DNA of 57,162 nt from Peptoniphilaceae bacterium (lineage in GTDB: Bacteria; Bacillota; Clostridia; Tissierellales; Peptoniphilaceae). The stretch covers positions 1 through 57,162 of the forward strand of contig JALEKO010000009.1 of the NCBI GenBank assembly GCA_022769085.1. Direction: 5' to 3'. Shown in pieces: positions 1 through 57,162 of this stretch. A model generated the notes under the pieces. The model did no database searches. It was not told the DNA's origin and worked only from the letters and a program-made list of their open reading frames with translations. Numbering within the stretch: position 1 is the first letter of the stretch; every line of letters begins with the position of its first letter. The position numbers and the translations under genes were made by a program.

Positions 1-966
1 TTTTATTTTCCCTTCTTTGATTAGCTTTTCTTTTTCAGATTTTATTCTTTCAAGTAAAATAGATGCTGGCTCATCATTTGGATCTTGTGGAACAAGTTTG
101 CCCTGCACTGCTTCTTGAAGAATTGATTTTTTGAGTTGTTCGGGAAAAGTAGTATTCAATGAATCAACTTCCGAATAAACATATCCATATTGTTCGACAA
201 GCGGTAAAATTTCATTAATTATATCTACAATGCGTTTTTGCTCCGCAAGGGGAGGGATGGGCACATAATAATTGCTAGCAGTAGATATAGTTATTGTGCC
301 AACTGTAGTGCCTGATGAATGCTCTTTTATCTGCATAGTCATATATGGAGATGCCATTACGAGTTGAATATAGAACGGATTAATTTTCCCGAAATTTTCA
401 AAACATATTACACTTGCATCTTTGTAATAAAACTTGTCATTTTCTTTAACAACATATGTCTTGCCCAGTGTTCCAACTGCTGTAACCATAATGTCATTAG
501 CATGAGGAACTCCGCTTTTTGAGAATTCATTATAAAGTTCTTCACTTATGTAAAGTTCGTTATTAACATAACCTTGTTCGCAAAGCTTTCCCACTTCTCT
601 CGCCCTATAGAAAGGGACGCCAGTAGTTTTCCAATCAGATTGATGAACTCTACGTGCTGAGACAACATTCATTATATTGGAAAGATGCACCCATTCCCAG
701 CTATCCGGAATTTCAAAAGGAACTTCATCGGCGATGCAAATTGGCTCATTATTTCCAATTTTCTCATAAGGCAAATTATCGGTACCACGAAATATGATAG
801 ATGGATTTTTTTCTTTTTTGATTTTTCCTATTTTTATAAGTTTTTCTTTTTCAGCTCTTATTTTTTCAAGTAAAATAGAAGCTGGTTCATCATTTGGGTC
901 TTGTGGGACAAGTTTTCCTTGAATTGCCATTTGAAGTATTGAATTTTTAAGTTGTTTGGCATTCAT
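1..966 (-). CDS. hsdS: Type I restriction enzyme specificity subunit HsdS (partial, C-terminal part beyond window)
   Basis: Reading the minus strand from an ATG at 966 gives 322 uninterrupted codons that run off the left edge. HsdS chooses the DNA sequence that the HsdM/HsdR complex modifies or cuts. The order seen is a conserved helical segment (residues 4-50, with GKLVPQDPNDEPAS), one target-recognition domain (about 55-270, with PFEIPDSWEWV and the C-terminal PPLAEQKRIV typical of the family), and a second copy of the conserved segment (about 276-322). The second recognition domain must lie outside the window. The start overlaps the hsdM stop as TAATG, so translation is coupled. Base composition looks less AT-rich than neighbouring genes, fitting an exchangeable specificity gene. 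The family call is firm; target specificity cannot be read. Confidence 0.93.
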   Translation of the reverse strand, partial: MNAKQLKNSILQMAIQGKLVPQDPNDEPASILLEKIRAEKEKLIKIGKIKKEKNPSIIFRGTDNLPYEKIGNNEPICIADEVPFEIPDSWEWVHLSNIMNVVSARRVHQSDWKTTGVPFYRAREVGKLCEQGYVNNELYISEELYNEFSKSGVPHANDIMVTAVGTLGKTYVVKENDKFYYKDASVICFENFGKINPFYIQLVMASPYMTMQIKEHSSGTTVGTITISTASNYYVPIPPLAEQKRIVDIINEILPLVEQYGYVYSEVDSLNTTFPEQLKKSILQEAVQGKLVPQDPNDEPASILLERIKSEKEKLIKEGKIK

Positions 967-2447
967 TATTCTTCCTCCGTAAAGTCAATTCCTAATATAT
1001 CGATAATTTGCCCAAGTATTTTGTCAATATCTGCATTAAGGCTTGCTCTTTTTTCTTGATACTGTTCTATTAGTTCTTTTGGTGGTAATATTTCTTCCTC
1101 TTCGTGAGGATATCCGCAAAGGTCAATATTGTAATTTCTATCGGCTATTTCTTTAACTGTATATTTTTTTGCCTTATCAAAGCCGTCAATAGTTATTTCT
1201 TCACGATTATCCCACCATTTTATTGCAGGGGAGAAGTGTTTTAACTCCATTGGTTTTGTTTTTGAAAAATTTTTATAACCTTCTGGCATATCCAAACGGT
1301 AAACCCAAGTTTCTTTTGTAGGATTTGTATTATCAAAAAACAATATATTTGTTGTTATCGATGTATAAGGAGCAAAAACGCTGTGGGGCATACGAATAAT
1401 GGTATGTAAGTTAAACTCTGAAAATAGTTTTTTCTTTATATTAACTTTTGCATTATCGGTTCCAAACAAAAATCCATCGGGAATTATTACAGCTGCCCTT
1501 CCATTCTTTTTTAGTCTATACATTATAACTGACATAAAAAGATCTGCTGTTTCACTACTTGCAAGGTCTTGTGGAAAATGATTTTTTACTTCTGCTTTTT
1601 CACTGCCACCATATGGTGGATTCATAAGAATTACGTCAAATTTATCTTCGTCTGTATAATCTAAAACATCACGAAGCAAGGAATTATCGTGATAGATTTT
1701 TGGTACATCAATTCCATGAAGTAGCATGTTTGTTATGCAAAGCATGTATGGAAATTGCTTTTTTTCAATTCCATAAATTGAATTTGCAAATTTTTCTTGA
1801 TCTTTTGTTGTTTTTATTTGTACTTCTAATTCTTTTAGATAGCTTGTAAGAAATCCTCCCGTACCACATGCGAAGTCTGCTACCACTTCTCCTAATTTTG
1901 GTTTAATCATTTTAGCCATAAAGTCTGTAACTGCACGTGGTGTATAATATTCTCCAGATGAGCCTGCACTTTGTAGTTCTTTTAGAATACTTTCATAAAT
2001 ATCACCAAAAGCATGAATTTCATTATAGTCATCAAATTCAAGTTCATCTATAATATTTAAAACTTGACGAAGAAGTACTCCGTCTTTCATATAGTTGTTA
2101 GCATCTTCAAAAGTTGTTTTTACGATTGATTTTTTTATTGGGGTTTCTTTATTTACTTCAAGCGATTTAAGAGTTGGAAAAAGGGTGTTATTTACAAAGT
2201 CGAGAAGTTTCTCGCCTGTTATGGCATTTCCTGAACGGTCATCACTTGCCCAATTTCTCCAACGACAATTTTCAGGTATTATTGATTCATAGTTTTCGTA
2301 ATCAAACTCCCAGTCATTTTCTTTTGAGTCGTATACTTTTAAGAAAAGCATCCACGCCATTTGTTCAATACGCTGTGCATCACCGTTTATACCCGAGTCA
2401 TTTCTCATAATATCTCTGATTCTTTTTACAAAATTTGATAAACTCAT
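966..2447 (-). CDS. hsdM: Type I restriction-modification DNA methyltransferase HsdM
   Basis: This 493-residue N6-adenine methyltransferase supplies the M subunit of a type I complex, using S-adenosylmethionine to methylate adenine at the HsdS-defined site. An N-terminal HsdM helical domain (about 1-140) precedes the catalytic domain. The SAM-binding motif I, DFACGTGGF, is at 191-199 and the catalytic NPPY is at 276-279, preceded by hydrophobic residues as expected. Length is normal for the family. It starts one base after the hsdR stop and overlaps hsdS by a base, so R, M and S form one operon transcribed leftward. No truncation or missing catalytic residue is seen. Confidence 0.96.
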   Translation of the reverse strand: MSLSNFVKRIRDIMRNDSGINGDAQRIEQMAWMLFLKVYDSKENDWEFDYENYESIIPENCRWRNWASDDRSGNAITGEKLLDFVNNTLFPTLKSLEVNKETPIKKSIVKTTFEDANNYMKDGVLLRQVLNIIDELEFDDYNEIHAFGDIYESILKELQSAGSSGEYYTPRAVTDFMAKMIKPKLGEVVADFACGTGGFLTSYLKELEVQIKTTKDQEKFANSIYGIEKKQFPYMLCITNMLLHGIDVPKIYHDNSLLRDVLDYTDEDKFDVILMNPPYGGSEKAEVKNHFPQDLASSETADLFMSVIMYRLKKNGRAAVIIPDGFLFGTDNAKVNIKKKLFSEFNLHTIIRMPHSVFAPYTSITTNILFFDNTNPTKETWVYRLDMPEGYKNFSKTKPMELKHFSPAIKWWDNREEITIDGFDKAKKYTVKEIADRNYNIDLCGYPHEEEEILPPKELIEQYQEKRASLNADIDKILGQIIDILGIDFTEEE

Positions 2448-2448
2448 C

Positions 2449-4806
2449 TTAACTTACCTCATATATTTCTTCTTCTAATTCTTTTATTGCTTTCATATAT
2501 CCATTTTTCCCACCAAAGTATGAAGCTATTTTTGATGGTTTACCATATTTTTTAAAATCATCAAGCTTTAGTATATCGGTTTTTTCTATTTCATAAATTC
2601 CAACATTCATATATTTATCAAGAATTATCTCTAAAATTTCTCTTGCAATACCACTGTATTTACTTAAAAAATCACGTTTTTTAACTTTGTTAGCCCTTTG
2701 GCTTCTGGTAAGAGGTTTTTTATTGTAGGCAAGGTGACAGATAAAGTCAAAGTCATCAACATCTTCCATATTTTGGTCAATTTTAATTTGTTCTAAATCA
2801 ATACCTTCTTCTGCAAGCAAATTTTTAATTACTTCTTTCTTTTCTTCGCTACTCCACTTACGGATAAAACTTTCAAGTGAAGCACACTGCCCAAGAATAT
2901 TTGATTTTGTATAATCTATAATATTTTCTTGGCGGAGTAATTTTCCTTCTGTATCATATACAGCTACAGTTTTTCCTAGAATAGAAACTTTACATCCGTC
3001 TTTATTCACAAAATATTTCTCTACAGTTGGAATATCTATGTTATTATCACCATTATTGTCATTACCATTATTATTGGTATCTTTTGGATTTTTAGTTGGG
3101 TCATAATCATCAATCATTTCAATAGGTCCATCCCAATCTGGATCAGCAAAAAGTCTTGTTACATTTCTAAAATCCATTACAGTAAAATGAGTTTTACCTT
3201 CTTTTTCACGCAAACGAGTTCCACGACCTATAATTTGCTTAAATTCTGTCATTGAACTAATCATTTCATCAAGAACAATAAGTTTTGTCATTTTACAATC
3301 TGCCCCTGTTGAAAGGAGTTTTGAAGTTGTTGCAATTACAGGATATGCAGATGAAACAGAAATAAAATAATCAAGTTTGCTTTTGCCATAGGAATCAGAT
3401 CCTGTAATTCGAACTACATAATCTGGATTTTCTTTGCACATATCATAATTTAGATTATTAAGTGCAATTCTCATTCTTTCTGCGTGATCTTCTGTTGCAC
3501 AAAATACTATAGTTTTTTGCATTCTATCTGTGCTTTTTAAGTATTCAGTTATTTCTTTTGCGACTTCATAGGTACGATCTTCAAGAATAATGTTATAATC
3601 AAAATCACTATTTGTATAAATCCTATCTTCTATTAGCTTATCATTACTGTCAACTTGATCTTTATATGGTCTCCAACCTTCGCTTATACTTGTTTTAACG
3701 TTTATTACTTTAAATGGAGCTAAAAAGCCGTCATCTATACCTTCTCTAAGGCTATATGTATAAATTGGCTCACCAAAATAATCTATATTTGAAACATACT
3801 TAGTTTCTTTTGGTGTTGCAGTCATACCAATCTGACTTGCAGAAGAAAAATATTCAAGTATTTTACGCCAATTGCTGTCTTTTTTAGCTGAACCTCTGTG
3901 GCACTCATCTACAATTATTAAATCAAAGAAATCTTTATTAAATAGTTTTTTAAAACGCTCAATATTTTCTTCATCATTTGACTTTTCGTTATCGTCATTT
4001 TCATTTCCTATTAGTTGTTGATATAAAGAAAAATAGACTTCATGTGATGTAATAATAGAAGGATCATCTTTTGCAAAATTTACTTTGTGAATTGTCTTTT
4101 CCAATGGGGAGAAATCTTGCTGAATTGATTGATCTACAAGTATATTTCTATCTGCTAAGTATAGTACTTTCTTTTTAAGTCCACTTTTTAATAGACGATA
4201 GACAATTTGAAAGGCTGTATAAGTTTTACCTGTACCAGTTGCCATTACAAGTAGTATTCTTTTTTGTCCCTTTGCAATAGCTTCAACTGTACGGTTTATT
4301 GCATTTCTTTGATAATAACGAGGGTCATATGAATTTTGGCTTGAATAATAAGCTTGTTTAATAATTTTTTTCTCATTTTCACTTATTCCTTGTGCTTCAA
4401 AACGATTAGTTAATTCTTCAACAGTTGGAAATTCATCCATTTTAAGAGTTCTTTCAAGCCCAGTTATAAAATCATATTCTTCAAATCCGTCGCCATTAGA
4501 ACTAAAAGCAAAAGGTACATCAAGCATTTTTGCATAGACTTTTGCTTGTTCTATACCATATGAAATAGAATGTTTATTATCTTTTGCTTCAACTATTGCA
4601 ATAGGTTTATTTTTATTTAAATATAAAATATAGTCTGCCTTTTTTGGTTTTTCTCTTGCAACCAAATTTCCTTTTAAGTTAATACGACCGTCAGTTATTC
4701 TTGTTTCCATTGTTATGTGGTCAAGTCCCCATTTGTTTTGAATCGCTGGGGTAATATAGTTTAGTTTTATATCTTCTTCTGTCATTTGTTTTTTTGACAA
4801 TATCAT
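2449..4806 (-). CDS. hsdR: Type I restriction enzyme endonuclease/translocase subunit HsdR
   Basis: This 785-residue protein is the restriction and DNA-translocating subunit. The N-terminal HSDR_N nuclease domain shows a PD-(D/E)xK-like arrangement, D58 and E73-x-K75. A superfamily 2 helicase core follows, with Walker A ATGTGKT at 189-195, DECH at 300-303, TATP shortly after and a motif VI-like GRGTRLR. The C-terminal part is helical and charged, with an Asn/Asp-rich linker near 588-605. Its length is on the short side for HsdR, resembling EcoEI-type R subunits. The start at 4806 is supported by GAGGGG eight bases upstream. It is the first gene of the R-M-S operon, and all key motifs are present, so it looks functional. 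Confidence 0.94.
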   Translation of the reverse strand: MILSKKQMTEEDIKLNYITPAIQNKWGLDHITMETRITDGRINLKGNLVAREKPKKADYILYLNKNKPIAIVEAKDNKHSISYGIEQAKVYAKMLDVPFAFSSNGDGFEEYDFITGLERTLKMDEFPTVEELTNRFEAQGISENEKKIIKQAYYSSQNSYDPRYYQRNAINRTVEAIAKGQKRILLVMATGTGKTYTAFQIVYRLLKSGLKKKVLYLADRNILVDQSIQQDFSPLEKTIHKVNFAKDDPSIITSHEVYFSLYQQLIGNENDDNEKSNDEENIERFKKLFNKDFFDLIIVDECHRGSAKKDSNWRKILEYFSSASQIGMTATPKETKYVSNIDYFGEPIYTYSLREGIDDGFLAPFKVINVKTSISEGWRPYKDQVDSNDKLIEDRIYTNSDFDYNIILEDRTYEVAKEITEYLKSTDRMQKTIVFCATEDHAERMRIALNNLNYDMCKENPDYVVRITGSDSYGKSKLDYFISVSSAYPVIATTSKLLSTGADCKMTKLIVLDEMISSMTEFKQIIGRGTRLREKEGKTHFTVMDFRNVTRLFADPDWDGPIEMIDDYDPTKNPKDTNNNGNDNNGDNNIDIPTVEKYFVNKDGCKVSILGKTVAVYDTEGKLLRQENIIDYTKSNILGQCASLESFIRKWSSEEKKEVIKNLLAEEGIDLEQIKIDQNMEDVDDFDFICHLAYNKKPLTRSQRANKVKKRDFLSKYSGIAREILEIILDKYMNVGIYEIEKTDILKLDDFKKYGKPSKIASYFGGKNGYMKAIKELEEEIYEVS

Positions 4807-5170
4807 AATAAATTCCCCTCAAATTTCCGATAATTAAAAGTTATAAGAAGTTTTACTTTAAAAAATAATCTTGTAAATAAATTTTATTTAAAAAATTTTT
4901 TAAATTTATTCTTTTGTATTTTTAATAAAAAATCACTTTTTAGCTTGCTATAACTTTTACTTATATATTAAATTTTATTTAACTAATACAAAAAAGTATT
5001 AGTAATTATGAAAAATTTTTATACTTATTATTCATTTTATAATATCACTAACTCGTTAATAAATCAAAATGAAGTGATATTTATTGCCAAAGTTTTAAAA
5101 TTAAAGCGAAAAATATTTAAAATAATTTTTTAATATTTATATTTTATGTAAAAATTTCGTTTGTAAAAAA
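4807..5170. other. AT-rich intergenic gap between hsdR and the gatB terminator, with inverted repeats
   Basis: No convincing gene is seen. Two perfect inverted repeats are present: CTAATAC/GTATTAG at 4983-4989 and 4996-5002 (six-base loop), and AATATCACT/AGTGATATT at 5041-5049 and 5073-5081 (23-base spacer). A longer-range pair, TAAAAGTTATA at 4835-4845 and its complement at 4949-4959, also exists, but chance matches are easy at this AT content. The hsdR promoter must lie here; no single candidate stands out. The region marks the border between the restriction cassette and the housekeeping gat operon. Confidence 0.6.
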
Positions 5171-5211
5171 TAAAAAAGGTATCAAAATTTTTATTTGACA
5201 CCCTTTTTATT
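5171..5211 (-). terminator. Rho-independent terminator after gatB
   Basis: Directly after the gatB stop, the minus strand reads GGTGTCAAA, an eight-base loop, then TTTGATACC (one G-U pair). A-rich and T-rich flanks extend the stem and supply the U-run. It would end the pcrA-ligA-gatCAB transcript. Confidence 0.85.
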
Positions 5212-6633
5212 TTACATTTTTTCGATTTTTTCTTTAAGTAATTTATTTACTTCTTTAGGATTTGCTTTTCCTTTCGATTTTTTCATAGCCTGTCCTACTA
5301 AAAATCCAAAAGCTCTATCTTTTCCATTTTTAATATCTTCAATTGAAGATGAATTTTCGTTTAATACTTCATTTACAATATTTTCAAGATAAGTTTCATC
5401 ATTTATTTGTAAAAGATTTCTTTCTTTTGCAAGGTTTTCTGGATCTTCGTTGCTTTCAAAAATTTCTCTTAAAATTTGTTTTGCAGTATTGTTGTTTATT
5501 TTTTTATCTTTATATAGTTTTATAAGTTTTGCAAAATTATCTACAGAAAGATTCATTTCATCTGCTTCAATATCTGCTTCATTTAGCCTTCTTGAAAGTT
5601 CTGTTAAAATCCAATTAGCAGATTCTTTTGCATCAGAAATGATTTTTGTTGTATTTTCAAATAAATCTGAAAGTGTTTTGTTATGGCTAAGTTGATATGC
5701 ATCGTATTCACTTAGGTTGTAATCTGTTTGATATCTTTTTTGTTTTTGTTCTGGAAGTTCAGGAAGATTATTTTTTATATTTTCAATAAATTTATCTGTA
5801 ATGTGTATGTGAGGTATATCAGCTTCTGTTGAAAATCTATAATCCATTCCTTCTTCTTTTACTCTCATTTGTTTTGTTGTAAAATCGCTATCGTCCCGTC
5901 TTCTAGTTTCTTTTATGCCTTCATCGTTATTTTCAAGTAATGAGATATGTCTTTTTTCTTCATATAAAAGTGCTTTTTCAACTGCTTTTATTGAATTTAA
6001 ATTTTTTATTTCAGATATTTTTGTTTTAAATCCATTTTCTTCATTTATTACATTTATATTTACATCACATCTTAATGAACCTTGTGCCATTATTACATCG
6101 CTTACGCCTAAAAATTTAAGAGTTTGCCTTAACTTATCTAAAAATTCTCTTGCTTCATCTGCTGAAGAAACATCGGGTTCTGTTACAATTTCTATTAAAG
6201 GCACACCTGATCTATTATAGTCCATTAATGTTTCGCCTGAATCTGAGTGGTTTGATTTTGCTGTATCTTCTTCCATGTGAATCGAATTAAGTCTTATTTT
6301 TTTACCACTGTCAAGTTTAATATATCCTCCCTTTGCAAATGGAAGATCTTGCTGTGTTATCTGGTATCCCTTAACTAAATCTGGATAAAAATATTTTTTT
6401 CTATCCATTTTCATATCATTTACTATTTCACAGTTAAAAGCAATTCCTGCCATAATTGCATATTTTACAGCTTCTTCATTCATCTGAGGTAGTGTTCCAG
6501 GATGACCTAAACAAATAGGGCATACATTTGTATTTGGAACTGCTCCAAATTCATTTTTACATGAACAGAACATTTTTGTTTTTGTTGATAATTCAACATG
6601 TATTTCTAATCCAATAAGTGTTTTAGTTTTCAT
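5212..6633 (-). CDS. gatB: Aspartyl/glutamyl-tRNA amidotransferase subunit B
   Basis: GatB recognises mischarged Glu-tRNA(Gln) or Asp-tRNA(Asn) and phosphorylates the acyl group, using ammonia from GatA to make Gln-tRNA or Asn-tRNA. The start MKTKTLIGLEIHVEL is typical, and a zinc-site pattern is visible as C23-x-C25 and C38-x-x-C41. The C-terminal part carries the GatB/YqeY helical domain ending in the usual VGQAMKKSKGKANP region. An ATG ten codons upstream is in frame, but the start at 6633 has GGAGGAAGAG immediately before it and matches the family, so I prefer it. It overlaps gatA by 11 bases and is the last gene of its operon. Confidence 0.97.
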   Translation of the reverse strand: MKTKTLIGLEIHVELSTKTKMFCSCKNEFGAVPNTNVCPICLGHPGTLPQMNEEAVKYAIMAGIAFNCEIVNDMKMDRKKYFYPDLVKGYQITQQDLPFAKGGYIKLDSGKKIRLNSIHMEEDTAKSNHSDSGETLMDYNRSGVPLIEIVTEPDVSSADEAREFLDKLRQTLKFLGVSDVIMAQGSLRCDVNINVINEENGFKTKISEIKNLNSIKAVEKALLYEEKRHISLLENNDEGIKETRRRDDSDFTTKQMRVKEEGMDYRFSTEADIPHIHITDKFIENIKNNLPELPEQKQKRYQTDYNLSEYDAYQLSHNKTLSDLFENTTKIISDAKESANWILTELSRRLNEADIEADEMNLSVDNFAKLIKLYKDKKINNNTAKQILREIFESNEDPENLAKERNLLQINDETYLENIVNEVLNENSSSIEDIKNGKDRAFGFLVGQAMKKSKGKANPKEVNKLLKEKIEKM

Positions 6634-8026
6634 CTCTTCCTCCTTCAAAAGCTCTTGCGGCATTTAAAAGATTTTTATCATCAAATGATGCTCCTATTAT
6701 TTGAAGTGAGCCAGATAATCCCTTTCTTATAGGAACTGATATTGCACATGTGCTTGATAAATTAACTATTACATTAAATATTCCCGAATCGTATGAAGAA
6801 AGTGGGTTATCAATCTTTTCTCCAAGTTTATATGGTAGGTCTGTTGTAGTTGGGGTAAAAATAAAATCATATTTTTTAAGTATTTCATTTATTTCTCTTT
6901 TTAAAAGAGTTCTTACCTTTAGGCCTTGTTTATATATTTTTTGTCCGTCAGATGCTGAAAGATACATTGTTCCTGTTGCAATTCTTCTTTGAACTTCTTC
7001 TCCAAATCCTCTTGATCTTGTTTTTAAAAAAAGATCTTCGGCATCTTTATAGTCTGTAGGGTGAAATCCGTATCTTATACCATCAAATCTTGACATATTA
7101 CTTGAAACTTCGCTACTCATTACAATATTGTATACCATATTTGCATACTTTATATATTCGCTTTCTATTTCTTCAACTATAGCACCTTTATTTTTTACAA
7201 TTTCAATTGCTTTATTAAAATCTTCTATTACACTATCTTCTGTTCCAAATTGTTTTAAATCTTTAAATATTGCTATTTTTTTACCTGAAAAATCATAATT
7301 TTCTTTTGAAAAATCATATTTTTCTTTAATTGATGTCATATCTTTTTCATCTGGAGAAGATATGACATCAATAACATCTACTACATCATCAACATTTTTT
7401 GCAACTACTCCAACTTGATCGAGTGAATTTGCCATTGAAACAACACCCCGTCTGCTAACAAGTGAATATGTTGGATAGTATCCTACAACATTGCAATAAC
7501 TTGCAGGTTCTCTTACACTTCCACCTGTATCAGAGCCAAGTGCAATTAAAACATCTCCGTTTGAAACTGTTGCTGCAGATCCTGAGCTACTTCCTCCAGG
7601 AACCAGTGTTTTATCTAATGGGTTTTTTACTGCTCCAAAATATGATGTTTCTGAAGAACCACCCATTGCAAATTCGTCCATATTTGTTTTTCCAATAATT
7701 ATAGCATCTTCTTTTTTTAAATTTTCAATTACAGTTGCATCAAAAACTGGTTTAAAGTCTTCAAGCATTTTAGATGCACATGTTGTTTTTAAATTTTTTG
7801 TTGAAATATTATCTTTTATTGCAACAGCTATTCCAAAGAGCTTTCCTAAAGGTTTATTTTCTTTTAATTTTTCATCTAATTTTTTTGCATCTTCAATTGC
7901 TTCTTCATTTATTGTAATGTATGCGTTAAGTTCGTTTTCTTTAATTTTATTTAATACATTTGAAATATTTTCTTCTACTGATATTTCGCCATTTTTGTAT
8001 TTTTCTATTACTTTTTCTAAGCTCAT
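6623..8026 (-). CDS. gatA: Aspartyl/glutamyl-tRNA amidotransferase subunit A (glutaminase)
   Basis: GatA is the amidase subunit, releasing ammonia from glutamine and channelling it to GatB. The amidase-signature Ser-cisSer-Lys triad can be placed at K71 (AIKDN), S146 (GGSSSGS) and S170 (DTGGS) by the spacing known for the family. The start at 8026 (MSLEK) has GGGAG at good distance; an in-frame ATG five codons upstream lies inside gatC. The segment after the triad reads YYPTYSLVSRRG, where LKPTYGRVSRYG is common, a modest divergence of no clear consequence. It overlaps gatB at its 3' end and follows gatC almost directly. Length (467 residues) is slightly short but within family range. Confidence 0.96.
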   Translation of the reverse strand: MSLEKVIEKYKNGEISVEENISNVLNKIKENELNAYITINEEAIEDAKKLDEKLKENKPLGKLFGIAVAIKDNISTKNLKTTCASKMLEDFKPVFDATVIENLKKEDAIIIGKTNMDEFAMGGSSETSYFGAVKNPLDKTLVPGGSSSGSAATVSNGDVLIALGSDTGGSVREPASYCNVVGYYPTYSLVSRRGVVSMANSLDQVGVVAKNVDDVVDVIDVISSPDEKDMTSIKEKYDFSKENYDFSGKKIAIFKDLKQFGTEDSVIEDFNKAIEIVKNKGAIVEEIESEYIKYANMVYNIVMSSEVSSNMSRFDGIRYGFHPTDYKDAEDLFLKTRSRGFGEEVQRRIATGTMYLSASDGQKIYKQGLKVRTLLKREINEILKKYDFIFTPTTTDLPYKLGEKIDNPLSSYDSGIFNVIVNLSSTCAISVPIRKGLSGSLQIIGASFDDKNLLNAARAFEGGRDEN

Positions 8027-8028
8027 TT

Positions 8029-8307
8029 TTAAAGCTCCCATTTTAATTTAAATTGTCCATATTCGGTTTCTTTTGCATTTTTAAGGGCATCTTCTCTATC
8101 TAATGATTTTTTAATTTCATCTTTTCTAAATGTTGCATTAAAAGATGAAGCTATATCTGTTTCTTCAACTGAATCTGTATTTACATCAAAAATAGGATTT
8201 ATAAATTCAATTATTTTGTTGTATTTTTCTGCTATCTTTTCAAGTTTTTCTTCATTTAAATCAAGCCTTGCAAGATTATATACTTTTCTTACTTCTTCTT
8301 TATTCAT
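8029..8307 (-). CDS. gatC: Aspartyl/glutamyl-tRNA amidotransferase subunit C
   Basis: This 92-residue protein is the small subunit that wraps around the GatA-GatB interface and stabilises the complex. It begins with the usual helical N-terminus (VRKVYNLARLDLNEEKLEKI) and carries the family's central pattern around DSVEETD and the terminal region mentioning REDALKNA. It sits between ligA (18-base gap) and gatA, giving the order gatC-gatA-gatB common in Firmicutes. The family is small and diverged, but gene order makes the call secure. Confidence 0.93.
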   Translation of the reverse strand: MNKEEVRKVYNLARLDLNEEKLEKIAEKYNKIIEFINPIFDVNTDSVEETDIASSFNATFRKDEIKKSLDREDALKNAKETEYGQFKLKWEL

Positions 8308-8325
8308 TATTTCCCTTTCAAATTA

Positions 8326-10329
8326 TTATTTTTTCAATTTTTCCAAAAAATTAAAAAGATCTTCATTTTCTAAAATTTCAACTCCCAGTTCTTCTGCTTT
8401 ATTTTTTTTACTTCCGGCTTTTTCTCCTGCAAGTAGAAAATCGGTATTTTTTGATACTGAAGTTGAAACTTTACCTCCGTTTTTAAGTATTAACTCTTTA
8501 ATTTCATCTCTTGTATAATCACTTATTGTACCTGTAATTACATATTTTTTCTCATTAAGTTCATTTGAAAAGCTTTCTTTTACTTCATTTATTTTAATAT
8601 CTCGTTTTAAAATTTCATTAATTGAATTTTTTATTCTTTCATCATTAAAAAAATCTACAATTGATTTTGCAACAATTTCCCCAATATCGTTTATTTTTAT
8701 TAAATCATCGATTGATGATTTTCTTAATTTTTCAAAAGTTTTAAAATTATTTGCCAAATCTCTTGCGGTTTTTTCTCCGACATTTGGAATTCCCAGTGCA
8801 TTAATGAAATTTTCTAAATTTACATTTTTACTTTTTTCAATTGATTCAAGTAGATTTTTTGTCTTTTTATCTTTAAAACCTTCAAGTTTTATAAGGTCTT
8901 CGTATTTTAAATCATATATATCATATATTTCACTTAAATCAAGTTCTTTCATTAGTTTAGTTATTGTTTTTTCAGAAAATCCATCTATATTCATGCAGTT
9001 TCTTGATGCAAAATGTACCATTCTTGCAACAAGTTGAGGTTTACACGAAATTGAATTTGGGCAGAAAATATGGACGTCACCTTCTATTAATTTTGTTCCA
9101 CAATATGGACAATATTTTGGTTTTTCTATTTCTTTTGTTCCTTCTTCATTTTCATCAACAACACCTAAAATTTCTGGAATTACATCATTACTTCTTCTTA
9201 TAAATACTGTTGAATTTAATTTTAATTTTTTTCTTTTTATATCGTCATAATTGTTTAAGGTTGCCCTTTTTACAGTTACTGTTCCAAAATCTACAGGATC
9301 TACAATTGCTGTAGGGGTAACTTTTCCACTTCTTCCTACATTCCGTGTTACTTCTCTTAATATTGTTGTATATTCATCTGGATCAAATTTAAATGCAATT
9401 GCCCGTCTTGGAAATTTATTTGTAAACCCTAAAACTTCTTGGGTTTTTTTATCATTAATTTTTATTACAACCCCGTCGGTTAAAATATCTATTTCTTTTC
9501 TTTTTGTTTTTATTTTTTCAAGCACTTCTATAATCTGTTCATATGTTTGTACTTTTTCATATTCTGGATAAACTTTAATTCTTTGTTTTTTAAGGAAATT
9601 AAGCATTTCCTCTTCACTTTTAAAATTTATTGGACTTGTGGGAATGTTATAGAAGTATGCAGTTAGATGTCTTTTTGCAGTTATTGATGTATCTAAATTT
9701 CTAAGTGCACCAGCTGCTGCATTTCTTGCATTTTTTAATTTAACTTCAGCAGTTTCATTATATTTTTCCAAAGATGAAAGTGGCATTAAACCTTCGCCTT
9801 GAATTTCAAAAGTTCCTTCTTCGCTTATTGAAAGTGGAATTGACGGTATTGTAAGTATTTGTGGTTTAATTTCTTCTCCAACAATACCATTTCCTCTTGT
9901 TGATGCATATTTTAAAACTTTATTTTCATATGTTAAATTAATTGTAAGACCATCAAATTTATATTCACATATATATTCAAGTTTTGGAAGTTTTTCTTCA
10001 TGATTTTGATTGTAATTTGATCTTAATTTTTCGGCTCTTTCAATCCAAAGTTTTATTTCATCATAAGACTGACTTTTATCTAGGGAATAGAGTCTATTTA
10101 TATGATAATGTTTTTGAAATTTTTCAAGTATTTCTCCTCCAACTCTTTGGGTGGGGGAGTCTTCTCTAATATATCCTGTTTCTTTTTCAAGGTCAGATAG
10201 TTTTTTATATATTTTATCATATTCACCATCTGATACTTTAGGGTTATCTAGTGTGTAGTAGTAATAATTTAAGTCATTAATTTGTTTTATTAATTCATTA
10301 ATAATTTCTTTTTTATTCATTTCATTCAT
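8326..10329 (-). CDS. ligA: NAD-dependent DNA ligase LigA
   Basis: LigA seals nicks in replication and repair using NAD+. All domains are present in order: Ia and adenylation domain with the active lysine K124 in KFDG, OB fold, Cys4 zinc finger (CPYC near 405-408, CPN...C after), helix-hairpin-helix region (about 450-580) and a C-terminal BRCT domain (about 590-665). Total length, 667 residues, is normal. The ATG at 10329 overlaps the pcrA stop; a second in-frame ATG three codons on (10320) is also possible. The pcrA-ligA-gatC linkage is typical of Firmicutes. Confidence 0.97.
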   Translation of the reverse strand: MNEMNKKEIINELIKQINDLNYYYYTLDNPKVSDGEYDKIYKKLSDLEKETGYIREDSPTQRVGGEILEKFQKHYHINRLYSLDKSQSYDEIKLWIERAEKLRSNYNQNHEEKLPKLEYICEYKFDGLTINLTYENKVLKYASTRGNGIVGEEIKPQILTIPSIPLSISEEGTFEIQGEGLMPLSSLEKYNETAEVKLKNARNAAAGALRNLDTSITAKRHLTAYFYNIPTSPINFKSEEEMLNFLKKQRIKVYPEYEKVQTYEQIIEVLEKIKTKRKEIDILTDGVVIKINDKKTQEVLGFTNKFPRRAIAFKFDPDEYTTILREVTRNVGRSGKVTPTAIVDPVDFGTVTVKRATLNNYDDIKRKKLKLNSTVFIRRSNDVIPEILGVVDENEEGTKEIEKPKYCPYCGTKLIEGDVHIFCPNSISCKPQLVARMVHFASRNCMNIDGFSEKTITKLMKELDLSEIYDIYDLKYEDLIKLEGFKDKKTKNLLESIEKSKNVNLENFINALGIPNVGEKTARDLANNFKTFEKLRKSSIDDLIKINDIGEIVAKSIVDFFNDERIKNSINEILKRDIKINEVKESFSNELNEKKYVITGTISDYTRDEIKELILKNGGKVSTSVSKNTDFLLAGEKAGSKKNKAEELGVEILENEDLFNFLEKLKK

Positions 10330-12539
10330 TATAATGCCTTTTCAATTGGAGCGTAGTTTTGGTTTAATTTTTTTATTCCTTTTTTTTCAAAAGAAATTGT
10401 AAGTTCTTTTCCATCTTCTGTATCTTTTATCATTACAACCATTCCAATACCCCGCTTTTTATGCTTTATTTTATCTCCAACAGAAAAAGATTTTTCTTTT
10501 GATTTTTCAATATTTATTTTCTTTTTTTTATTTAATATTGATTCTCTAATTTTTTCTTTTTCTATTGCATGTTTAACATTTTCAAAATTAAAAGAATTGT
10601 TAACAAAAGTTTTTTTATGTATAGCTAATGGTTTTTCAACTATTTTATCTCTTATTTCATCTATAAATCTTGACTGTTTATATACCATTACATTTCCATA
10701 AATTCTTCTTGTTTCAGATGATGTAATAAATAATTTTTCTTTTGCACGGGTTATTGCAACATAAAAAAGTCTTCTTTCTTCTTCAAGATTTCCTTCATCA
10801 ACAGATCTTTTTGATGGAAAAAGACCTTCATCAAGACCTACATCAAAACAGATTTTAAATTCCAAACCTTTTGATGAATGAACTGTCATAAGACTTACAG
10901 AATTTTCTGTTTCTTCTGTTTTATCTAAATCACTTAAAAGAGATAAGTTTTCAAGATAATCATAAATTGTATTTTCTGGATTTTCTTTTTCATAATCATC
11001 TGCTGATGATATAAATTCATTGATATTTTCTATTCTTGATCTATCTTCAACACTATAGCTTGTTTTTAATGATGAAAGATAGCCTGATTTATCCAAAATT
11101 TCATTAATAAGTTCTACAATTGTATAGTTTTCAAAATTTAAAAATATATCTTTTAAAGGATTAAAAAATTTGTCTAGCAAAGAATTTGTCCTATCATTTA
11201 ATCCTAAACGTAAGTTTTTATTTTCAATTACTTCTATCATTGAAAAACCTATATTTCTTGCATAATTTTCAAGATTTTCAATTGTTTTATTTCCTATTCC
11301 TCTTTTTGGAACATTTATTATTCTTTTAAGAGATATGTCATCTTTTCTGTTTACTATTATTTGAAGATATGAAATTATGTCTTTTATTTCTTTACGATCA
11401 TAAAATTTTAAACCGCCTACTACTTTGTAATTTATATCATTTCTCATTAAACCTTCTTCAAATGTTCTTGATTGAGAATTTGTTCTATAAAGAATAGCAA
11501 TATCATTTAAGCTATATTTTTCATTTATTAAATCTTTTATTTTGTTTACTACAAAGTAAGCTTCTTCATTTTCATTTGATGCTCTTACATATATTACATC
11601 ATCTCCACTTTTTTTATCACTCCAAAGTTTTTTATCTTTTCTTTGGGTGTTATTTTTTATTAAAGAGTTTGCAACATTAAGTATTTTTTGGTTTGATCTG
11701 TAATTTTGTTCAAGTTTTATTACATCAGCACCTTTAAAATCTCTTTCAAAATTTAAAATATTTGAAACATCTGCTCCTCTAAAAGAATATATTGATTGGT
11801 CATTATCTCCAACAACACAAATGTTTTTATGAAATCCTGAAAAATATTTTATAAGTTCATATTGACTTTTATTTGTATCCTGATATTCATCCACAAAAAC
11901 ATATTCGAATTTTTTTTGATAGTAGTCTAGAGTTTTCTTTGATTTTTCAAAAAGTTCCAAAACTTTTAAAATCAGATCATCAAAATCAAGAGCGTTATAT
12001 TCAAATTTTCTTTTTTCATATTCTTTATAAACTTCATAAATAACTTCTTGATTTACATAAAACGTATCTATTTTAAGAAATTTTTCAGGAGAAATATCTG
12101 CATTTTTAAGTTTACTTATAAGAGATATAAGCATAGAAGGGTTTAAATCATCATCAAAATTATTATCTTTAATTATTTCTTTTATAAGAGATTTTTGATC
12201 TGCTGTATCATAAATTGTAAAGTTTCTATCATATCCAATTTTATCAATATCATATCTTAAAATTCTTGCACAAACTGAATGAAAAGTTCCAATCCATAAA
12301 TCTGATATATCTTCATTTAAAAGAGATGAAATTCTTTCTTTCATTTCATTTGCTGCTTTATTTGTAAAAGTAATAGCAACTATATTATTTTTTAAGATAT
12401 TTTCCTCTTCTATTACATAAGCAATTTTTGTAGTTAAAACTCTTGTTTTTCCACTTCCTGCACCTGCTAAAACAAGTAAAGCACCACCAGTATTTAAAAC
12501 CGCTTCTTTTTGTTTGTCATTTAAATTTGAAAGATCCAT
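10329..12539 (-). CDS. pcrA: ATP-dependent DNA helicase PcrA (UvrD/Rep family)
   Basis: This 736-residue superfamily 1 helicase acts in nucleotide-excision repair, replication restart and removal of recombination intermediates. Seen motifs are Walker A GAGSGKT at 26-32, DEYQDTN (motif II), QNYRS (motif IV) and VALTR-like VAITRAK (motif VI). The C-terminal tail ends in a short Tudor-like segment (KHKKRGIGMVV...) that in PcrA is known to bind RNA polymerase. It is the first gene of a five-gene leftward operon and starts with AAAGGATGTG upstream of the ATG. The promoter is not clear; a TATAAT at 12562-12567 on the minus strand is a possible -10 without a good -35. Confidence 0.96.
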   Translation of the reverse strand: MDLSNLNDKQKEAVLNTGGALLVLAGAGSGKTRVLTTKIAYVIEEENILKNNIVAITFTNKAANEMKERISSLLNEDISDLWIGTFHSVCARILRYDIDKIGYDRNFTIYDTADQKSLIKEIIKDNNFDDDLNPSMLISLISKLKNADISPEKFLKIDTFYVNQEVIYEVYKEYEKRKFEYNALDFDDLILKVLELFEKSKKTLDYYQKKFEYVFVDEYQDTNKSQYELIKYFSGFHKNICVVGDNDQSIYSFRGADVSNILNFERDFKGADVIKLEQNYRSNQKILNVANSLIKNNTQRKDKKLWSDKKSGDDVIYVRASNENEEAYFVVNKIKDLINEKYSLNDIAILYRTNSQSRTFEEGLMRNDINYKVVGGLKFYDRKEIKDIISYLQIIVNRKDDISLKRIINVPKRGIGNKTIENLENYARNIGFSMIEVIENKNLRLGLNDRTNSLLDKFFNPLKDIFLNFENYTIVELINEILDKSGYLSSLKTSYSVEDRSRIENINEFISSADDYEKENPENTIYDYLENLSLLSDLDKTEETENSVSLMTVHSSKGLEFKICFDVGLDEGLFPSKRSVDEGNLEEERRLFYVAITRAKEKLFITSSETRRIYGNVMVYKQSRFIDEIRDKIVEKPLAIHKKTFVNNSFNFENVKHAIEKEKIRESILNKKKKINIEKSKEKSFSVGDKIKHKKRGIGMVVMIKDTEDGKELTISFEKKGIKKLNQNYAPIEKAL

Positions 12540-12767
12540 TTTTCACATCCTTTCAAAAAGAATTATACTATAATAGAATAAATAAAAGATAAACGTACTT
12601 TTTATATAGTGAGTTAATTATTACAAATATTTTATTAATTGAAAATTAAAATAATAATAAATAAAAAATCAGCATTAAAATTTTGATTTATTTAAAAAAA
12701 ACTTGATTATATAACAGTTTATATTATTTTAAAATAAGGTAATATAATATAAAAAGAAAAAACAAAA
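12540..12767. other. AT-rich gap between pcrA and the tRNA-Thr terminator
   Basis: No gene is seen on either strand. It should contain the leftward pcrA promoter; a TATAAT on the minus strand at 12562-12567 is the only clear hexamer, and I cannot pair it with a good -35. Confidence 0.5.
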
Positions 12768-12787
12768 AGCCAGAAAAAATTCTGGCT
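12768..12787 (-). terminator. Terminator of the tRNA-Thr transcript
   Basis: A perfect eight-base stem AGCCAGAA/TTCTGGCT with a four-base loop lies just past the tRNA 3' end. On the minus strand it is followed by a T-rich run. Confidence 0.9.
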
Positions 12788-12791
12788 ATAT

Positions 12792-12867
12792 TGGAGCCGA
12801 AAACAGGACTTGAACCCGCAACCTGCTGTTTACGATACAGATGCTCTACCTATTGAGCTATTTCGGC
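12792..12867 (-). tRNA. tRNA-Thr (anticodon CGU)
   Basis: The minus strand folds as a cloverleaf: acceptor GCCGAAA pairing with TTTCGGC, D-arm GCTC/GAGC, anticodon loop ATCGTAA giving anticodon CGT (reads ACG, Thr), T-arm GCGGG-TTCAAGT-CCTGT, discriminator T, and an encoded CCA. The closing pair of the anticodon stem (27-43) would be U-C, a mismatch. It has its own promoter and terminator, so it is a single-tRNA transcription unit. Confidence 0.96.
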
Positions 12868-12877
12868 TTATTGAAAT

Positions 12878-12906
12878 ATTATACATATTTTATACACATA
12901 CGTCAA
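12878..12906 (-). promoter_or_regulatory. Sigma-A type promoter of tRNA-Thr
   Basis: On the minus strand TTGACG is followed after exactly 17 bases by TATAAT, with the tRNA 5' end 10 bases further on. This is a near-consensus promoter, as expected for a stable RNA. Confidence 0.9.
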
Positions 12907-12933
12907 TTTTAATCTTTAATTAAAGGAGAAAAA

Positions 12934-14154
12934 ATGGATTTTATAGATAATTTTTTAAATAATATAAATCAGATAAATCTTAACGGTTTTTCAGACATTA
13001 TAAATACAATAGGCTTTATAAACCAAGATTTACTGAAATACGTGGCAATTTTTGGAATTATTTTTCTTATACTCTTAATTTTGCTTTCAAGCCTTTTATG
13101 GAAAACAGGAACTTTGCTTCTTGCAATTACATTTATACTTGATAATGCACTAAAATTTTTAGATTTATATTCTGTAAATGATAATTTAAAGTTGATTATA
13201 AATATACTTTATGTAATTTCATTTGCTGTATTTGTATTTAAGATTTTAAAATTTTTTAGAAGAGATGTAAAGGGATTTTATGGAAAAGAGAAAACTGGCG
13301 GAATTTTTAATTTTACAGGTTCTTTACCTTTTCTAATTGTAATGATTATTTCATCAGTTGACACAAATAATTTTATTCCATCAAATATAAAATTGATTTT
13401 CATAAATGTTGCTTTCATATATATGATATTTAAAACTCTTTTTAACACATACAAATATATTAAAGATGAAAAAGAATCTTTATCTATAAAAGGGGAATCT
13501 TTAAAAAGAAAGTTATCATTTAATATTCCAAAACTTAATTCAAAAGCAAAAATAACCAAAAAAGATAATGAAACTTCAAAAAATTTTGGAAGAATAAGAA
13601 AACCTTCAAGCTATTCATCTGAAAATAAAAATTCAGATACTAAAAAAAGTGATGATTTTATTAAAGAAAATGAAGATGAATTAAAAAAAGATGATTTAAC
13701 AGAAAAAAATATTACAAGAGAAATTTCATATTCTGATCTTTTTTATCTTGTTACAAGAGATTTTAATTCACCAATGAATACAACAAAGCTTAGTATAACA
13801 AATCTTAATAATGGAATGGAAACAGGTTACATTTCAAAAAAATGTATTTGTAGGATAAAAACAAATGATGAATATTTGGTTGAACTTGAATTTAAAGATT
13901 ACAATGACTACGACTATGGTAAATTTGTAGATATATTAAGAACTTATATGCAAGATAAAAATAATTATAAATTTCAACTTGAACTAATGCCAGCAGAGGG
14001 GAGAACATCAAAAATAGTTTTATTTGATCCATCTGAAATTATAGAAAATAGTGATGAAAATAATGAGGTTTATCAAGGAAAAATTTTAAAAATGATTTTT
14101 CAAAAATACAAAATAAATTTCACAACTGGAGTTAAAGAAAAAGAATATGATTAA
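12934..14154 (+). CDS. Unrecognised membrane protein with a cytoplasmic C-terminal domain
   Basis: I do not recognise this 406-residue protein. The first 175 residues contain about five hydrophobic segments (roughly 34-55, 58-76, 86-107, 126-142 and 152-173). A Lys/Ser/Asn-rich, probably disordered linker covers about 175-260, and a mixed alpha/beta domain of about 140 residues (264-400) ends the protein. No signal peptide, catalytic motif or metal site is apparent. AAAGGAG precedes the ATG. It is followed by a short gap holding the fhs promoter, so it is probably transcribed alone. The linker and domain layout suggests a membrane-anchored binding or sensory protein, but this is a guess. Confidence 0.85.
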   Translation: MDFIDNFLNNINQINLNGFSDIINTIGFINQDLLKYVAIFGIIFLILLILLSSLLWKTGTLLLAITFILDNALKFLDLYSVNDNLKLIINILYVISFAVFVFKILKFFRRDVKGFYGKEKTGGIFNFTGSLPFLIVMIISSVDTNNFIPSNIKLIFINVAFIYMIFKTLFNTYKYIKDEKESLSIKGESLKRKLSFNIPKLNSKAKITKKDNETSKNFGRIRKPSSYSSENKNSDTKKSDDFIKENEDELKKDDLTEKNITREISYSDLFYLVTRDFNSPMNTTKLSITNLNNGMETGYISKKCICRIKTNDEYLVELEFKDYNDYDYGKFVDILRTYMQDKNNYKFQLELMPAEGRTSKIVLFDPSEIIENSDENNEVYQGKILKMIFQKYKINFTTGVKEKEYD

Positions 14155-14169
14155 ATTTTAAATACAGTC

Positions 14170-14198
14170 TTGTATTAAAGTGTTAATATTGATATAAT
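14170..14198 (+). promoter_or_regulatory. Probable fhs promoter with extended -10
   Basis: TGATATAAT (extended -10, hexamer 14193-14198) lies 17 bases after TTGTAT at 14170-14175. The -35 is poor, but the extended -10 is good and it lies directly upstream of fhs. Confidence 0.6.
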
Positions 14199-14234
14199 GA
14201 TATTTAGAGAAATTCTTTAAATTGTGAGGTGTTT

Positions 14235-15890
14235 ATGAAAACAGATATTGAAATAGCAAGAGAATCGAAAATGAAAGACATTTCTGAAATTCTAGATGAT
14301 TTGGATATTAAAGAATACGAAAAATACGGAAATTACAAAGCAAAGGTAGATTTTGAAACAATTAGAGATAGAAAGGATAAAGCAAAACTTGTTTTAGTAA
14401 CAGCAATAAATCCTACACCTCTTGGAGAAGGAAAAACAACAATGAACATCGGCTTATCGATGGCTCTTAATAAAATTGGTTATAAATCGATTTCAGTATT
14501 AAGAGAACCGAGTTTAGGACCTTCTTTTGGAATAAAAGGTGGCGCTGCTGGAGGAGGATATTCTCAGGTTGTACCAATGGAAGATATAAATCTTCATTTT
14601 ACAGGAGATTTTCACGCAATAACATCAGCTGTTAATTTGGTTGCATCACTTATAGATAATCACATTTATTTCAAGAATACATTAAACATTGACCCTTCAA
14701 GAATTATTTGGAGAAGATGTCTTGATTTAAATGATAGATCATTAAGAGAAGTTGTTGTTGGTCTTGGAAAAAGGACAAACGGTTTTACAAGGCAGGATGG
14801 TTTTGATATAACAGCTGCAAGTGAACTTATGGCAGTATTTTGCTTGGCAAAAGATACTGAAGATTTGAGAGAAAAAGTTTCAAAGATGGTTATAGGTTAT
14901 ACTTATGACAATGAACCAGTATTTTTGGAACAACTTCATGCAACAGGTGCAGTTTTAGTACTTCTTAAAGATGCAATTAAACCTAATTTTGTGCAAACAC
15001 TTGAAAATACCCCTGCAATAATACATGGTGGACCTTTTGCAAATATAGCTCACGGATGTAACTCTGTAATTGCTACAAGATCAGCATTGAAATTATGTGA
15101 TTTTGCAGTAACTGAAGCAGGCTTTGGAGCAGACCTTGGAGCTGAAAAATTCTTTGATATAAAATGCAATAAAGAAGGCCTTAAACCAAATGTTACAGTA
15201 ATAGTTGCAAGTGTAAGAGCATTAAAATATCATGGTGGAGCTGATCTTAAAGAGATAGAAAAAGAAGATTTGGATGCACTAAAAGAAGGATTTGAAAATT
15301 TAAGAATTCATATCGAAAATATGAAAAAATATGGTCCATCAGTTGTAGTTGCAATTAATAAATTTGATTCTGATACTGAAAATGAAATTAAGCTTTTAAT
15401 TGATTTAGTAGAAAGCACAGGTATAAAGGCAATTGAAACAGACGTATTCCATAAAGGATCAGAAGGGGCAATTGAACTTGCAAAATATGTAAAAACATTA
15501 TCTGAAAAAGAAAATGATTTTACACCTCTTTACGATAATAATCTTGAACTTACAAAAAAGATTGAAAAAGTAGCACATGAAATATATAGAGCAGATGGGG
15601 TAGTTTTTAGTAGCAAAGCTTTAAAGACTTTAAAAAAACTTCAAAAAGATGGCTACGGAAACCTTCCAATTTGTGTTGCAAAAACCCAATATTCTCTTTC
15701 AGATGATAAAAACAATGTAAATCCTAAATCAAAATATGATATTCATGTTTCTGATGTTAAATTAAGTAATGGTGCAGGTTTTGTAGTTGTTTATACAGGT
15801 GATGTTATGACAATGCCAGGTCTTCCAAAAGTACCAGCATCCGAAAATATTGATATTGATGAAGATGGAAATATAGTAGGCCTATTCTAG
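14235..15890 (+). CDS. fhs: Formate--tetrahydrofolate ligase
   Basis: Fhs makes 10-formyl-tetrahydrofolate from formate, ATP and tetrahydrofolate, feeding one-carbon units to purine and initiator-tRNA formylation or to acetogenic-type pathways. The protein shows the N-terminal nucleotide-binding TPLGEGKTT loop (about residue 64), the KGGAAGGGYSQV segment and the C-terminal VYTGDVMTMPGLPKVPA signature. Length, about 551 residues, is normal. A GTG two codons upstream is possible, but GAGGTG and family starts favour the ATG at 14235. Eleven bases separate it from the yerC-like gene, so the two are probably cotranscribed. Confidence 0.96.
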   Translation: MKTDIEIARESKMKDISEILDDLDIKEYEKYGNYKAKVDFETIRDRKDKAKLVLVTAINPTPLGEGKTTMNIGLSMALNKIGYKSISVLREPSLGPSFGIKGGAAGGGYSQVVPMEDINLHFTGDFHAITSAVNLVASLIDNHIYFKNTLNIDPSRIIWRRCLDLNDRSLREVVVGLGKRTNGFTRQDGFDITAASELMAVFCLAKDTEDLREKVSKMVIGYTYDNEPVFLEQLHATGAVLVLLKDAIKPNFVQTLENTPAIIHGGPFANIAHGCNSVIATRSALKLCDFAVTEAGFGADLGAEKFFDIKCNKEGLKPNVTVIVASVRALKYHGGADLKEIEKEDLDALKEGFENLRIHIENMKKYGPSVVVAINKFDSDTENEIKLLIDLVESTGIKAIETDVFHKGSEGAIELAKYVKTLSEKENDFTPLYDNNLELTKKIEKVAHEIYRADGVVFSSKALKTLKKLQKDGYGNLPICVAKTQYSLSDDKNNVNPKSKYDIHVSDVKLSNGAGFVVVYTGDVMTMPGLPKVPASENIDIDEDGNIVGLF

Positions 15891-15901
15891 AAGGAGATTT
15901 T

Positions 15902-16219
15902 ATGACAGATTCAAAATTAAAAAGTGCTGATATTGATGAATTGTTTGAAGCAATTTTAATGTTAAATGATAAAGAGGAATGCTACAAATTTTTTGAAGAT
16001 GTTTGTACAGCAAGAGAACTTCATTCAATTGCACAAAGACTTGAAGTTGCAAAACTTTTAAAAATAAGAAAAACTTACAATGAAATAGAAGAACAGACAG
16101 GTGCAAGTACAGCAACCATTTCTAGAGTTAATAGATCTTTGCATTATGGGGCAGATGGTTATGAACTAGTTCTTGATAAATTAATTGAAAAAGATTTAAA
16201 AAAAGAAAGAGAAAATTAA
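15902..16219 (+). CDS. YerC/YecD-family TrpR-like DNA-binding protein
   Basis: This 105-residue protein matches the YerC/YecD family related to the tryptophan repressor. It has a helical N-terminus with LFEAILMLNDKEECYKFFEDVCT, a central TAREL-type segment and a helix-turn-helix (TYNEIEEQTGASTATISRVNR, about 60-80). YerC proteins are small and widespread in Firmicutes; their regulon is largely unknown and they lack evidence for tryptophan binding. AAGGAG precedes the start, and it follows fhs closely. A strong hairpin terminator sits six bases past the stop. Confidence 0.92.
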   Translation: MTDSKLKSADIDELFEAILMLNDKEECYKFFEDVCTARELHSIAQRLEVAKLLKIRKTYNEIEEQTGASTATISRVNRSLHYGADGYELVLDKLIEKDLKKEREN

Positions 16220-16224
16220 AAAAT

Positions 16225-16248
16225 AAAAGGGCTTTTTAAAGCCCTTTT
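16225..16248. terminator. Bidirectional terminator between yerC-like gene and ppk2
   Basis: AAAAGGGCTTT and AAAGCCCTTTT pair perfectly over 11 bases around a TT loop. A and T flanks serve convergent transcripts from both sides. Confidence 0.93.
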
Positions 16249-16265
16249 TAAAATGAAATTTTTTA

Positions 16266-17714
16266 TTAATTAAATTTTTTATTTAAAAAATTTATAAATT
16301 CTTTTAACACTTTTATTCTTGCATATTTTTTATCATTTCCTTCGACAACTATCCGTGGGGCATATTTTGTATTTGTTCTCATTAGCATTTCATCCATTGC
16401 TGAAATATATAAATCCCGTTTTTCTCTATTTCTCCAATCTTCTGATGTTATTTTAAACTGTTTGTCCTCATCGTTTTCTCTTTCTTCAAATCTTTTTAGT
16501 TGTGTTTTTTTATCAATTGCAACAAAGAATTTTAATACAATATCGTTTGAAGATACAATTTCTTTTTCCATATTGTTTATTTCATCATATGCTCTTTCCC
16601 ACTCATTGTCATTTGCAAATCCTTCAACTCTTTCAACCATTACTCTGCCATACCGAGATCTTGAAAAAATTGATATTTTCCTTTGACTTGTAAAGTCTCT
16701 ATAAAATCTCCATAAATAGTTAAAGCTATTTTCTTGTTCATCTGGGGCTGAAATAGCAAAAACAGTATAAGCTCTTGGGTCAATTTTTTTAACTAGTCTT
16801 TCAATTGATCCGTCTTTTCCTGCAGCATCAACTCCTTCAAAAACTAAATAAATATTTCTATTGTCGTTTAAGAACTTCATTGCAAGTTCGTTTGCTTTTT
16901 TTTGTAAAGGTTTTAAGTTTTTTTTGTATTCATCTTCTGAAATTTTTTTATTTAGATCAAGATTTTCTAGAATAAATGATTTTTCTTTGTATTTTCTATT
17001 ATTTCTAATTCCATTTTCTCTTTTAATTGCTACTCTTTCAATTCCTTTTTCAAATTTTGAGATTGATTTTGCTAATATTTCTTTTGTAGCATTTTTAATA
17101 TTTTTTCCATCAACTATATTCCGGTTTATTTTTTCAAAATTTGTATTCTCTAAAATTTCATCTATATGATTTCTATACTTTTGGTAACTTTTATTTTGAT
17201 TTTTATCTGTTTTATCTACATAAAAACTTGTATAATCTGTATCTAAGTATTTATCAATTCTTTCTTTTTGATTTTCTTCTGTAACGTCTATAAAAAATTT
17301 CATAATTATATAATGGTCATCATATAGTGCTTTTTCAAAATTTTCTATTGCAAATAATTTTTTATCAAGTTCATCTTTTTTTATATTTAAATCATTAAAT
17401 AAGTCAAAATAATAAGACCTATTAAATATTTTAATATCTCCATATTTAGGTATAGCATCCCAAAATTTTTTCATATATATTTTTTCTTTTTCACTTCTTT
17501 TATTAAAAACTTCAACTCTCATGTGTTTTGGATTTAATTTTTCAGTGAGTTTTTTTATAGCATATCCTCTTCCTGATGATTCAAAACCATCAATTATAAT
17601 TAACGTTGCTATATTCATTGATGTTGCAATTCTTTGAAGTCTTGCAAGTCTTTCTCCTAAGTCTTTTATTTTAAAATTTTTATAGTTATAATTTTTATCA
17701 TAGTTTTCAAGCAT
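16266..17714 (-). CDS. Two-domain polyphosphate kinase 2 family protein (polyphosphate:AMP phosphotransferase-like)
   Basis: This 482-residue protein has two tandem PPK2 domains (about 1-230 and 250-482). Two-domain PPK2 proteins are known to phosphorylate AMP to ADP from polyphosphate. The C-terminal domain has the intact Walker A GVDAAGKDG (about 307-315), the lid-type RRYGRV-like SRYGRVMVERVEGF and the Walker B-like FFVAIDKKTQLKRFEER. In the N-terminal domain the P-loop reads GFESSGRGY, with arginine in place of the usual lysine, so only the second domain is likely to be catalytic, as known for this class. AGGAGAT precedes the ATG. A terminator hairpin lies 18 bases upstream of the start, leaving little space for a promoter. 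Confidence 0.9.
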   Translation of the reverse strand: MLENYDKNYNYKNFKIKDLGERLARLQRIATSMNIATLIIIDGFESSGRGYAIKKLTEKLNPKHMRVEVFNKRSEKEKIYMKKFWDAIPKYGDIKIFNRSYYFDLFNDLNIKKDELDKKLFAIENFEKALYDDHYIIMKFFIDVTEENQKERIDKYLDTDYTSFYVDKTDKNQNKSYQKYRNHIDEILENTNFEKINRNIVDGKNIKNATKEILAKSISKFEKGIERVAIKRENGIRNNRKYKEKSFILENLDLNKKISEDEYKKNLKPLQKKANELAMKFLNDNRNIYLVFEGVDAAGKDGSIERLVKKIDPRAYTVFAISAPDEQENSFNYLWRFYRDFTSQRKISIFSRSRYGRVMVERVEGFANDNEWERAYDEINNMEKEIVSSNDIVLKFFVAIDKKTQLKRFEERENDEDKQFKITSEDWRNREKRDLYISAMDEMLMRTNTKYAPRIVVEGNDKKYARIKVLKEFINFLNKKFN

Positions 17715-17732
17715 TTTTTCATCTCCTAAATT

Positions 17733-17774
17733 AAAAAGGGTATTTACGTAATTATATACATAAATACCCTTTTT
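17733..17774 (-). terminator. Terminator after the thioesterase gene, directly upstream of ppk2
   Basis: AAAAAGGGTATTTA and TAAATACCCTTTTT pair over 14 bases with a 14-base loop, followed on the minus strand by TTTTTAATT. It ends the malQ-glgP-ZIP-thioesterase transcript. It sits immediately before the ppk2 Shine-Dalgarno, so it could also attenuate ppk2. Confidence 0.85.
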
Positions 17775-17796
17775 AGTTTTAAATTTTTAACTTATA

Positions 17797-18168
17797 TTAT
17801 TTTTTATCCAAAAAATAATATGTAAAAATGCTTTTTGCGAGAATTTCGCCTTCCGATGTTTTTACTTCAACATCATAAACTGCTGTTTTTTTGCCTGCTT
17901 TTATAAGGCTTGCAGTCGATGTGATATATTCTATTTTTTTTGATTTTAATCCTGCATTTATATAATTTATATTTGACGAGAGAGTTACAGCTTTTGACTT
18001 TTTATTTGCAGCATATCCTGACGAACTATCTGCAAGCGTAAAAATCACTCCTCCTTGAATTGCTCCTCTTAAATTATAAAATTCATCTTTAAGGTAAAGT
18101 TTATTAATACTTTTCTCAAAAGAGATTTCAATAAATTCTATTCCCAAATAATCAATAAAATTTTTCAT
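17797..18168 (-). CDS. PaaI-type hotdog-fold thioesterase
   Basis: The 123-residue protein has the single hotdog domain of the PaaI/YdiI thioesterase family, enzymes that hydrolyse acyl-CoA thioesters. The helix region GAIQGGVIFTLADSSSGYAAN (about 36-56) is the family signature, with D47 as the likely catalytic acid and the preceding QGG typical of the loop. The second half forms the beta-sheet (SLIKAGKKTAVYDVEVKTSEGEILA). Its substrate cannot be inferred. It is the last gene of the leftward malQ-glgP-ZIP operon, 23 bases after the transporter, and is followed by a terminator. Confidence 0.88.
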   Translation of the reverse strand: MKNFIDYLGIEFIEISFEKSINKLYLKDEFYNLRGAIQGGVIFTLADSSSGYAANKKSKAVTLSSNINYINAGLKSKKIEYITSTASLIKAGKKTAVYDVEVKTSEGEILAKSIFTYYFLDKK

Positions 18169-18191
18169 TTTTTCCTATCTTTTCTTATATT

Positions 18192-18983
18192 TTATCCAAG
18201 CATTACATCTAAAATCATCATTAGGCAAAATCCTAAAGAAAATCCTATAGTTCCTAAGTTTGTATGGCTTTCTCCTTCTCCTGTAGCTTCTGGAATAAGT
18301 TCTTCGACAACAACATACATCATTGCTCCTGCTGCAAAAGAAAGTAAATATGGTAAAAATGGAACTAAAATATGCGTAAGTAGAATTGTAAGAACTGCAG
18401 CAACAGGTTCTACTGCTCCTGATAGTGTTCCATTTACAAATGCTTTAAGTTTACTTTCACCCTGTGAATGTAAAGGCATCGAAATTATTGCACCTTCAGG
18501 AAAATTTTGTATGGCAATTCCAATTGAAAGTACAAAAGCAGATGTAATTGTAACATTTCCAAAACCTTCAATAAATCCAGCATAAGATACTCCTACAGCC
18601 ATTCCTTCTGGAATATTATGGAGAGTTACGGCTAAAACAAGCATTGTTGTTTTTTTAAAAGATGCTTTTATTCCTTCAGGCTTTTTAGAGTCTACATGAA
18701 GATGTGGAATAATATTATCAAGTATAAGAAGAAAAATTATTCCTATCATAAAACCAACTGCCGAAGGTATCCGTGAAAATTTCCCCATTTTATTTGACAT
18801 TTCCATTGATGGAATAAGTAATGACCATATACTTGCTGCAACCATAACTCCTGCTGCAAAACCTGAAAGAGTTTTTTGAGTTTTTCCATTTAATTCTTTA
18901 TCTTTCATGAAAAAAACACAAAAAGAGCCTAAAGTGGTTCCTATAAAAGGAATTAAAAGTCCTATTAATACATCAAAATTCAT
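18192..18983 (-). CDS. ZIP-family metal transporter (GufA-like)
   Basis: This 263-residue inner-membrane protein has about eight hydrophobic segments and the ZIP metal-site motifs: HNIPEG in TM4 (about residue 130) and QNFPEGA in TM5. A histidine-containing loop (HLHVD) lies between TM3 and TM4. ZIP proteins import zinc, iron or manganese; the exact metal is unknown. I place the start at 18983, where ATG overlaps the glgP stop as TAATG. An in-frame GTG four codons upstream (18995) is possible. No strong Shine-Dalgarno is seen, so reinitiation after glgP is likely. The link to glycogen genes is positional only. Confidence 0.9.
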   Translation of the reverse strand: MNFDVLIGLLIPFIGTTLGSFCVFFMKDKELNGKTQKTLSGFAAGVMVAASIWSLLIPSMEMSNKMGKFSRIPSAVGFMIGIIFLLILDNIIPHLHVDSKKPEGIKASFKKTTMLVLAVTLHNIPEGMAVGVSYAGFIEGFGNVTITSAFVLSIGIAIQNFPEGAIISMPLHSQGESKLKAFVNGTLSGAVEPVAAVLTILLTHILVPFLPYLLSFAAGAMMYVVVEELIPEATGEGESHTNLGTIGFSLGFCLMMILDVMLG

Positions 18984-21334
18984 TATATATACCATATTTC
19001 ATCAGCATATTCCTTAATAGTTCTATCTGATGAAAATTTTCCACAGTTTGCTAAATTCATTAATGCCATCTTTGCCCATTTATTTTTATCTTTATAAGTT
19101 TTGGATACTTCTTCATGTGCTTTTCTATATGCATTAAAATCTGCAAGAACGAAATAAGTATCTCTTCCATTCATTGTAAGTTCACTATAAAGGTCTGAAA
19201 GCATACCAGATCCGTCATCTGAAAGTGTTCCATCTATTAATGCATCTAAAGCTCTTTTTAAATACTTATCGGAATTATAAATTTCATATGGGTCATAACT
19301 TTCTCTAAGTTTTTCTAATTCTTCTACAGTATTTCCAAATCTGAAATTATTTTCTTCTCCTGATGCTTCAAAAATTTCAATATTTGCTCCATCATAAGTT
19401 CCAATTGTTGGTGCTGCATTCATCATGAATTTCATATTTCCAGTTCCAGATGCTTCTTTACCTGCTGTTGAAATTTGTTCTGAAATATCTGCTGCAGGAA
19501 ATAATTTTTCTCCATATGTTACTCTATAATTTGATATAAAAACCAATTTTAATTTTTTTGATACTTCACTGTCTCCGTTTATAAGTCTAGATACTTCATT
19601 TGCGAATTTAATAATTCCTTTTGCTCTGTAATATCCAGGAGCCGCTTTTCCTCCAATAATATATGTTGTAGGATATATATCAAAATCTTTATCTTCCTTT
19701 AATCTAAAATATAAATATAGACAATGTAATATACATAAATGTTGACGCTTATACTCATGAATTCTTTTTACCAAAATATCAAAAATAGAATTTGTATTTA
19801 CTGAAATGGATTCATTTGTTTTGAGATATCTTGCAAGTCTTTCTTTGTTATATTTTTTTATATCCATAAGTTCTTTAAGAGTTTCTTCATCATCGACAAA
19901 TTTCTCAAGCTCTTTTAGCTTTGAAAGATTGTATTTCCACTCTTCATTTCCAAGCCTTTTTGTAATAAAATTAGAAAGTTTAGGATTTGCATACATAAGC
20001 CGACGTCTAGGAGTTACTCCATTTGTTTTATTTGAAAATTTTTCTGGCATGATTTTATACCATTGACTTAATGTATCATTTATTAAAATATTAGAATGAA
20101 TTTTTGCAACTCCATTTACTTTTCTTGAAACATAAACTGCAAGATAAGCCATTTCAACTACATCATCATGGACTATTTTATATTTTTCTATTTCATAGTC
20201 AGAAATACCTTTTTGTTTAAATTTTTCGATTAATCTTCTATTTATTTCAAAAATTATATCCTTTATTCTAGGGTTTACTTCTGTAACTATATCAACAGTC
20301 CATTTTTCAAGTGCTTCTTGTAAAACTGTATGATTTGTAAAATTAAAAGTTTCTGTACAAATTCTAAAAGCTTCATCCCATGAAAGATCTTGTTCATCAA
20401 GTAAAATTCTAATTAGTTCAGGAATTGCTATAACAGGGTGTGTATCGTTAAGTTGAATAGTGTTATACTTTGAAAAGTCTTTAAATGTTATATCTTCTGG
20501 AAAATCTTTTTTATATCTTTCAACCATATCTTGTATGCTTGCAGATGAGAAAAAATATTGTTGTTTTAGTCTTAAAACTTTTCCAGGTCTTTGATCGTCA
20601 TTTGGATATAAAACTCTTGTTATGTCTTCTGCTCTATTTTTTTCAGATACTGCACCGTCGTATTGAAAATTATTAAATTTTGTAAAATCAAAATCATTAA
20701 ATGCTTCTGCTTGCCATAATCTTAAAGTGTTAATTTTTCCATTTTTATATCCAATTACAGGCATATCGTAAGGCACAGCTTTTACTTTTTGATCTCTAAA
20801 TGAAATTATTTTTGCATCAGATTCAACTCTTATAGACCAACCGTCTCCATTTTTAAGCCAATCATCGCCTTCTTCAACCTGAAATCCATTTTCTATTTTT
20901 TGTTTGAATATACCTTGGCTATATCTGATTCCGTATCCACACAGATTATCATTCATTGTTGCAGCTGAATCCATAAAGCATGCAGCAAGTCTTCCTAAGC
21001 CGCCGTTTCCAAGTGCTGCATCTTCTTCTCTTGTTTCGAGATCTTCTATGTCAATTTTTATTTCTGATAAAGCTTCTTTAACTTCATCATAAAGTCCAAG
21101 ATTTAAAAGATTACATCCTAAAGCTCTTCCCATTAAAAATTCTGCAGAAAAATAATATGCTTTTCTTTCTAGTCTTGATTTTTCTCTTGATAAAATCCAT
21201 TTTTGATTTATTTCTTCCATTAATGTATCACATAATGCATTATATTTTTCTCTATCATTTACATCTTCAAATCTTCTAGAATATTTTCTAACTACATTTT
21301 CTTTATATCTTTCAATAAATCTTTTCTTTTCCAT
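18983..21334 (-). CDS. glgP: Glycogen/starch phosphorylase
   Basis: This 783-residue GT35 enzyme releases glucose-1-phosphate from alpha-1,4-glucan using phosphate and pyridoxal phosphate. The PLP lysine lies in EASGTGNMKFMMNA (about residue 634), and GNGGLGRLAACFMDS near the N-terminus is the conserved phosphorylase segment. The length is typical of bacterial enzymes, without regulatory extensions. It begins seven bases after malQ and overlaps the ZIP gene, forming the operon malQ-glgP-ZIP-thioesterase. No glycogen synthesis genes are in the window, so the pair may serve maltodextrin or glycogen breakdown. Confidence 0.96.
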   Translation of the reverse strand: MEKKRFIERYKENVVRKYSRRFEDVNDREKYNALCDTLMEEINQKWILSREKSRLERKAYYFSAEFLMGRALGCNLLNLGLYDEVKEALSEIKIDIEDLETREEDAALGNGGLGRLAACFMDSAATMNDNLCGYGIRYSQGIFKQKIENGFQVEEGDDWLKNGDGWSIRVESDAKIISFRDQKVKAVPYDMPVIGYKNGKINTLRLWQAEAFNDFDFTKFNNFQYDGAVSEKNRAEDITRVLYPNDDQRPGKVLRLKQQYFFSSASIQDMVERYKKDFPEDITFKDFSKYNTIQLNDTHPVIAIPELIRILLDEQDLSWDEAFRICTETFNFTNHTVLQEALEKWTVDIVTEVNPRIKDIIFEINRRLIEKFKQKGISDYEIEKYKIVHDDVVEMAYLAVYVSRKVNGVAKIHSNILINDTLSQWYKIMPEKFSNKTNGVTPRRRLMYANPKLSNFITKRLGNEEWKYNLSKLKELEKFVDDEETLKELMDIKKYNKERLARYLKTNESISVNTNSIFDILVKRIHEYKRQHLCILHCLYLYFRLKEDKDFDIYPTTYIIGGKAAPGYYRAKGIIKFANEVSRLINGDSEVSKKLKLVFISNYRVTYGEKLFPAADISEQISTAGKEASGTGNMKFMMNAAPTIGTYDGANIEIFEASGEENNFRFGNTVEELEKLRESYDPYEIYNSDKYLKRALDALIDGTLSDDGSGMLSDLYSELTMNGRDTYFVLADFNAYRKAHEEVSKTYKDKNKWAKMALMNLANCGKFSSDRTIKEYADEIWYI

Positions 21335-21341
21335 AATTCTC

Positions 21342-22859
21342 CTAATTTCTGTCGTATAAATTGCCCATTTTTTTAATTTTTTCTGAAAGTTCGTTACTAA
21401 AATCTTCTTTTAATGTTCTCCGTTTCCGATTTCCTCCACTTTTTCCTGGAAAATTTATTCTTGCATCATCTGATAAATTTAAAAAATCTTGAATTTCAAA
21501 AATAGAAATTGTAGAAACTGAACTCATAAGCCCTCTAATTATTCCCCAATTATATCCTTCTTCATCTGTAAGTGCAAAATAGTTCTTTACTCTTTGCAAG
21601 TTTTCTTCATCTAATGAATTAAGCCATCCATTAATAGTTGACTGGTCATGTGTTGAAGAATAGCATACACTATTTTTTTCATAATTATGAGGTAGATTTT
21701 CACTTTTCATTGAAGAATCAAATGCAAATTGAATAACTTTCATTCCAGGAAAGTTAAAGTTATTTTTCATTTTTCTTATTTCATCTGTTATAACTCCTAA
21801 ATCTTCTACTATAAATTGTATATCTGGGATTTTTTCCAAAACTGTTTTAAAAAATTTTTCAGGTTTTGCATCGACCCATTTTCCATATTTTGCATTATCA
21901 TCAGTTGATGGTATTTCATAATATCTATTAAATCCTATAAAATGATCAAGCCTTATTATATCAAATAATTTATTATTTATCATAAGTCTATCAATCCAAA
22001 ACTTAAAATTATTTTCTTCCATTTTATCCCAATCGTAGAGTGGATTTCCCCGAAGTTGACCATTTTCGTTAAATCCATCTGGAGGAGCTCCTGAAAGAAA
22101 TATAGGATTTTTATTTTCATCAAGTTTTAAAATATTACTATTTGCCCAGGCATCTGCCGAGTCCATAGCAACATATATTGGAATATCACCGATTATTTTA
22201 ATTTTTTTTCTATTTGCATATGTTTTTAAATTATTCCATTGTTTAAAAAATTCATATTGAACAAATATGTAAAAATTTATCTCTTCTTCATGTTCTTTTG
22301 AAAATTTTTCAAGAGATAAACTTTCTCTTTCTTTATATTCTTTTGGAAATTCCAACCGACTTACATCTAGTTTTTCAGTTTTTATTGCCATATAAAGTGC
22401 ATAATCATCAAGCCGAAATTTTTCTTTTTCTCTAAAAATTTTAATATCTTCTTTTAGTTTTTCTTTTCCATTTTCATATGCTTTTTTGAGTATTCTATAT
22501 CGCATATTATATTGAATTGAATAATCCACATATCTTGGGTTATCTCCAAAATCTACGTTAATGTAATCTTCTTCTTTTAAAAGAGAATCTTCTTTTAATA
22601 AATCTAAATCAATAAAATATGGATTTCCAGCAAATGATGAAAAAGATTGATAAGGGCTATCTCCATAACTTGTAGGGCCTAATGGAAGTATTTGCCAATA
22701 TTTTATTGAAGAGTTTGCACAAAAATCTACAAATTCATAAGCGGCTTTTCCAAATGTTCCGATACCATAATTACTTGGTAAAGAAAATATTGGCATAATG
22801 ATTCCATTTCCTCTTTGTAAATTTTTATTTAAAATTTTATTTGTTTTTTGCTCTGTCAT
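21342..22859 (-). CDS. malQ: 4-alpha-glucanotransferase (amylomaltase)
   Basis: MalQ (GH77) transfers alpha-1,4-glucan segments between maltodextrins, working with GlgP to degrade them. The sequence begins with the family region RGNGIIMPIFSLPSNYGIGTFGKAAY and has PLGPTSYGDSPYQSFSSFAGNPYFID, IRLDHFIGFNRYYEIP (catalytic Asp in RLDHF) and EDLGVITDEI (acid/base Glu), with the late Asp in STHDQST. Length is about 505 residues. An in-frame ATG four codons upstream exists, but GGAAAAAATT precedes the ATG at 22859, as in the same-looking nrdD start. It heads a leftward operon divergent from ddl. Confidence 0.96.
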   Translation of the reverse strand: MTEQKTNKILNKNLQRGNGIIMPIFSLPSNYGIGTFGKAAYEFVDFCANSSIKYWQILPLGPTSYGDSPYQSFSSFAGNPYFIDLDLLKEDSLLKEEDYINVDFGDNPRYVDYSIQYNMRYRILKKAYENGKEKLKEDIKIFREKEKFRLDDYALYMAIKTEKLDVSRLEFPKEYKERESLSLEKFSKEHEEEINFYIFVQYEFFKQWNNLKTYANRKKIKIIGDIPIYVAMDSADAWANSNILKLDENKNPIFLSGAPPDGFNENGQLRGNPLYDWDKMEENNFKFWIDRLMINNKLFDIIRLDHFIGFNRYYEIPSTDDNAKYGKWVDAKPEKFFKTVLEKIPDIQFIVEDLGVITDEIRKMKNNFNFPGMKVIQFAFDSSMKSENLPHNYEKNSVCYSSTHDQSTINGWLNSLDEENLQRVKNYFALTDEEGYNWGIIRGLMSSVSTISIFEIQDFLNLSDDARINFPGKSGGNRKRRTLKEDFSNELSEKIKKMGNLYDRN

Positions 22860-23001
22860 AATTTTTTCCATTAAATTTTATTTTCTAATATTACTTTAGC
22901 ATTAATATCTAAAAAAACAAAGTTAAAGTTGAATAAACAGTCTTTCTTGAAGTATCATTATAAAAAATAGTTGTCATATTATTAATTTTGAAAGGAAAAT
23001 A

Positions 23002-24021
23002 ATGAAAAAAATTTATCTTTTATGCGGATCGCCGTCTACAGAACATGATATTTCTTTAAGATCTGCAAAAAATATTTGTGAAAATTTAAATAAAGAAAAA
23101 TACGAATTAAAAATTGTATATATTGATAAAAGAGGGCATTTTTCAAAGCCTTTTAATTTTGAAAATATAAAAAGCGAATTTGATTTGGTAAGAAAAACCG
23201 ATGATGATTTTTCAAAATCAATTTTTGATTTTTTAAATGATGTAAATGACCGTGAAAATTCATTAGTAATACCATGTGTTCATGGTAATTTTGGAGAAGA
23301 TGGTAAACTTCAGGGATTTTTGGATATATGTGGAATAAAATATATTGGAAATGGAGTTTTATCATCGGCAATTTGTATGGATAAAGAAACATCAAATGAT
23401 ATTTTTCAACTTCACAATATAAAACAAGCAAGGTACATGACATGTACAAGTTCTTCATTAGATGAAAAATTTTTAGATGAGTGTATTGAATATATAAAAT
23501 TTCCTATGATTGTAAAACCATCTGCAAATGGTTCTTCAATAGGAGTAAACAAAGCTTTAAATAGAGAAGATTTAAAAAAATATATAAATGAAGCTTTAAA
23601 ATATGATAAAAAAGCTTTAATTGAAGAATTAATTGAAGCTCAAGAAATAGAAATATCAGTGGTAGGGGATATAAACCCAAAAACAAGTAAGCCAGGAGCT
23701 TACATTTCAAATCATACTTTTTTAGATTATGATGCTAAATACTTTGACAAAGAAACAATTGAAAAAGTTCCATATGAGATGAATTCTGAAGATGAAACAA
23801 AAGCCAGAGAAATTGCAAAAAAAGCATATATTGCTTGTCACTGTGAGGGATTTGCAAGGGTAGATATATTTTATAAAAAAGAAAGTCATGAATTTTTTAT
23901 AAATGAAATAAATACATTTCCAGGGCTTACTCCATCATCATTTTTTGCAAGACTTTGGGAAAAAACATATGATGTTAACTTTGAAAAATTTTTAGATGAA
24001 CTGATAGAGGAAAAATTATGA
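23002..24021 (+). CDS. ddl: D-alanine--D-alanine ligase
   Basis: Ddl makes the D-Ala-D-Ala dipeptide for peptidoglycan using ATP. This 339-residue ATP-grasp protein has the N-terminal GSPSTEHDISLRSA loop (family form GGxSxEHxVSxxSA), the central PSANGSSIGVNKA nucleotide-binding region and the C-terminal NEINTFPGLTPSS metal and substrate segment. The last carries a Phe-Pro after Thr where MPGFT is common. GAAAGGAAAAT precedes the ATG. Its stop overlaps the murF start (ATGA), so the product feeds directly into the next enzyme. Confidence 0.96.
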   Translation: MKKIYLLCGSPSTEHDISLRSAKNICENLNKEKYELKIVYIDKRGHFSKPFNFENIKSEFDLVRKTDDDFSKSIFDFLNDVNDRENSLVIPCVHGNFGEDGKLQGFLDICGIKYIGNGVLSSAICMDKETSNDIFQLHNIKQARYMTCTSSSLDEKFLDECIEYIKFPMIVKPSANGSSIGVNKALNREDLKKYINEALKYDKKALIEELIEAQEIEISVVGDINPKTSKPGAYISNHTFLDYDAKYFDKETIEKVPYEMNSEDETKAREIAKKAYIACHCEGFARVDIFYKKESHEFFINEINTFPGLTPSSFFARLWEKTYDVNFEKFLDELIEEKL

Positions 24022-25412
24022 TAAAAAGAACACTTTCACAAATAGCAAAAATGGTATCGGGTCATCTTGATTCTAAATTTGATGAAAATTTAGAAATAGA
24101 AGGGATTTCAATAGATTCAAGAACTATAGATAAAAATAACTTATATATTCCAATTATAGGAGAAAAATTTGATGGAAGAATTTTCATAAAAGAAAGTGAA
24201 AATAAAGGTGCAACAGCTTTTTTAATAGATGAAAATTATAAAATCGCACAAAATATAAATATTCCATATATTGTTGTAAAAGATACAAAACAAGCATTGC
24301 AAGATCTTGCAAAATCATATAGAAAAGAACTTAATATAAAAATAATTGGAATTACAGGTTCAAATGGAAAGACAACTACAAAAGATCTTTTAAAAACTGT
24401 AATTTCAAAAAAATATAAAACAAAACAAACCTATGGAAATTTGAATAATGAAATTGGAGTTCCAAAAACAATTTTAAACTTTGACGATGACACACAAGTT
24501 GGAATTGTTGAGATGGGAATTGAAGATTTTAATGAAATGAATGTTTTAACAGATATTGTAAATCCTGATATTGCAGTAATTACAAATATTGGCGATAGCC
24601 ATTTACTTAAGCTTAAGTCAAGAGAAGGAATAGCAGAAGCAAAATTAGAAATATTAAATTCTCTTTCAGATGATGGAATTTTTATATATAATGGAGATGA
24701 TATCACTTTAAAAAAAGTCTTTCCACAATTTAAAGATAAAATTAAAAACAATCAAAAAGTCATTACATTTGGTCAAAATGACGACAATGATTTTATAGTA
24801 AAAGAAATAGATTCAAATCGATTTGGAAATAGCTTTTCACATGAAGAAAATATTTATAATGTTCCTCTTTTAGGAAATCATCAAATTTATAACGGAGCAG
24901 TTGCTGTTTTAATAGGAAATATTTTACAAATAGACAATGAAAAAATTAAAGAAGGTCTTAAAGAAGTAAAATCTACAAAGAATAGAAATGAAATAATTGA
25001 ATGTAAAGGCTTTGACATTTTAAATGACGCATATAAATCAAATCCTCAAAATTTAACACAGGCACTTGAGACTATGAAATTTCTTCAAGGATATAAAAGA
25101 AAAATTGCTGTTTTAGGAGATATGTTGGAGCTTGGCGAAAATCAAGAAGAACTTCACAGAGAAATTGGAGAAAAGTTAGATCCAAAATCTATAGATTATG
25201 TTTTGCTTTTTGGAAATTTAAGTAAATACATATATAATCAAGCTTTAAAAACTTATCCTAAAAATAGAATTTACCATTTTGAAAGTAAAAATGATTTAAT
25301 AGATGAATTAAAATATATAATAGTAAAATCTACGCTTGTTCTTGTAAAAGGCTCAAGGGCAATGCATATGGAAGAAATAATTGAGGCAATAAAAGAATTA
25401 AAAGTTGAATAA
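24018..25412 (+). CDS. murF: UDP-N-acetylmuramoyl-tripeptide--D-alanyl-D-alanine ligase
   Basis: MurF adds the D-Ala-D-Ala dipeptide to UDP-MurNAc-tripeptide in the cytoplasm. The Mur ligase order is visible: N-terminal domain with GISIDSRTI, central ATP domain with GITGSNGKTTTKDLL (about 111-125) and NLNNEIGVP, and a C-terminal domain with DAYKSNP and GDMLELGE. Length, 464 residues, is normal. It overlaps ddl by four bases and is followed after 17 bases by a PfkB-type kinase. Confidence 0.96.
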   Translation: MIKRTLSQIAKMVSGHLDSKFDENLEIEGISIDSRTIDKNNLYIPIIGEKFDGRIFIKESENKGATAFLIDENYKIAQNINIPYIVVKDTKQALQDLAKSYRKELNIKIIGITGSNGKTTTKDLLKTVISKKYKTKQTYGNLNNEIGVPKTILNFDDDTQVGIVEMGIEDFNEMNVLTDIVNPDIAVITNIGDSHLLKLKSREGIAEAKLEILNSLSDDGIFIYNGDDITLKKVFPQFKDKIKNNQKVITFGQNDDNDFIVKEIDSNRFGNSFSHEENIYNVPLLGNHQIYNGAVAVLIGNILQIDNEKIKEGLKEVKSTKNRNEIIECKGFDILNDAYKSNPQNLTQALETMKFLQGYKRKIAVLGDMLELGENQEELHREIGEKLDPKSIDYVLLFGNLSKYIYNQALKTYPKNRIYHFESKNDLIDELKYIIVKSTLVLVKGSRAMHMEEIIEAIKELKVE

Positions 25413-25429
25413 ATTAATTGGAGGGAATA

Positions 25430-26350
25430 ATGATTTATACAGTTACATTAAATCCGTCAGTGGATTTATATATACCTACAAATGACATTAAAACTGGAAA
25501 AATGAATAGAATTGAAAAAGAATATACAGTTCCAGGAGGAAAAGCACTTAGGGTTTCAAGAATGTTAGAAAGATTAAGAATACCAACTGTTGCAACAGGT
25601 TTTGTTGGTGGTTTCCAAGGTTTATTTATTGAAGATTGGATGAAAAAAGAAAATATTTTAACCGATTTTGTAACAATTTCAGAGCCTACAAGAACAAATG
25701 TAAAATTTATTTCAAATGGAAAAGAAACTTATATTAATTCAGTAGGTCCAAGTGTTAAAGAAAGTGAAGTAAATGAGCTTATTTATTATCTATCAAGAGT
25801 TGCAGAAGGTGATACAGTTATAATGGGAGGAAGTCTTCCAGTATTAAAAAATTATGATATTTATCAAAGAATGATATCTGTATGTAAAGCAAATAAAGCA
25901 AGTTTTGTAATAGATATTCCTGCAAAGTATTTACCAGATGCTATAAAAGAAAGGCCAGTTCTTGTAAAACCAAATAGGGAAGACGTTGAAGAAATGTTTA
26001 ATGTAAAGCTTGATAGCGATGAAAAAATAATTAAAGCTGGAAAAGAAATTATAAAGCTTGGAGCAAAAAATGTAATTATTTCGCTTGCAGAAAATGGAGC
26101 AATGTTCTTTTCTGAAAATGGTGATATATACAGAGGACTTGGAATAGACGTAGATGTAATTAATACAGTTGGTGCAAGAGATTCAATGATTGCAGGTTTT
26201 ATTGGAACATATGTAAAACATGGAGATAATATAGAAAGCTTTAGGGTTTCTTTAGCAGCTGCTACAGCATCACTTGTTGTAAATGATATTCCAGATGCAG
26301 ATCTTGTTAATTCATATATAAATTTGGTGAAAATTGAAAAATTAAATTAA
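25430..26350 (+). CDS. PfkB-family sugar kinase-like protein (1-phosphofructokinase/tagatose-6-phosphate kinase type) with altered motifs
   Basis: The 306-residue protein aligns by eye with the FruK/LacC branch of PfkB kinases (MIYTVTLNPSVDLYI start; KPNREDVEEMF). Key positions deviate: the substrate motif usually GGKGINVSR reads GGKALRVSR (36-44), the usual SGSLPPG reads GGSLPVL, the DTSG-type segment reads DIPA (162-165), and the anion hole GAGDS reads GARDS (248-252), keeping the catalytic D251. These changes fit a changed substrate or a kinase that no longer acts on hexose phosphates. GGAGGGAAT precedes the ATG at 25430. It is last in the ddl-murF operon, before a terminator, and its role there is unknown. 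Confidence 0.85.
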   Translation: MIYTVTLNPSVDLYIPTNDIKTGKMNRIEKEYTVPGGKALRVSRMLERLRIPTVATGFVGGFQGLFIEDWMKKENILTDFVTISEPTRTNVKFISNGKETYINSVGPSVKESEVNELIYYLSRVAEGDTVIMGGSLPVLKNYDIYQRMISVCKANKASFVIDIPAKYLPDAIKERPVLVKPNREDVEEMFNVKLDSDEKIIKAGKEIIKLGAKNVIISLAENGAMFFSENGDIYRGLGIDVDVINTVGARDSMIAGFIGTYVKHGDNIESFRVSLAAATASLVVNDIPDADLVNSYINLVKIEKLN

Positions 26351-26359
26351 AATCAAAAT

Positions 26360-26405
26360 AAAATACTGATGTTTCTGTTTTTAAAATAGAAATCATCAGT
26401 ATTTT
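26360..26405. terminator. Bidirectional terminator between pfkB-like and UPF0340 genes
   Basis: AAAATACTGATG pairs perfectly with CATCAGTATTTT, extended inward by TTTCT/AGAAA. It lies between convergent genes. Confidence 0.92.
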
Positions 26406-26426
26406 AAATTATAGAGTAAAAAATAA

Positions 26427-26966
26427 TTATTTATAAATAGCTCTTTGCCCACCAATTAATTTTGGTCTTGATTTTAAAGCTGTAAGATGAGCTTTTCCAA
26501 TTTCTTTTATTTTTAACCTTACAGGAACTTGAACGAATTTAATATGCATTCCAATAGATGTATCACCTATATCAAGCCCTGCATCTGCAGAGACATGTTC
26601 AATCATTACTGGGTCTTTCATCATAGAAAAAGCAGCCATTGACATAGCACCGCCTGCATGAAGGGATGGAATTACTGAAACAATTTCAAAATTTTTTTTG
26701 TAAGCTATCTCTCTTTCTATTACAAGTGCTCTGTTAATATGTTCGCAGCCTTGAACTGCAAGATAAATTCCATTTTCATTTAATATATTTAGAATTTCTT
26801 TTACAACAACTTTTCCAACTTCTTCATTTGAATTTTTGCCGATAACACCACCAACTATTTCACTTGAAGATGCACCAAGCACAAAAATATCTCCCTTTTT
26901 TAGAGAAGATTTTTCTAATAATTCAGTCACCGCATTTTTTGTTTGTTCTTTTATTTCTTCCAACAT
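26427..26966 (-). CDS. UPF0340/TIGR01440 family protein (YwlG-like)
   Basis: This 179-residue protein has the UPF0340 hallmarks: [17 protein letters not shown] (about 31-47), [16 protein letters not shown] (about 69-84) and the glycine-rich [11 protein letters not shown] (about 103-113). The family is widespread in Firmicutes and of unknown function; the QGCEH segment suggests a metal or cofactor site, which is inference. AAGGAG precedes the start, and a good promoter lies upstream. It appears to be a single-gene unit. Confidence 0.92.
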
Positions 26967-26984
26967 TTTTTTCTCCTTATCTTA

Positions 26985-27013
26985 ATAATATTTGATTTAT
27001 TTTAAAAAATCAA
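26985..27013 (-). promoter_or_regulatory. Promoter of the UPF0340 gene with an overlapping palindrome
   Basis: On the minus strand TTGATT and TATTAT are separated by 17 bases, about 20 bases before the gene. TTGATTT (26992-26998) and AAATCAA (27007-27013) form an inverted repeat covering the -35 and spacer, a possible operator. Confidence 0.6.
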
Positions 27014-27132
27014 GATATATTATTTTTTTAAAATAAATAGAAAAATATAGTCAAAAAATTAAAAATATTTAATGTAAATAAATTATTACATACTATTAAA
27101 GATATAAAATTTTTTTAATATTTTAAACAAAA

Positions 27133-27165
27133 AAAAGTAGTAAATATGTTAAATTTACTACTTTT
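27133..27165 (-). terminator. Terminator of the permease-DUF3783-udp operon
   Basis: AAAAGTAGTAAAT pairs with ATTTACTACTTTT around a seven-base loop, 11 bases past the stop of the 42-residue peptide gene. A T-run follows on the minus strand. Confidence 0.88.
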
Positions 27166-27175
27166 ATATTCCTGC

Positions 27176-27304
27176 TTAATTAATTTTTTTATATAAAGCA
27201 TCTATTTGATTTTGCATTTTTTTTATCTGTTTTTCTTGCTTTGAAATATATATTATGCAAATAGTGATACATAAAAATAAAAATCCAATTAAAAAATATT
27301 TCAT
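27176..27304 (-). CDS. Small 42-residue single-pass membrane peptide
   Basis: An open frame of 42 codons starts at 27304 (a second ATG at 27307 would add one residue), with AGGAGGTA directly upstream. It has one hydrophobic segment (about residues 3-21, FLIGFLFLCITICIIYI) and a charged amphipathic tail, KQEKQIKKMQNQIDALYKKIN, that looks like a short coiled coil. It follows uridine phosphorylase by about 20 bases and precedes the operon terminator by 11 bases, which fits a real last gene. Function is unknown; a bitopic regulator of a neighbouring membrane protein is one possibility. Confidence 0.65.
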   Translation of the reverse strand: MKYFLIGFLFLCITICIIYISKQEKQIKKMQNQIDALYKKIN

Positions 27305-27324
27305 CATTACCTCCTACTTGTATA

Positions 27325-28098
27325 TTATTTATTTTTATCATTTTTTATTATGTTTCTTAATGCTTCAATTGAAACCTGAATTGCTGATGTAGTATCGTGT
27401 ACAACAGGGTTTTCTAAACCACATTTTTCTCTTTCTTGATTTGCAACTGTTAAAAAACACGATCCACATTTTACACCTAGGTAAGATGCAACTGTAAAAA
27501 GTGCTGCAGATTCCATTTCACTTGCAAGAGTTCCTAGTTTAAGCCAAGCATTCCATTTATTTGTAAGTTCATAAGAAACTGGCATATTTTCAGGTTCGTG
27601 TTGTCCATAAAACGAATCTTTACATTGAACAATTCCTGTGTGAAAATTTAAATTTAATTTTTTAGATGCTTTTACAAGCTCATTTACTATATTAAAATTT
27701 GCTACAGCTGGAAACTCAATTGGAGCAAATTCTCTACTTGTACCTTCGGCTCTTATTGCACCAGTTGCTATAACTATATCGCCACTTTTTACATTTTTTT
27801 GCATTCCACCACATGTGCCTACTCTTATAAAAGTGTGAGCACCAATTTTTGAAAGTTCAACCATTGCAATTGCAGCAGAAGGGCCTCCAATTCCTGTTGA
27901 AGTTACAGAAACTTTTTCTCCCTCTAAAGTTCCAGTATAAGTTACATATTCTCTATTTTCACCTGTTTTAATAGGATTATCTAAGAAATTAGAAATCTTT
28001 TCAACTCTTCCTGGATCTCCTGGTAAAATAACATATTTTCCAATGTCATTCTCATCAACATTTATATGATATTGTTTGCCATTTTCACTATAATTCAT
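27325..28098 (-). CDS. udp: Uridine phosphorylase
   Basis: This 257-residue enzyme of the PNP/UDP family splits uridine to uracil and ribose-1-phosphate in nucleoside salvage. It has the phosphate-binding [11 protein letters not shown] near the N-terminus, [30 protein letters not shown] and the ribose/base segment SEMESAALF with the conserved Glu-Met-Glu. [13 protein letters not shown] matches uridine rather than purine phosphorylases. GGAGG precedes the ATG at 28098; a TTG four codons upstream is less likely. It belongs to a leftward operon behind the permease and DUF3783-like genes. Confidence 0.93.
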
Positions 28099-28135
28099 AA
28101 ATTCCTCCAAATTATAAAAAAGTTAAATTATATTT

Positions 28136-28705
28136 TTACTTCATGTATTTATTTACAGTATTTGAAAGTGTAAAGCTTAACTTATTATACAAATTTGAAG
28201 CTTTTTCATAGTCAAACGATCTAGTATTTGTCATGTAGTCATTTATTTCATCTATTACTGAATTTATTTTTTCATCATTTCCATATTCATTCATAATATT
28301 TTTTGAATATTTTATTAAGGAACTTATTTTATTAATTAAAAGCATACTTCTATATTCATCGTCATTTTCTCCAAGAAGTTTTCTAAGAGTCCAATCTTTA
28401 TTTGTTTTTGTAAGTCCTGCTTTATGCTCTACATAAAAGTCTGAATTTTGAAGGTAATCTAAAAATTTATACATTTCTTCTTTCTTTACATCTTTAAGAA
28501 GTAAAAATTCAAAATCAACATTTTTATCAAAATCACTTTCAATATCTATTTTTTGGTATCCTTCAATTTCTGCAAGATATCCTACCTTTTGGTCTAAATC
28601 TTTCATTGATATTATTTTAAGATCGTAATTAAACTCTTCTAAAATTTCTTTTAATCTTCTTTCTCTATCATTATTTTTAGGGTTGAAATATAATATTAAT
28701 GCCAT
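28136..28705 (-). CDS. DUF3783-like protein
   Basis: This 189-residue soluble protein appears to contain a DUF3783 domain in its first half (LILYFNPKNN..., VDFEFLLLKDVKKEEMYKFLDYLQ, about residues 60-90), followed by AGLTKTNKDWTLRKLLGE, which resembles the rest of that domain. The last 70 residues are helical. DUF3783 is of unknown function and common in Clostridia and Tissierellia. The gene starts 12 bases after the giant permease, with AAAAGGAG upstream, so cotranscription is likely. The family assignment is from memory of motifs. Confidence 0.7.
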   Translation of the reverse strand: MALILYFNPKNNDRERRLKEILEEFNYDLKIISMKDLDQKVGYLAEIEGYQKIDIESDFDKNVDFEFLLLKDVKKEEMYKFLDYLQNSDFYVEHKAGLTKTNKDWTLRKLLGENDDEYRSMLLINKISSLIKYSKNIMNEYGNDEKINSVIDEINDYMTNTRSFDYEKASNLYNKLSFTLSNTVNKYMK

Positions 28706-28717
28706 GTTTTCTCCTTT

Positions 28718-31700
28718 TTATTCAGGTGTTTTTAATGATTCCACCATATCAATTTTCTTTAATTTTTCATGCACTATAAACATTACAGTAAGTATAAAAA
28801 ATATTGTTATTGCCATAGATATAAAATAGTTTTTAAAATTCATTACTGGGTCAAGAAGTATATTTGTTGGAGCAAGCGTTACAACTATCCAAAGATGTAA
28901 TATTCTTCCAAAAACAAATCCTAAAAGTATTCCCATAACAGAAAGTATTAAAGTTTCTCTATATATATATAGTGTGATTTCTTTTGGTTTAAAACCTAAT
29001 ACTTTTATTGTAGAAAGTTCTCTTTTTCTTTCATCTACGTTAATATCTGTAAGATTATATAGTACAACAAGTGCAAGCCCTGATGATACAAAAACTATTA
29101 CCAAAACTATAAAGTTTAAGCTATAAAGAAGCGAATCTAAATTTGTCATTTCATTTTCTGTACTCATTGTAGATATTACAGAGTCAAAATTTGAAATTTT
29201 TTCTGCAATTTCTTCTTCTTTGGATACGTCAGTTAGTTTTAAAAAATCTGCATTATATTCTTTGTCAGCTTTATCAAATTTTTTTCTATACAAATTATCA
29301 CTCATGTAAATAAAATGGCCAACATAGTTTTCGGTTATATCTTTTATTTTAAGTTTAATAACATTTCCCATAGAATCTGTTATTTTTATTGTATCTCCTA
29401 CATTTTTATTTAACGACTTAGAAAGTTTTTCTGTTATTATAACGGAATTATCTTTAAGTTTTAAATTTTTATGAGTTTTTCTATCTCTTACAGATACGAA
29501 TTTTTCAAGACTATTTATATCTTCTGTTGCAATCACAGAAACATCTTCTTTTAATCCGCTTGTATTTAGTATTGTAGCTGAATCGTAAAAAACTTTCAGT
29601 GAATCTTTTACATTTTTTGTATTTTCAATAAATGAATTATATTCTTTTAAACTTTTTTCATTTGAATCTGGATTATAGACTGATAGTACATCAAATTTCC
29701 AAACGTCAGAAAATTGCTTATTCATAATTCCACTTACTGAATCTTTTATTCCAAATCCCATAGTTATTAAAGCTGTACAACCGCAAACACCAAATAATGT
29801 CATAAACATTCTATTTTTATATCTAAAAATATTTCTTAATGTAACTTTCCAAAGGAATGGTAACTTTTCCCAAATAAATTTAACTTTTTCTATAAAAGTT
29901 CTATTTCCATCTTTTGGAGGTTTTGGTCTTAATAATTGTGAAACTTTTTCTTTTAAGGAAGATTTTACAGCAATGTATGCTGCAAAAACTGTACAAATAA
30001 TATTTAATAAAAGTGATATCAATATAAAATTAAAATTCATATACATTGGAGCTTCTTTTATTACAGATATTGAAAAATAAGCTTTAAAAATAAGGGGCAT
30101 AAGTACATAGTATCCAAAAAGTCCACCTAATATTGCTCCAAAAATTGATACAAGTATTCCATAAACCAAATATTTTTTTGATATATCAAAATTTTTATAT
30201 CCTAAAGCTTTATATGTTCCTATTTCACTTCTGTCTGAATTTACCATTCTTGTCATTGAGGTTAATGATACTAAAAGTGCTATAAGATAAAATATTGTTG
30301 GAAATACAAAACTTAACATATCTAAATTGTTTGCACTTTCAAGATAAATTGCAATAATTGAATTATCGGTTATTGCATCAACTGAATATTTTACAGGTTT
30401 TATATTTTTTAAATCATCTTTTGCAATATCTATTTTCTCTTGACCTTTTTTTAATTTTTTAATATTTTTATCATATTCTTTATTAAATTTTTCTTTATTT
30501 TTATTTAACTCTTTTATACCTTCATTTATTTTTTTATTGGAATTTTCAAGTTGAATTTTTCCTTTTTTCTCTTTTTCTTCAAGAGTATTTTTAGATTTTA
30601 TTAAAGAATTTAAAGAGTTTTCATAATTTGCTTTTCCTTGATTATAAATATCTATTCCGTTTAAAAGCTCTTTTTCTCCATTTTTATATTTTTCAATTGA
30701 TAAATTAAGTTCACTTTCTTTTTCATATAATAAAGACTTTGAATTAGAAATTTCTTCTTTTGCTTTTTCTATTTTTTTAAAACCATCTTCTACTTTTAAA
30801 AGACTATCTTTTATATTTTCTAATTTTGAATTTAAATCATTTAAAGTATTATCAATTTGTAAAATAGATGAAGAAATTTTTTCTTTTGCATCTAATAAAT
30901 TTTTTAGAGTTACTTCAAAATCAACTTTTTTATTTTCTAAATTTATTATGTTTTCGTCAATTTCTAAAATTAAAGAGTCTAAATTTTCAGGTGATTTTTT
31001 TTGAAGTTCTTCCTTTTTAAAAATTAAATCATCTAAATTATTTTTTAAATTTTCCTTTTCTAAAGTTAGATAATTTATGTCTTTTGATTTTAAATTTTCT
31101 ATTTCTTCATCCAAAATTTTATTATCGTTTTCAAGTTTTGATAAATCATTTTTTAACAAATCTATTTTTGATAAATAATCTTCATTTGTTTTATTTAAAT
31201 TTTCTATTTCATTCTTAAAATTTTCAATATCCTCTTCACTTTCTGATGAATTGATACTATCATTTAATATTTCTATTTTTTTATTATTATCATTTATACT
31301 ATCTTCTAATGATGAAATATTCATATTTTTTTCATCTATAAGATTTGAATTTTGTATTTTTAAATTATTTAGTTCATCTAATTTTTTTGTATTATCTGTA
31401 GAATTTTCGATTTTTTCATCTAAATCTTTTAAATTATCATTTAGTTTTTCTATATTTAAATTAAGGTTATTAATTTCATCTTTTAAATGTAAAAGGGACT
31501 CTTTTTTTTCTTTTAAATTTTTTATTTTGTAATCAATCTTTTTATTAGAATCAGCTATAATTTCTTTATTTTCATTTAGGCTTTTTTCTTCATTTTCTAT
31601 ATTTTTAAGATTGTTTTGTAATTCATTTTTTTTACTATTTAAATCATTTATTGTTTGTTTTAAATCATTTTTTCCATCTTCTATTTTATTTTTTGAATCT

Positions 31701-32824
31701 ATTAATCTATTTAAATTTAATTCATATTCTTTTTGTGCGTCATTGAGTTTTTTCTTTGAAAGAGAAATTTCTTTTTTTCCACTGTCAATTAAATTTTTTG
31801 CATCTTTTAACTTTTTCTGGTTTTCTTCTATTAAATTTAAAGAAGAGCTTAGTTTTTTTTCTGCATCTTCAAGCTTTAAAAAACCATCATCAATTTTATA
31901 ATATGCATTTGAAATTTGAAAATTAAACTCTTTAAGAGAGTTTTCATATTCTTCTTTTGCATCATCAAGTTTTTTTTGATTTTCTTTTATCTTTTTTTGT
32001 GAATCGTCTAATTTTTCAAATCCAGAATCTATTTTTTTTTGATTTTTTTCTATTTTTTGATTTGCATCTTCTTTTATTTCTAAAGCTCTTATTTTAGGTC
32101 TATTATCTAAAATTTTTTTTAAATCTTCTCTTCTTTTTGTAATTTCATTTCTATATTTTTTTGATGAAATATCTAAATTTTTTAGATCATTAAAAGTAAG
32201 TAGTATATTTTGATACGAATTCTCCTTGAAATTTTCTTTTTTTACATAGCAAAAATAGTCTACTGACCCATCTCCTATTGTAGAAAATCCTCTTGCATCT
32301 GTATTTAAATAATCTATTGAATTTACAAATGCTGAAATTTTATATTTCGTATTTTTTAAATTTTTGCTTTCATCTTCAAATTCAATAAAATCCCCTATTT
32401 TATATCCTTTGTTTTTAAAAATGGAATCTACTGCAATTTCATTCTTATTTTTTGGGGCTTTTCCTTCTATATACTGAGGTTTAGAAATTTCGTCTGTAAG
32501 TGAAAAAACAGAAAATACAATATCTTCTTCATTTTTTAAAAATACATCTTGTTTATATACAGCTTCAACTTTTGATATGTTTTTATATGAATTTATCGTT
32601 TTTAAATCATCGTCATTAAAACCCAAAAGGCTTGAGATTTTTAAATCATATCCGTTTAATTCTTTTTTCATTTGGTTTATAGCAAAAGATACATTTGGGC
32701 CTGAAAGTCGTATTCCTACAAAAACTAAACTTCCGAGTGCAACCATTATTGTTGTTGCTAAAAATCTTATAAATGTTTTTTTAATATTTCTAAAAATATC
32801 TTTATTAAGTGAGCTTTTTTTCAT
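28718..32824 (-). CDS. Giant FtsX-like ABC permease with extracellular coiled coil
   Basis: This 1368-residue permease has an N-terminal transmembrane helix (about 18-38), a beta-rich extracellular region (40-245), a very long coiled coil of Lys/Glu/Asn/Leu heptads (about 248-806), then an FtsX domain with membrane segments near 836-858, 885-910 and 930-960. A second ectodomain and a final FtsX-type trio of helices (last about 130 residues) follow. FtsX-like permeases normally pair with a MacB/LolD-type ATPase that transmits force; no ATPase gene is adjacent. Similar proteins with long coils exist in Firmicutes; their role is not well known. It heads an operon with the DUF3783-like gene and udp. 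Confidence 0.92.
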   Translation of the reverse strand: MKKSSLNKDIFRNIKKTFIRFLATTIMVALGSLVFVGIRLSGPNVSFAINQMKKELNGYDLKISSLLGFNDDDLKTINSYKNISKVEAVYKQDVFLKNEEDIVFSVFSLTDEISKPQYIEGKAPKNKNEIAVDSIFKNKGYKIGDFIEFEDESKNLKNTKYKISAFVNSIDYLNTDARGFSTIGDGSVDYFCYVKKENFKENSYQNILLTFNDLKNLDISSKKYRNEITKRREDLKKILDNRPKIRALEIKEDANQKIEKNQKKIDSGFEKLDDSQKKIKENQKKLDDAKEEYENSLKEFNFQISNAYYKIDDGFLKLEDAEKKLSSSLNLIEENQKKLKDAKNLIDSGKKEISLSKKKLNDAQKEYELNLNRLIDSKNKIEDGKNDLKQTINDLNSKKNELQNNLKNIENEEKSLNENKEIIADSNKKIDYKIKNLKEKKESLLHLKDEINNLNLNIEKLNDNLKDLDEKIENSTDNTKKLDELNNLKIQNSNLIDEKNMNISSLEDSINDNNKKIEILNDSINSSESEEDIENFKNEIENLNKTNEDYLSKIDLLKNDLSKLENDNKILDEEIENLKSKDINYLTLEKENLKNNLDDLIFKKEELQKKSPENLDSLILEIDENIINLENKKVDFEVTLKNLLDAKEKISSSILQIDNTLNDLNSKLENIKDSLLKVEDGFKKIEKAKEEISNSKSLLYEKESELNLSIEKYKNGEKELLNGIDIYNQGKANYENSLNSLIKSKNTLEEKEKKGKIQLENSNKKINEGIKELNKNKEKFNKEYDKNIKKLKKGQEKIDIAKDDLKNIKPVKYSVDAITDNSIIAIYLESANNLDMLSFVFPTIFYLIALLVSLTSMTRMVNSDRSEIGTYKALGYKNFDISKKYLVYGILVSIFGAILGGLFGYYVLMPLIFKAYFSISVIKEAPMYMNFNFILISLLLNIICTVFAAYIAVKSSLKEKVSQLLRPKPPKDGNRTFIEKVKFIWEKLPFLWKVTLRNIFRYKNRMFMTLFGVCGCTALITMGFGIKDSVSGIMNKQFSDVWKFDVLSVYNPDSNEKSLKEYNSFIENTKNVKDSLKVFYDSATILNTSGLKEDVSVIATEDINSLEKFVSVRDRKTHKNLKLKDNSVIITEKLSKSLNKNVGDTIKITDSMGNVIKLKIKDITENYVGHFIYMSDNLYRKKFDKADKEYNADFLKLTDVSKEEEIAEKISNFDSVISTMSTENEMTNLDSLLYSLNFIVLVIVFVSSGLALVVLYNLTDINVDERKRELSTIKVLGFKPKEITLYIYRETLILSVMGILLGFVFGRILHLWIVVTLAPTNILLDPVMNFKNYFISMAITIFFILTVMFIVHEKLKKIDMVESLKTPE

Positions 32825-32884
32825 TTATAATTCCTCTATTTCTTATGAAATTATACTTCATTATATTAAATATTAATAAACAAA

Positions 32885-32912
32885 TGGACAAAAACTAAAA
32901 ATGCATTATAAT
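32885..32912 (+). promoter_or_regulatory. Probable cysK promoter
   Basis: TGGACA at 32885-32890 and TATAAT at 32907-32912 are 16 bases apart, upstream of cysK. The divergent permease promoter must lie nearby. Confidence 0.65.
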
Positions 32913-32958
32913 ACTATAGTAAAAAAGTAGGAATAATAATTATGTAAAAGGAGTTAAT

Positions 32959-33861
32959 ATGATTTATAATAACATAAGTAAATTAGTTGGTAAAACACCA
33001 TTAGTTAAGCTTGAATCATTAAAAAAAGATTCAAGAGCAGATATATATGTAAAATTGGAAAAAAATAATCCAGGTGCAAGTATAAAAGATCGTGCTGCAT
33101 TATATATGATTTTAGATGCAGAAGAAAAAGGACTTTTAAAAAAAGGTGATACAATTGTAGAACCTTCCAGCGGTAATACAGGAGTTGCTCTTGCAATGAT
33201 TGGGGCAAATAGGGGATATAAAGTTATTATAACTATGCCTCAATCAATGAGTATTGAGAGAGCAAAACTTATGGAAAGTTATGGAGCAGAGGTTATAAGA
33301 ACAACAGAAAATGCTCTTCAAGGTGCTGTTGATAAAGCAATTGAACTATCTAAAAAAGATGGATACTTTATGCCAGACCAATTTTCAAATCCTGCAAATG
33401 TAAGAGCTCATTATGAAACAACAGGTGTTGAAATATTGAATGAAATAAAACCTTCAGCATTTGTAGCTGGTGTTGGAACAGGTGGTACTGTTTCAGGTGT
33501 TGGAAAAAGATTAAAGGAATTTGATGAAAATATAAAAATATATGCTGTTGAGCCTAAAGAAAGTCCTATGCTTTCACAAGGAAAAGCTGCACCTCATAAA
33601 ATTCAGGGAATTGGTGGAAATTTTGTTCCAAAAAACTTTGATAGATCTTTAATTGACGGTATTGTTGATGTATCAGGAGATGATGCTATTTATTATGCAA
33701 AAGAAATAGCAAGAAATGAAGGACTTGTTGTTGGAATTTCTTCAGGTGCAAATATTAAAGCAGCTATAGAAATAGCTGATAAATTAGGAAGTGGAAAGTC
33801 TGTAGTTACAGTTTTACCAGATACTGGAGAAAGATATATTTCAACAGAACTATTTAAATAA
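32959..33861 (+). CDS. cysK: Cysteine synthase (O-acetylserine sulfhydrylase)
   Basis: CysK converts O-acetylserine and sulfide to cysteine using pyridoxal phosphate. The PLP lysine is K43 in NPGASIKDR, the phosphate loop is PSSGNTG (69-75), and [12 protein letters not shown] and the late substrate segment [11 protein letters not shown] are present. Its 300 residues match CysK rather than a cystathionine enzyme. AAAGGAG precedes the ATG. The serine acetyltransferase cysE follows after 16 bases, so the pair forms a two-gene cysteine biosynthesis unit. Confidence 0.97.
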
Positions 33862-33877
33862 AAAATTAAGGAGAAGT

Positions 33878-34405
33878 ATGAATCTTGAGGAGTATAGGTT
33901 AGAACTTGCAAAGGTTGCATATAAAACTGACCCTGCATGTAAGTCTATTAAGGAGGCATTAAATTTTTCTCCAGGAATAAAAGCATTAAGTGCTCATTTT
34001 ATAGCACATGAGCTTTATTTATCAGGTGATTATTATGCTGCAACAAAAATTTCGATGGATGCCAGAAAAGAGACGGGAATAGAAATTCATCCTGGAGCAA
34101 CTATAGGAAGAAGAAATTATATTGACCATGGTATGGGCGTTGTAATAGGAGAAACAGCAATAATAGGTGATGATAATTTAATTTATCATCAGGTCACACT
34201 CGGAGGGACTGGCCTTGAAAAAAATGTCAAAAGACATCCTACAATAGGAAACCATGTTATGCTGGGTAGTGGTTCTACAATTTTGGGAGATATTAAAATT
34301 GGAGATTATGCAAAAATAGGGGCAGGTGCCGTGGTAATTGAAGATGTGCCAGCCTATGCGACTGCAGTTGGAATACCTGCAAAAATCATCATGAAAAGAC
34401 ATTAA
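33878..34405 (+). CDS. cysE: Serine O-acetyltransferase
   Basis: CysE acetylates serine from acetyl-CoA to give O-acetylserine for CysK. The 175-residue protein is the short bacterial form, with the SATase helical N-terminus reduced and a left-handed beta-helix of hexapeptide repeats ([70 protein letters not shown]). The catalytic His-Asp pair is visible near [21 protein letters not shown] precedes the start, and a strong terminator follows the stop. Confidence 0.96.
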
Positions 34406-34454
34406 AAAAGTGATGTTATGGAATAATTTTTAATTATTCCATAACATCACTTTT
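34406..34454. terminator. Bidirectional terminator after cysE
   Basis: A long near-perfect stem (AAAAGTGATGTTATGGAATA with its complement, loop about five bases) with A/T flanks lies between convergent cysE and the 101-residue gene. Confidence 0.93.
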
Positions 34455-34516
34455 ATTTTGAAAAAGATACTATTATAAGTCATAGAAATTAGTAAAATTT
34501 ACAAAGTATTATTTAA

Positions 34517-34822
34517 TTAAATTTCAAAAGATAAACTTTTTTTAAAACTTGAAATTATTTTATTGTTTTTTTCTACGTCAAATTGCAGTGTGAATTTTTT
34601 AGAACTTTCGAAAGAATTAATTTTTATATCTACATTTTTTCCGGTCACATCCCCTAAAAGATTTTCACCGTCAAATAATTTTACAAAAATTTTTTCTTCT
34701 TCATCAAAAGTTTCCGTCAAAATTCTTAATACAAGTGAATTATCGTTTTTTAAATAATTTGTTTGAATAGTTAAACTTTTTATATATTCATTTTCTATAT
34801 CCAAATTTATTTCTTTTTGCAT
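34517..34822 (-). CDS. Small hypothetical protein, probably beta-rich
   Basis: I do not recognise this 101-residue acidic protein. It has no signal peptide or membrane segment. Alternating hydrophobic residues in LTIQTNYL, LVLRILTE, IFVKLFDGENLLGDV and FTLQFDVE suggest a small beta-sandwich. AAGGAG seven bases before the ATG supports a real gene. It stands alone between terminators, convergent with cysE and divergent from the Na/Pi transporter. Confidence 0.8.
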   Translation of the reverse strand: MQKEINLDIENEYIKSLTIQTNYLKNDNSLVLRILTETFDEEEKIFVKLFDGENLLGDVTGKNVDIKINSFESSKKFTLQFDVEKNNKIISSFKKSLSFEI

Positions 34823-34982
34823 ATAATCTCCTTAAAAATGCTTTTATAAATATAATATATTTTTAAAGTATGAAAAGTAAAAGTATATTAAATTTTTTTG
34901 TATGTTTTTTTCAATAAGTAATATAAAAAACTTTAAAAAAACAAAAAATTAATGTAATATAATTCTATAAGTAGGAGGATTT

Positions 34983-36569
34983 ATGATAGTTGGATTATTA
35001 GGAGGTCTTGCTCTATTTCTTTTCGGTATGGATTTAATGAGTAAGGGTCTCGAACTGACTGCAGGAGATAAGCTGCAGATGATTTTGGAAAAGCTCACAA
35101 ATAATAAAATTATGGGCATAATTTTAGGTACTGTAGTTACTGCACTTGTTCAATCATCTTCAGCTGTAACAGTAACTCTTGTAGGATTTGTAAATAGTGG
35201 AATAATGTCTTTAAATCAGGCAATTTCAGTTATAATGGGGGCTAATATAGGAACTACTGTTACAGGGCAGATAGTTGCTTTAAATATAACAGAGTATGCA
35301 CCTCTTATTGCTTTTGCAGGTTTTGTTATGTTTACATTTATTCCAAAAGTAAAAATTAAGTATATAGGTCAAACTGTTATGGGGCTTGGCTTTTTATTTA
35401 TGGGTCTTAATTTTATGAGTGAGTCTATGGCTCCTCTTAGAGATAATCAGGAATTTATTTCAATTCTTACAAGATTTGAAAATCCAGGATTGGGAATTTT
35501 TGCAGGAACTATTTTGACAGGCATTATTCAATCTTCATCTGCATCTGTTGGAATTTTACAAAGTATTGCAAATCAAGGAATTATTTCTTTAAGTAGTTCA
35601 ATGTACATTATTTTTGGGTTTAATATTGGTACATGCGTTACTTCTGTATTATCTTCAATAAACGGTACAAAAAGTGCAAAAAGAACAGCGCTAAGCCACG
35701 TTTTATTTAATATTGGTGGAACGATTATATTTTTGGTTTTAAATTTGTTTGTTGATATTCCGACAATAATAAAAGCTATTTCACCATCACTTCCAGCAGC
35801 TCAAATTGCAAATTTACATACGATATTTAATATAGTAACAACAATTTTACTTTTCCCAGTGTCTGATTATATTGGGAAAATTGCAATTAAACTTATACCA
35901 GGAGAAGATAAAGAAAGAGATGAACTTTCACTTCAATATATAGGAATTATAAGCAAAGATCCATCACTGAGATTTAGTAACTTAAAAGCTGAAATTATTA
36001 GAATGCTTAAAGTAAGCATGGAAAATTATATTTTGGCAAACAAAATATTTTTTAGTTATAGCCAAAAAGATTATGATAAAATCATGCATAATGAAGAGCT
36101 TATAAATTATTTAAACAAAGAACTTACAAAATATATAATATCCATGTTGGATGAGGCTTTAAATGATTCTGCTGCAAATAAATTATCCAATTACATGAAT
36201 ATAACAAGAAGAATAGAAAGAATTGGCGATCACAGTAAAGCACTTGCAGAAAATGCAAAGTATTCTCATGAAAAAAATCTATTCTATTCTCAAAGTTCTA
36301 AAGATGAATATGTACAGGTAAGAGATAATGCAAGAGAAATGTTTGAAATAGTTTTATCAGATATATCTGGTGAAGAAAAAGAAAATCAGACTAGAAAAAT
36401 TGCAAAAGAAATTGATGAGTTAACTGATAAGTATAGAATTCTCCATATAGAAAGAATGAAAAATCACCTGTGCGATCCTGAAAGTGGACTTATTTTTGAA
36501 AAATTCCTTACAGAAATTCAAAGAATTTCAGAATATTTATTAAAGATAACTCTTTTATTTAATGAATAG
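34983..36569 (+). CDS. Na/Pi cotransporter family protein with PhoU-like domain
   Basis: This 528-residue membrane protein has two Na/Pi cotransporter repeats, with the family motif QSSSAVTVTLVGFVNSGIM (about 57-75) and its partner IQSSSASVGILQSIANQGII (about 180-200). The C-terminal 190 residues form a soluble helical PhoU-like domain (RRIERIGDHSKALAENA around 412-428). Family members import phosphate, and the PhoU domain is thought to regulate it. TAGGAGG precedes the ATG. It is followed by two unknown genes with short gaps, forming one likely operon. Confidence 0.92.
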   Translation: MIVGLLGGLALFLFGMDLMSKGLELTAGDKLQMILEKLTNNKIMGIILGTVVTALVQSSSAVTVTLVGFVNSGIMSLNQAISVIMGANIGTTVTGQIVALNITEYAPLIAFAGFVMFTFIPKVKIKYIGQTVMGLGFLFMGLNFMSESMAPLRDNQEFISILTRFENPGLGIFAGTILTGIIQSSSASVGILQSIANQGIISLSSSMYIIFGFNIGTCVTSVLSSINGTKSAKRTALSHVLFNIGGTIIFLVLNLFVDIPTIIKAISPSLPAAQIANLHTIFNIVTTILLFPVSDYIGKIAIKLIPGEDKERDELSLQYIGIISKDPSLRFSNLKAEIIRMLKVSMENYILANKIFFSYSQKDYDKIMHNEELINYLNKELTKYIISMLDEALNDSAANKLSNYMNITRRIERIGDHSKALAENAKYSHEKNLFYSQSSKDEYVQVRDNAREMFEIVLSDISGEEKENQTRKIAKEIDELTDKYRILHIERMKNHLCDPESGLIFEKFLTEIQRISEYLLKITLLFNE

Positions 36570-36583
36570 AAAGGTGAGTTTAT

Positions 36584-37009
36584 ATGAATAGAAATTTCGA
36601 ATATTCAAAAAAACTAATTGATGATGCAAAAAAACTTATATATGATTTAGAAAATATAAAAGCTAATATAAGAAGGTCAAACAATTTTTCATCCGTTAAC
36701 TTTGTAGGAAGAAATAGTTTTGGAAATTTTATTAGAAATTTAAAAGTTAATTCAATTAATAAAAATCTTCAACAAGCACAAGAAAAAATACAAAAATTTG
36801 ACAGTTCACTAATACTTCTTGACGATGGTTTATCAAAAAAAATAAGAATGCCTTATAAATTACCACAATTTAATAGAGTTTCTTATAAAATATCTGATAT
36901 CTCGTGGAGAATAAAAATGCGTAAAAAACAACTTGAAATTGAAAATTCAATTAACGATGTTAAAGCTGTTTTAAAAAAACTTGTATTTATAAAAAATAAA
37001 AATAAATGA
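36584..37009 (+). CDS. Unrecognised basic helical protein (141 residues)
   Basis: I do not recognise this protein. It is strongly basic (Lys and Arg well exceed Asp and Glu), Asn-rich, and has predicted-looking amphipathic helices at about 8-32, 60-75 and 105-135 with no signal peptide or membrane segment. AGAAAGGTGAG precedes the ATG. It lies 14 bases after the phosphate cotransporter gene and 42 bases before the acidic repeat protein. The opposite charge of those two neighbours suggests they may bind each other or a polyanion, which is inference only. Confidence 0.8.
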   Translation: MNRNFEYSKKLIDDAKKLIYDLENIKANIRRSNNFSSVNFVGRNSFGNFIRNLKVNSINKNLQQAQEKIQKFDSSLILLDDGLSKKIRMPYKLPQFNRVSYKISDISWRIKMRKKQLEIENSINDVKAVLKKLVFIKNKNK

Positions 37010-37051
37010 CATTTTTTAAAATATTAAATTATTTTAAGAAAGGAAGATAAT

Positions 37052-38812
37052 TTGGATATATTAAATTTAGAAAAATCTATAGAGAAAGCACATGAATTAG
37101 AAATTACAGATTTTTTGAATACTGATGTTGAAATTTTAAAAAGATTTAAAGAATCATATTTAAAAGCATTAAAACTATATATAAATTTTTTAAATGGAAA
37201 TGAAACAGATGATAATGAAGTTTTAGAAACAACAAAAAAATTGAATTCATTATCTCTTATAGTTGAAAAATCAAAGCTTAATGAAACTAAAGATGCAATT
37301 GATAATTTAATGGAATTTAAAAATAATGAAAATTTCAATGATTTATCTGATGAAGAAAAAGATGACTTTATAATTAAGTTAAACGATCTTCAAAGTTCAT
37401 ATGAAAAATTAATTTCAGGAAGTATTGAAGAGAAAGAATTTGATGAAAAGATGGAAATTATTTCAAATTTAAAAAATAAATTTGAAATAATTAAAAATCC
37501 AAAACAAAAAGAAGTTTCAGATTTTATAAAGTTATGCAACGAATTTGAAAAAGAGATGGCATTTAATGATGCTGACCAAAATAAAAAAAGTGAATATTAT
37601 TCAGCAAAAAAGAATATAGAAAATATTTATGAGAATTTAAATAAAACAAACCAATTTGACGAAGAATTTTACAATTACAAAAAGAAAATTGAAGATATTA
37701 TAAATTTTCTAAGAGAAAAAAGAACTTTTATGGAAAATAGAATTCTTGGGGTAATGAATGATATTGAAAGTGCAAAAGAAAATGGAAAATTTGACGATGC
37801 AAGTGAAGAAGAGACAAAAACTCTTATAAATGCAATAGAAAATGCTACAAGCTTGCAAGGTAAGGATGTAAGTTCAAAAAAGATTGAAGAAGCACTTGAA
37901 AGTCTTTCTAATGCAATTTTAAATTTAGGAAAAAGTAAAGAAGAAGAAAGAAAAAAAGAATTAGAGCCTTTAGATGAGATTACTCTTAATAGACTTTCTC
38001 TTGCAATAGAAAAATCAAAAAAGATAATTGAAACTAATGCATATGAAGATGCATCTCCACATAAAAAAATAGATTTTGAATCTTCTGTTGAAAAACTTTA
38101 TTTTTTTGATAAAGCTATAAAAAGCGGTTTAAAAGATGAAATTTTGAAAAAAGATGTTTCAAAAGCTATTGATAATTTGCAAAAATCAACTTTTGAGCTT
38201 GACGGTGAAGATGGAAAAATTTTAGATATTTATGAAGATGAAAAACAAAAAAGTTTAAATATTGGAAATGGTAGAAATCTTGAACTTGATTTAGAAAAAG
38301 GCGTAACAAAACAGGAAATAGATGATATTATAAAAGAGAAAAAGCAAAAAAAAGTTGATGATAAAACTCAAAATATCAAGTCATATAAAATTTTAAGAGA
38401 AGAACTTGTTGATGAAATAAGATTTGCAATTGATGCAAGAGATAGCGATGTTTATAAAGATTCTTCACAAAAACTAAAGCTTGAACATGAACAAGTAATT
38501 TTAAATGCAAAAAAAATATTAGAGGATACTAATTCTGATAAAAAAGACTATAAGAAAGCAATAAATAAAATAAAAATATCTATTAGAAATATCAGAAATA
38601 TTGATGATAAAGATTTGTATGATGAAATAAAAAATGCTATTTATGTAAAAAAATCAAATTTATTTGATAGTGCAACAGAAGGAGCAAAAGAATTTTTTGA
38701 TAGAGCATTTGAAAGGGCAAATTTAAGAAAAGAAGATATAAATTTAAAGTATGATGAAGCTTTAAGTCTTAAAGAAGATTTAAAAGAAGCAATAAAAAAT
38801 TTATATATTTAA
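37052..38812 (+). CDS. Unrecognised acidic protein with about seven FIVAR-like repeats
   Basis: The 586-residue protein, starting at TTG with AAAGGAAG upstream, has no signal peptide, membrane helix or wall anchor. I can see about seven degenerate helical repeats of 65-85 residues, near 3-71, 75-148, 153-223, 229-293, 309-391, 445-516 and 521-586. Most carry an aligned DAS/DAD/DLS-type turn followed by an acidic helix (for example DLSDEEKDDF, DASEEETKTL, DASPHKKIDF, DSSQKLKLEH). The pattern recalls FIVAR modules of surface proteins, but those are exported, whereas this looks cytoplasmic. A low-complexity, charged stretch (about 392-440) separates repeats five and six. It is third in an operon behind the basic protein. 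Confidence 0.85.
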   Translation: MDILNLEKSIEKAHELEITDFLNTDVEILKRFKESYLKALKLYINFLNGNETDDNEVLETTKKLNSLSLIVEKSKLNETKDAIDNLMEFKNNENFNDLSDEEKDDFIIKLNDLQSSYEKLISGSIEEKEFDEKMEIISNLKNKFEIIKNPKQKEVSDFIKLCNEFEKEMAFNDADQNKKSEYYSAKKNIENIYENLNKTNQFDEEFYNYKKKIEDIINFLREKRTFMENRILGVMNDIESAKENGKFDDASEEETKTLINAIENATSLQGKDVSSKKIEEALESLSNAILNLGKSKEEERKKELEPLDEITLNRLSLAIEKSKKIIETNAYEDASPHKKIDFESSVEKLYFFDKAIKSGLKDEILKKDVSKAIDNLQKSTFELDGEDGKILDIYEDEKQKSLNIGNGRNLELDLEKGVTKQEIDDIIKEKKQKKVDDKTQNIKSYKILREELVDEIRFAIDARDSDVYKDSSQKLKLEHEQVILNAKKILEDTNSDKKDYKKAINKIKISIRNIRNIDDKDLYDEIKNAIYVKKSNLFDSATEGAKEFFDRAFERANLRKEDINLKYDEALSLKEDLKEAIKNLYI

Positions 38813-38858
38813 TTGATATGATTAATTAAAACTATGTAATTTATAAAATTTTTCATAT

Positions 38859-38894
38859 AAAAAAGATATGATCTTTTATGGTCATATCTTTTTT
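38859..38894. terminator. Bidirectional terminator between repeat protein and HAD phosphatase
   Basis: AAAAAAGATATGA pairs perfectly with TCATATCTTTTTT around a 10-base loop between convergent genes. Confidence 0.9.
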
Positions 38895-38910
38895 ATTATG
38901 TGAATTTATT

Positions 38911-39753
38911 TTAAATTTTAGAATTTTTTGTGAAGTTTTCACATTTATTTTTTAAAAGTTTATCAATTGCAAAATAGACTCCATCTTTTTTGTTAGAAAG
39001 AGTAACAAAATCTGCAAAGTTTTTAACATATTCACTTGAATTTCCCATAGCGATAGAAAGTCCAGATTCTTCAAACATTGGTATATCATTAAGTTCATTT
39101 CCTATAGACATTATTTCATTTTTTTTAACGTTTAGCATATTTGAAAGGTCGTAAACTCCTTTACCTTTATTTGTTTTTTTTGCTATAATTTCAAATAAAT
39201 ATCTTTCTGTTCTTACACAGTAATATTTTTCTGACAATTCTTTTGGAAGATTATTAGAAAAATTTGTTATATTTTTGTTATTTCCCATAACTAAAATTCT
39301 TCCAAATTCCTTATCTTCATTAAAATTTTTAAAATTTACTCTTCTAAGTTTTCTTTTAGCAATGAAAGAATCGCCTATTAAAAAAATATTTGGTAGTTTT
39401 TCATTTGTATAAAAAAATTTTTCATCCATAAAGCCCATTTGAAGTTTGAATTTTTTTAAAAATTTTTCAACGAATTTTAAGTCGGTTGTTCTAAGACAAT
39501 TTTTAGCAACAACAGCTCCATTGCTATTTCTATGTATATAAGCACCATTTTGTGTAACAGAAAATGAATTTTCTTTATTTAGTGATAATTTATCAATATA
39601 ACTTTTCATTCCTGAAAAAGGTCTTCCACTTGCAAGTGCAATATAAAGTCCATTTTCAGATGCTTTTTTTATAATTTTTTCTGTATTTTTTGTAATTCTT
39701 TTCATCGGCGTAACTAAAGTGCCGTCAATATCAATTGTAATAAGTTTAATCAT
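38911..39753 (-). CDS. Cof-type HAD-IIB phosphatase
   Basis: The 280-residue protein has the HAD catalytic DIDGTL (D8, D10), motif II LASGRPF (about 40-46), a type IIB cap in the middle and late KGKGVYDL and GNELNDIPMFEESGLSIAMGN (motifs III/IV). Cof-like phosphatases act on sugar phosphates, flavins or thiamine precursors; the substrate is not readable. It is a single gene divergent from the radical SAM gene, with a short intergenic region. Confidence 0.92.
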   Translation of the reverse strand: MIKLITIDIDGTLVTPMKRITKNTEKIIKKASENGLYIALASGRPFSGMKSYIDKLSLNKENSFSVTQNGAYIHRNSNGAVVAKNCLRTTDLKFVEKFLKKFKLQMGFMDEKFFYTNEKLPNIFLIGDSFIAKRKLRRVNFKNFNEDKEFGRILVMGNNKNITNFSNNLPKELSEKYYCVRTERYLFEIIAKKTNKGKGVYDLSNMLNVKKNEIMSIGNELNDIPMFEESGLSIAMGNSSEYVKNFADFVTLSNKKDGVYFAIDKLLKNKCENFTKNSKI

Positions 39754-39797
39754 AATACCTCTATCTTGGTTTTAGTCCGTTGTTAATAACTATACTG

Positions 39798-39806
39798 TGA
39801 TATAAT
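39798..39806 (+). promoter_or_regulatory. Extended -10 promoter upstream of the radical SAM gene
   Basis: TGATATAAT is an extended -10 ending at 39806, with a poor -35 (TTGTTA at 39780, 15-base spacer). Its expected start site is near 39813, which is also the upstream ATG, implying a leaderless or nearly leaderless transcript if used. Confidence 0.5.
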
Positions 39807-39812
39807 ACATTT

Positions 39813-39877
39813 ATGGAAATAAATAAGAAAAGATATAACGACATTGATAGTTTTTTTAAAAGAAAATTCAATAAAAA
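39813..39877 (+). other. Out-of-frame N-terminal piece of the radical SAM gene
   Basis: An ATG at 39813 opens a frame whose product begins MEINKKRYNDIDSFFKRKFN, closely resembling the conserved N-terminus of TIGR01212 proteins (KRYN...LK.KFG.KV.K). It is in a different frame from the main gene. After an A6 tract (39873-39878) it hits TAG. One extra A there, or a -1 slip, would join it to the main frame as NKKMVKLP. Confidence 0.7.
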
Positions 39878-40741
39878 ATGGTTAAACTTCCTATAGATGG
39901 TGGTTTTTCATGTCCAAATAGGGATGGAAAAATTTCTAAAAAAGGTTGCATTTATTGTTCAATTTATGGATCTGGAGATTTCACATACCACAATAATAGA
40001 AATATAAAAGAACAACTAAATTATCAAAAAAATTTGTTGTCAAAAAAGAATAGAGAAGAATTTTATATAGCCTATTTTCAAAATTTCACAAATACTTATG
40101 CAGATAAAAATTATTTAAAAAGAATATATAATGAAGTTTTAAATATTGAATTTATAAACGGAATAAGTATAGCTACAAGAGCTGATTGCCTTAATGATGA
40201 TGTTTTAGAAATACTAAATGAATTAAATAAAAAGACATTTTTATTTGTGGAACTTGGACTTCAAAGTGTTAATGATAAAACGATAAAATTTATAAATAGA
40301 GGATATAATCAAAAAACATTTGATGAAGGAATTTCTAAATTAATAGATTTAAATATTAAAACGGTTGTTCATTTAATAGTTGGGCTTCCAAATGAAAATA
40401 AAAAAGATTTTTTAAATGATATATTTTATGTAAATGAAAAAAATATATGGGGTATTAAAATACATAATTTATATATACAAGAAGAAACTCCTCTTTTTTT
40501 ATATTATAAAAAAAATCCATTTAATATTATGGAAAAAAATGAGTACATACAAAATGTCATTGAAATGTTAGAATTTTTAAAACCAAATATTACAATACAT
40601 AGATTAACAGGAGATGGGCCTAAAGAAAAGATAATTGAACCAAAGCGGAGCAAAAATAAAGCTTCTGTTTTATCGACTATAGATAAAATTTTAAAAGAAA
40701 AAAACATACGTCAAGGTGATAAATATATTAAGCCAAATTAA
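39878..40741 (+). CDS. TIGR01212-family radical SAM protein (YhcC/YtqA-like), lacking its usual N-terminus in this frame
   Basis: The 287-residue frame holds the radical SAM core. The cluster cysteines are C-x11-C-x2-C (SCPNRDGKISKKGCIYC), followed by GSGDF, IATRADCLNDD and LFVELGLQSVND typical of the family. TIGR01212 proteins are oxygen-sensitive SAM enzymes whose role is not well established. The family's conserved first 20 residues are encoded upstream in another frame (39813-39877), so the start at 39878 has no good Shine-Dalgarno and the protein may be frameshifted, made by slippage, or an assembly error. The C-terminus (RSKNKASVLSTIDK) ends normally. Confidence 0.85.
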   Translation: MVKLPIDGGFSCPNRDGKISKKGCIYCSIYGSGDFTYHNNRNIKEQLNYQKNLLSKKNREEFYIAYFQNFTNTYADKNYLKRIYNEVLNIEFINGISIATRADCLNDDVLEILNELNKKTFLFVELGLQSVNDKTIKFINRGYNQKTFDEGISKLIDLNIKTVVHLIVGLPNENKKDFLNDIFYVNEKNIWGIKIHNLYIQEETPLFLYYKKNPFNIMEKNEYIQNVIEMLEFLKPNITIHRLTGDGPKEKIIEPKRSKNKASVLSTIDKILKEKNIRQGDKYIKPN

Positions 40742-40846
40742 AATAATTAGGTATAATACAACATAAATGCGAGTATAATAAATTGTACTTAAATGATATG
40801 ATTTAAAAATATAGATATTAATATAATTTTTTGAAAGGAGAAGTGG

Positions 40847-43800
40847 ATGGCACTTCATATGGGTCTTGACGTAGGAAGTACAACAGTAAAAGTTGCAATC
40901 CTAGATGATAATTTTGAAACACTTTATTATGAATATGTAAGACATAAGTCTGACGTAAAAAATACGGTTAAAGAAGTTATATCAAGAGCATATCCAAAGT
41001 TTAAAAATGAAAAACTAACAATAAACGTAACTGGTTCTGGTGGAATGTTTGTTGAAAAATACCTTGGAATAAATTTTGTACAAGAAGTTGTTGCTGAAAC
41101 AAAAGCTATAAGAACATATATTCCAGACAGTGATGTTGTAATAGAACTTGGAGGGGAAGATTCTAAAATAACTTATCTATCATCTTCCGTTGAACAAAGA
41201 ATGAATTCAGTTTGTGCTGGAGGAACAGGAGCTTTTATTGATCAAATGGCATCACTTCTTGATACTGATGCAAAGGGACTTAACAATATAAGCAAAAAAT
41301 TTAAAAAATTGTATCCAATAGCTTCAAGATGCGGAGTTTTTGCAAAAACTGATATTCAAGCGCTTATGAATCAAGGAGTAAGTAAAGAAGATATAGCAAT
41401 ATCTGTTTTTCAATCAGTTGTAAATCAAACAATATCAAATTTAGCATGTGGAAGAGCTATAAGAGGAAAAATTGTATTTTTAGGAGGACCATTACATTTT
41501 TTAACTTCTTTAAGGGATAGGTTTATAGAGACTTTATCACAAGAAGGAAATACATTTGAAACACCTGTCGATGGAGAAATATATGTCGCAAAGGGCGCTG
41601 CAATTTTATCCTGTGAAAATGATGAAAAACCTATATCATTTTTAAGCTTAATGCAAAGATTGAAAGATGATAAACAGGTAGATATTTCATCAACAGATTT
41701 TCTTGATCCTCTTTTTTCATCAGAAGAAGAATATGAAATATTTAAAAAGTCACACTCTACAAACAAAGTTAAATATAGTAATCTTGAAGAATATGAGGGT
41801 GAAATTTTTTTGGGAATAGATGCTGGAAGCACAACATCAAAAATGGTTTTAATTTCACAAAAAGGCGAAATTCTTTATAGCGATTATAGGATGAATACTG
41901 GTTCTCCACTTGATGTTGTAATAGAAATGATAAAAGAAGCATATCTTAAAATAAATGATAATGCAAAAATCGTTTCAAGTGGAATTTGTGGTTATGGAGA
42001 AGAATTTATTAAAAAGGCTCTTAAAATTGATACTGGTGAAGTTGAAACAATAGCTCACTATACGGCAGCAAAATTTTTCAATCCTGATGTTGATTTTATT
42101 TTAGATATTGGTGGGCAGGATATGAAGGCTATGCATATAAGGGATGGAGTAATTGATTCAATTCAGTTAAATGAATCGTGTTCATCAGGTTGTGGCTCAT
42201 TTCTTTCAACATTTTCAACATCTGTAGGAATGAAAGTTGATGATTTTTTAAATACTGCACTTTTTGCTAAAAAGCCTGCAGATTTAGGCTCAAGATGTAC
42301 TGTATTTATGAATTCAAATGTAAAGCAAGCTCAAAAAGAAGGACTTGGAATAGAAGATATTGCATCAGGTCTTTGTTATTCAGTAATAAAAAATTCACTT
42401 CAAAAAGTAATAAAAGTTAGAGACCCAAAAGATTTAGGTAAAAACATAGTAGTTCAGGGAGGAACGTTTTATTCAGATGCAATACTTAGGGCATTTGAAA
42501 AAATAACAGGTAGAGAAGTAATGAGGCCTGAAATTTCTGGACTTATGGGCGCAATGGGAATGGCACTTATTGCAAAAAAAAGATCAACTGGAAATTCAAG
42601 CATTTTAGATTATGACGATTTGGAAAGTTTCACATATAGACAAGTTTCAACACGATGCGGAAAATGTACAAATAATTGTGCATTAAGTGTTAACATTTTT
42701 CCTGACGGATCAAAATATATAAGTGGAAACAGATGTGAAAGAGGTGCTGGAATTATAAAAAAACAGACAGGATTAAATATGTATAAGTTTAAAGAAGAAC
42801 TTTTGTTTAATAGACTGTCATTAGGAGATAATGCTACTATGGGAAAAGTCGGAATTGCCAGAGTACTTAACATGTATGAAGACTATCCATTTTGGCATAC
42901 ATTTTTCACAAAATTAGGATTTGATGTTGTTTTAAGTGAAAAAACATCTAGAAAGACATATGAAGATGGAATTGAATCAATACCTGATGAAACAGCATGC
43001 TACCCTGCTAAATTAGTTCATGGTCATATAAATCAACTTATTGATAAAAATTTGGACATGATATTTTATCCTGCTGTTTTTTATGAAAAAAAACAATTTG
43101 ACAATGCAAAAAATAGCATGAACTGCCCTGTCGTAAGCGGATATCCAGATGTGATAAAAAATAATCAGGAAAAAATTTCAGATACCAAATTTTTAAATCC
43201 ATATCTTTCATTTGAATCAGAAAAACAATTATCTAAAAGATTAGTTGAAATTTTTAAGGATTATGAACACTGTGGTAAAAAGTTAAAGGTAAATGAGATA
43301 AAAAATGCTGTTTCATTTGGATGGGATGAACTAGAAAAATATCATAGAGAAATAAAATATAAAGCTAAAGAAATAATAGATTATGTAAATGAAAATAAAA
43401 AGAGGGCAGTGGTTCTTGCTGGCAGACCTTACCATGTAGATCCTGAAATAAATCATGGCATTGCAGACTTACTGGAATCAATGGATCTTGCAGTATTAAC
43501 TGAAGATGCTGTTTCTTATAATTTTGATGATTTAGATTATAATGTAAGAGTTCTTGATCAGTGGGCATACCATGCAAGATTATATAGAGCTGCAAATTTT
43601 GTGTGTGAAAATGATAATTTTGAACTTGTACAACTTAATTCTTTTGGTTGTGGGCTTGATGCTGTAACTACAGATCAGGTCGAGGAAATCTTAAAGTCAA
43701 AAGGAAAGATATACACAATGCTTAAGATTGATGAAGTTTCAAATCTTGGTGCTGTAAAAATTAGAATTAGGTCTTTAATAGAAGCATTAAATGAAAAAGA

Positions 43801-45130
43801 AATTGAAAATTTAAAAATAAATCCTGATCCTGAAATACTTAATTATAAAACACCTGAATTTACAAAACAGATGAAAAATGATGGATATACAATTTTAGCT
43901 CCTCAAATGGCTCCAGAGCATTTTTCAATAATTCAGTCTGCATTAAAAAGCGAAGGATATAATTTTGAATTTTTAAAAACTATTGACAATAAAGTAATTG
44001 ACCAAGGATTAAAATATGTAAATAATGATTCATGTTATCCTTCAATAACAGTTGTAGGTCAATTTATGGAGGCGATGAATTCTGGAAGATACGATCCTAA
44101 CAGAACTGCTTTATTAATGACTCAAACTGGTGGGGCATGTAGAGCAAGTAATTATGTTGGATACATAAGAAAAGCTTTAAAAGATGCAGGATTTAAAAAT
44201 GTTCCAGTAATAGCACTTTCTGCACAGGGAATTGAAACAAATTCAGGATTTAAAATTTCAATTTCAATGATAAAAAAATTACTTTATTCTATTTTACTTG
44301 GTGATGTTGTAATGCAACTTTCAAATGCTACAAGACCTTATGAAGTCATAAAAGGTTCTACTAATGTATTAAAAGAAAAATGGATTAGCAACTTTAGAAA
44401 TCAGATTAAAAATATAAATTATAATAGTTATAAAAAAATGATTTTAAAAATTGTTAATGATTTTGATAATTTGGAAGTGAAATCCAAAAATATTGTAAAA
44501 GTTGGGATTGTAGGTGAAATTTTGGTTAAGTTTTTACCACAAGCTAATAATAATTTACAGAAAATATTGGAAGATGAAGGATGTGAAGTAGTTGTTCCTC
44601 CACTTATGGATTTTTTCCTTTATTGTTTAAAAAATGCAAAATTAAACGAAAAGTATTATAAGAAAAGTAAAATTGTTGCAAATTCTTCAAATTTTGCTAT
44701 TAAATTTGTTGAAAAGCTCAGAAAACCGATAAGGGATGCTTTAAAAAATTCTAAAAGATTTAAAATTCCAATGTATATAGATGACATACTTACTCTTTCA
44801 GAAAAAGTTACAAGTTCAGGTAATCATGCAGGCGAAGGATGGCTTTTATCAGGAGAGATGGTTGAACTTATTGAAGAAGATGTTTCAAATATAGTTTGTA
44901 TTCAACCTTTTGGATGTTTGCCAAATCATATTACTGGGAAAGGGGTAATGAAAAAAATAAGAGAAGAGTACCCTAAAGCTAATATTGTTGCAATAGATTA
45001 CGATCCTTCTGCATCAAAAGTAAACCAGATAAATAGAATTAAACTTATGATAAGTCAGGCAAAAGAAAATTTAAAGAAAGATAAAGATTTAAAAAAATAC
45101 GACGTTCAAAAAAAATATATTCTTAGGTAA
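40847..45130 (+). CDS. Acyl-CoA dehydratase activase-related protein (two BadF/HgdC domains, DUF2229, C-terminal dehydratase-like domain)
   Basis: This 1427-residue protein carries two ASKHA-fold activase domains (about 3-260 and 318-585). Each has the ATP loop (GLDVGSTTVK, GIDAGSTTSK) and the pair of cysteines that bind the shared [4Fe-4S] cluster in HgdC: C123 and C162 in the first, C445 and C484 in the second. A cysteine-rich linker (CGKCTNNC, near 612-617) leads to a DUF2229-like region (about 650-870) and a C-terminal 2-hydroxyacyl-CoA dehydratase-related part. Single-domain HgdC activates 2-hydroxyacyl-CoA dehydratases with ATP-driven electron transfer. The function of this large fused form is not well known. 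GAAAGGAGAAG precedes the ATG, and it is monocistronic. Confidence 0.93.
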   Translation: MALHMGLDVGSTTVKVAILDDNFETLYYEYVRHKSDVKNTVKEVISRAYPKFKNEKLTINVTGSGGMFVEKYLGINFVQEVVAETKAIRTYIPDSDVVIELGGEDSKITYLSSSVEQRMNSVCAGGTGAFIDQMASLLDTDAKGLNNISKKFKKLYPIASRCGVFAKTDIQALMNQGVSKEDIAISVFQSVVNQTISNLACGRAIRGKIVFLGGPLHFLTSLRDRFIETLSQEGNTFETPVDGEIYVAKGAAILSCENDEKPISFLSLMQRLKDDKQVDISSTDFLDPLFSSEEEYEIFKKSHSTNKVKYSNLEEYEGEIFLGIDAGSTTSKMVLISQKGEILYSDYRMNTGSPLDVVIEMIKEAYLKINDNAKIVSSGICGYGEEFIKKALKIDTGEVETIAHYTAAKFFNPDVDFILDIGGQDMKAMHIRDGVIDSIQLNESCSSGCGSFLSTFSTSVGMKVDDFLNTALFAKKPADLGSRCTVFMNSNVKQAQKEGLGIEDIASGLCYSVIKNSLQKVIKVRDPKDLGKNIVVQGGTFYSDAILRAFEKITGREVMRPEISGLMGAMGMALIAKKRSTGNSSILDYDDLESFTYRQVSTRCGKCTNNCALSVNIFPDGSKYISGNRCERGAGIIKKQTGLNMYKFKEELLFNRLSLGDNATMGKVGIARVLNMYEDYPFWHTFFTKLGFDVVLSEKTSRKTYEDGIESIPDETACYPAKLVHGHINQLIDKNLDMIFYPAVFYEKKQFDNAKNSMNCPVVSGYPDVIKNNQEKISDTKFLNPYLSFESEKQLSKRLVEIFKDYEHCGKKLKVNEIKNAVSFGWDELEKYHREIKYKAKEIIDYVNENKKRAVVLAGRPYHVDPEINHGIADLLESMDLAVLTEDAVSYNFDDLDYNVRVLDQWAYHARLYRAANFVCENDNFELVQLNSFGCGLDAVTTDQVEEILKSKGKIYTMLKIDEVSNLGAVKIRIRSLIEALNEKEIENLKINPDPEILNYKTPEFTKQMKNDGYTILAPQMAPEHFSIIQSALKSEGYNFEFLKTIDNKVIDQGLKYVNNDSCYPSITVVGQFMEAMNSGRYDPNRTALLMTQTGGACRASNYVGYIRKALKDAGFKNVPVIALSAQGIETNSGFKISISMIKKLLYSILLGDVVMQLSNATRPYEVIKGSTNVLKEKWISNFRNQIKNINYNSYKKMILKIVNDFDNLEVKSKNIVKVGIVGEILVKFLPQANNNLQKILEDEGCEVVVPPLMDFFLYCLKNAKLNEKYYKKSKIVANSSNFAIKFVEKLRKPIRDALKNSKRFKIPMYIDDILTLSEKVTSSGNHAGEGWLLSGEMVELIEEDVSNIVCIQPFGCLPNHITGKGVMKKIREEYPKANIVAIDYDPSASKVNQINRIKLMISQAKENLKKDKDLKKYDVQKKYILR

Positions 45131-45132
45131 TT

Positions 45133-45166
45133 AAAAATACCCATATAAATTTATATGGGTATTTTT
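45133..45166. terminator. Bidirectional terminator after the activase gene
   Basis: A perfect 17-base palindrome arm, AAAAATACCCATATAAA, is immediately followed by its complement (34 bases in all). It lies between convergent genes. Confidence 0.92.
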
Positions 45167-45176
45167 ATGAAGATTT

Positions 45177-45884
45177 TTATATACATAGCTTTTTATTAAG
45201 TGCTTTTTTTGTTGTAAAAAATAATAACACATCTAATAATATTAAAAATATTATAGATATAATTAAATCTATGTTAATATCGTTTTTAAAGTTAAAAAAT
45301 GTATAACTAAAATTAATAATTGATGTAAAGATTTTAACTGAAGCAAAACTAATGATTATTAAAACACATATCCATTCATATCCTTTTTTACTTAAATTTA
45401 AAACTTTTGTAAATGCTATACTCGAATATAACATTTGCATTACTGAAAAAAGCATTACTAATGAAATGGATATTATTTTTATAAAATCAGTTAAAGAAAC
45501 TCTCATTTCTATTTCAGTAATACTTTTAAATATTTCTGGAATGAAGTAAAGAACAGAAACAAGGACTATAAAAAATACATATATTAATGCAATTAAAAAA
45601 CCATATATTATTTTAGAAAGCATTATGCTTTCTTTTTTTATTGGAAGAGTATATGTTAAATATCCTTTGTCAGAATAAAAATCTGATCTGAAATCTATAA
45701 TTATAAAAATAACTATCGAATAGTAGCATATTATAAATACAAGAGATGAAAGAATAACTACTATATCACTTTCCAAATTTTCAGATCCTATTATAGTAAG
45801 TAAAAATGATAAGGCAGATAATCCTAAAAGTATACTAGTTATTTTTAAATTATCTTTAATTTCTTTTTTTAAAAACTTAAGCAT
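45177..45884 (-). CDS. ABC transporter membrane subunit (ABC-2 type-like)
   Basis: The 235-residue protein has about six hydrophobic segments and no ATPase domain. It follows and overlaps an ABC ATPase gene by eight bases, so it is very probably its membrane partner. Text such as DKGYLTYTLPIKKESIMLSKIIYG resembles permeases of YtrA/YtrB-type operons. The start at 45884 has GGAGG five bases before the second of two adjacent ATGs; a frame start further upstream lies inside the ATPase gene and is unlikely. The substrate is unknown. Confidence 0.88.
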   Translation of the reverse strand: MLKFLKKEIKDNLKITSILLGLSALSFLLTIIGSENLESDIVVILSSLVFIICYYSIVIFIIIDFRSDFYSDKGYLTYTLPIKKESIMLSKIIYGFLIALIYVFFIVLVSVLYFIPEIFKSITEIEMRVSLTDFIKIISISLVMLFSVMQMLYSSIAFTKVLNLSKKGYEWICVLIIISFASVKIFTSIINFSYTFFNFKNDINIDLIISIIFLILLDVLLFFTTKKALNKKLCI

Positions 45885-46581
45885 CATAACCTCCATATAT
45901 ATTTTTATAAATTTCTTCAATATTAGTTTTATATTTTTTTCTTAAATCTTCCACATTTCCTTCTTCAATTATTTCTCCTTCTTTAAAAAAGATAGCTTTA
46001 TCAAAAATTCTTTCAATTTCTTTTACAAGATGAGTAGTAATAATCATTGTCGAATTTGGATTTATATTGTCAATTATAGAATCTATAATAAATTCTCTTG
46101 CTACAATATCAACTCCTGCAATGGGCTCATCTATAACATAAATTTCAGCATTTCTTGAAAGTATAAGAGAAAGATTTAATTTTTCTTTCATTCCTTTTGA
46201 AAGATTTGAAATTTTTTCATTTTTTGAAAGTTTCATTTTTTCAATTAATTCTTCAAATTTTTCAATACTGAAATCTTCATAAAAATCAGAAAATATTTCG
46301 CAAATACGTTTAATACTATATGATTCATCAAAAAATGGTTTATCTGGAAGATATGAAACATGTGATTTAGTTTTGTAAGATGGATTTTCCCCCATTATTT
46401 TTATTTCACCTTCATAATCTTCAATAAGACCTGTTATAATTTTTATTAAAGTTGTTTTTCCTGAACCATTAGGGCCTAAAAGACCTACAACTTCTCCTTT
46501 ATTTATTTCAAAACTTACATTATTTAACGCTCTTTTTTTGCCATAATTTTTTGTTAATTTTTTTGACCTAAGTATATTCAT
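45877..46581 (-). CDS. ABC transporter ATP-binding protein
   Basis: The 234-residue protein has Walker A GPNGSGKTT (about 37-45), an LSKGM-type signature (NLSKGMKEKL), Walker B YVIDEP and a switch His (TTHLVKE). It powers the following membrane protein. The ATG at 46581 overlaps the GntR stop (ATGA) with AGGAG upstream; a TTG two codons earlier is possible. The ABC-ATPase plus permease behind a small GntR regulator is the YtrA-type arrangement linked in other Firmicutes to cell-envelope stress or antimicrobial peptide response. Confidence 0.94.
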   Translation of the reverse strand: MNILRSKKLTKNYGKKRALNNVSFEINKGEVVGLLGPNGSGKTTLIKIITGLIEDYEGEIKIMGENPSYKTKSHVSYLPDKPFFDESYSIKRICEIFSDFYEDFSIEKFEELIEKMKLSKNEKISNLSKGMKEKLNLSLILSRNAEIYVIDEPIAGVDIVAREFIIDSIIDNINPNSTMIITTHLVKEIERIFDKAIFFKEGEIIEEGNVEDLRKKYKTNIEEIYKNIYGGYDA

Positions 46582-46931
46582 CTCCAATTCTCCTCTATAA
46601 ATTTAACAATAAAATCTTTATCAATATCAATTTTTTTCATTTCACTAATAAATTTGTTTAACATTTCTTTGGCTACACTGATTTTCATTTTTTTAATTTC
46701 ATTTTCATCAATAGATACAAAAATCCCCTTTCCTCTTTTATTTTCTGTAATTTTTAACATATCCAATTCTTGATATGCTCTTTGAACGGTGTTTGGGTTT
46801 ACATTAAACTCTTTAGCCATTTCTCTAATTGAGGGAAGTTTATCTCCACTTTTTAATTCTTCCCTTATAATTTTATTTACAATTAAGTCGGCTATTTGAG
46901 AGTATATGGGTTTATTTGCTTCAAACTCCAT
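46578..46931 (-). CDS. YtrA-type GntR-family regulator
   Basis: The 117-residue protein has an N-terminal winged helix-turn-helix (SQIADLIVNKIIREELKSGDKLPS...EFNVNPNTVQRAYQEL, about 8-55) and a short C-terminal helical part, as in the YtrA subfamily of GntR repressors. GGAGGTGATT precedes the ATG at 46931. It heads the ABC operon and presumably represses it through a palindrome that overlaps its own promoter. Confidence 0.93.
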   Translation of the reverse strand: MEFEANKPIYSQIADLIVNKIIREELKSGDKLPSIREMAKEFNVNPNTVQRAYQELDMLKITENKRGKGIFVSIDENEIKKMKISVAKEMLNKFISEMKKIDIDKDFIVKFIEENWR

Positions 46932-46941
46932 AATCACCTCC

Positions 46942-46986
46942 TTAGTGTGTTAGTTATATAGTACACTAATAATAAAATACAGTCAA
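46942..46986 (-). promoter_or_regulatory. Promoter and probable GntR operator of the gntR-ABC operon
   Basis: On the minus strand TTGACT (46981-46986) and TACTAT (46958-46963) are 17 bases apart. TTAGTGT (46942-46948) and ACACTAA (46963-46969) form an inverted repeat with a 14-base spacer that covers the -10 and start region. Such a position fits autorepression by the GntR protein. Confidence 0.75.
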
Positions 46987-47185
46987 GTTTTTTTGAAAAA
47001 AATTCCAGTTAAACTTTTACAAAAAAATAAATAAATTAAAAAAAATATATTTAGTAAAAGTCATAAAATTAGGAAAGAATATTTTTTAACAAAATATAAA
47101 AATAAGTTTAAAAATAACATGACTTATTTTTATTAATTATCTTAAAGAAATTTAGACATTTAAATTTAAATTTATGTATCATTTT
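46987..47185. other. AT-rich intergenic stretch with one inverted repeat
   Basis: No gene is seen. AAAAATAAGT (47098-47107) and ACTTATTTTT (47122-47131) form a perfect 10-base inverted repeat with a 14-base loop. Its role is unknown. Confidence 0.5.
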
Positions 47186-47231
47186 ACACTATATATAGTT
47201 TTTTAAAAATCATATACACTATATATAGTTG
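47186..47231 (+). promoter_or_regulatory. Two NrdR boxes upstream of nrdDG
   Basis: ACACTATATATAGTTT (47186-47201) and ACACTATATATAGTTG (47216-47231) are almost identical 16-base sites, 30 bases apart. Each matches the published NrdR-box pattern (ACACWATATATWGTGT-like). The paired boxes at about three helical turns fit NrdR repression of ribonucleotide reductase, and the second abuts the -35. Confidence 0.85.
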
Positions 47232-47258
47232 ACAAATAAAAATAAAAAGCTCTATAAT
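47229..47258 (+). promoter_or_regulatory. nrdDG promoter
   Basis: TTGACA (47229-47234) and TATAAT (47253-47258) have an 18-base spacer and are perfect hexamers. The -35 overlaps the end of the second NrdR box. Confidence 0.88.
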
Positions 47259-47281
47259 ATTTAATAGAATTGGAGAAAATT

Positions 47282-49393
47282 ATGACAGAAAAAATTAAAG
47301 AAAAAGAAATAAACAAAAATAAAGATTTTATTATAAAAAAAATTGAAAGTGTAATGAATTCTTCAGAAGGAATATTTGTAGAAGGACAAGCTGAAGAAAT
47401 TGCAGAAGAAATTTGTGAAAATATAGAAAATCCTTTTGAAAAATTTTATTTAAATGAAAAAATAGAAAATGCTTTAAGAGAAAGAAATAATATCGCAACG
47501 GCAGATTTGTTTAAAAATATTAATGAAATTTCAAAATATCAAGAAAAGGATAACACTACAGATTATCCGATTTTATCATTATTAGATGAAACGAATATAG
47601 ATGTAATGGATGAAAATTCTAATAAGAATCCTTTAATAGCATCAACTCAGAGAGATTTGATTGCAGGAGAGGTTTCAAAAGATATTGCAAAAAGAAAACT
47701 CATTCCAAAACATTTACTTCAAGCACACGAAGACGGTGCGATACATATTCATGATCTAGATTATTTTATTCAGCCTATAATAAATTGTTGTCTTGTAAAT
47801 ATGGAAGATATGCTTGATAATGGAACGGTTGTAAATGGAAAAATGATAGAAAGCCCAAAATCATTTCAGGTTGCATGCAATGTTATGACACAGATAATTG
47901 CCCAGATTGCTTCCAATCAATATGGAGGTCAGTCTATAGATATATCATGTCTTAGTAAATATCTTAAAAAATCATATGAAAAAAATTATAAACTTGCCTT
48001 AGATACACTTGATGATGAAGAACAAGCATTAAAAATGGCAAAAGCCATGACAAAAAGAAATTTAAAAAGTGGAATTCAAACTATTCAGTATCAGCTAAAT
48101 ACACTAATGACTAGTAATGGACAGTCTCCATTTGTAACTATATTTATGTGGACAGATGAAAAAGATCCATACTTACAAGAAACTGTATTGATTATAGAGG
48201 AGATTTTAAAACAGAGAATAGAAGGTATAAAAAATGAATCAGGTGTATATGTAACACCTGCATTTCCAAAACTTATTTATGTTTTAGATGAGAATAATGT
48301 AAGAGAGGATTCAAAATTTTATAATTTAACTAAGCTTGCTGTAAAATGTACTGCTAAAAGGATGTATCCTGATTATATATCTGCTAAAAAGATGAGAGAA
48401 AATTATGAGGGAAATGTTTTTTCACCTATGGGATGTAGAGCTTTTTTACCGGTTTATCATGATAAAAAAACTGGAAAAGATAAATTTCAGGGAAGATTTA
48501 ATATAGGGGCTTGTACAATTAATCTTCCTCAAATAGGTATATTATGTCAAAATAACGAAGAAAAGTTTTTTGAAGTGTTCAAAAAAAGGCTTAATCTTGT
48601 AAAAGAAGTTGGAATTTTAAGATATGAACATCTAAAAAATGTAACAAGCGACTCAAGCCCAATACATTTTCAGCATGGTGCAATTGCAAGATTAAAACCT
48701 CATGAAAAGATAGATAAACTTTTAAAAGATGGATATTCAACAGTTTCGATAGGATATATTGGAATTTATGAGGCAACAAAACTTGTAAAAGGAGTTTCTC
48801 ATACAAGTGATGAAGGAAGAAAGTTTGCTGAAAAAATAATGAATATATTTAATGAAGAAAGAGAAAAATGGAGGGATGAAACAGGACTTAAATTTACACT
48901 TTATGCAACTCCTGCAGAATCTCTTACTAATAGATTTGCATCAATCGATAAAAGAAGATTTGGAATAATAAAAGATGTAACAGATAAAGGATATTATACA
49001 AATTCATTCCATGTTGATGTCAGAGAAAAAATTGATGCTTTTTCAAAATTTAAATTTGAAGCACCTTTTCAAGATATGTCACTTGGAGGATGCATATCTT
49101 ACGTTGAAATGCCAAATTTAACAGGCAATTTAGAGGCACTTGAAGTTATTGTAAGATTTATTTATGATAATATTCAATATGCAGAATTCAATACAAAAAG
49201 TGATTACTGTTCAGAATGTGGATATGACGGTGAGATGAAAGTTGATGAAGACGGACAGTGGGTTTGTCCTCAGTGTGGAAATAAAGATAGAGCAACCTTA
49301 TCTGTTGTAAGAAGAACTTGTGGATATTTAGGTGAAAATTTTTGGAACGAAGGAAAAACAAAAGAAATAGAAGATAGGGTTTTGCATATTTAA
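47282..49393 (+). CDS. nrdD: Anaerobic ribonucleoside-triphosphate reductase
   Basis: NrdD is the class III ribonucleotide reductase that makes deoxynucleotides without oxygen, using a glycyl radical. This 703-residue protein shows an N-terminal ATP-cone-like segment, the central NrdD barrel, a Cys4 zinc site (CSEC and CPQC near 640-665) and the C-terminal glycyl motif RRTCGYLGE. GGAG precedes the ATG at 47282; a TTG four codons upstream is unlikely. It is coupled to nrdG by a TAATG overlap and sits behind two NrdR boxes. Confidence 0.97.
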   Translation: MTEKIKEKEINKNKDFIIKKIESVMNSSEGIFVEGQAEEIAEEICENIENPFEKFYLNEKIENALRERNNIATADLFKNINEISKYQEKDNTTDYPILSLLDETNIDVMDENSNKNPLIASTQRDLIAGEVSKDIAKRKLIPKHLLQAHEDGAIHIHDLDYFIQPIINCCLVNMEDMLDNGTVVNGKMIESPKSFQVACNVMTQIIAQIASNQYGGQSIDISCLSKYLKKSYEKNYKLALDTLDDEEQALKMAKAMTKRNLKSGIQTIQYQLNTLMTSNGQSPFVTIFMWTDEKDPYLQETVLIIEEILKQRIEGIKNESGVYVTPAFPKLIYVLDENNVREDSKFYNLTKLAVKCTAKRMYPDYISAKKMRENYEGNVFSPMGCRAFLPVYHDKKTGKDKFQGRFNIGACTINLPQIGILCQNNEEKFFEVFKKRLNLVKEVGILRYEHLKNVTSDSSPIHFQHGAIARLKPHEKIDKLLKDGYSTVSIGYIGIYEATKLVKGVSHTSDEGRKFAEKIMNIFNEEREKWRDETGLKFTLYATPAESLTNRFASIDKRRFGIIKDVTDKGYYTNSFHVDVREKIDAFSKFKFEAPFQDMSLGGCISYVEMPNLTGNLEALEVIVRFIYDNIQYAEFNTKSDYCSECGYDGEMKVDEDGQWVCPQCGNKDRATLSVVRRTCGYLGENFWNEGKTKEIEDRVLHI

Positions 49394-49905
49394 TGAGATT
49401 TGGACAAATTAGAAAATACGACGTTGCAAATGGCCCTGGTATAAGAACATCATTTTTTGTAACGGGGTGTAAATTTAATTGTAAAGGATGCTTTAATAAG
49501 GAATATCAAGATTTTAATTATGGAGAGATTTGGACTGATGAACAAACAAATATAATAATTGAGAATTTAAAACTTGATGAAATAGAAGGACTTACAATTT
49601 TAGGAGGAGAGCCTTTTGAAAATTGTGATGATTTATATGAAATAGTAAAAAAAATCAGAAAATTTTCAGATAAATCAATATGGATATATTCTGGAAATAA
49701 ATTTGAAATTTTACTAAACAATAAAAAATATAAAAAGCTTTTAGAACTTTGTGATGTTTTAGTAGATGGATTATTTATAGAAAATTTAAAAAATTTAAAA
49801 TTATCTTTTAGAGGTTCTAAAAATCAAAGAATAATTGACATAAAAAGAAGCATAGAATTAAATAAACCTGTATGGATTAACAAATACAAAGATGAATTAA
49901 AATAA
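49393..49905 (+). CDS. nrdG: Anaerobic ribonucleoside-triphosphate reductase activating protein
   Basis: NrdG is the radical SAM enzyme that puts the glycyl radical on NrdD. The cluster motif C-x3-C-x2-C reads CKFNCKGC, and GGEPFEN is the SAM-binding GGEP segment. At 170 residues it has normal length. The ATG overlaps the nrdD stop, so the pair is translationally coupled. A terminator follows. Confidence 0.97.
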   Translation: MRFGQIRKYDVANGPGIRTSFFVTGCKFNCKGCFNKEYQDFNYGEIWTDEQTNIIIENLKLDEIEGLTILGGEPFENCDDLYEIVKKIRKFSDKSIWIYSGNKFEILLNNKKYKKLLELCDVLVDGLFIENLKNLKLSFRGSKNQRIIDIKRSIELNKPVWINKYKDELK

Positions 49906-49916
49906 ATTTTAAGAAT

Positions 49917-49948
49917 AAAATCCTCATTCTCTAATGAATGGGGATTTT
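49917..49948 (+). terminator. Terminator after nrdG
   Basis: AAAATCCTCATTC pairs with GAATGGGGATTTT (one U-G pair) around a six-base loop, followed by a T-run. Confidence 0.9.
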
Positions 49949-49999
49949 TTAAAATGAAATTATCTTTAAAATATAGATTTAAAAATGTAAGATAGTTAT

Positions 50000-50338
50000 A
50001 TGAAGAAAATTTTTTTAATAATAATTTCAATTTTTTTATTAACATCTTGCAGACAATTTAACTCCACTACTAAAAATGGTGAAGTGGAATTTACAGAAGA
50101 TAATACCGCACTTGAAAGTGGGGTTTCAGATAAAATAGATTCTTTAGCAACTCTTACATATTTTAACTCAAATGATGGAAAAGTTTATGTTGAAGTAAAG
50201 CTTAAAGAGAAGAAAAAAGAAAATTATCAAAAAGTAATAGATAAAGTAACAAGCTATATTAAAAATTTTAATGATGACGAATGGTTTTATTTAAGTATAA
50301 AAGTAGATGGATTTAAAGATTATGAAACAACATTCTAA
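50000..50338 (+). CDS. Small lipoprotein of unknown function
   Basis: The 112-residue product starts MKKIFLIIISIFLLTSC, a signal peptide with lipobox LTSC at residues 14-17. The mature 96 residues are acidic to neutral and contain a compact alpha/beta-looking domain. I recognise no family. The upstream Shine-Dalgarno is weak (AAGATAG). It lies after the nrdG terminator and before the promoter of the yybS-gdpP operon, so it is probably monocistronic. Confidence 0.78.
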   Translation: MKKIFLIIISIFLLTSCRQFNSTTKNGEVEFTEDNTALESGVSDKIDSLATLTYFNSNDGKVYVEVKLKEKKKENYQKVIDKVTSYIKNFNDDEWFYLSIKVDGFKDYETTF

Positions 50339-50404
50339 AAATTAAAACTTTTTATAACTAAAAGATGAGATTTGAAAATTATAAATAAAAACAAATTTTA
50401 AAAC

Positions 50405-50413
50405 TGGTATAAT
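50405..50413 (+). promoter_or_regulatory. Possible promoter of the yybS-gdpP-rplI-dnaB operon
   Basis: TGGTATAAT is an extended -10 (hexamer 50408-50413) about 130 bases before yybS. No good -35 is present. Confidence 0.5.
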
Positions 50414-50539
50414 TCATAAAAGATAAATATTTAAAAGATTTAAACTTGGAGATTTATATTAAATGATAAAAATATTATCAAAAATTAAAAATTATGTAAT
50501 TTTAATAGAAAATAATTATACGTTGAAAGAGAAAAAAAT

Positions 50540-51427
50540 ATGGAAAAAATAAGAAATAATTACTTGAACGGGCTTTTTTTGGCAAGTCTTTCTATGATTT
50601 TTATTTTTTTATCTAGCTATTCTTCACTTATGCTTTTTTGCGTGCCTATAATACTCACATCTGTTATAATTTTAAATAATAACATTGAGAAAGCCTTAAT
50701 GGTTATAATTACATTTTTTACAATACGGATTGTGGGAGGAGAAATAAGTGATTATTATAAAATAGGGTTTTTGTATATTATATCTATAATGTATTTTATT
50801 TTAATAAGAAAAAATGTGAATGATTTAAAAGCACTTATAATTTCAACAGTATTTTTAAGTGTTATTTTATGTGGAATATGGTATTTTTATATTAAAGATA
50901 ATTACGAAACATATATTAATATTTTAGAATCTTATGTTAGTACAATTGTAAGTAGCAAAGAAGAAGCATTAAAATATGCACAAACTTCAATAAAGACAGT
51001 ACCTTCATTTATTTTTATTTTTTCTTTAGGATTTTCTTTATTAAGTTTAACGCTTATAAGAAAAATTTTAAATTCTGAAAATGAAAATTTTTTAAAGTTT
51101 AAAAAACTTAATGAAATAAGGCTAGAAAAGAATAAATTTTTTGTATTTATTCTCTCATTAATTACAATTTATGTTGTATTTAGACTTTTTTTGAATTTAG
51201 ATATTCTAATTTTAAATTCAATAATTATAGTATATTCACTTTTGGTTTTTAACGGAATAACGGTACTTGACTTTTTGATGCAGAAAACAAATTCTGGATT
51301 AAATAGATTTTTACTTCCAGTAATTTTGATATTATTTATTCAATTTTCACTAGTCTATGCAGGATTTGGTATAGCAGATTTGTTTGTTGATTTTAGAAAA
51401 AAATTTGAGGAAAAAAAAGATGTATGA
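50540..51427 (+). CDS. YybS-like DUF2232 membrane protein
   Basis: This 295-residue protein has about eight hydrophobic segments and little else readable. Its position directly before gdpP, rplI and dnaB matches yybS in Bacillus-type operons, and its topology fits DUF2232, a family of unknown function. Its stop overlaps the gdpP start by eight bases. GAAAGAG precedes the ATG. Family assignment rests mainly on gene order. Confidence 0.8.
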   Translation: MEKIRNNYLNGLFLASLSMIFIFLSSYSSLMLFCVPIILTSVIILNNNIEKALMVIITFFTIRIVGGEISDYYKIGFLYIISIMYFILIRKNVNDLKALIISTVFLSVILCGIWYFYIKDNYETYINILESYVSTIVSSKEEALKYAQTSIKTVPSFIFIFSLGFSLLSLTLIRKILNSENENFLKFKKLNEIRLEKNKFFVFILSLITIYVVFRLFLNLDILILNSIIIVYSLLVFNGITVLDFLMQKTNSGLNRFLLPVILILFIQFSLVYAGFGIADLFVDFRKKFEEKKDV

Positions 51428-53411
51428 TCCTGATAAAAATTTAATAAAAAAAGAAATAATGGCTTTGATTATGTCTCTTCCAATACTTTTATCTTTAATA
51501 TTTATATTTTTTAATATATATATTTGTATTTTGGGATTTGTACTTTCGGCATTTTTGTATTCTTTCTTAAGATACTTAAATAAGAAGATATCTAGAGAAT
51601 ATCTGGACCTTTCAAAAGAAATAGATTTTACTACAAATAATGTTGCAAAAAGCGTTATATTTAAAATGCCATTTCCCATTGTTTTATTAAATAATAAGAA
51701 AAATATAAAATGGTATAATACAGAATTTAAAGACTTATTTATAACAGGTGAAAATGTAGATAATATAAACAAAATAATTCCTCAGCTTGGCGAAACTAAT
51801 TTCATTGGGCAAACAAACATTGAACCGATAAATGTAAAAAAAGGTGATAAGTATTTTTCTTTTTATTATCATAATGTAGATGGTGAAGAAAAAACCACAT
51901 TTTTATATGGAATTGATAATACAAAAAATGAGCAAGTAAAAAAAGCATTTGAAGAAAAAAGAATGGTTGTAATGACAATTTATGTTGATAATTACGACGA
52001 TTTAAGAATAAACACCCCAGAAAGAGTAAGACCTATTGTATTTGCAGAAATAGAGAGGGTTATTACAAAAGAAGTTGAAAAAAATTTTGGAATACTAAGA
52101 AAATATGAAAATGACAAATATATAGCTATATTTAATTACATTGATTATAAAAAAATGCATGATGATAAATTTTCAATTTTAGATCATGTAAGAAATATAG
52201 ATAAGGGGAATAAATTAAGCCCAACATTATCAATAGGAGTTGGAATTATTGGAAAAAATCCATATGAATTATATGAAGATTCTAAACTTGGTGTAGATAT
52301 AGCATTATCAAGAGGAGGAGATCAAACTGTAGTCAAGTATGGAGAAGTAATGGAGTATTTTGGTGGAAAATCAAAGGCTACAGAGAAAACAAGTAAAGTA
52401 AAATCTAGAGTGAATAGCCATGCAATAAGAAGACTTATTGATCAGGCATCAGAAGTATTTATAATGGGTCATGAAAATCCAGATATGGATAGTATAGGCT
52501 CATGTCTTGGAATTTATGAAGGTGCTTTAAGTAGAAATAAAAAAGCATACATTGTTTTAAATGAAATAGGTGAACCTATAAAAAACTTATACACAAGGTC
52601 AATAAATGGGTTAAAAGAATTAAAGTCAAATATAAAAACTGGAAAAGAAGCTTTAGAAATTATAAAACCGACAAGCCTTGTAATAATCTGTGATAATCAC
52701 AGAAAAAATTCAGCAGAGGCACAATATCTTTTAGATAAAACTGAAAAAATAGTTATAATTGACCATCATAGAAGAGGAAAAGATTATATAAAAAATGCAC
52801 TTATTTCTTATATTGAACCATATGCTTCAAGTGCATCGGAACTTGTGACAGAAATTTTAACATATTTTGATGAAAATTTCACCGCAAGAAAAGAAGTTGC
52901 AGAGGCACTTCTTGCAGGAATTACTGTAGATACTAAAAATTTTTATTACCAAACAGGTGTTAGAACATTTGAAGCTGCAAGTCAGCTTAAAAGGTGGGGA
53001 GCAGATTCTCTTGCAATTAAACAGATGTTTAAAGATGACTTTCAAATTGTAAAATATAAGTCTGAAGTTATAGCAAATGCACAGACATATATGAATCAAT
53101 TTGCGATAAGTCATTTTGATAGAGAAATAGATGGTTCAACTTTAATTGCAAGTCAAGCCGCAGATGATTTACTTGGAATTGAAGGAATAAAAGCATCTTT
53201 TGTTTTAACAAAGATAAATAAAAAAATTCATATTTCAGCAAGAAGTTTAGGAGATGTTTCAGTACAGCTTATTATGGAAAGGCTTGGTGGCGGAGGACAT
53301 TTAACATCAGCTGCAAGTCAACTTGATATGGATATAGATAAATCGACAGAAATACTAAAAAAAGCGATAAAAGAATATTTTGAGGAGGAAAATGATGAAA
53401 GTTATTCTTAA
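51420..53411 (+). CDS. gdpP: Cyclic-di-AMP phosphodiesterase GdpP (YybT)
   Basis: GdpP degrades c-di-AMP to pApA and controls turgor and cell-wall homeostasis. The 663-residue protein has two N-terminal membrane helices (about 11-53), a degenerate PAS region (about 70-170), a degenerate GGDEF domain (about 175-310, with SRGGDQ in place of an active GGDEF) and a DHH/DHHA1 domain. The catalytic metal ligands are visible as H351-x-N-x-D355-x-D357, D425NHR and D448HH. GGGHxxAA-type [12 protein letters not shown] is near the end. GAGGAAAA precedes the ATG at 51420. Confidence 0.96.
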
Positions 53412-53841
53412 TGAAGATGTAAAAGGGTTAGGTAAAAAAGGAGAAATTGCAAATACAAAATTAGGATATTTCAGAAATTTTCTTGCTCCTAAAAATCTTG
53501 CAGTTGAAGCAACGAAAGAAAATTTGGCAAATTGGGAAAAAGAAATGCAAGAAAAAAAGAAAATTGAAGATGAAAATAAAAAAGCTGCAGAAAAACTAAA
53601 AGAAAAATTAGAAGAAATAACTGTAGTTGTTAAGAAAAAAGTTGGAGAAGATGGAAAACTTTTTGGTTCTGTTACAAATAATGATGTATCTTCAGTTCTT
53701 AAAAATGATGAAAATATAGAAATAGATAAAAAGAAAATAGAGATAAAAGAAAATATAAAAGAACTTGGTAAAACTAAAGTTAATGTAAAACTTTATCCAG
53801 GAATAATTGCACAATTAGATGTTGATATTGTAAGTGAATAG
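53395..53841 (+). CDS. rplI: 50S ribosomal protein L9
   Basis: The 148-residue protein has the L9 N-terminal RNA-binding domain ([17 protein letters not shown]... [20 protein letters not shown]) and a long helix before the C-terminal domain. Two adjacent ATGs exist; GAGGAGG spacing favours 53395. The start lies inside the gdpP end, overlapping by 17 bases, so translation is likely coupled. The gdpP-rplI-dnaB order is conserved in Firmicutes. Confidence 0.96.
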
Positions 53842-53848
53842 GTGAATT

Positions 53849-55192
53849 ATGGGAGAAGAAAATTTTAGAAATCCTCCTGAAAGTTTCCAGTCAGAAATAG
53901 CTCTTCTCGGTGCAATAATAAAAAATAATTCTCTAATAGATCAAGTAAATGAAATACTAAAGGTTGAGGATTTTTACGATTCAAGAAATCAAATAATTTA
54001 TAAAACATTCATAGAAATGAATGATAAAAATATAAAAATTGATAATATTAGCCTTGCAAATAAACTTAAAGACAAGAACATATTAGATGAAATAGGTGGA
54101 AATGAATATATATATGAACTTATGGTTTCACCTTTCTATACTTCAAATGTAGATGAGTATGCTAAAACTATAAGAGAAAAATCACTTTTAAGAAAATTGA
54201 TTTCGGCAGGTGAAGATATCATTGAAGATAGCTTTCTTCAAAAAGATAGTATTGGAGATATTATATCTAAAGCCGAAGATAAAATATTTAATATAACTCA
54301 ACAAACTTCAAGTGAAGGGCTAAAAAAAATTTCTCTTACAATGCCTGAAACGTTAAAAATACTTAATGAACTTGCACTTAATGAAGGAGAAATTACAGGA
54401 ATAACATCTGGATTATCACTTCTTGATAGAAAACTTTCGGGTTTTCAAGGTTCTCAGCTTTTGCTACTAGCTGCAAGACCTGCCATGGGGAAAACTGCCA
54501 TGGGACTTTCTATGGCTTGGCAGGCGGCAAAAAATGGGAAAAAAGTTGCTATTTTTTCTTTGGAGATGAGTTCTCACCAGTTAAATCAAAGACTTTTGTC
54601 AATGGTTTCACGTGTTGATCTTTCAAATATTATTACAGGTAAAATTGCTGATGATGAATGGGGATTAATAATGAATGCTGCAAATGAAATAAAAAATACC
54701 GATATATATATAGATGAAACAGCAGGAATTACAGTTTCTCAATTAAGATCGAAAGCAAAAAGAATGAAGGCTGAGGTTGGACTTGATCTTATAGTAATTG
54801 ATTATCTTCAACTTATGAGTTCAGATTCAAATAAAGAAAATAGGCAACAGGAGATTTCAACCATATCAAGAGGTCTTAAAAATCTATCTAAAGAATTAAA
54901 TACTCCAGTTTTATCGCTTGCACAACTTTCTAGAGAAGCAGATAAAAGGTCAGATCATAAGCCAATTCTATCAGATCTTAGAGAATCAGGAGCAATAGAA
55001 CAAGATGCTGATGTTGTAATGCTTTTGTTTAGAGAAGATTACTACGATGAAAGTGTAAATCCAAATATTGCAGAAATCATAATTGCAAAACACAGAAATG
55101 GAGAAACTGGAACTATAGAAGTTTATTTTGATAAAGCAAGGACAACTTTTAGAGATTTGTATGACGATGAAAAAGTTAGTGACGCAAACTGA
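53849..55192 (+). CDS. dnaB: Replicative DNA helicase DnaB
   Basis: This 447-residue RecA-like hexameric helicase unwinds the fork. It has the N-terminal domain (FQSEIALLGAIIKN, typical PxxxEAExxVLG form) and the RecA core with Walker A AARPAMGKTA, Walker B-like DLIVIDYLQLM, and QLSREADKRSDHKP with the arginine-finger segment after it. It starts seven bases after rplI with a weak GGTGA, which fits coupling. The GNAT gene starts inside its end. Confidence 0.97.
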   Translation: MGEENFRNPPESFQSEIALLGAIIKNNSLIDQVNEILKVEDFYDSRNQIIYKTFIEMNDKNIKIDNISLANKLKDKNILDEIGGNEYIYELMVSPFYTSNVDEYAKTIREKSLLRKLISAGEDIIEDSFLQKDSIGDIISKAEDKIFNITQQTSSEGLKKISLTMPETLKILNELALNEGEITGITSGLSLLDRKLSGFQGSQLLLLAARPAMGKTAMGLSMAWQAAKNGKKVAIFSLEMSSHQLNQRLLSMVSRVDLSNIITGKIADDEWGLIMNAANEIKNTDIYIDETAGITVSQLRSKAKRMKAEVGLDLIVIDYLQLMSSDSNKENRQQEISTISRGLKNLSKELNTPVLSLAQLSREADKRSDHKPILSDLRESGAIEQDADVVMLLFREDYYDESVNPNIAEIIIAKHRNGETGTIEVYFDKARTTFRDLYDDEKVSDAN

Positions 55193-55724
55193 AAATTTGT
55201 ATATAAAAACTCTTGAACTTTCAGATGCTTATCTTTTAAAAAAATGGGGTCAGTTTAATGACCCTTATCTTTTAGGTTATAATTATTCAAATCTTTCAGA
55301 CTTTGAAATTGAGTTTTGGTATAAGACGATAAAGATACCAACAAAAAATTATTTTTCGGTTTTTACAAAAGAAGATAATAATTTTATAGGATTTATCGGT
55401 ATAAAAGAGATAAAATATTTTAGAAAAACTTCGAAATTAGGAATTGTATTTGATCCAAATTTTGTAAGTAAAGGATTTGGATATGAAGCAATGAAATCAT
55501 TTTTGTCAGTTTACTTTTTTGATTATAATTTTAGAGAAATGACTCTTGATGTAAATTTATTTAATACAAGAGCCATGAAACTTTATAAAAAATTAGGATT
55601 TGAAGTTTACGGGAAGAGTAATGAAATATTTGAAAATCAAGATGTTGAATTTGATGAAAGATATTTTTTATATAAATATGGAAAAATTTATTCGAAATTA
55701 TTAAAAATGAGAATTAGGAGGTAA
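55161..55724 (+). CDS. GNAT-family acetyltransferase (RimJ/RimL-like)
   Basis: The GNAT fold is indicated by LGIVFDPNFVSKGFGYEAMKSFL (acetyl-CoA pyrophosphate loop region) and DVNLFNTRAMKLYKKLGFEVYGKS, the typical C-terminal motif. It is close to RimJ/RimL protein or amino-acid acetyltransferases; the substrate is unknown. Its start is inside dnaB: ATG at 55161 or 55167, with only a weak AGAG, so exact start and coupling are uncertain. It sits between dnaB and dnaD. Confidence 0.88.
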   Translation: MTMKKLVTQTENLYIKTLELSDAYLLKKWGQFNDPYLLGYNYSNLSDFEIEFWYKTIKIPTKNYFSVFTKEDNNFIGFIGIKEIKYFRKTSKLGIVFDPNFVSKGFGYEAMKSFLSVYFFDYNFREMTLDVNLFNTRAMKLYKKLGFEVYGKSNEIFENQDVEFDERYFLYKYGKIYSKLLKMRIRR

Positions 55725-55728
55725 CTGT

Positions 55729-56487
55729 TTGAATTTTAAATTTCAAAAATTAAGCCTTGATATGGGAAGTACTCCTATAGAAAATATGTTTTTAAATATG
55801 TACCTTCCAATTGCAGGAGGAAATGAATTAAAGGTTTTTTTATCTATATATAAAAAAGCATATGAAAATGAAGATGTTGACCTTGAGAAAATAAGAAAAT
55901 TTCTAAAAATGGATAAAGAAGACTTTTATAATTCAATTGATTACTGGGTTAATGAAGGAATTTTAAAGAAAATAAAAAATTTTGATCAAGAAGAATATAT
56001 AGAAATAAAGTCTTTAAGGGAAGCTTATTTTGGAAAAGGTGAAGAAGAAACAAAGAGTGTGGGAAATAATAAAGATTTTTCTGATAGAACTTATGAGATG
56101 CATACAAAAATAGAACAAATAATTGATAGAAAACTTACTCCTGAAGATATGATAAGAATAATGGAAACTATGGATGAATTTGGAAGTGAGCCTGAACTAA
56201 TAGTTGAAGCATTTAAAGATGCAAAAGAAAAAAGCGGAAATGTTGATCCAAAATATGTTATGGGTTTTGTAAAGTCTTGGAGAGATCAGGGAATTCTTAC
56301 AGTAAAAGAACTTAATGAAAATAAAGAAAAAAATTTGGCAAGAAGAAAAAGTTCACCTAGAAAATATTATAAAAATAAATCTAATATCTACATTTCAGAA
56401 TCAAAAAGTTCAGTATTATCTAGAAAAGAGAGCGAAGAATTAAGAAAAAAAAGAATTGAACAGATATTTAAGGCGGGAAATAAATGA
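55729..56487 (+). CDS. dnaD: DnaD-domain replication protein
   Basis: The 252-residue protein has an N-terminal winged-helix part (about 15-80) and a C-terminal DnaD-like domain (TYEMHTKIEQIIDRKLTPEDMIRIMETMDEFGSEPELIVEAFKDA, about 120-165, and the FVKSWRDQGI segment). DnaD helps start replication and load helicase. The start is TTG at 55729 with AGGAGGTAACTG before it. It overlaps the dnaI start (ATGA), which fits a DnaD-DnaI helicase-loading unit. Confidence 0.9.
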   Translation: MNFKFQKLSLDMGSTPIENMFLNMYLPIAGGNELKVFLSIYKKAYENEDVDLEKIRKFLKMDKEDFYNSIDYWVNEGILKKIKNFDQEEYIEIKSLREAYFGKGEEETKSVGNNKDFSDRTYEMHTKIEQIIDRKLTPEDMIRIMETMDEFGSEPELIVEAFKDAKEKSGNVDPKYVMGFVKSWRDQGILTVKELNENKEKNLARRKSSPRKYYKNKSNIYISESKSSVLSRKESEELRKKRIEQIFKAGNK

Positions 56488-57162
56488 ATCCTCATCAAAA
56501 GGCTAGTCTAATACTTGAAAAAAGAAGGGCAACTTCTTTAGAAGAGCAGGAAAAAAGAATAAAAGAAATTTATGAAAAAATTCCTCAAATAAGACAAATT
56601 GATTTAATGATAAAAAAAATTGGATTTGACGGAGTAAATAAAGCTTTTAATGGAAAAAATTCTAAAGAGAATTTAAAAAAAATAGAAGAACTGAGTAATA
56701 GAAAAAAAGAAATTCTTCAGGAAAATGGCTATTCAAAAGACTATATGAAAAAAAAACCATTTTGCAAAATTTGTAATGATACAGGATTTGTTGGGACTAA
56801 AATTTGTTCGTGCCAAAAACAGATTATAATAGATGAAAGATATAACCAGAGTAATTTGAAAAACAAATTAAATAAAGAAAATTTTTCAAATTTTAAATTG
56901 AATTATTATGGAAAAAACATATATCAGTCAGAAGGCATATCACCATATGATAATATGTTACAGGTTTTAGAAGTTGTAAAAAAATATGTAAATGGATTTT
57001 CAAGACAAACTATTGATTTATACATATATGGTGATGTTGGTAGGGGAAAGACATTTCTTGTAAATTCTATTGCAAAAGAACTTATGGATAGAAATTTTTC
57101 GGTTTTGTATCAAACATCACAAAGACTTTTAATGTTTATGCACGATTATTATTATTCTTTTG
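56484..57162 (+). CDS. dnaI: Primosomal helicase loader DnaI/DnaC-like (partial, runs off right edge)
   Basis: The frame opens at ATG 56484, overlapping the dnaD stop, and runs for 226 codons to the edge. The N-terminal half is helical (residues 1-90), then a Cys cluster C-K-I-C...CSC (about 94-109) looks like a zinc site. An AAA+ domain follows with Walker A GDVGRGKT (about 180-187) and the expected QTSQRLLM. DnaI-type proteins load DnaB onto DNA. The remainder of the AAA+ domain is outside the window. Confidence 0.93.
   Translation, partial: MNPHQKASLILEKRRATSLEEQEKRIKEIYEKIPQIRQIDLMIKKIGFDGVNKAFNGKNSKENLKKIEELSNRKKEILQENGYSKDYMKKKPFCKICNDTGFVGTKICSCQKQIIIDERYNQSNLKNKLNKENFSNFKLNYYGKNIYQSEGISPYDNMLQVLEVVKKYVNGFSRQTIDLYIYGDVGRGKTFLVNSIAKELMDRNFSVLYQTSQRLLMFMHDYYYSF

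Follow-up and report, generated by a model that had tools for sequence, protein, structure and literature searches.

A leaderless array of FIVAR/Ebh-type modules encoded behind a phosphate cotransporter and a basic helical protein in a Peptoniphilaceae bacterium

FIVAR modules (PF07554) and the Ebh/EbhA modules of Staphylococcus (PDB 2dgj and 4kjm) are regarded as parts of exported proteins, and publications that combine FIVAR with the term "intracellular" deal, to judge by their titles, mostly with surface or secreted proteins. Here we describe a 586-residue protein that shares with both module types a repeat length of about 70–77 residues, profile matches to each, and a Y/F-x-D/N-A-S/D turn with a K..F/Y..A helix pattern after it. 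It differs from them in scoring below the Pfam cut-off, in being strongly acidic overall, in carrying neither signal peptide nor wall anchor, and in forming a short array behind a transporter gene. The gene lies in a window of 57,162 nucleotides (the whole stretch of DNA that was analysed), within the following arrangement:

34983 to 36569, + strand: Na/Pi cotransporter with C-terminal PhoU domain, 528 residues (PF02690, E 6e-64; PF01895, E 6e-10)
36584 to 37009, + strand: basic protein of 141 residues with three long predicted helices, located 3' of the transporter gene and described from its homologs, a profile match to a wider family and a structure model
37052 to 38812, + strand: acidic leaderless FIVAR/Ebh-type repeat protein, 586 residues, with a TTG start and the ribosome-binding site AAGGAAG
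38859 to 38894, + strand: A+T-rich hairpin with a T run, a likely transcript end seen in the sequence

Open reading frames, sizes, order and spacing are all as the original prediction had described them. The gaps within the trio measure 14 bases (transporter to basic gene) and 42 bases (basic to acidic gene), the latter two genes are each preceded by a ribosome-binding site, and because of this short spacing the three genes are probably co-transcribed. The hairpin is absent from the terminator-scan listing, probably because it contains few G-C pairs. The cotransporter, which also matches TIGR00704 and NF037997 above cut-off, is an ordinary member of its family (TIGR00704, PF02690, with PhoU) and has no unusual feature. 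Both the basic and the acidic gene use codons as neighbouring genes do, and by this measure the acidic-protein gene resembles a settled native gene. The acidic protein has a pI of 4.96 and a net charge of -27, and the basic protein a pI of 10.26 and a net charge of +17.5; this opposition is a weak sign of pairing, because the HAD-type neighbour (38911-39753) is likewise at +17.6.

Repeat units and their relation to FIVAR and Ebh

Aligned with itself, the 586-residue protein gave a best off-diagonal score of 200, compared to 121 ± 20 for shuffled sequences (maximum 175, n = 60) and 126 ± 17 (maximum 175) for a locally shuffled control, the alignment being offset by about 75 residues over most of the protein. 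Individual units, their borders set by eye, were then scored with leave-one-out profiles against 500 shuffles each:

37052 to 37273, + strand: R1, residues 1–74, putative degenerate repeat; at chance with the N-terminal helix included, with a helix pattern like that of the other units in a low-confidence model
37274 to 37501, + strand: R2, residues 75–150; above 500/500 shuffles
37502 to 37729, + strand: R3, residues 151–226; above 500/500 shuffles
37730 to 37948, + strand: R4, residues 227–299, the most FIVAR-like unit (FIVAR E 1.5e-5, 26 bits when searched alone); above 500/500 shuffles
37976 to 38206, + strand: R5, residues 309–385; above 500/500 shuffles
38207 to 38380, + strand: 58-residue linker separating R5 from R6, outside any repeat, read from the sequence
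38381 to 38602, + strand: R6, residues 444–517; weaker, above 488/500 shuffles (12/500 reach its score)
38603 to 38809, + strand: R7, residues 518–586; above 500/500 shuffles

Of the roughly seven repeats originally proposed, six (R2–R7) of about 75 residues are therefore detected, R6 weakly, and a degenerate N-terminal seventh, R1, is plausible while lacking statistical support. Charge is distributed unevenly over the units, R6 being slightly positive. In an AlphaFold model of the acidic protein computed with no alignment, helices appear in a compatible pattern at a pLDDT of only 52, and each module may adopt a three-helix fold, as judged from sequence.

Some of the leave-one-out profiles gave coiled-coil controls scores as high as 18 bits, so that this test alone is not specific; what it cannot provide is supplied by the matches to FIVAR and Ebh profiles. 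In Pfam, the full-length protein matches FIVAR best (E 0.0013, three stretches, 19.7 bits). In a genome scan the acidic gene gave the only FIVAR match (25 bits) in the source genome (about 82% complete), and all of its FIVAR scores, including that of R4, lie under the Pfam gathering cut-off of 29.2 bits that defines membership. A profile built from R2–R7 only aligned with a set of 16 FIVAR domains taken from relatives at an hhalign probability of 90.3% (E 1.5e-6), compared to 0.4% and 0.1% for two unrelated helical families, one of which gave 0.3% with the FIVAR alignment itself. Among 177,635 PDB sequences, the best match of the same profile was Staphylococcus EbhA (2dgj, E 2.1e-5), and Ebh 4kjm was found too; a PDB search with the single 586-residue sequence gave a chance match only. 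FIVAR arrays already known from relatives, such as G142:C1:630355 and G075:C1:399941, are likewise found by the R2–R7 profile. Together, these profile comparisons establish a relation of the acidic protein to FIVAR/Ebh modules at the superfamily level, and the similarity to PF07554 that had been proposed for it is borne out. NCBIfam holds no meaningful family for either the acidic or the basic protein. A 564-codon open frame in another genome (G032), matched by the repeat profile, proved to encode a helicase-like restriction protein and was rejected as an ortholog.

Export signals and distribution of the acidic protein

As originally noted, the acidic protein has no signal peptide or wall anchor. 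No hydrophobic segment is present at its N-terminus, where the best 15-residue hydropathy within the first 45 residues is 0.33, compared to 1.7–3.0 for the corresponding segment of exported relatives, and its C-terminus ends in AIKNLYI. With 594 open codons in all, the frame leaves room for only some 8 codons before the assigned start, and therefore no leader is hidden by a wrongly chosen start. By the usual description of FIVAR/Ebh-type surface proteins, namely a signal peptide plus a wall or membrane anchor, the protein falls outside that class. FIVAR matches occur in 99/130 genomes of the family, and among relatives the complete FIVAR-type proteins that we inspected have a signal peptide or an anchor at the C-terminus; some open frames with FIVAR in relatives lack a leader, terminate in an anchor and resemble broken genes.

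At E 0.001, no relative of the full-length protein was found among 248 other genomes of the order, nor were homologs found in 60 relatives. Searches of genome contigs, viral contigs and plasmids likewise returned none; the two contig scans among them use short peptide patterns, which have little power for a protein this divergent.

The basic protein and its gene neighbourhood

The basic protein is predicted with confidence as a bundle of three long helices (pLDDT 88, pTM 0.82). Foldseek searches with this model gave generic helical bundles only, with no match at E 0.001 or better, and the best VIA-align Z score, 12.1, is within the range expected of helical bundles. A phage search with the protein returned nothing; its best PHROG is phrog_9120, a weak match (E 2e-4) to a group of unknown function. 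A profile of its family aligned over the C-terminal part with a broad clostridial set (hhalign 96.6%, E 6e-10), which places it, as a short and divergent representative, in a broad and uncatalogued helical family of Clostridia. Members of that family span 127–354 residues and carry an NWG-x-(W/Y/F)D...GG...KHxKI motif (e.g. L075, L072 and L084); neither Pfam nor NCBIfam has a model for the family. Unlike them, both the basic protein and its relatives in Anaerococcus are without NWG and GG and have a GRN or RGN motif instead. The clostridial family has short and long forms, the long ones adding an N-terminal coiled coil; members with NWG...D..GG...KHSKID were seen at L072:1048-1992, L075:1066-1998, L070, L071, L078, L074:1504-1920, L084:1474-1857 and L063:8503-8910.

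Conservation of the trio in related genomes had been set beforehand as a check on the original prediction, and the trio is not kept: elsewhere the basic protein occurs with no acidic partner, and among the genomes examined the three genes stand together in the source genome only. This outcome counts against the proposed complex and leaves the repeat claim standing. The transporter–basic pair recurs only in two metagenome-assembled genomes (MAGs) of a sister genus, with the basic gene directly behind the transporter (61–62% identity for the transporter, 44–46% for the basic protein) and unrelated genes, a GntR-type regulator and a sulfatase, in place of the acidic gene. In the genus of Anaerococcus jeddahensis, relatives of the basic protein are present in all 31 genomes found by the search. 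In the Anaerococcus loci that we read (n = 11) the basic protein is never beside the transporter; in 10/11 it adjoins, on the opposite strand, a homolog of the window's 189-residue protein (28136-28705), and a homolog of the HAD-type protein is often near. In the window itself, the genes for the 189-residue protein and the basic protein are 8 kb apart. The neighbourhood of the transporter in other genomes (29 loci, about 1.5 kb) contained neither the basic protein nor the repeat protein.

Possible roles of the leaderless array

The account we favour, and hold to be reasonably likely, is that of a lineage-specific, leaderless FIVAR/Ebh-type array, probably co-transcribed with its upstream neighbours, that most likely acts as a spacer or scaffold inside the cell. 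The protein consists of six or seven divergent modules in tandem and probably shares ancestry with the FIVAR modules that are common among the exported proteins of this bacterial family; the nature of such arrays is what suggests a spacer or scaffold of long, acidic and rod-like shape. Its modules are of the exported kind and complete FIVAR-type relatives bear a leader or an anchor, which lends some weight to a different explanation, in which the protein is a surface protein that has lost these parts, being either a remnant nearing loss or exported without a classical signal. Against such a loss stand the unbroken frame of 586 codons, its ribosome-binding site, its native codon usage and flanks free of leader-like or anchor-like sequence; this explanation is unlikely overall, with non-classical export of the protein a possibility. 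That the repeats reflect a generic helical or coiled-coil bias, with no family relation, is suggested by the coiled-coil controls that scored with the leave-one-out profiles. This view has already been largely refuted and is very improbable, given that the unrelated helical families gave 0.1–0.4% where FIVAR gave 90%, that EbhA tops the PDB search, and that a long coiled-coil permease in the window has no FIVAR match.

The original prediction had further proposed, from charge and adjacency alone, a complex of the acidic and basic proteins, possibly with polyphosphate or nucleic acid. In its fuller form, the two proteins would associate at the cytoplasmic face of the Na/Pi cotransporter, perhaps contacting PhoU or a polyphosphate-like polyanion. 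Adjacency, likely co-transcription, opposite charge and the retention of the transporter–basic pair in the sister-genus MAGs are consistent with such an assembly. However, unrelated genes replace the acidic gene in those same MAGs, Anaerococcus has the basic protein with no adjacent transporter, the 29 transporter loci elsewhere have neither gene, and the charge of the HAD-type neighbour weakens opposite charge as a sign of pairing. With gene order thus speaking against it, we consider the complex quite unlikely, and none of our findings points to polyphosphate or nucleic acid. Still more speculative, and in our estimate most improbable, is a surface-type FIVAR array drawn into the cytoplasm in this lineage as a scaffold that couples the basic helical protein to the PhoU-bearing phosphate transporter.

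An intact FIVAR/Ebh array without export signal would represent re-use of the domain inside the cell. The basic protein, for its part, reveals a helical family that is widespread in Clostridia and has no name. Both points are modest unless a function is found. Other proteins also came to light. Anaerococcus-type exported helical proteins (L119:3207-4448, L120:3090-4346, L121:2988-4295, L122:2914-4191 and L126:3100-4356) have a signal peptide, a common RSFVRTG segment, a C-terminal membrane helix and a conserved neighbourhood. At 28718-32824, the window encodes a permease-like protein of 1368 residues that includes an inserted coiled coil almost 600 residues long, and a homolog of 1356 residues is found at L055:9634-13704.
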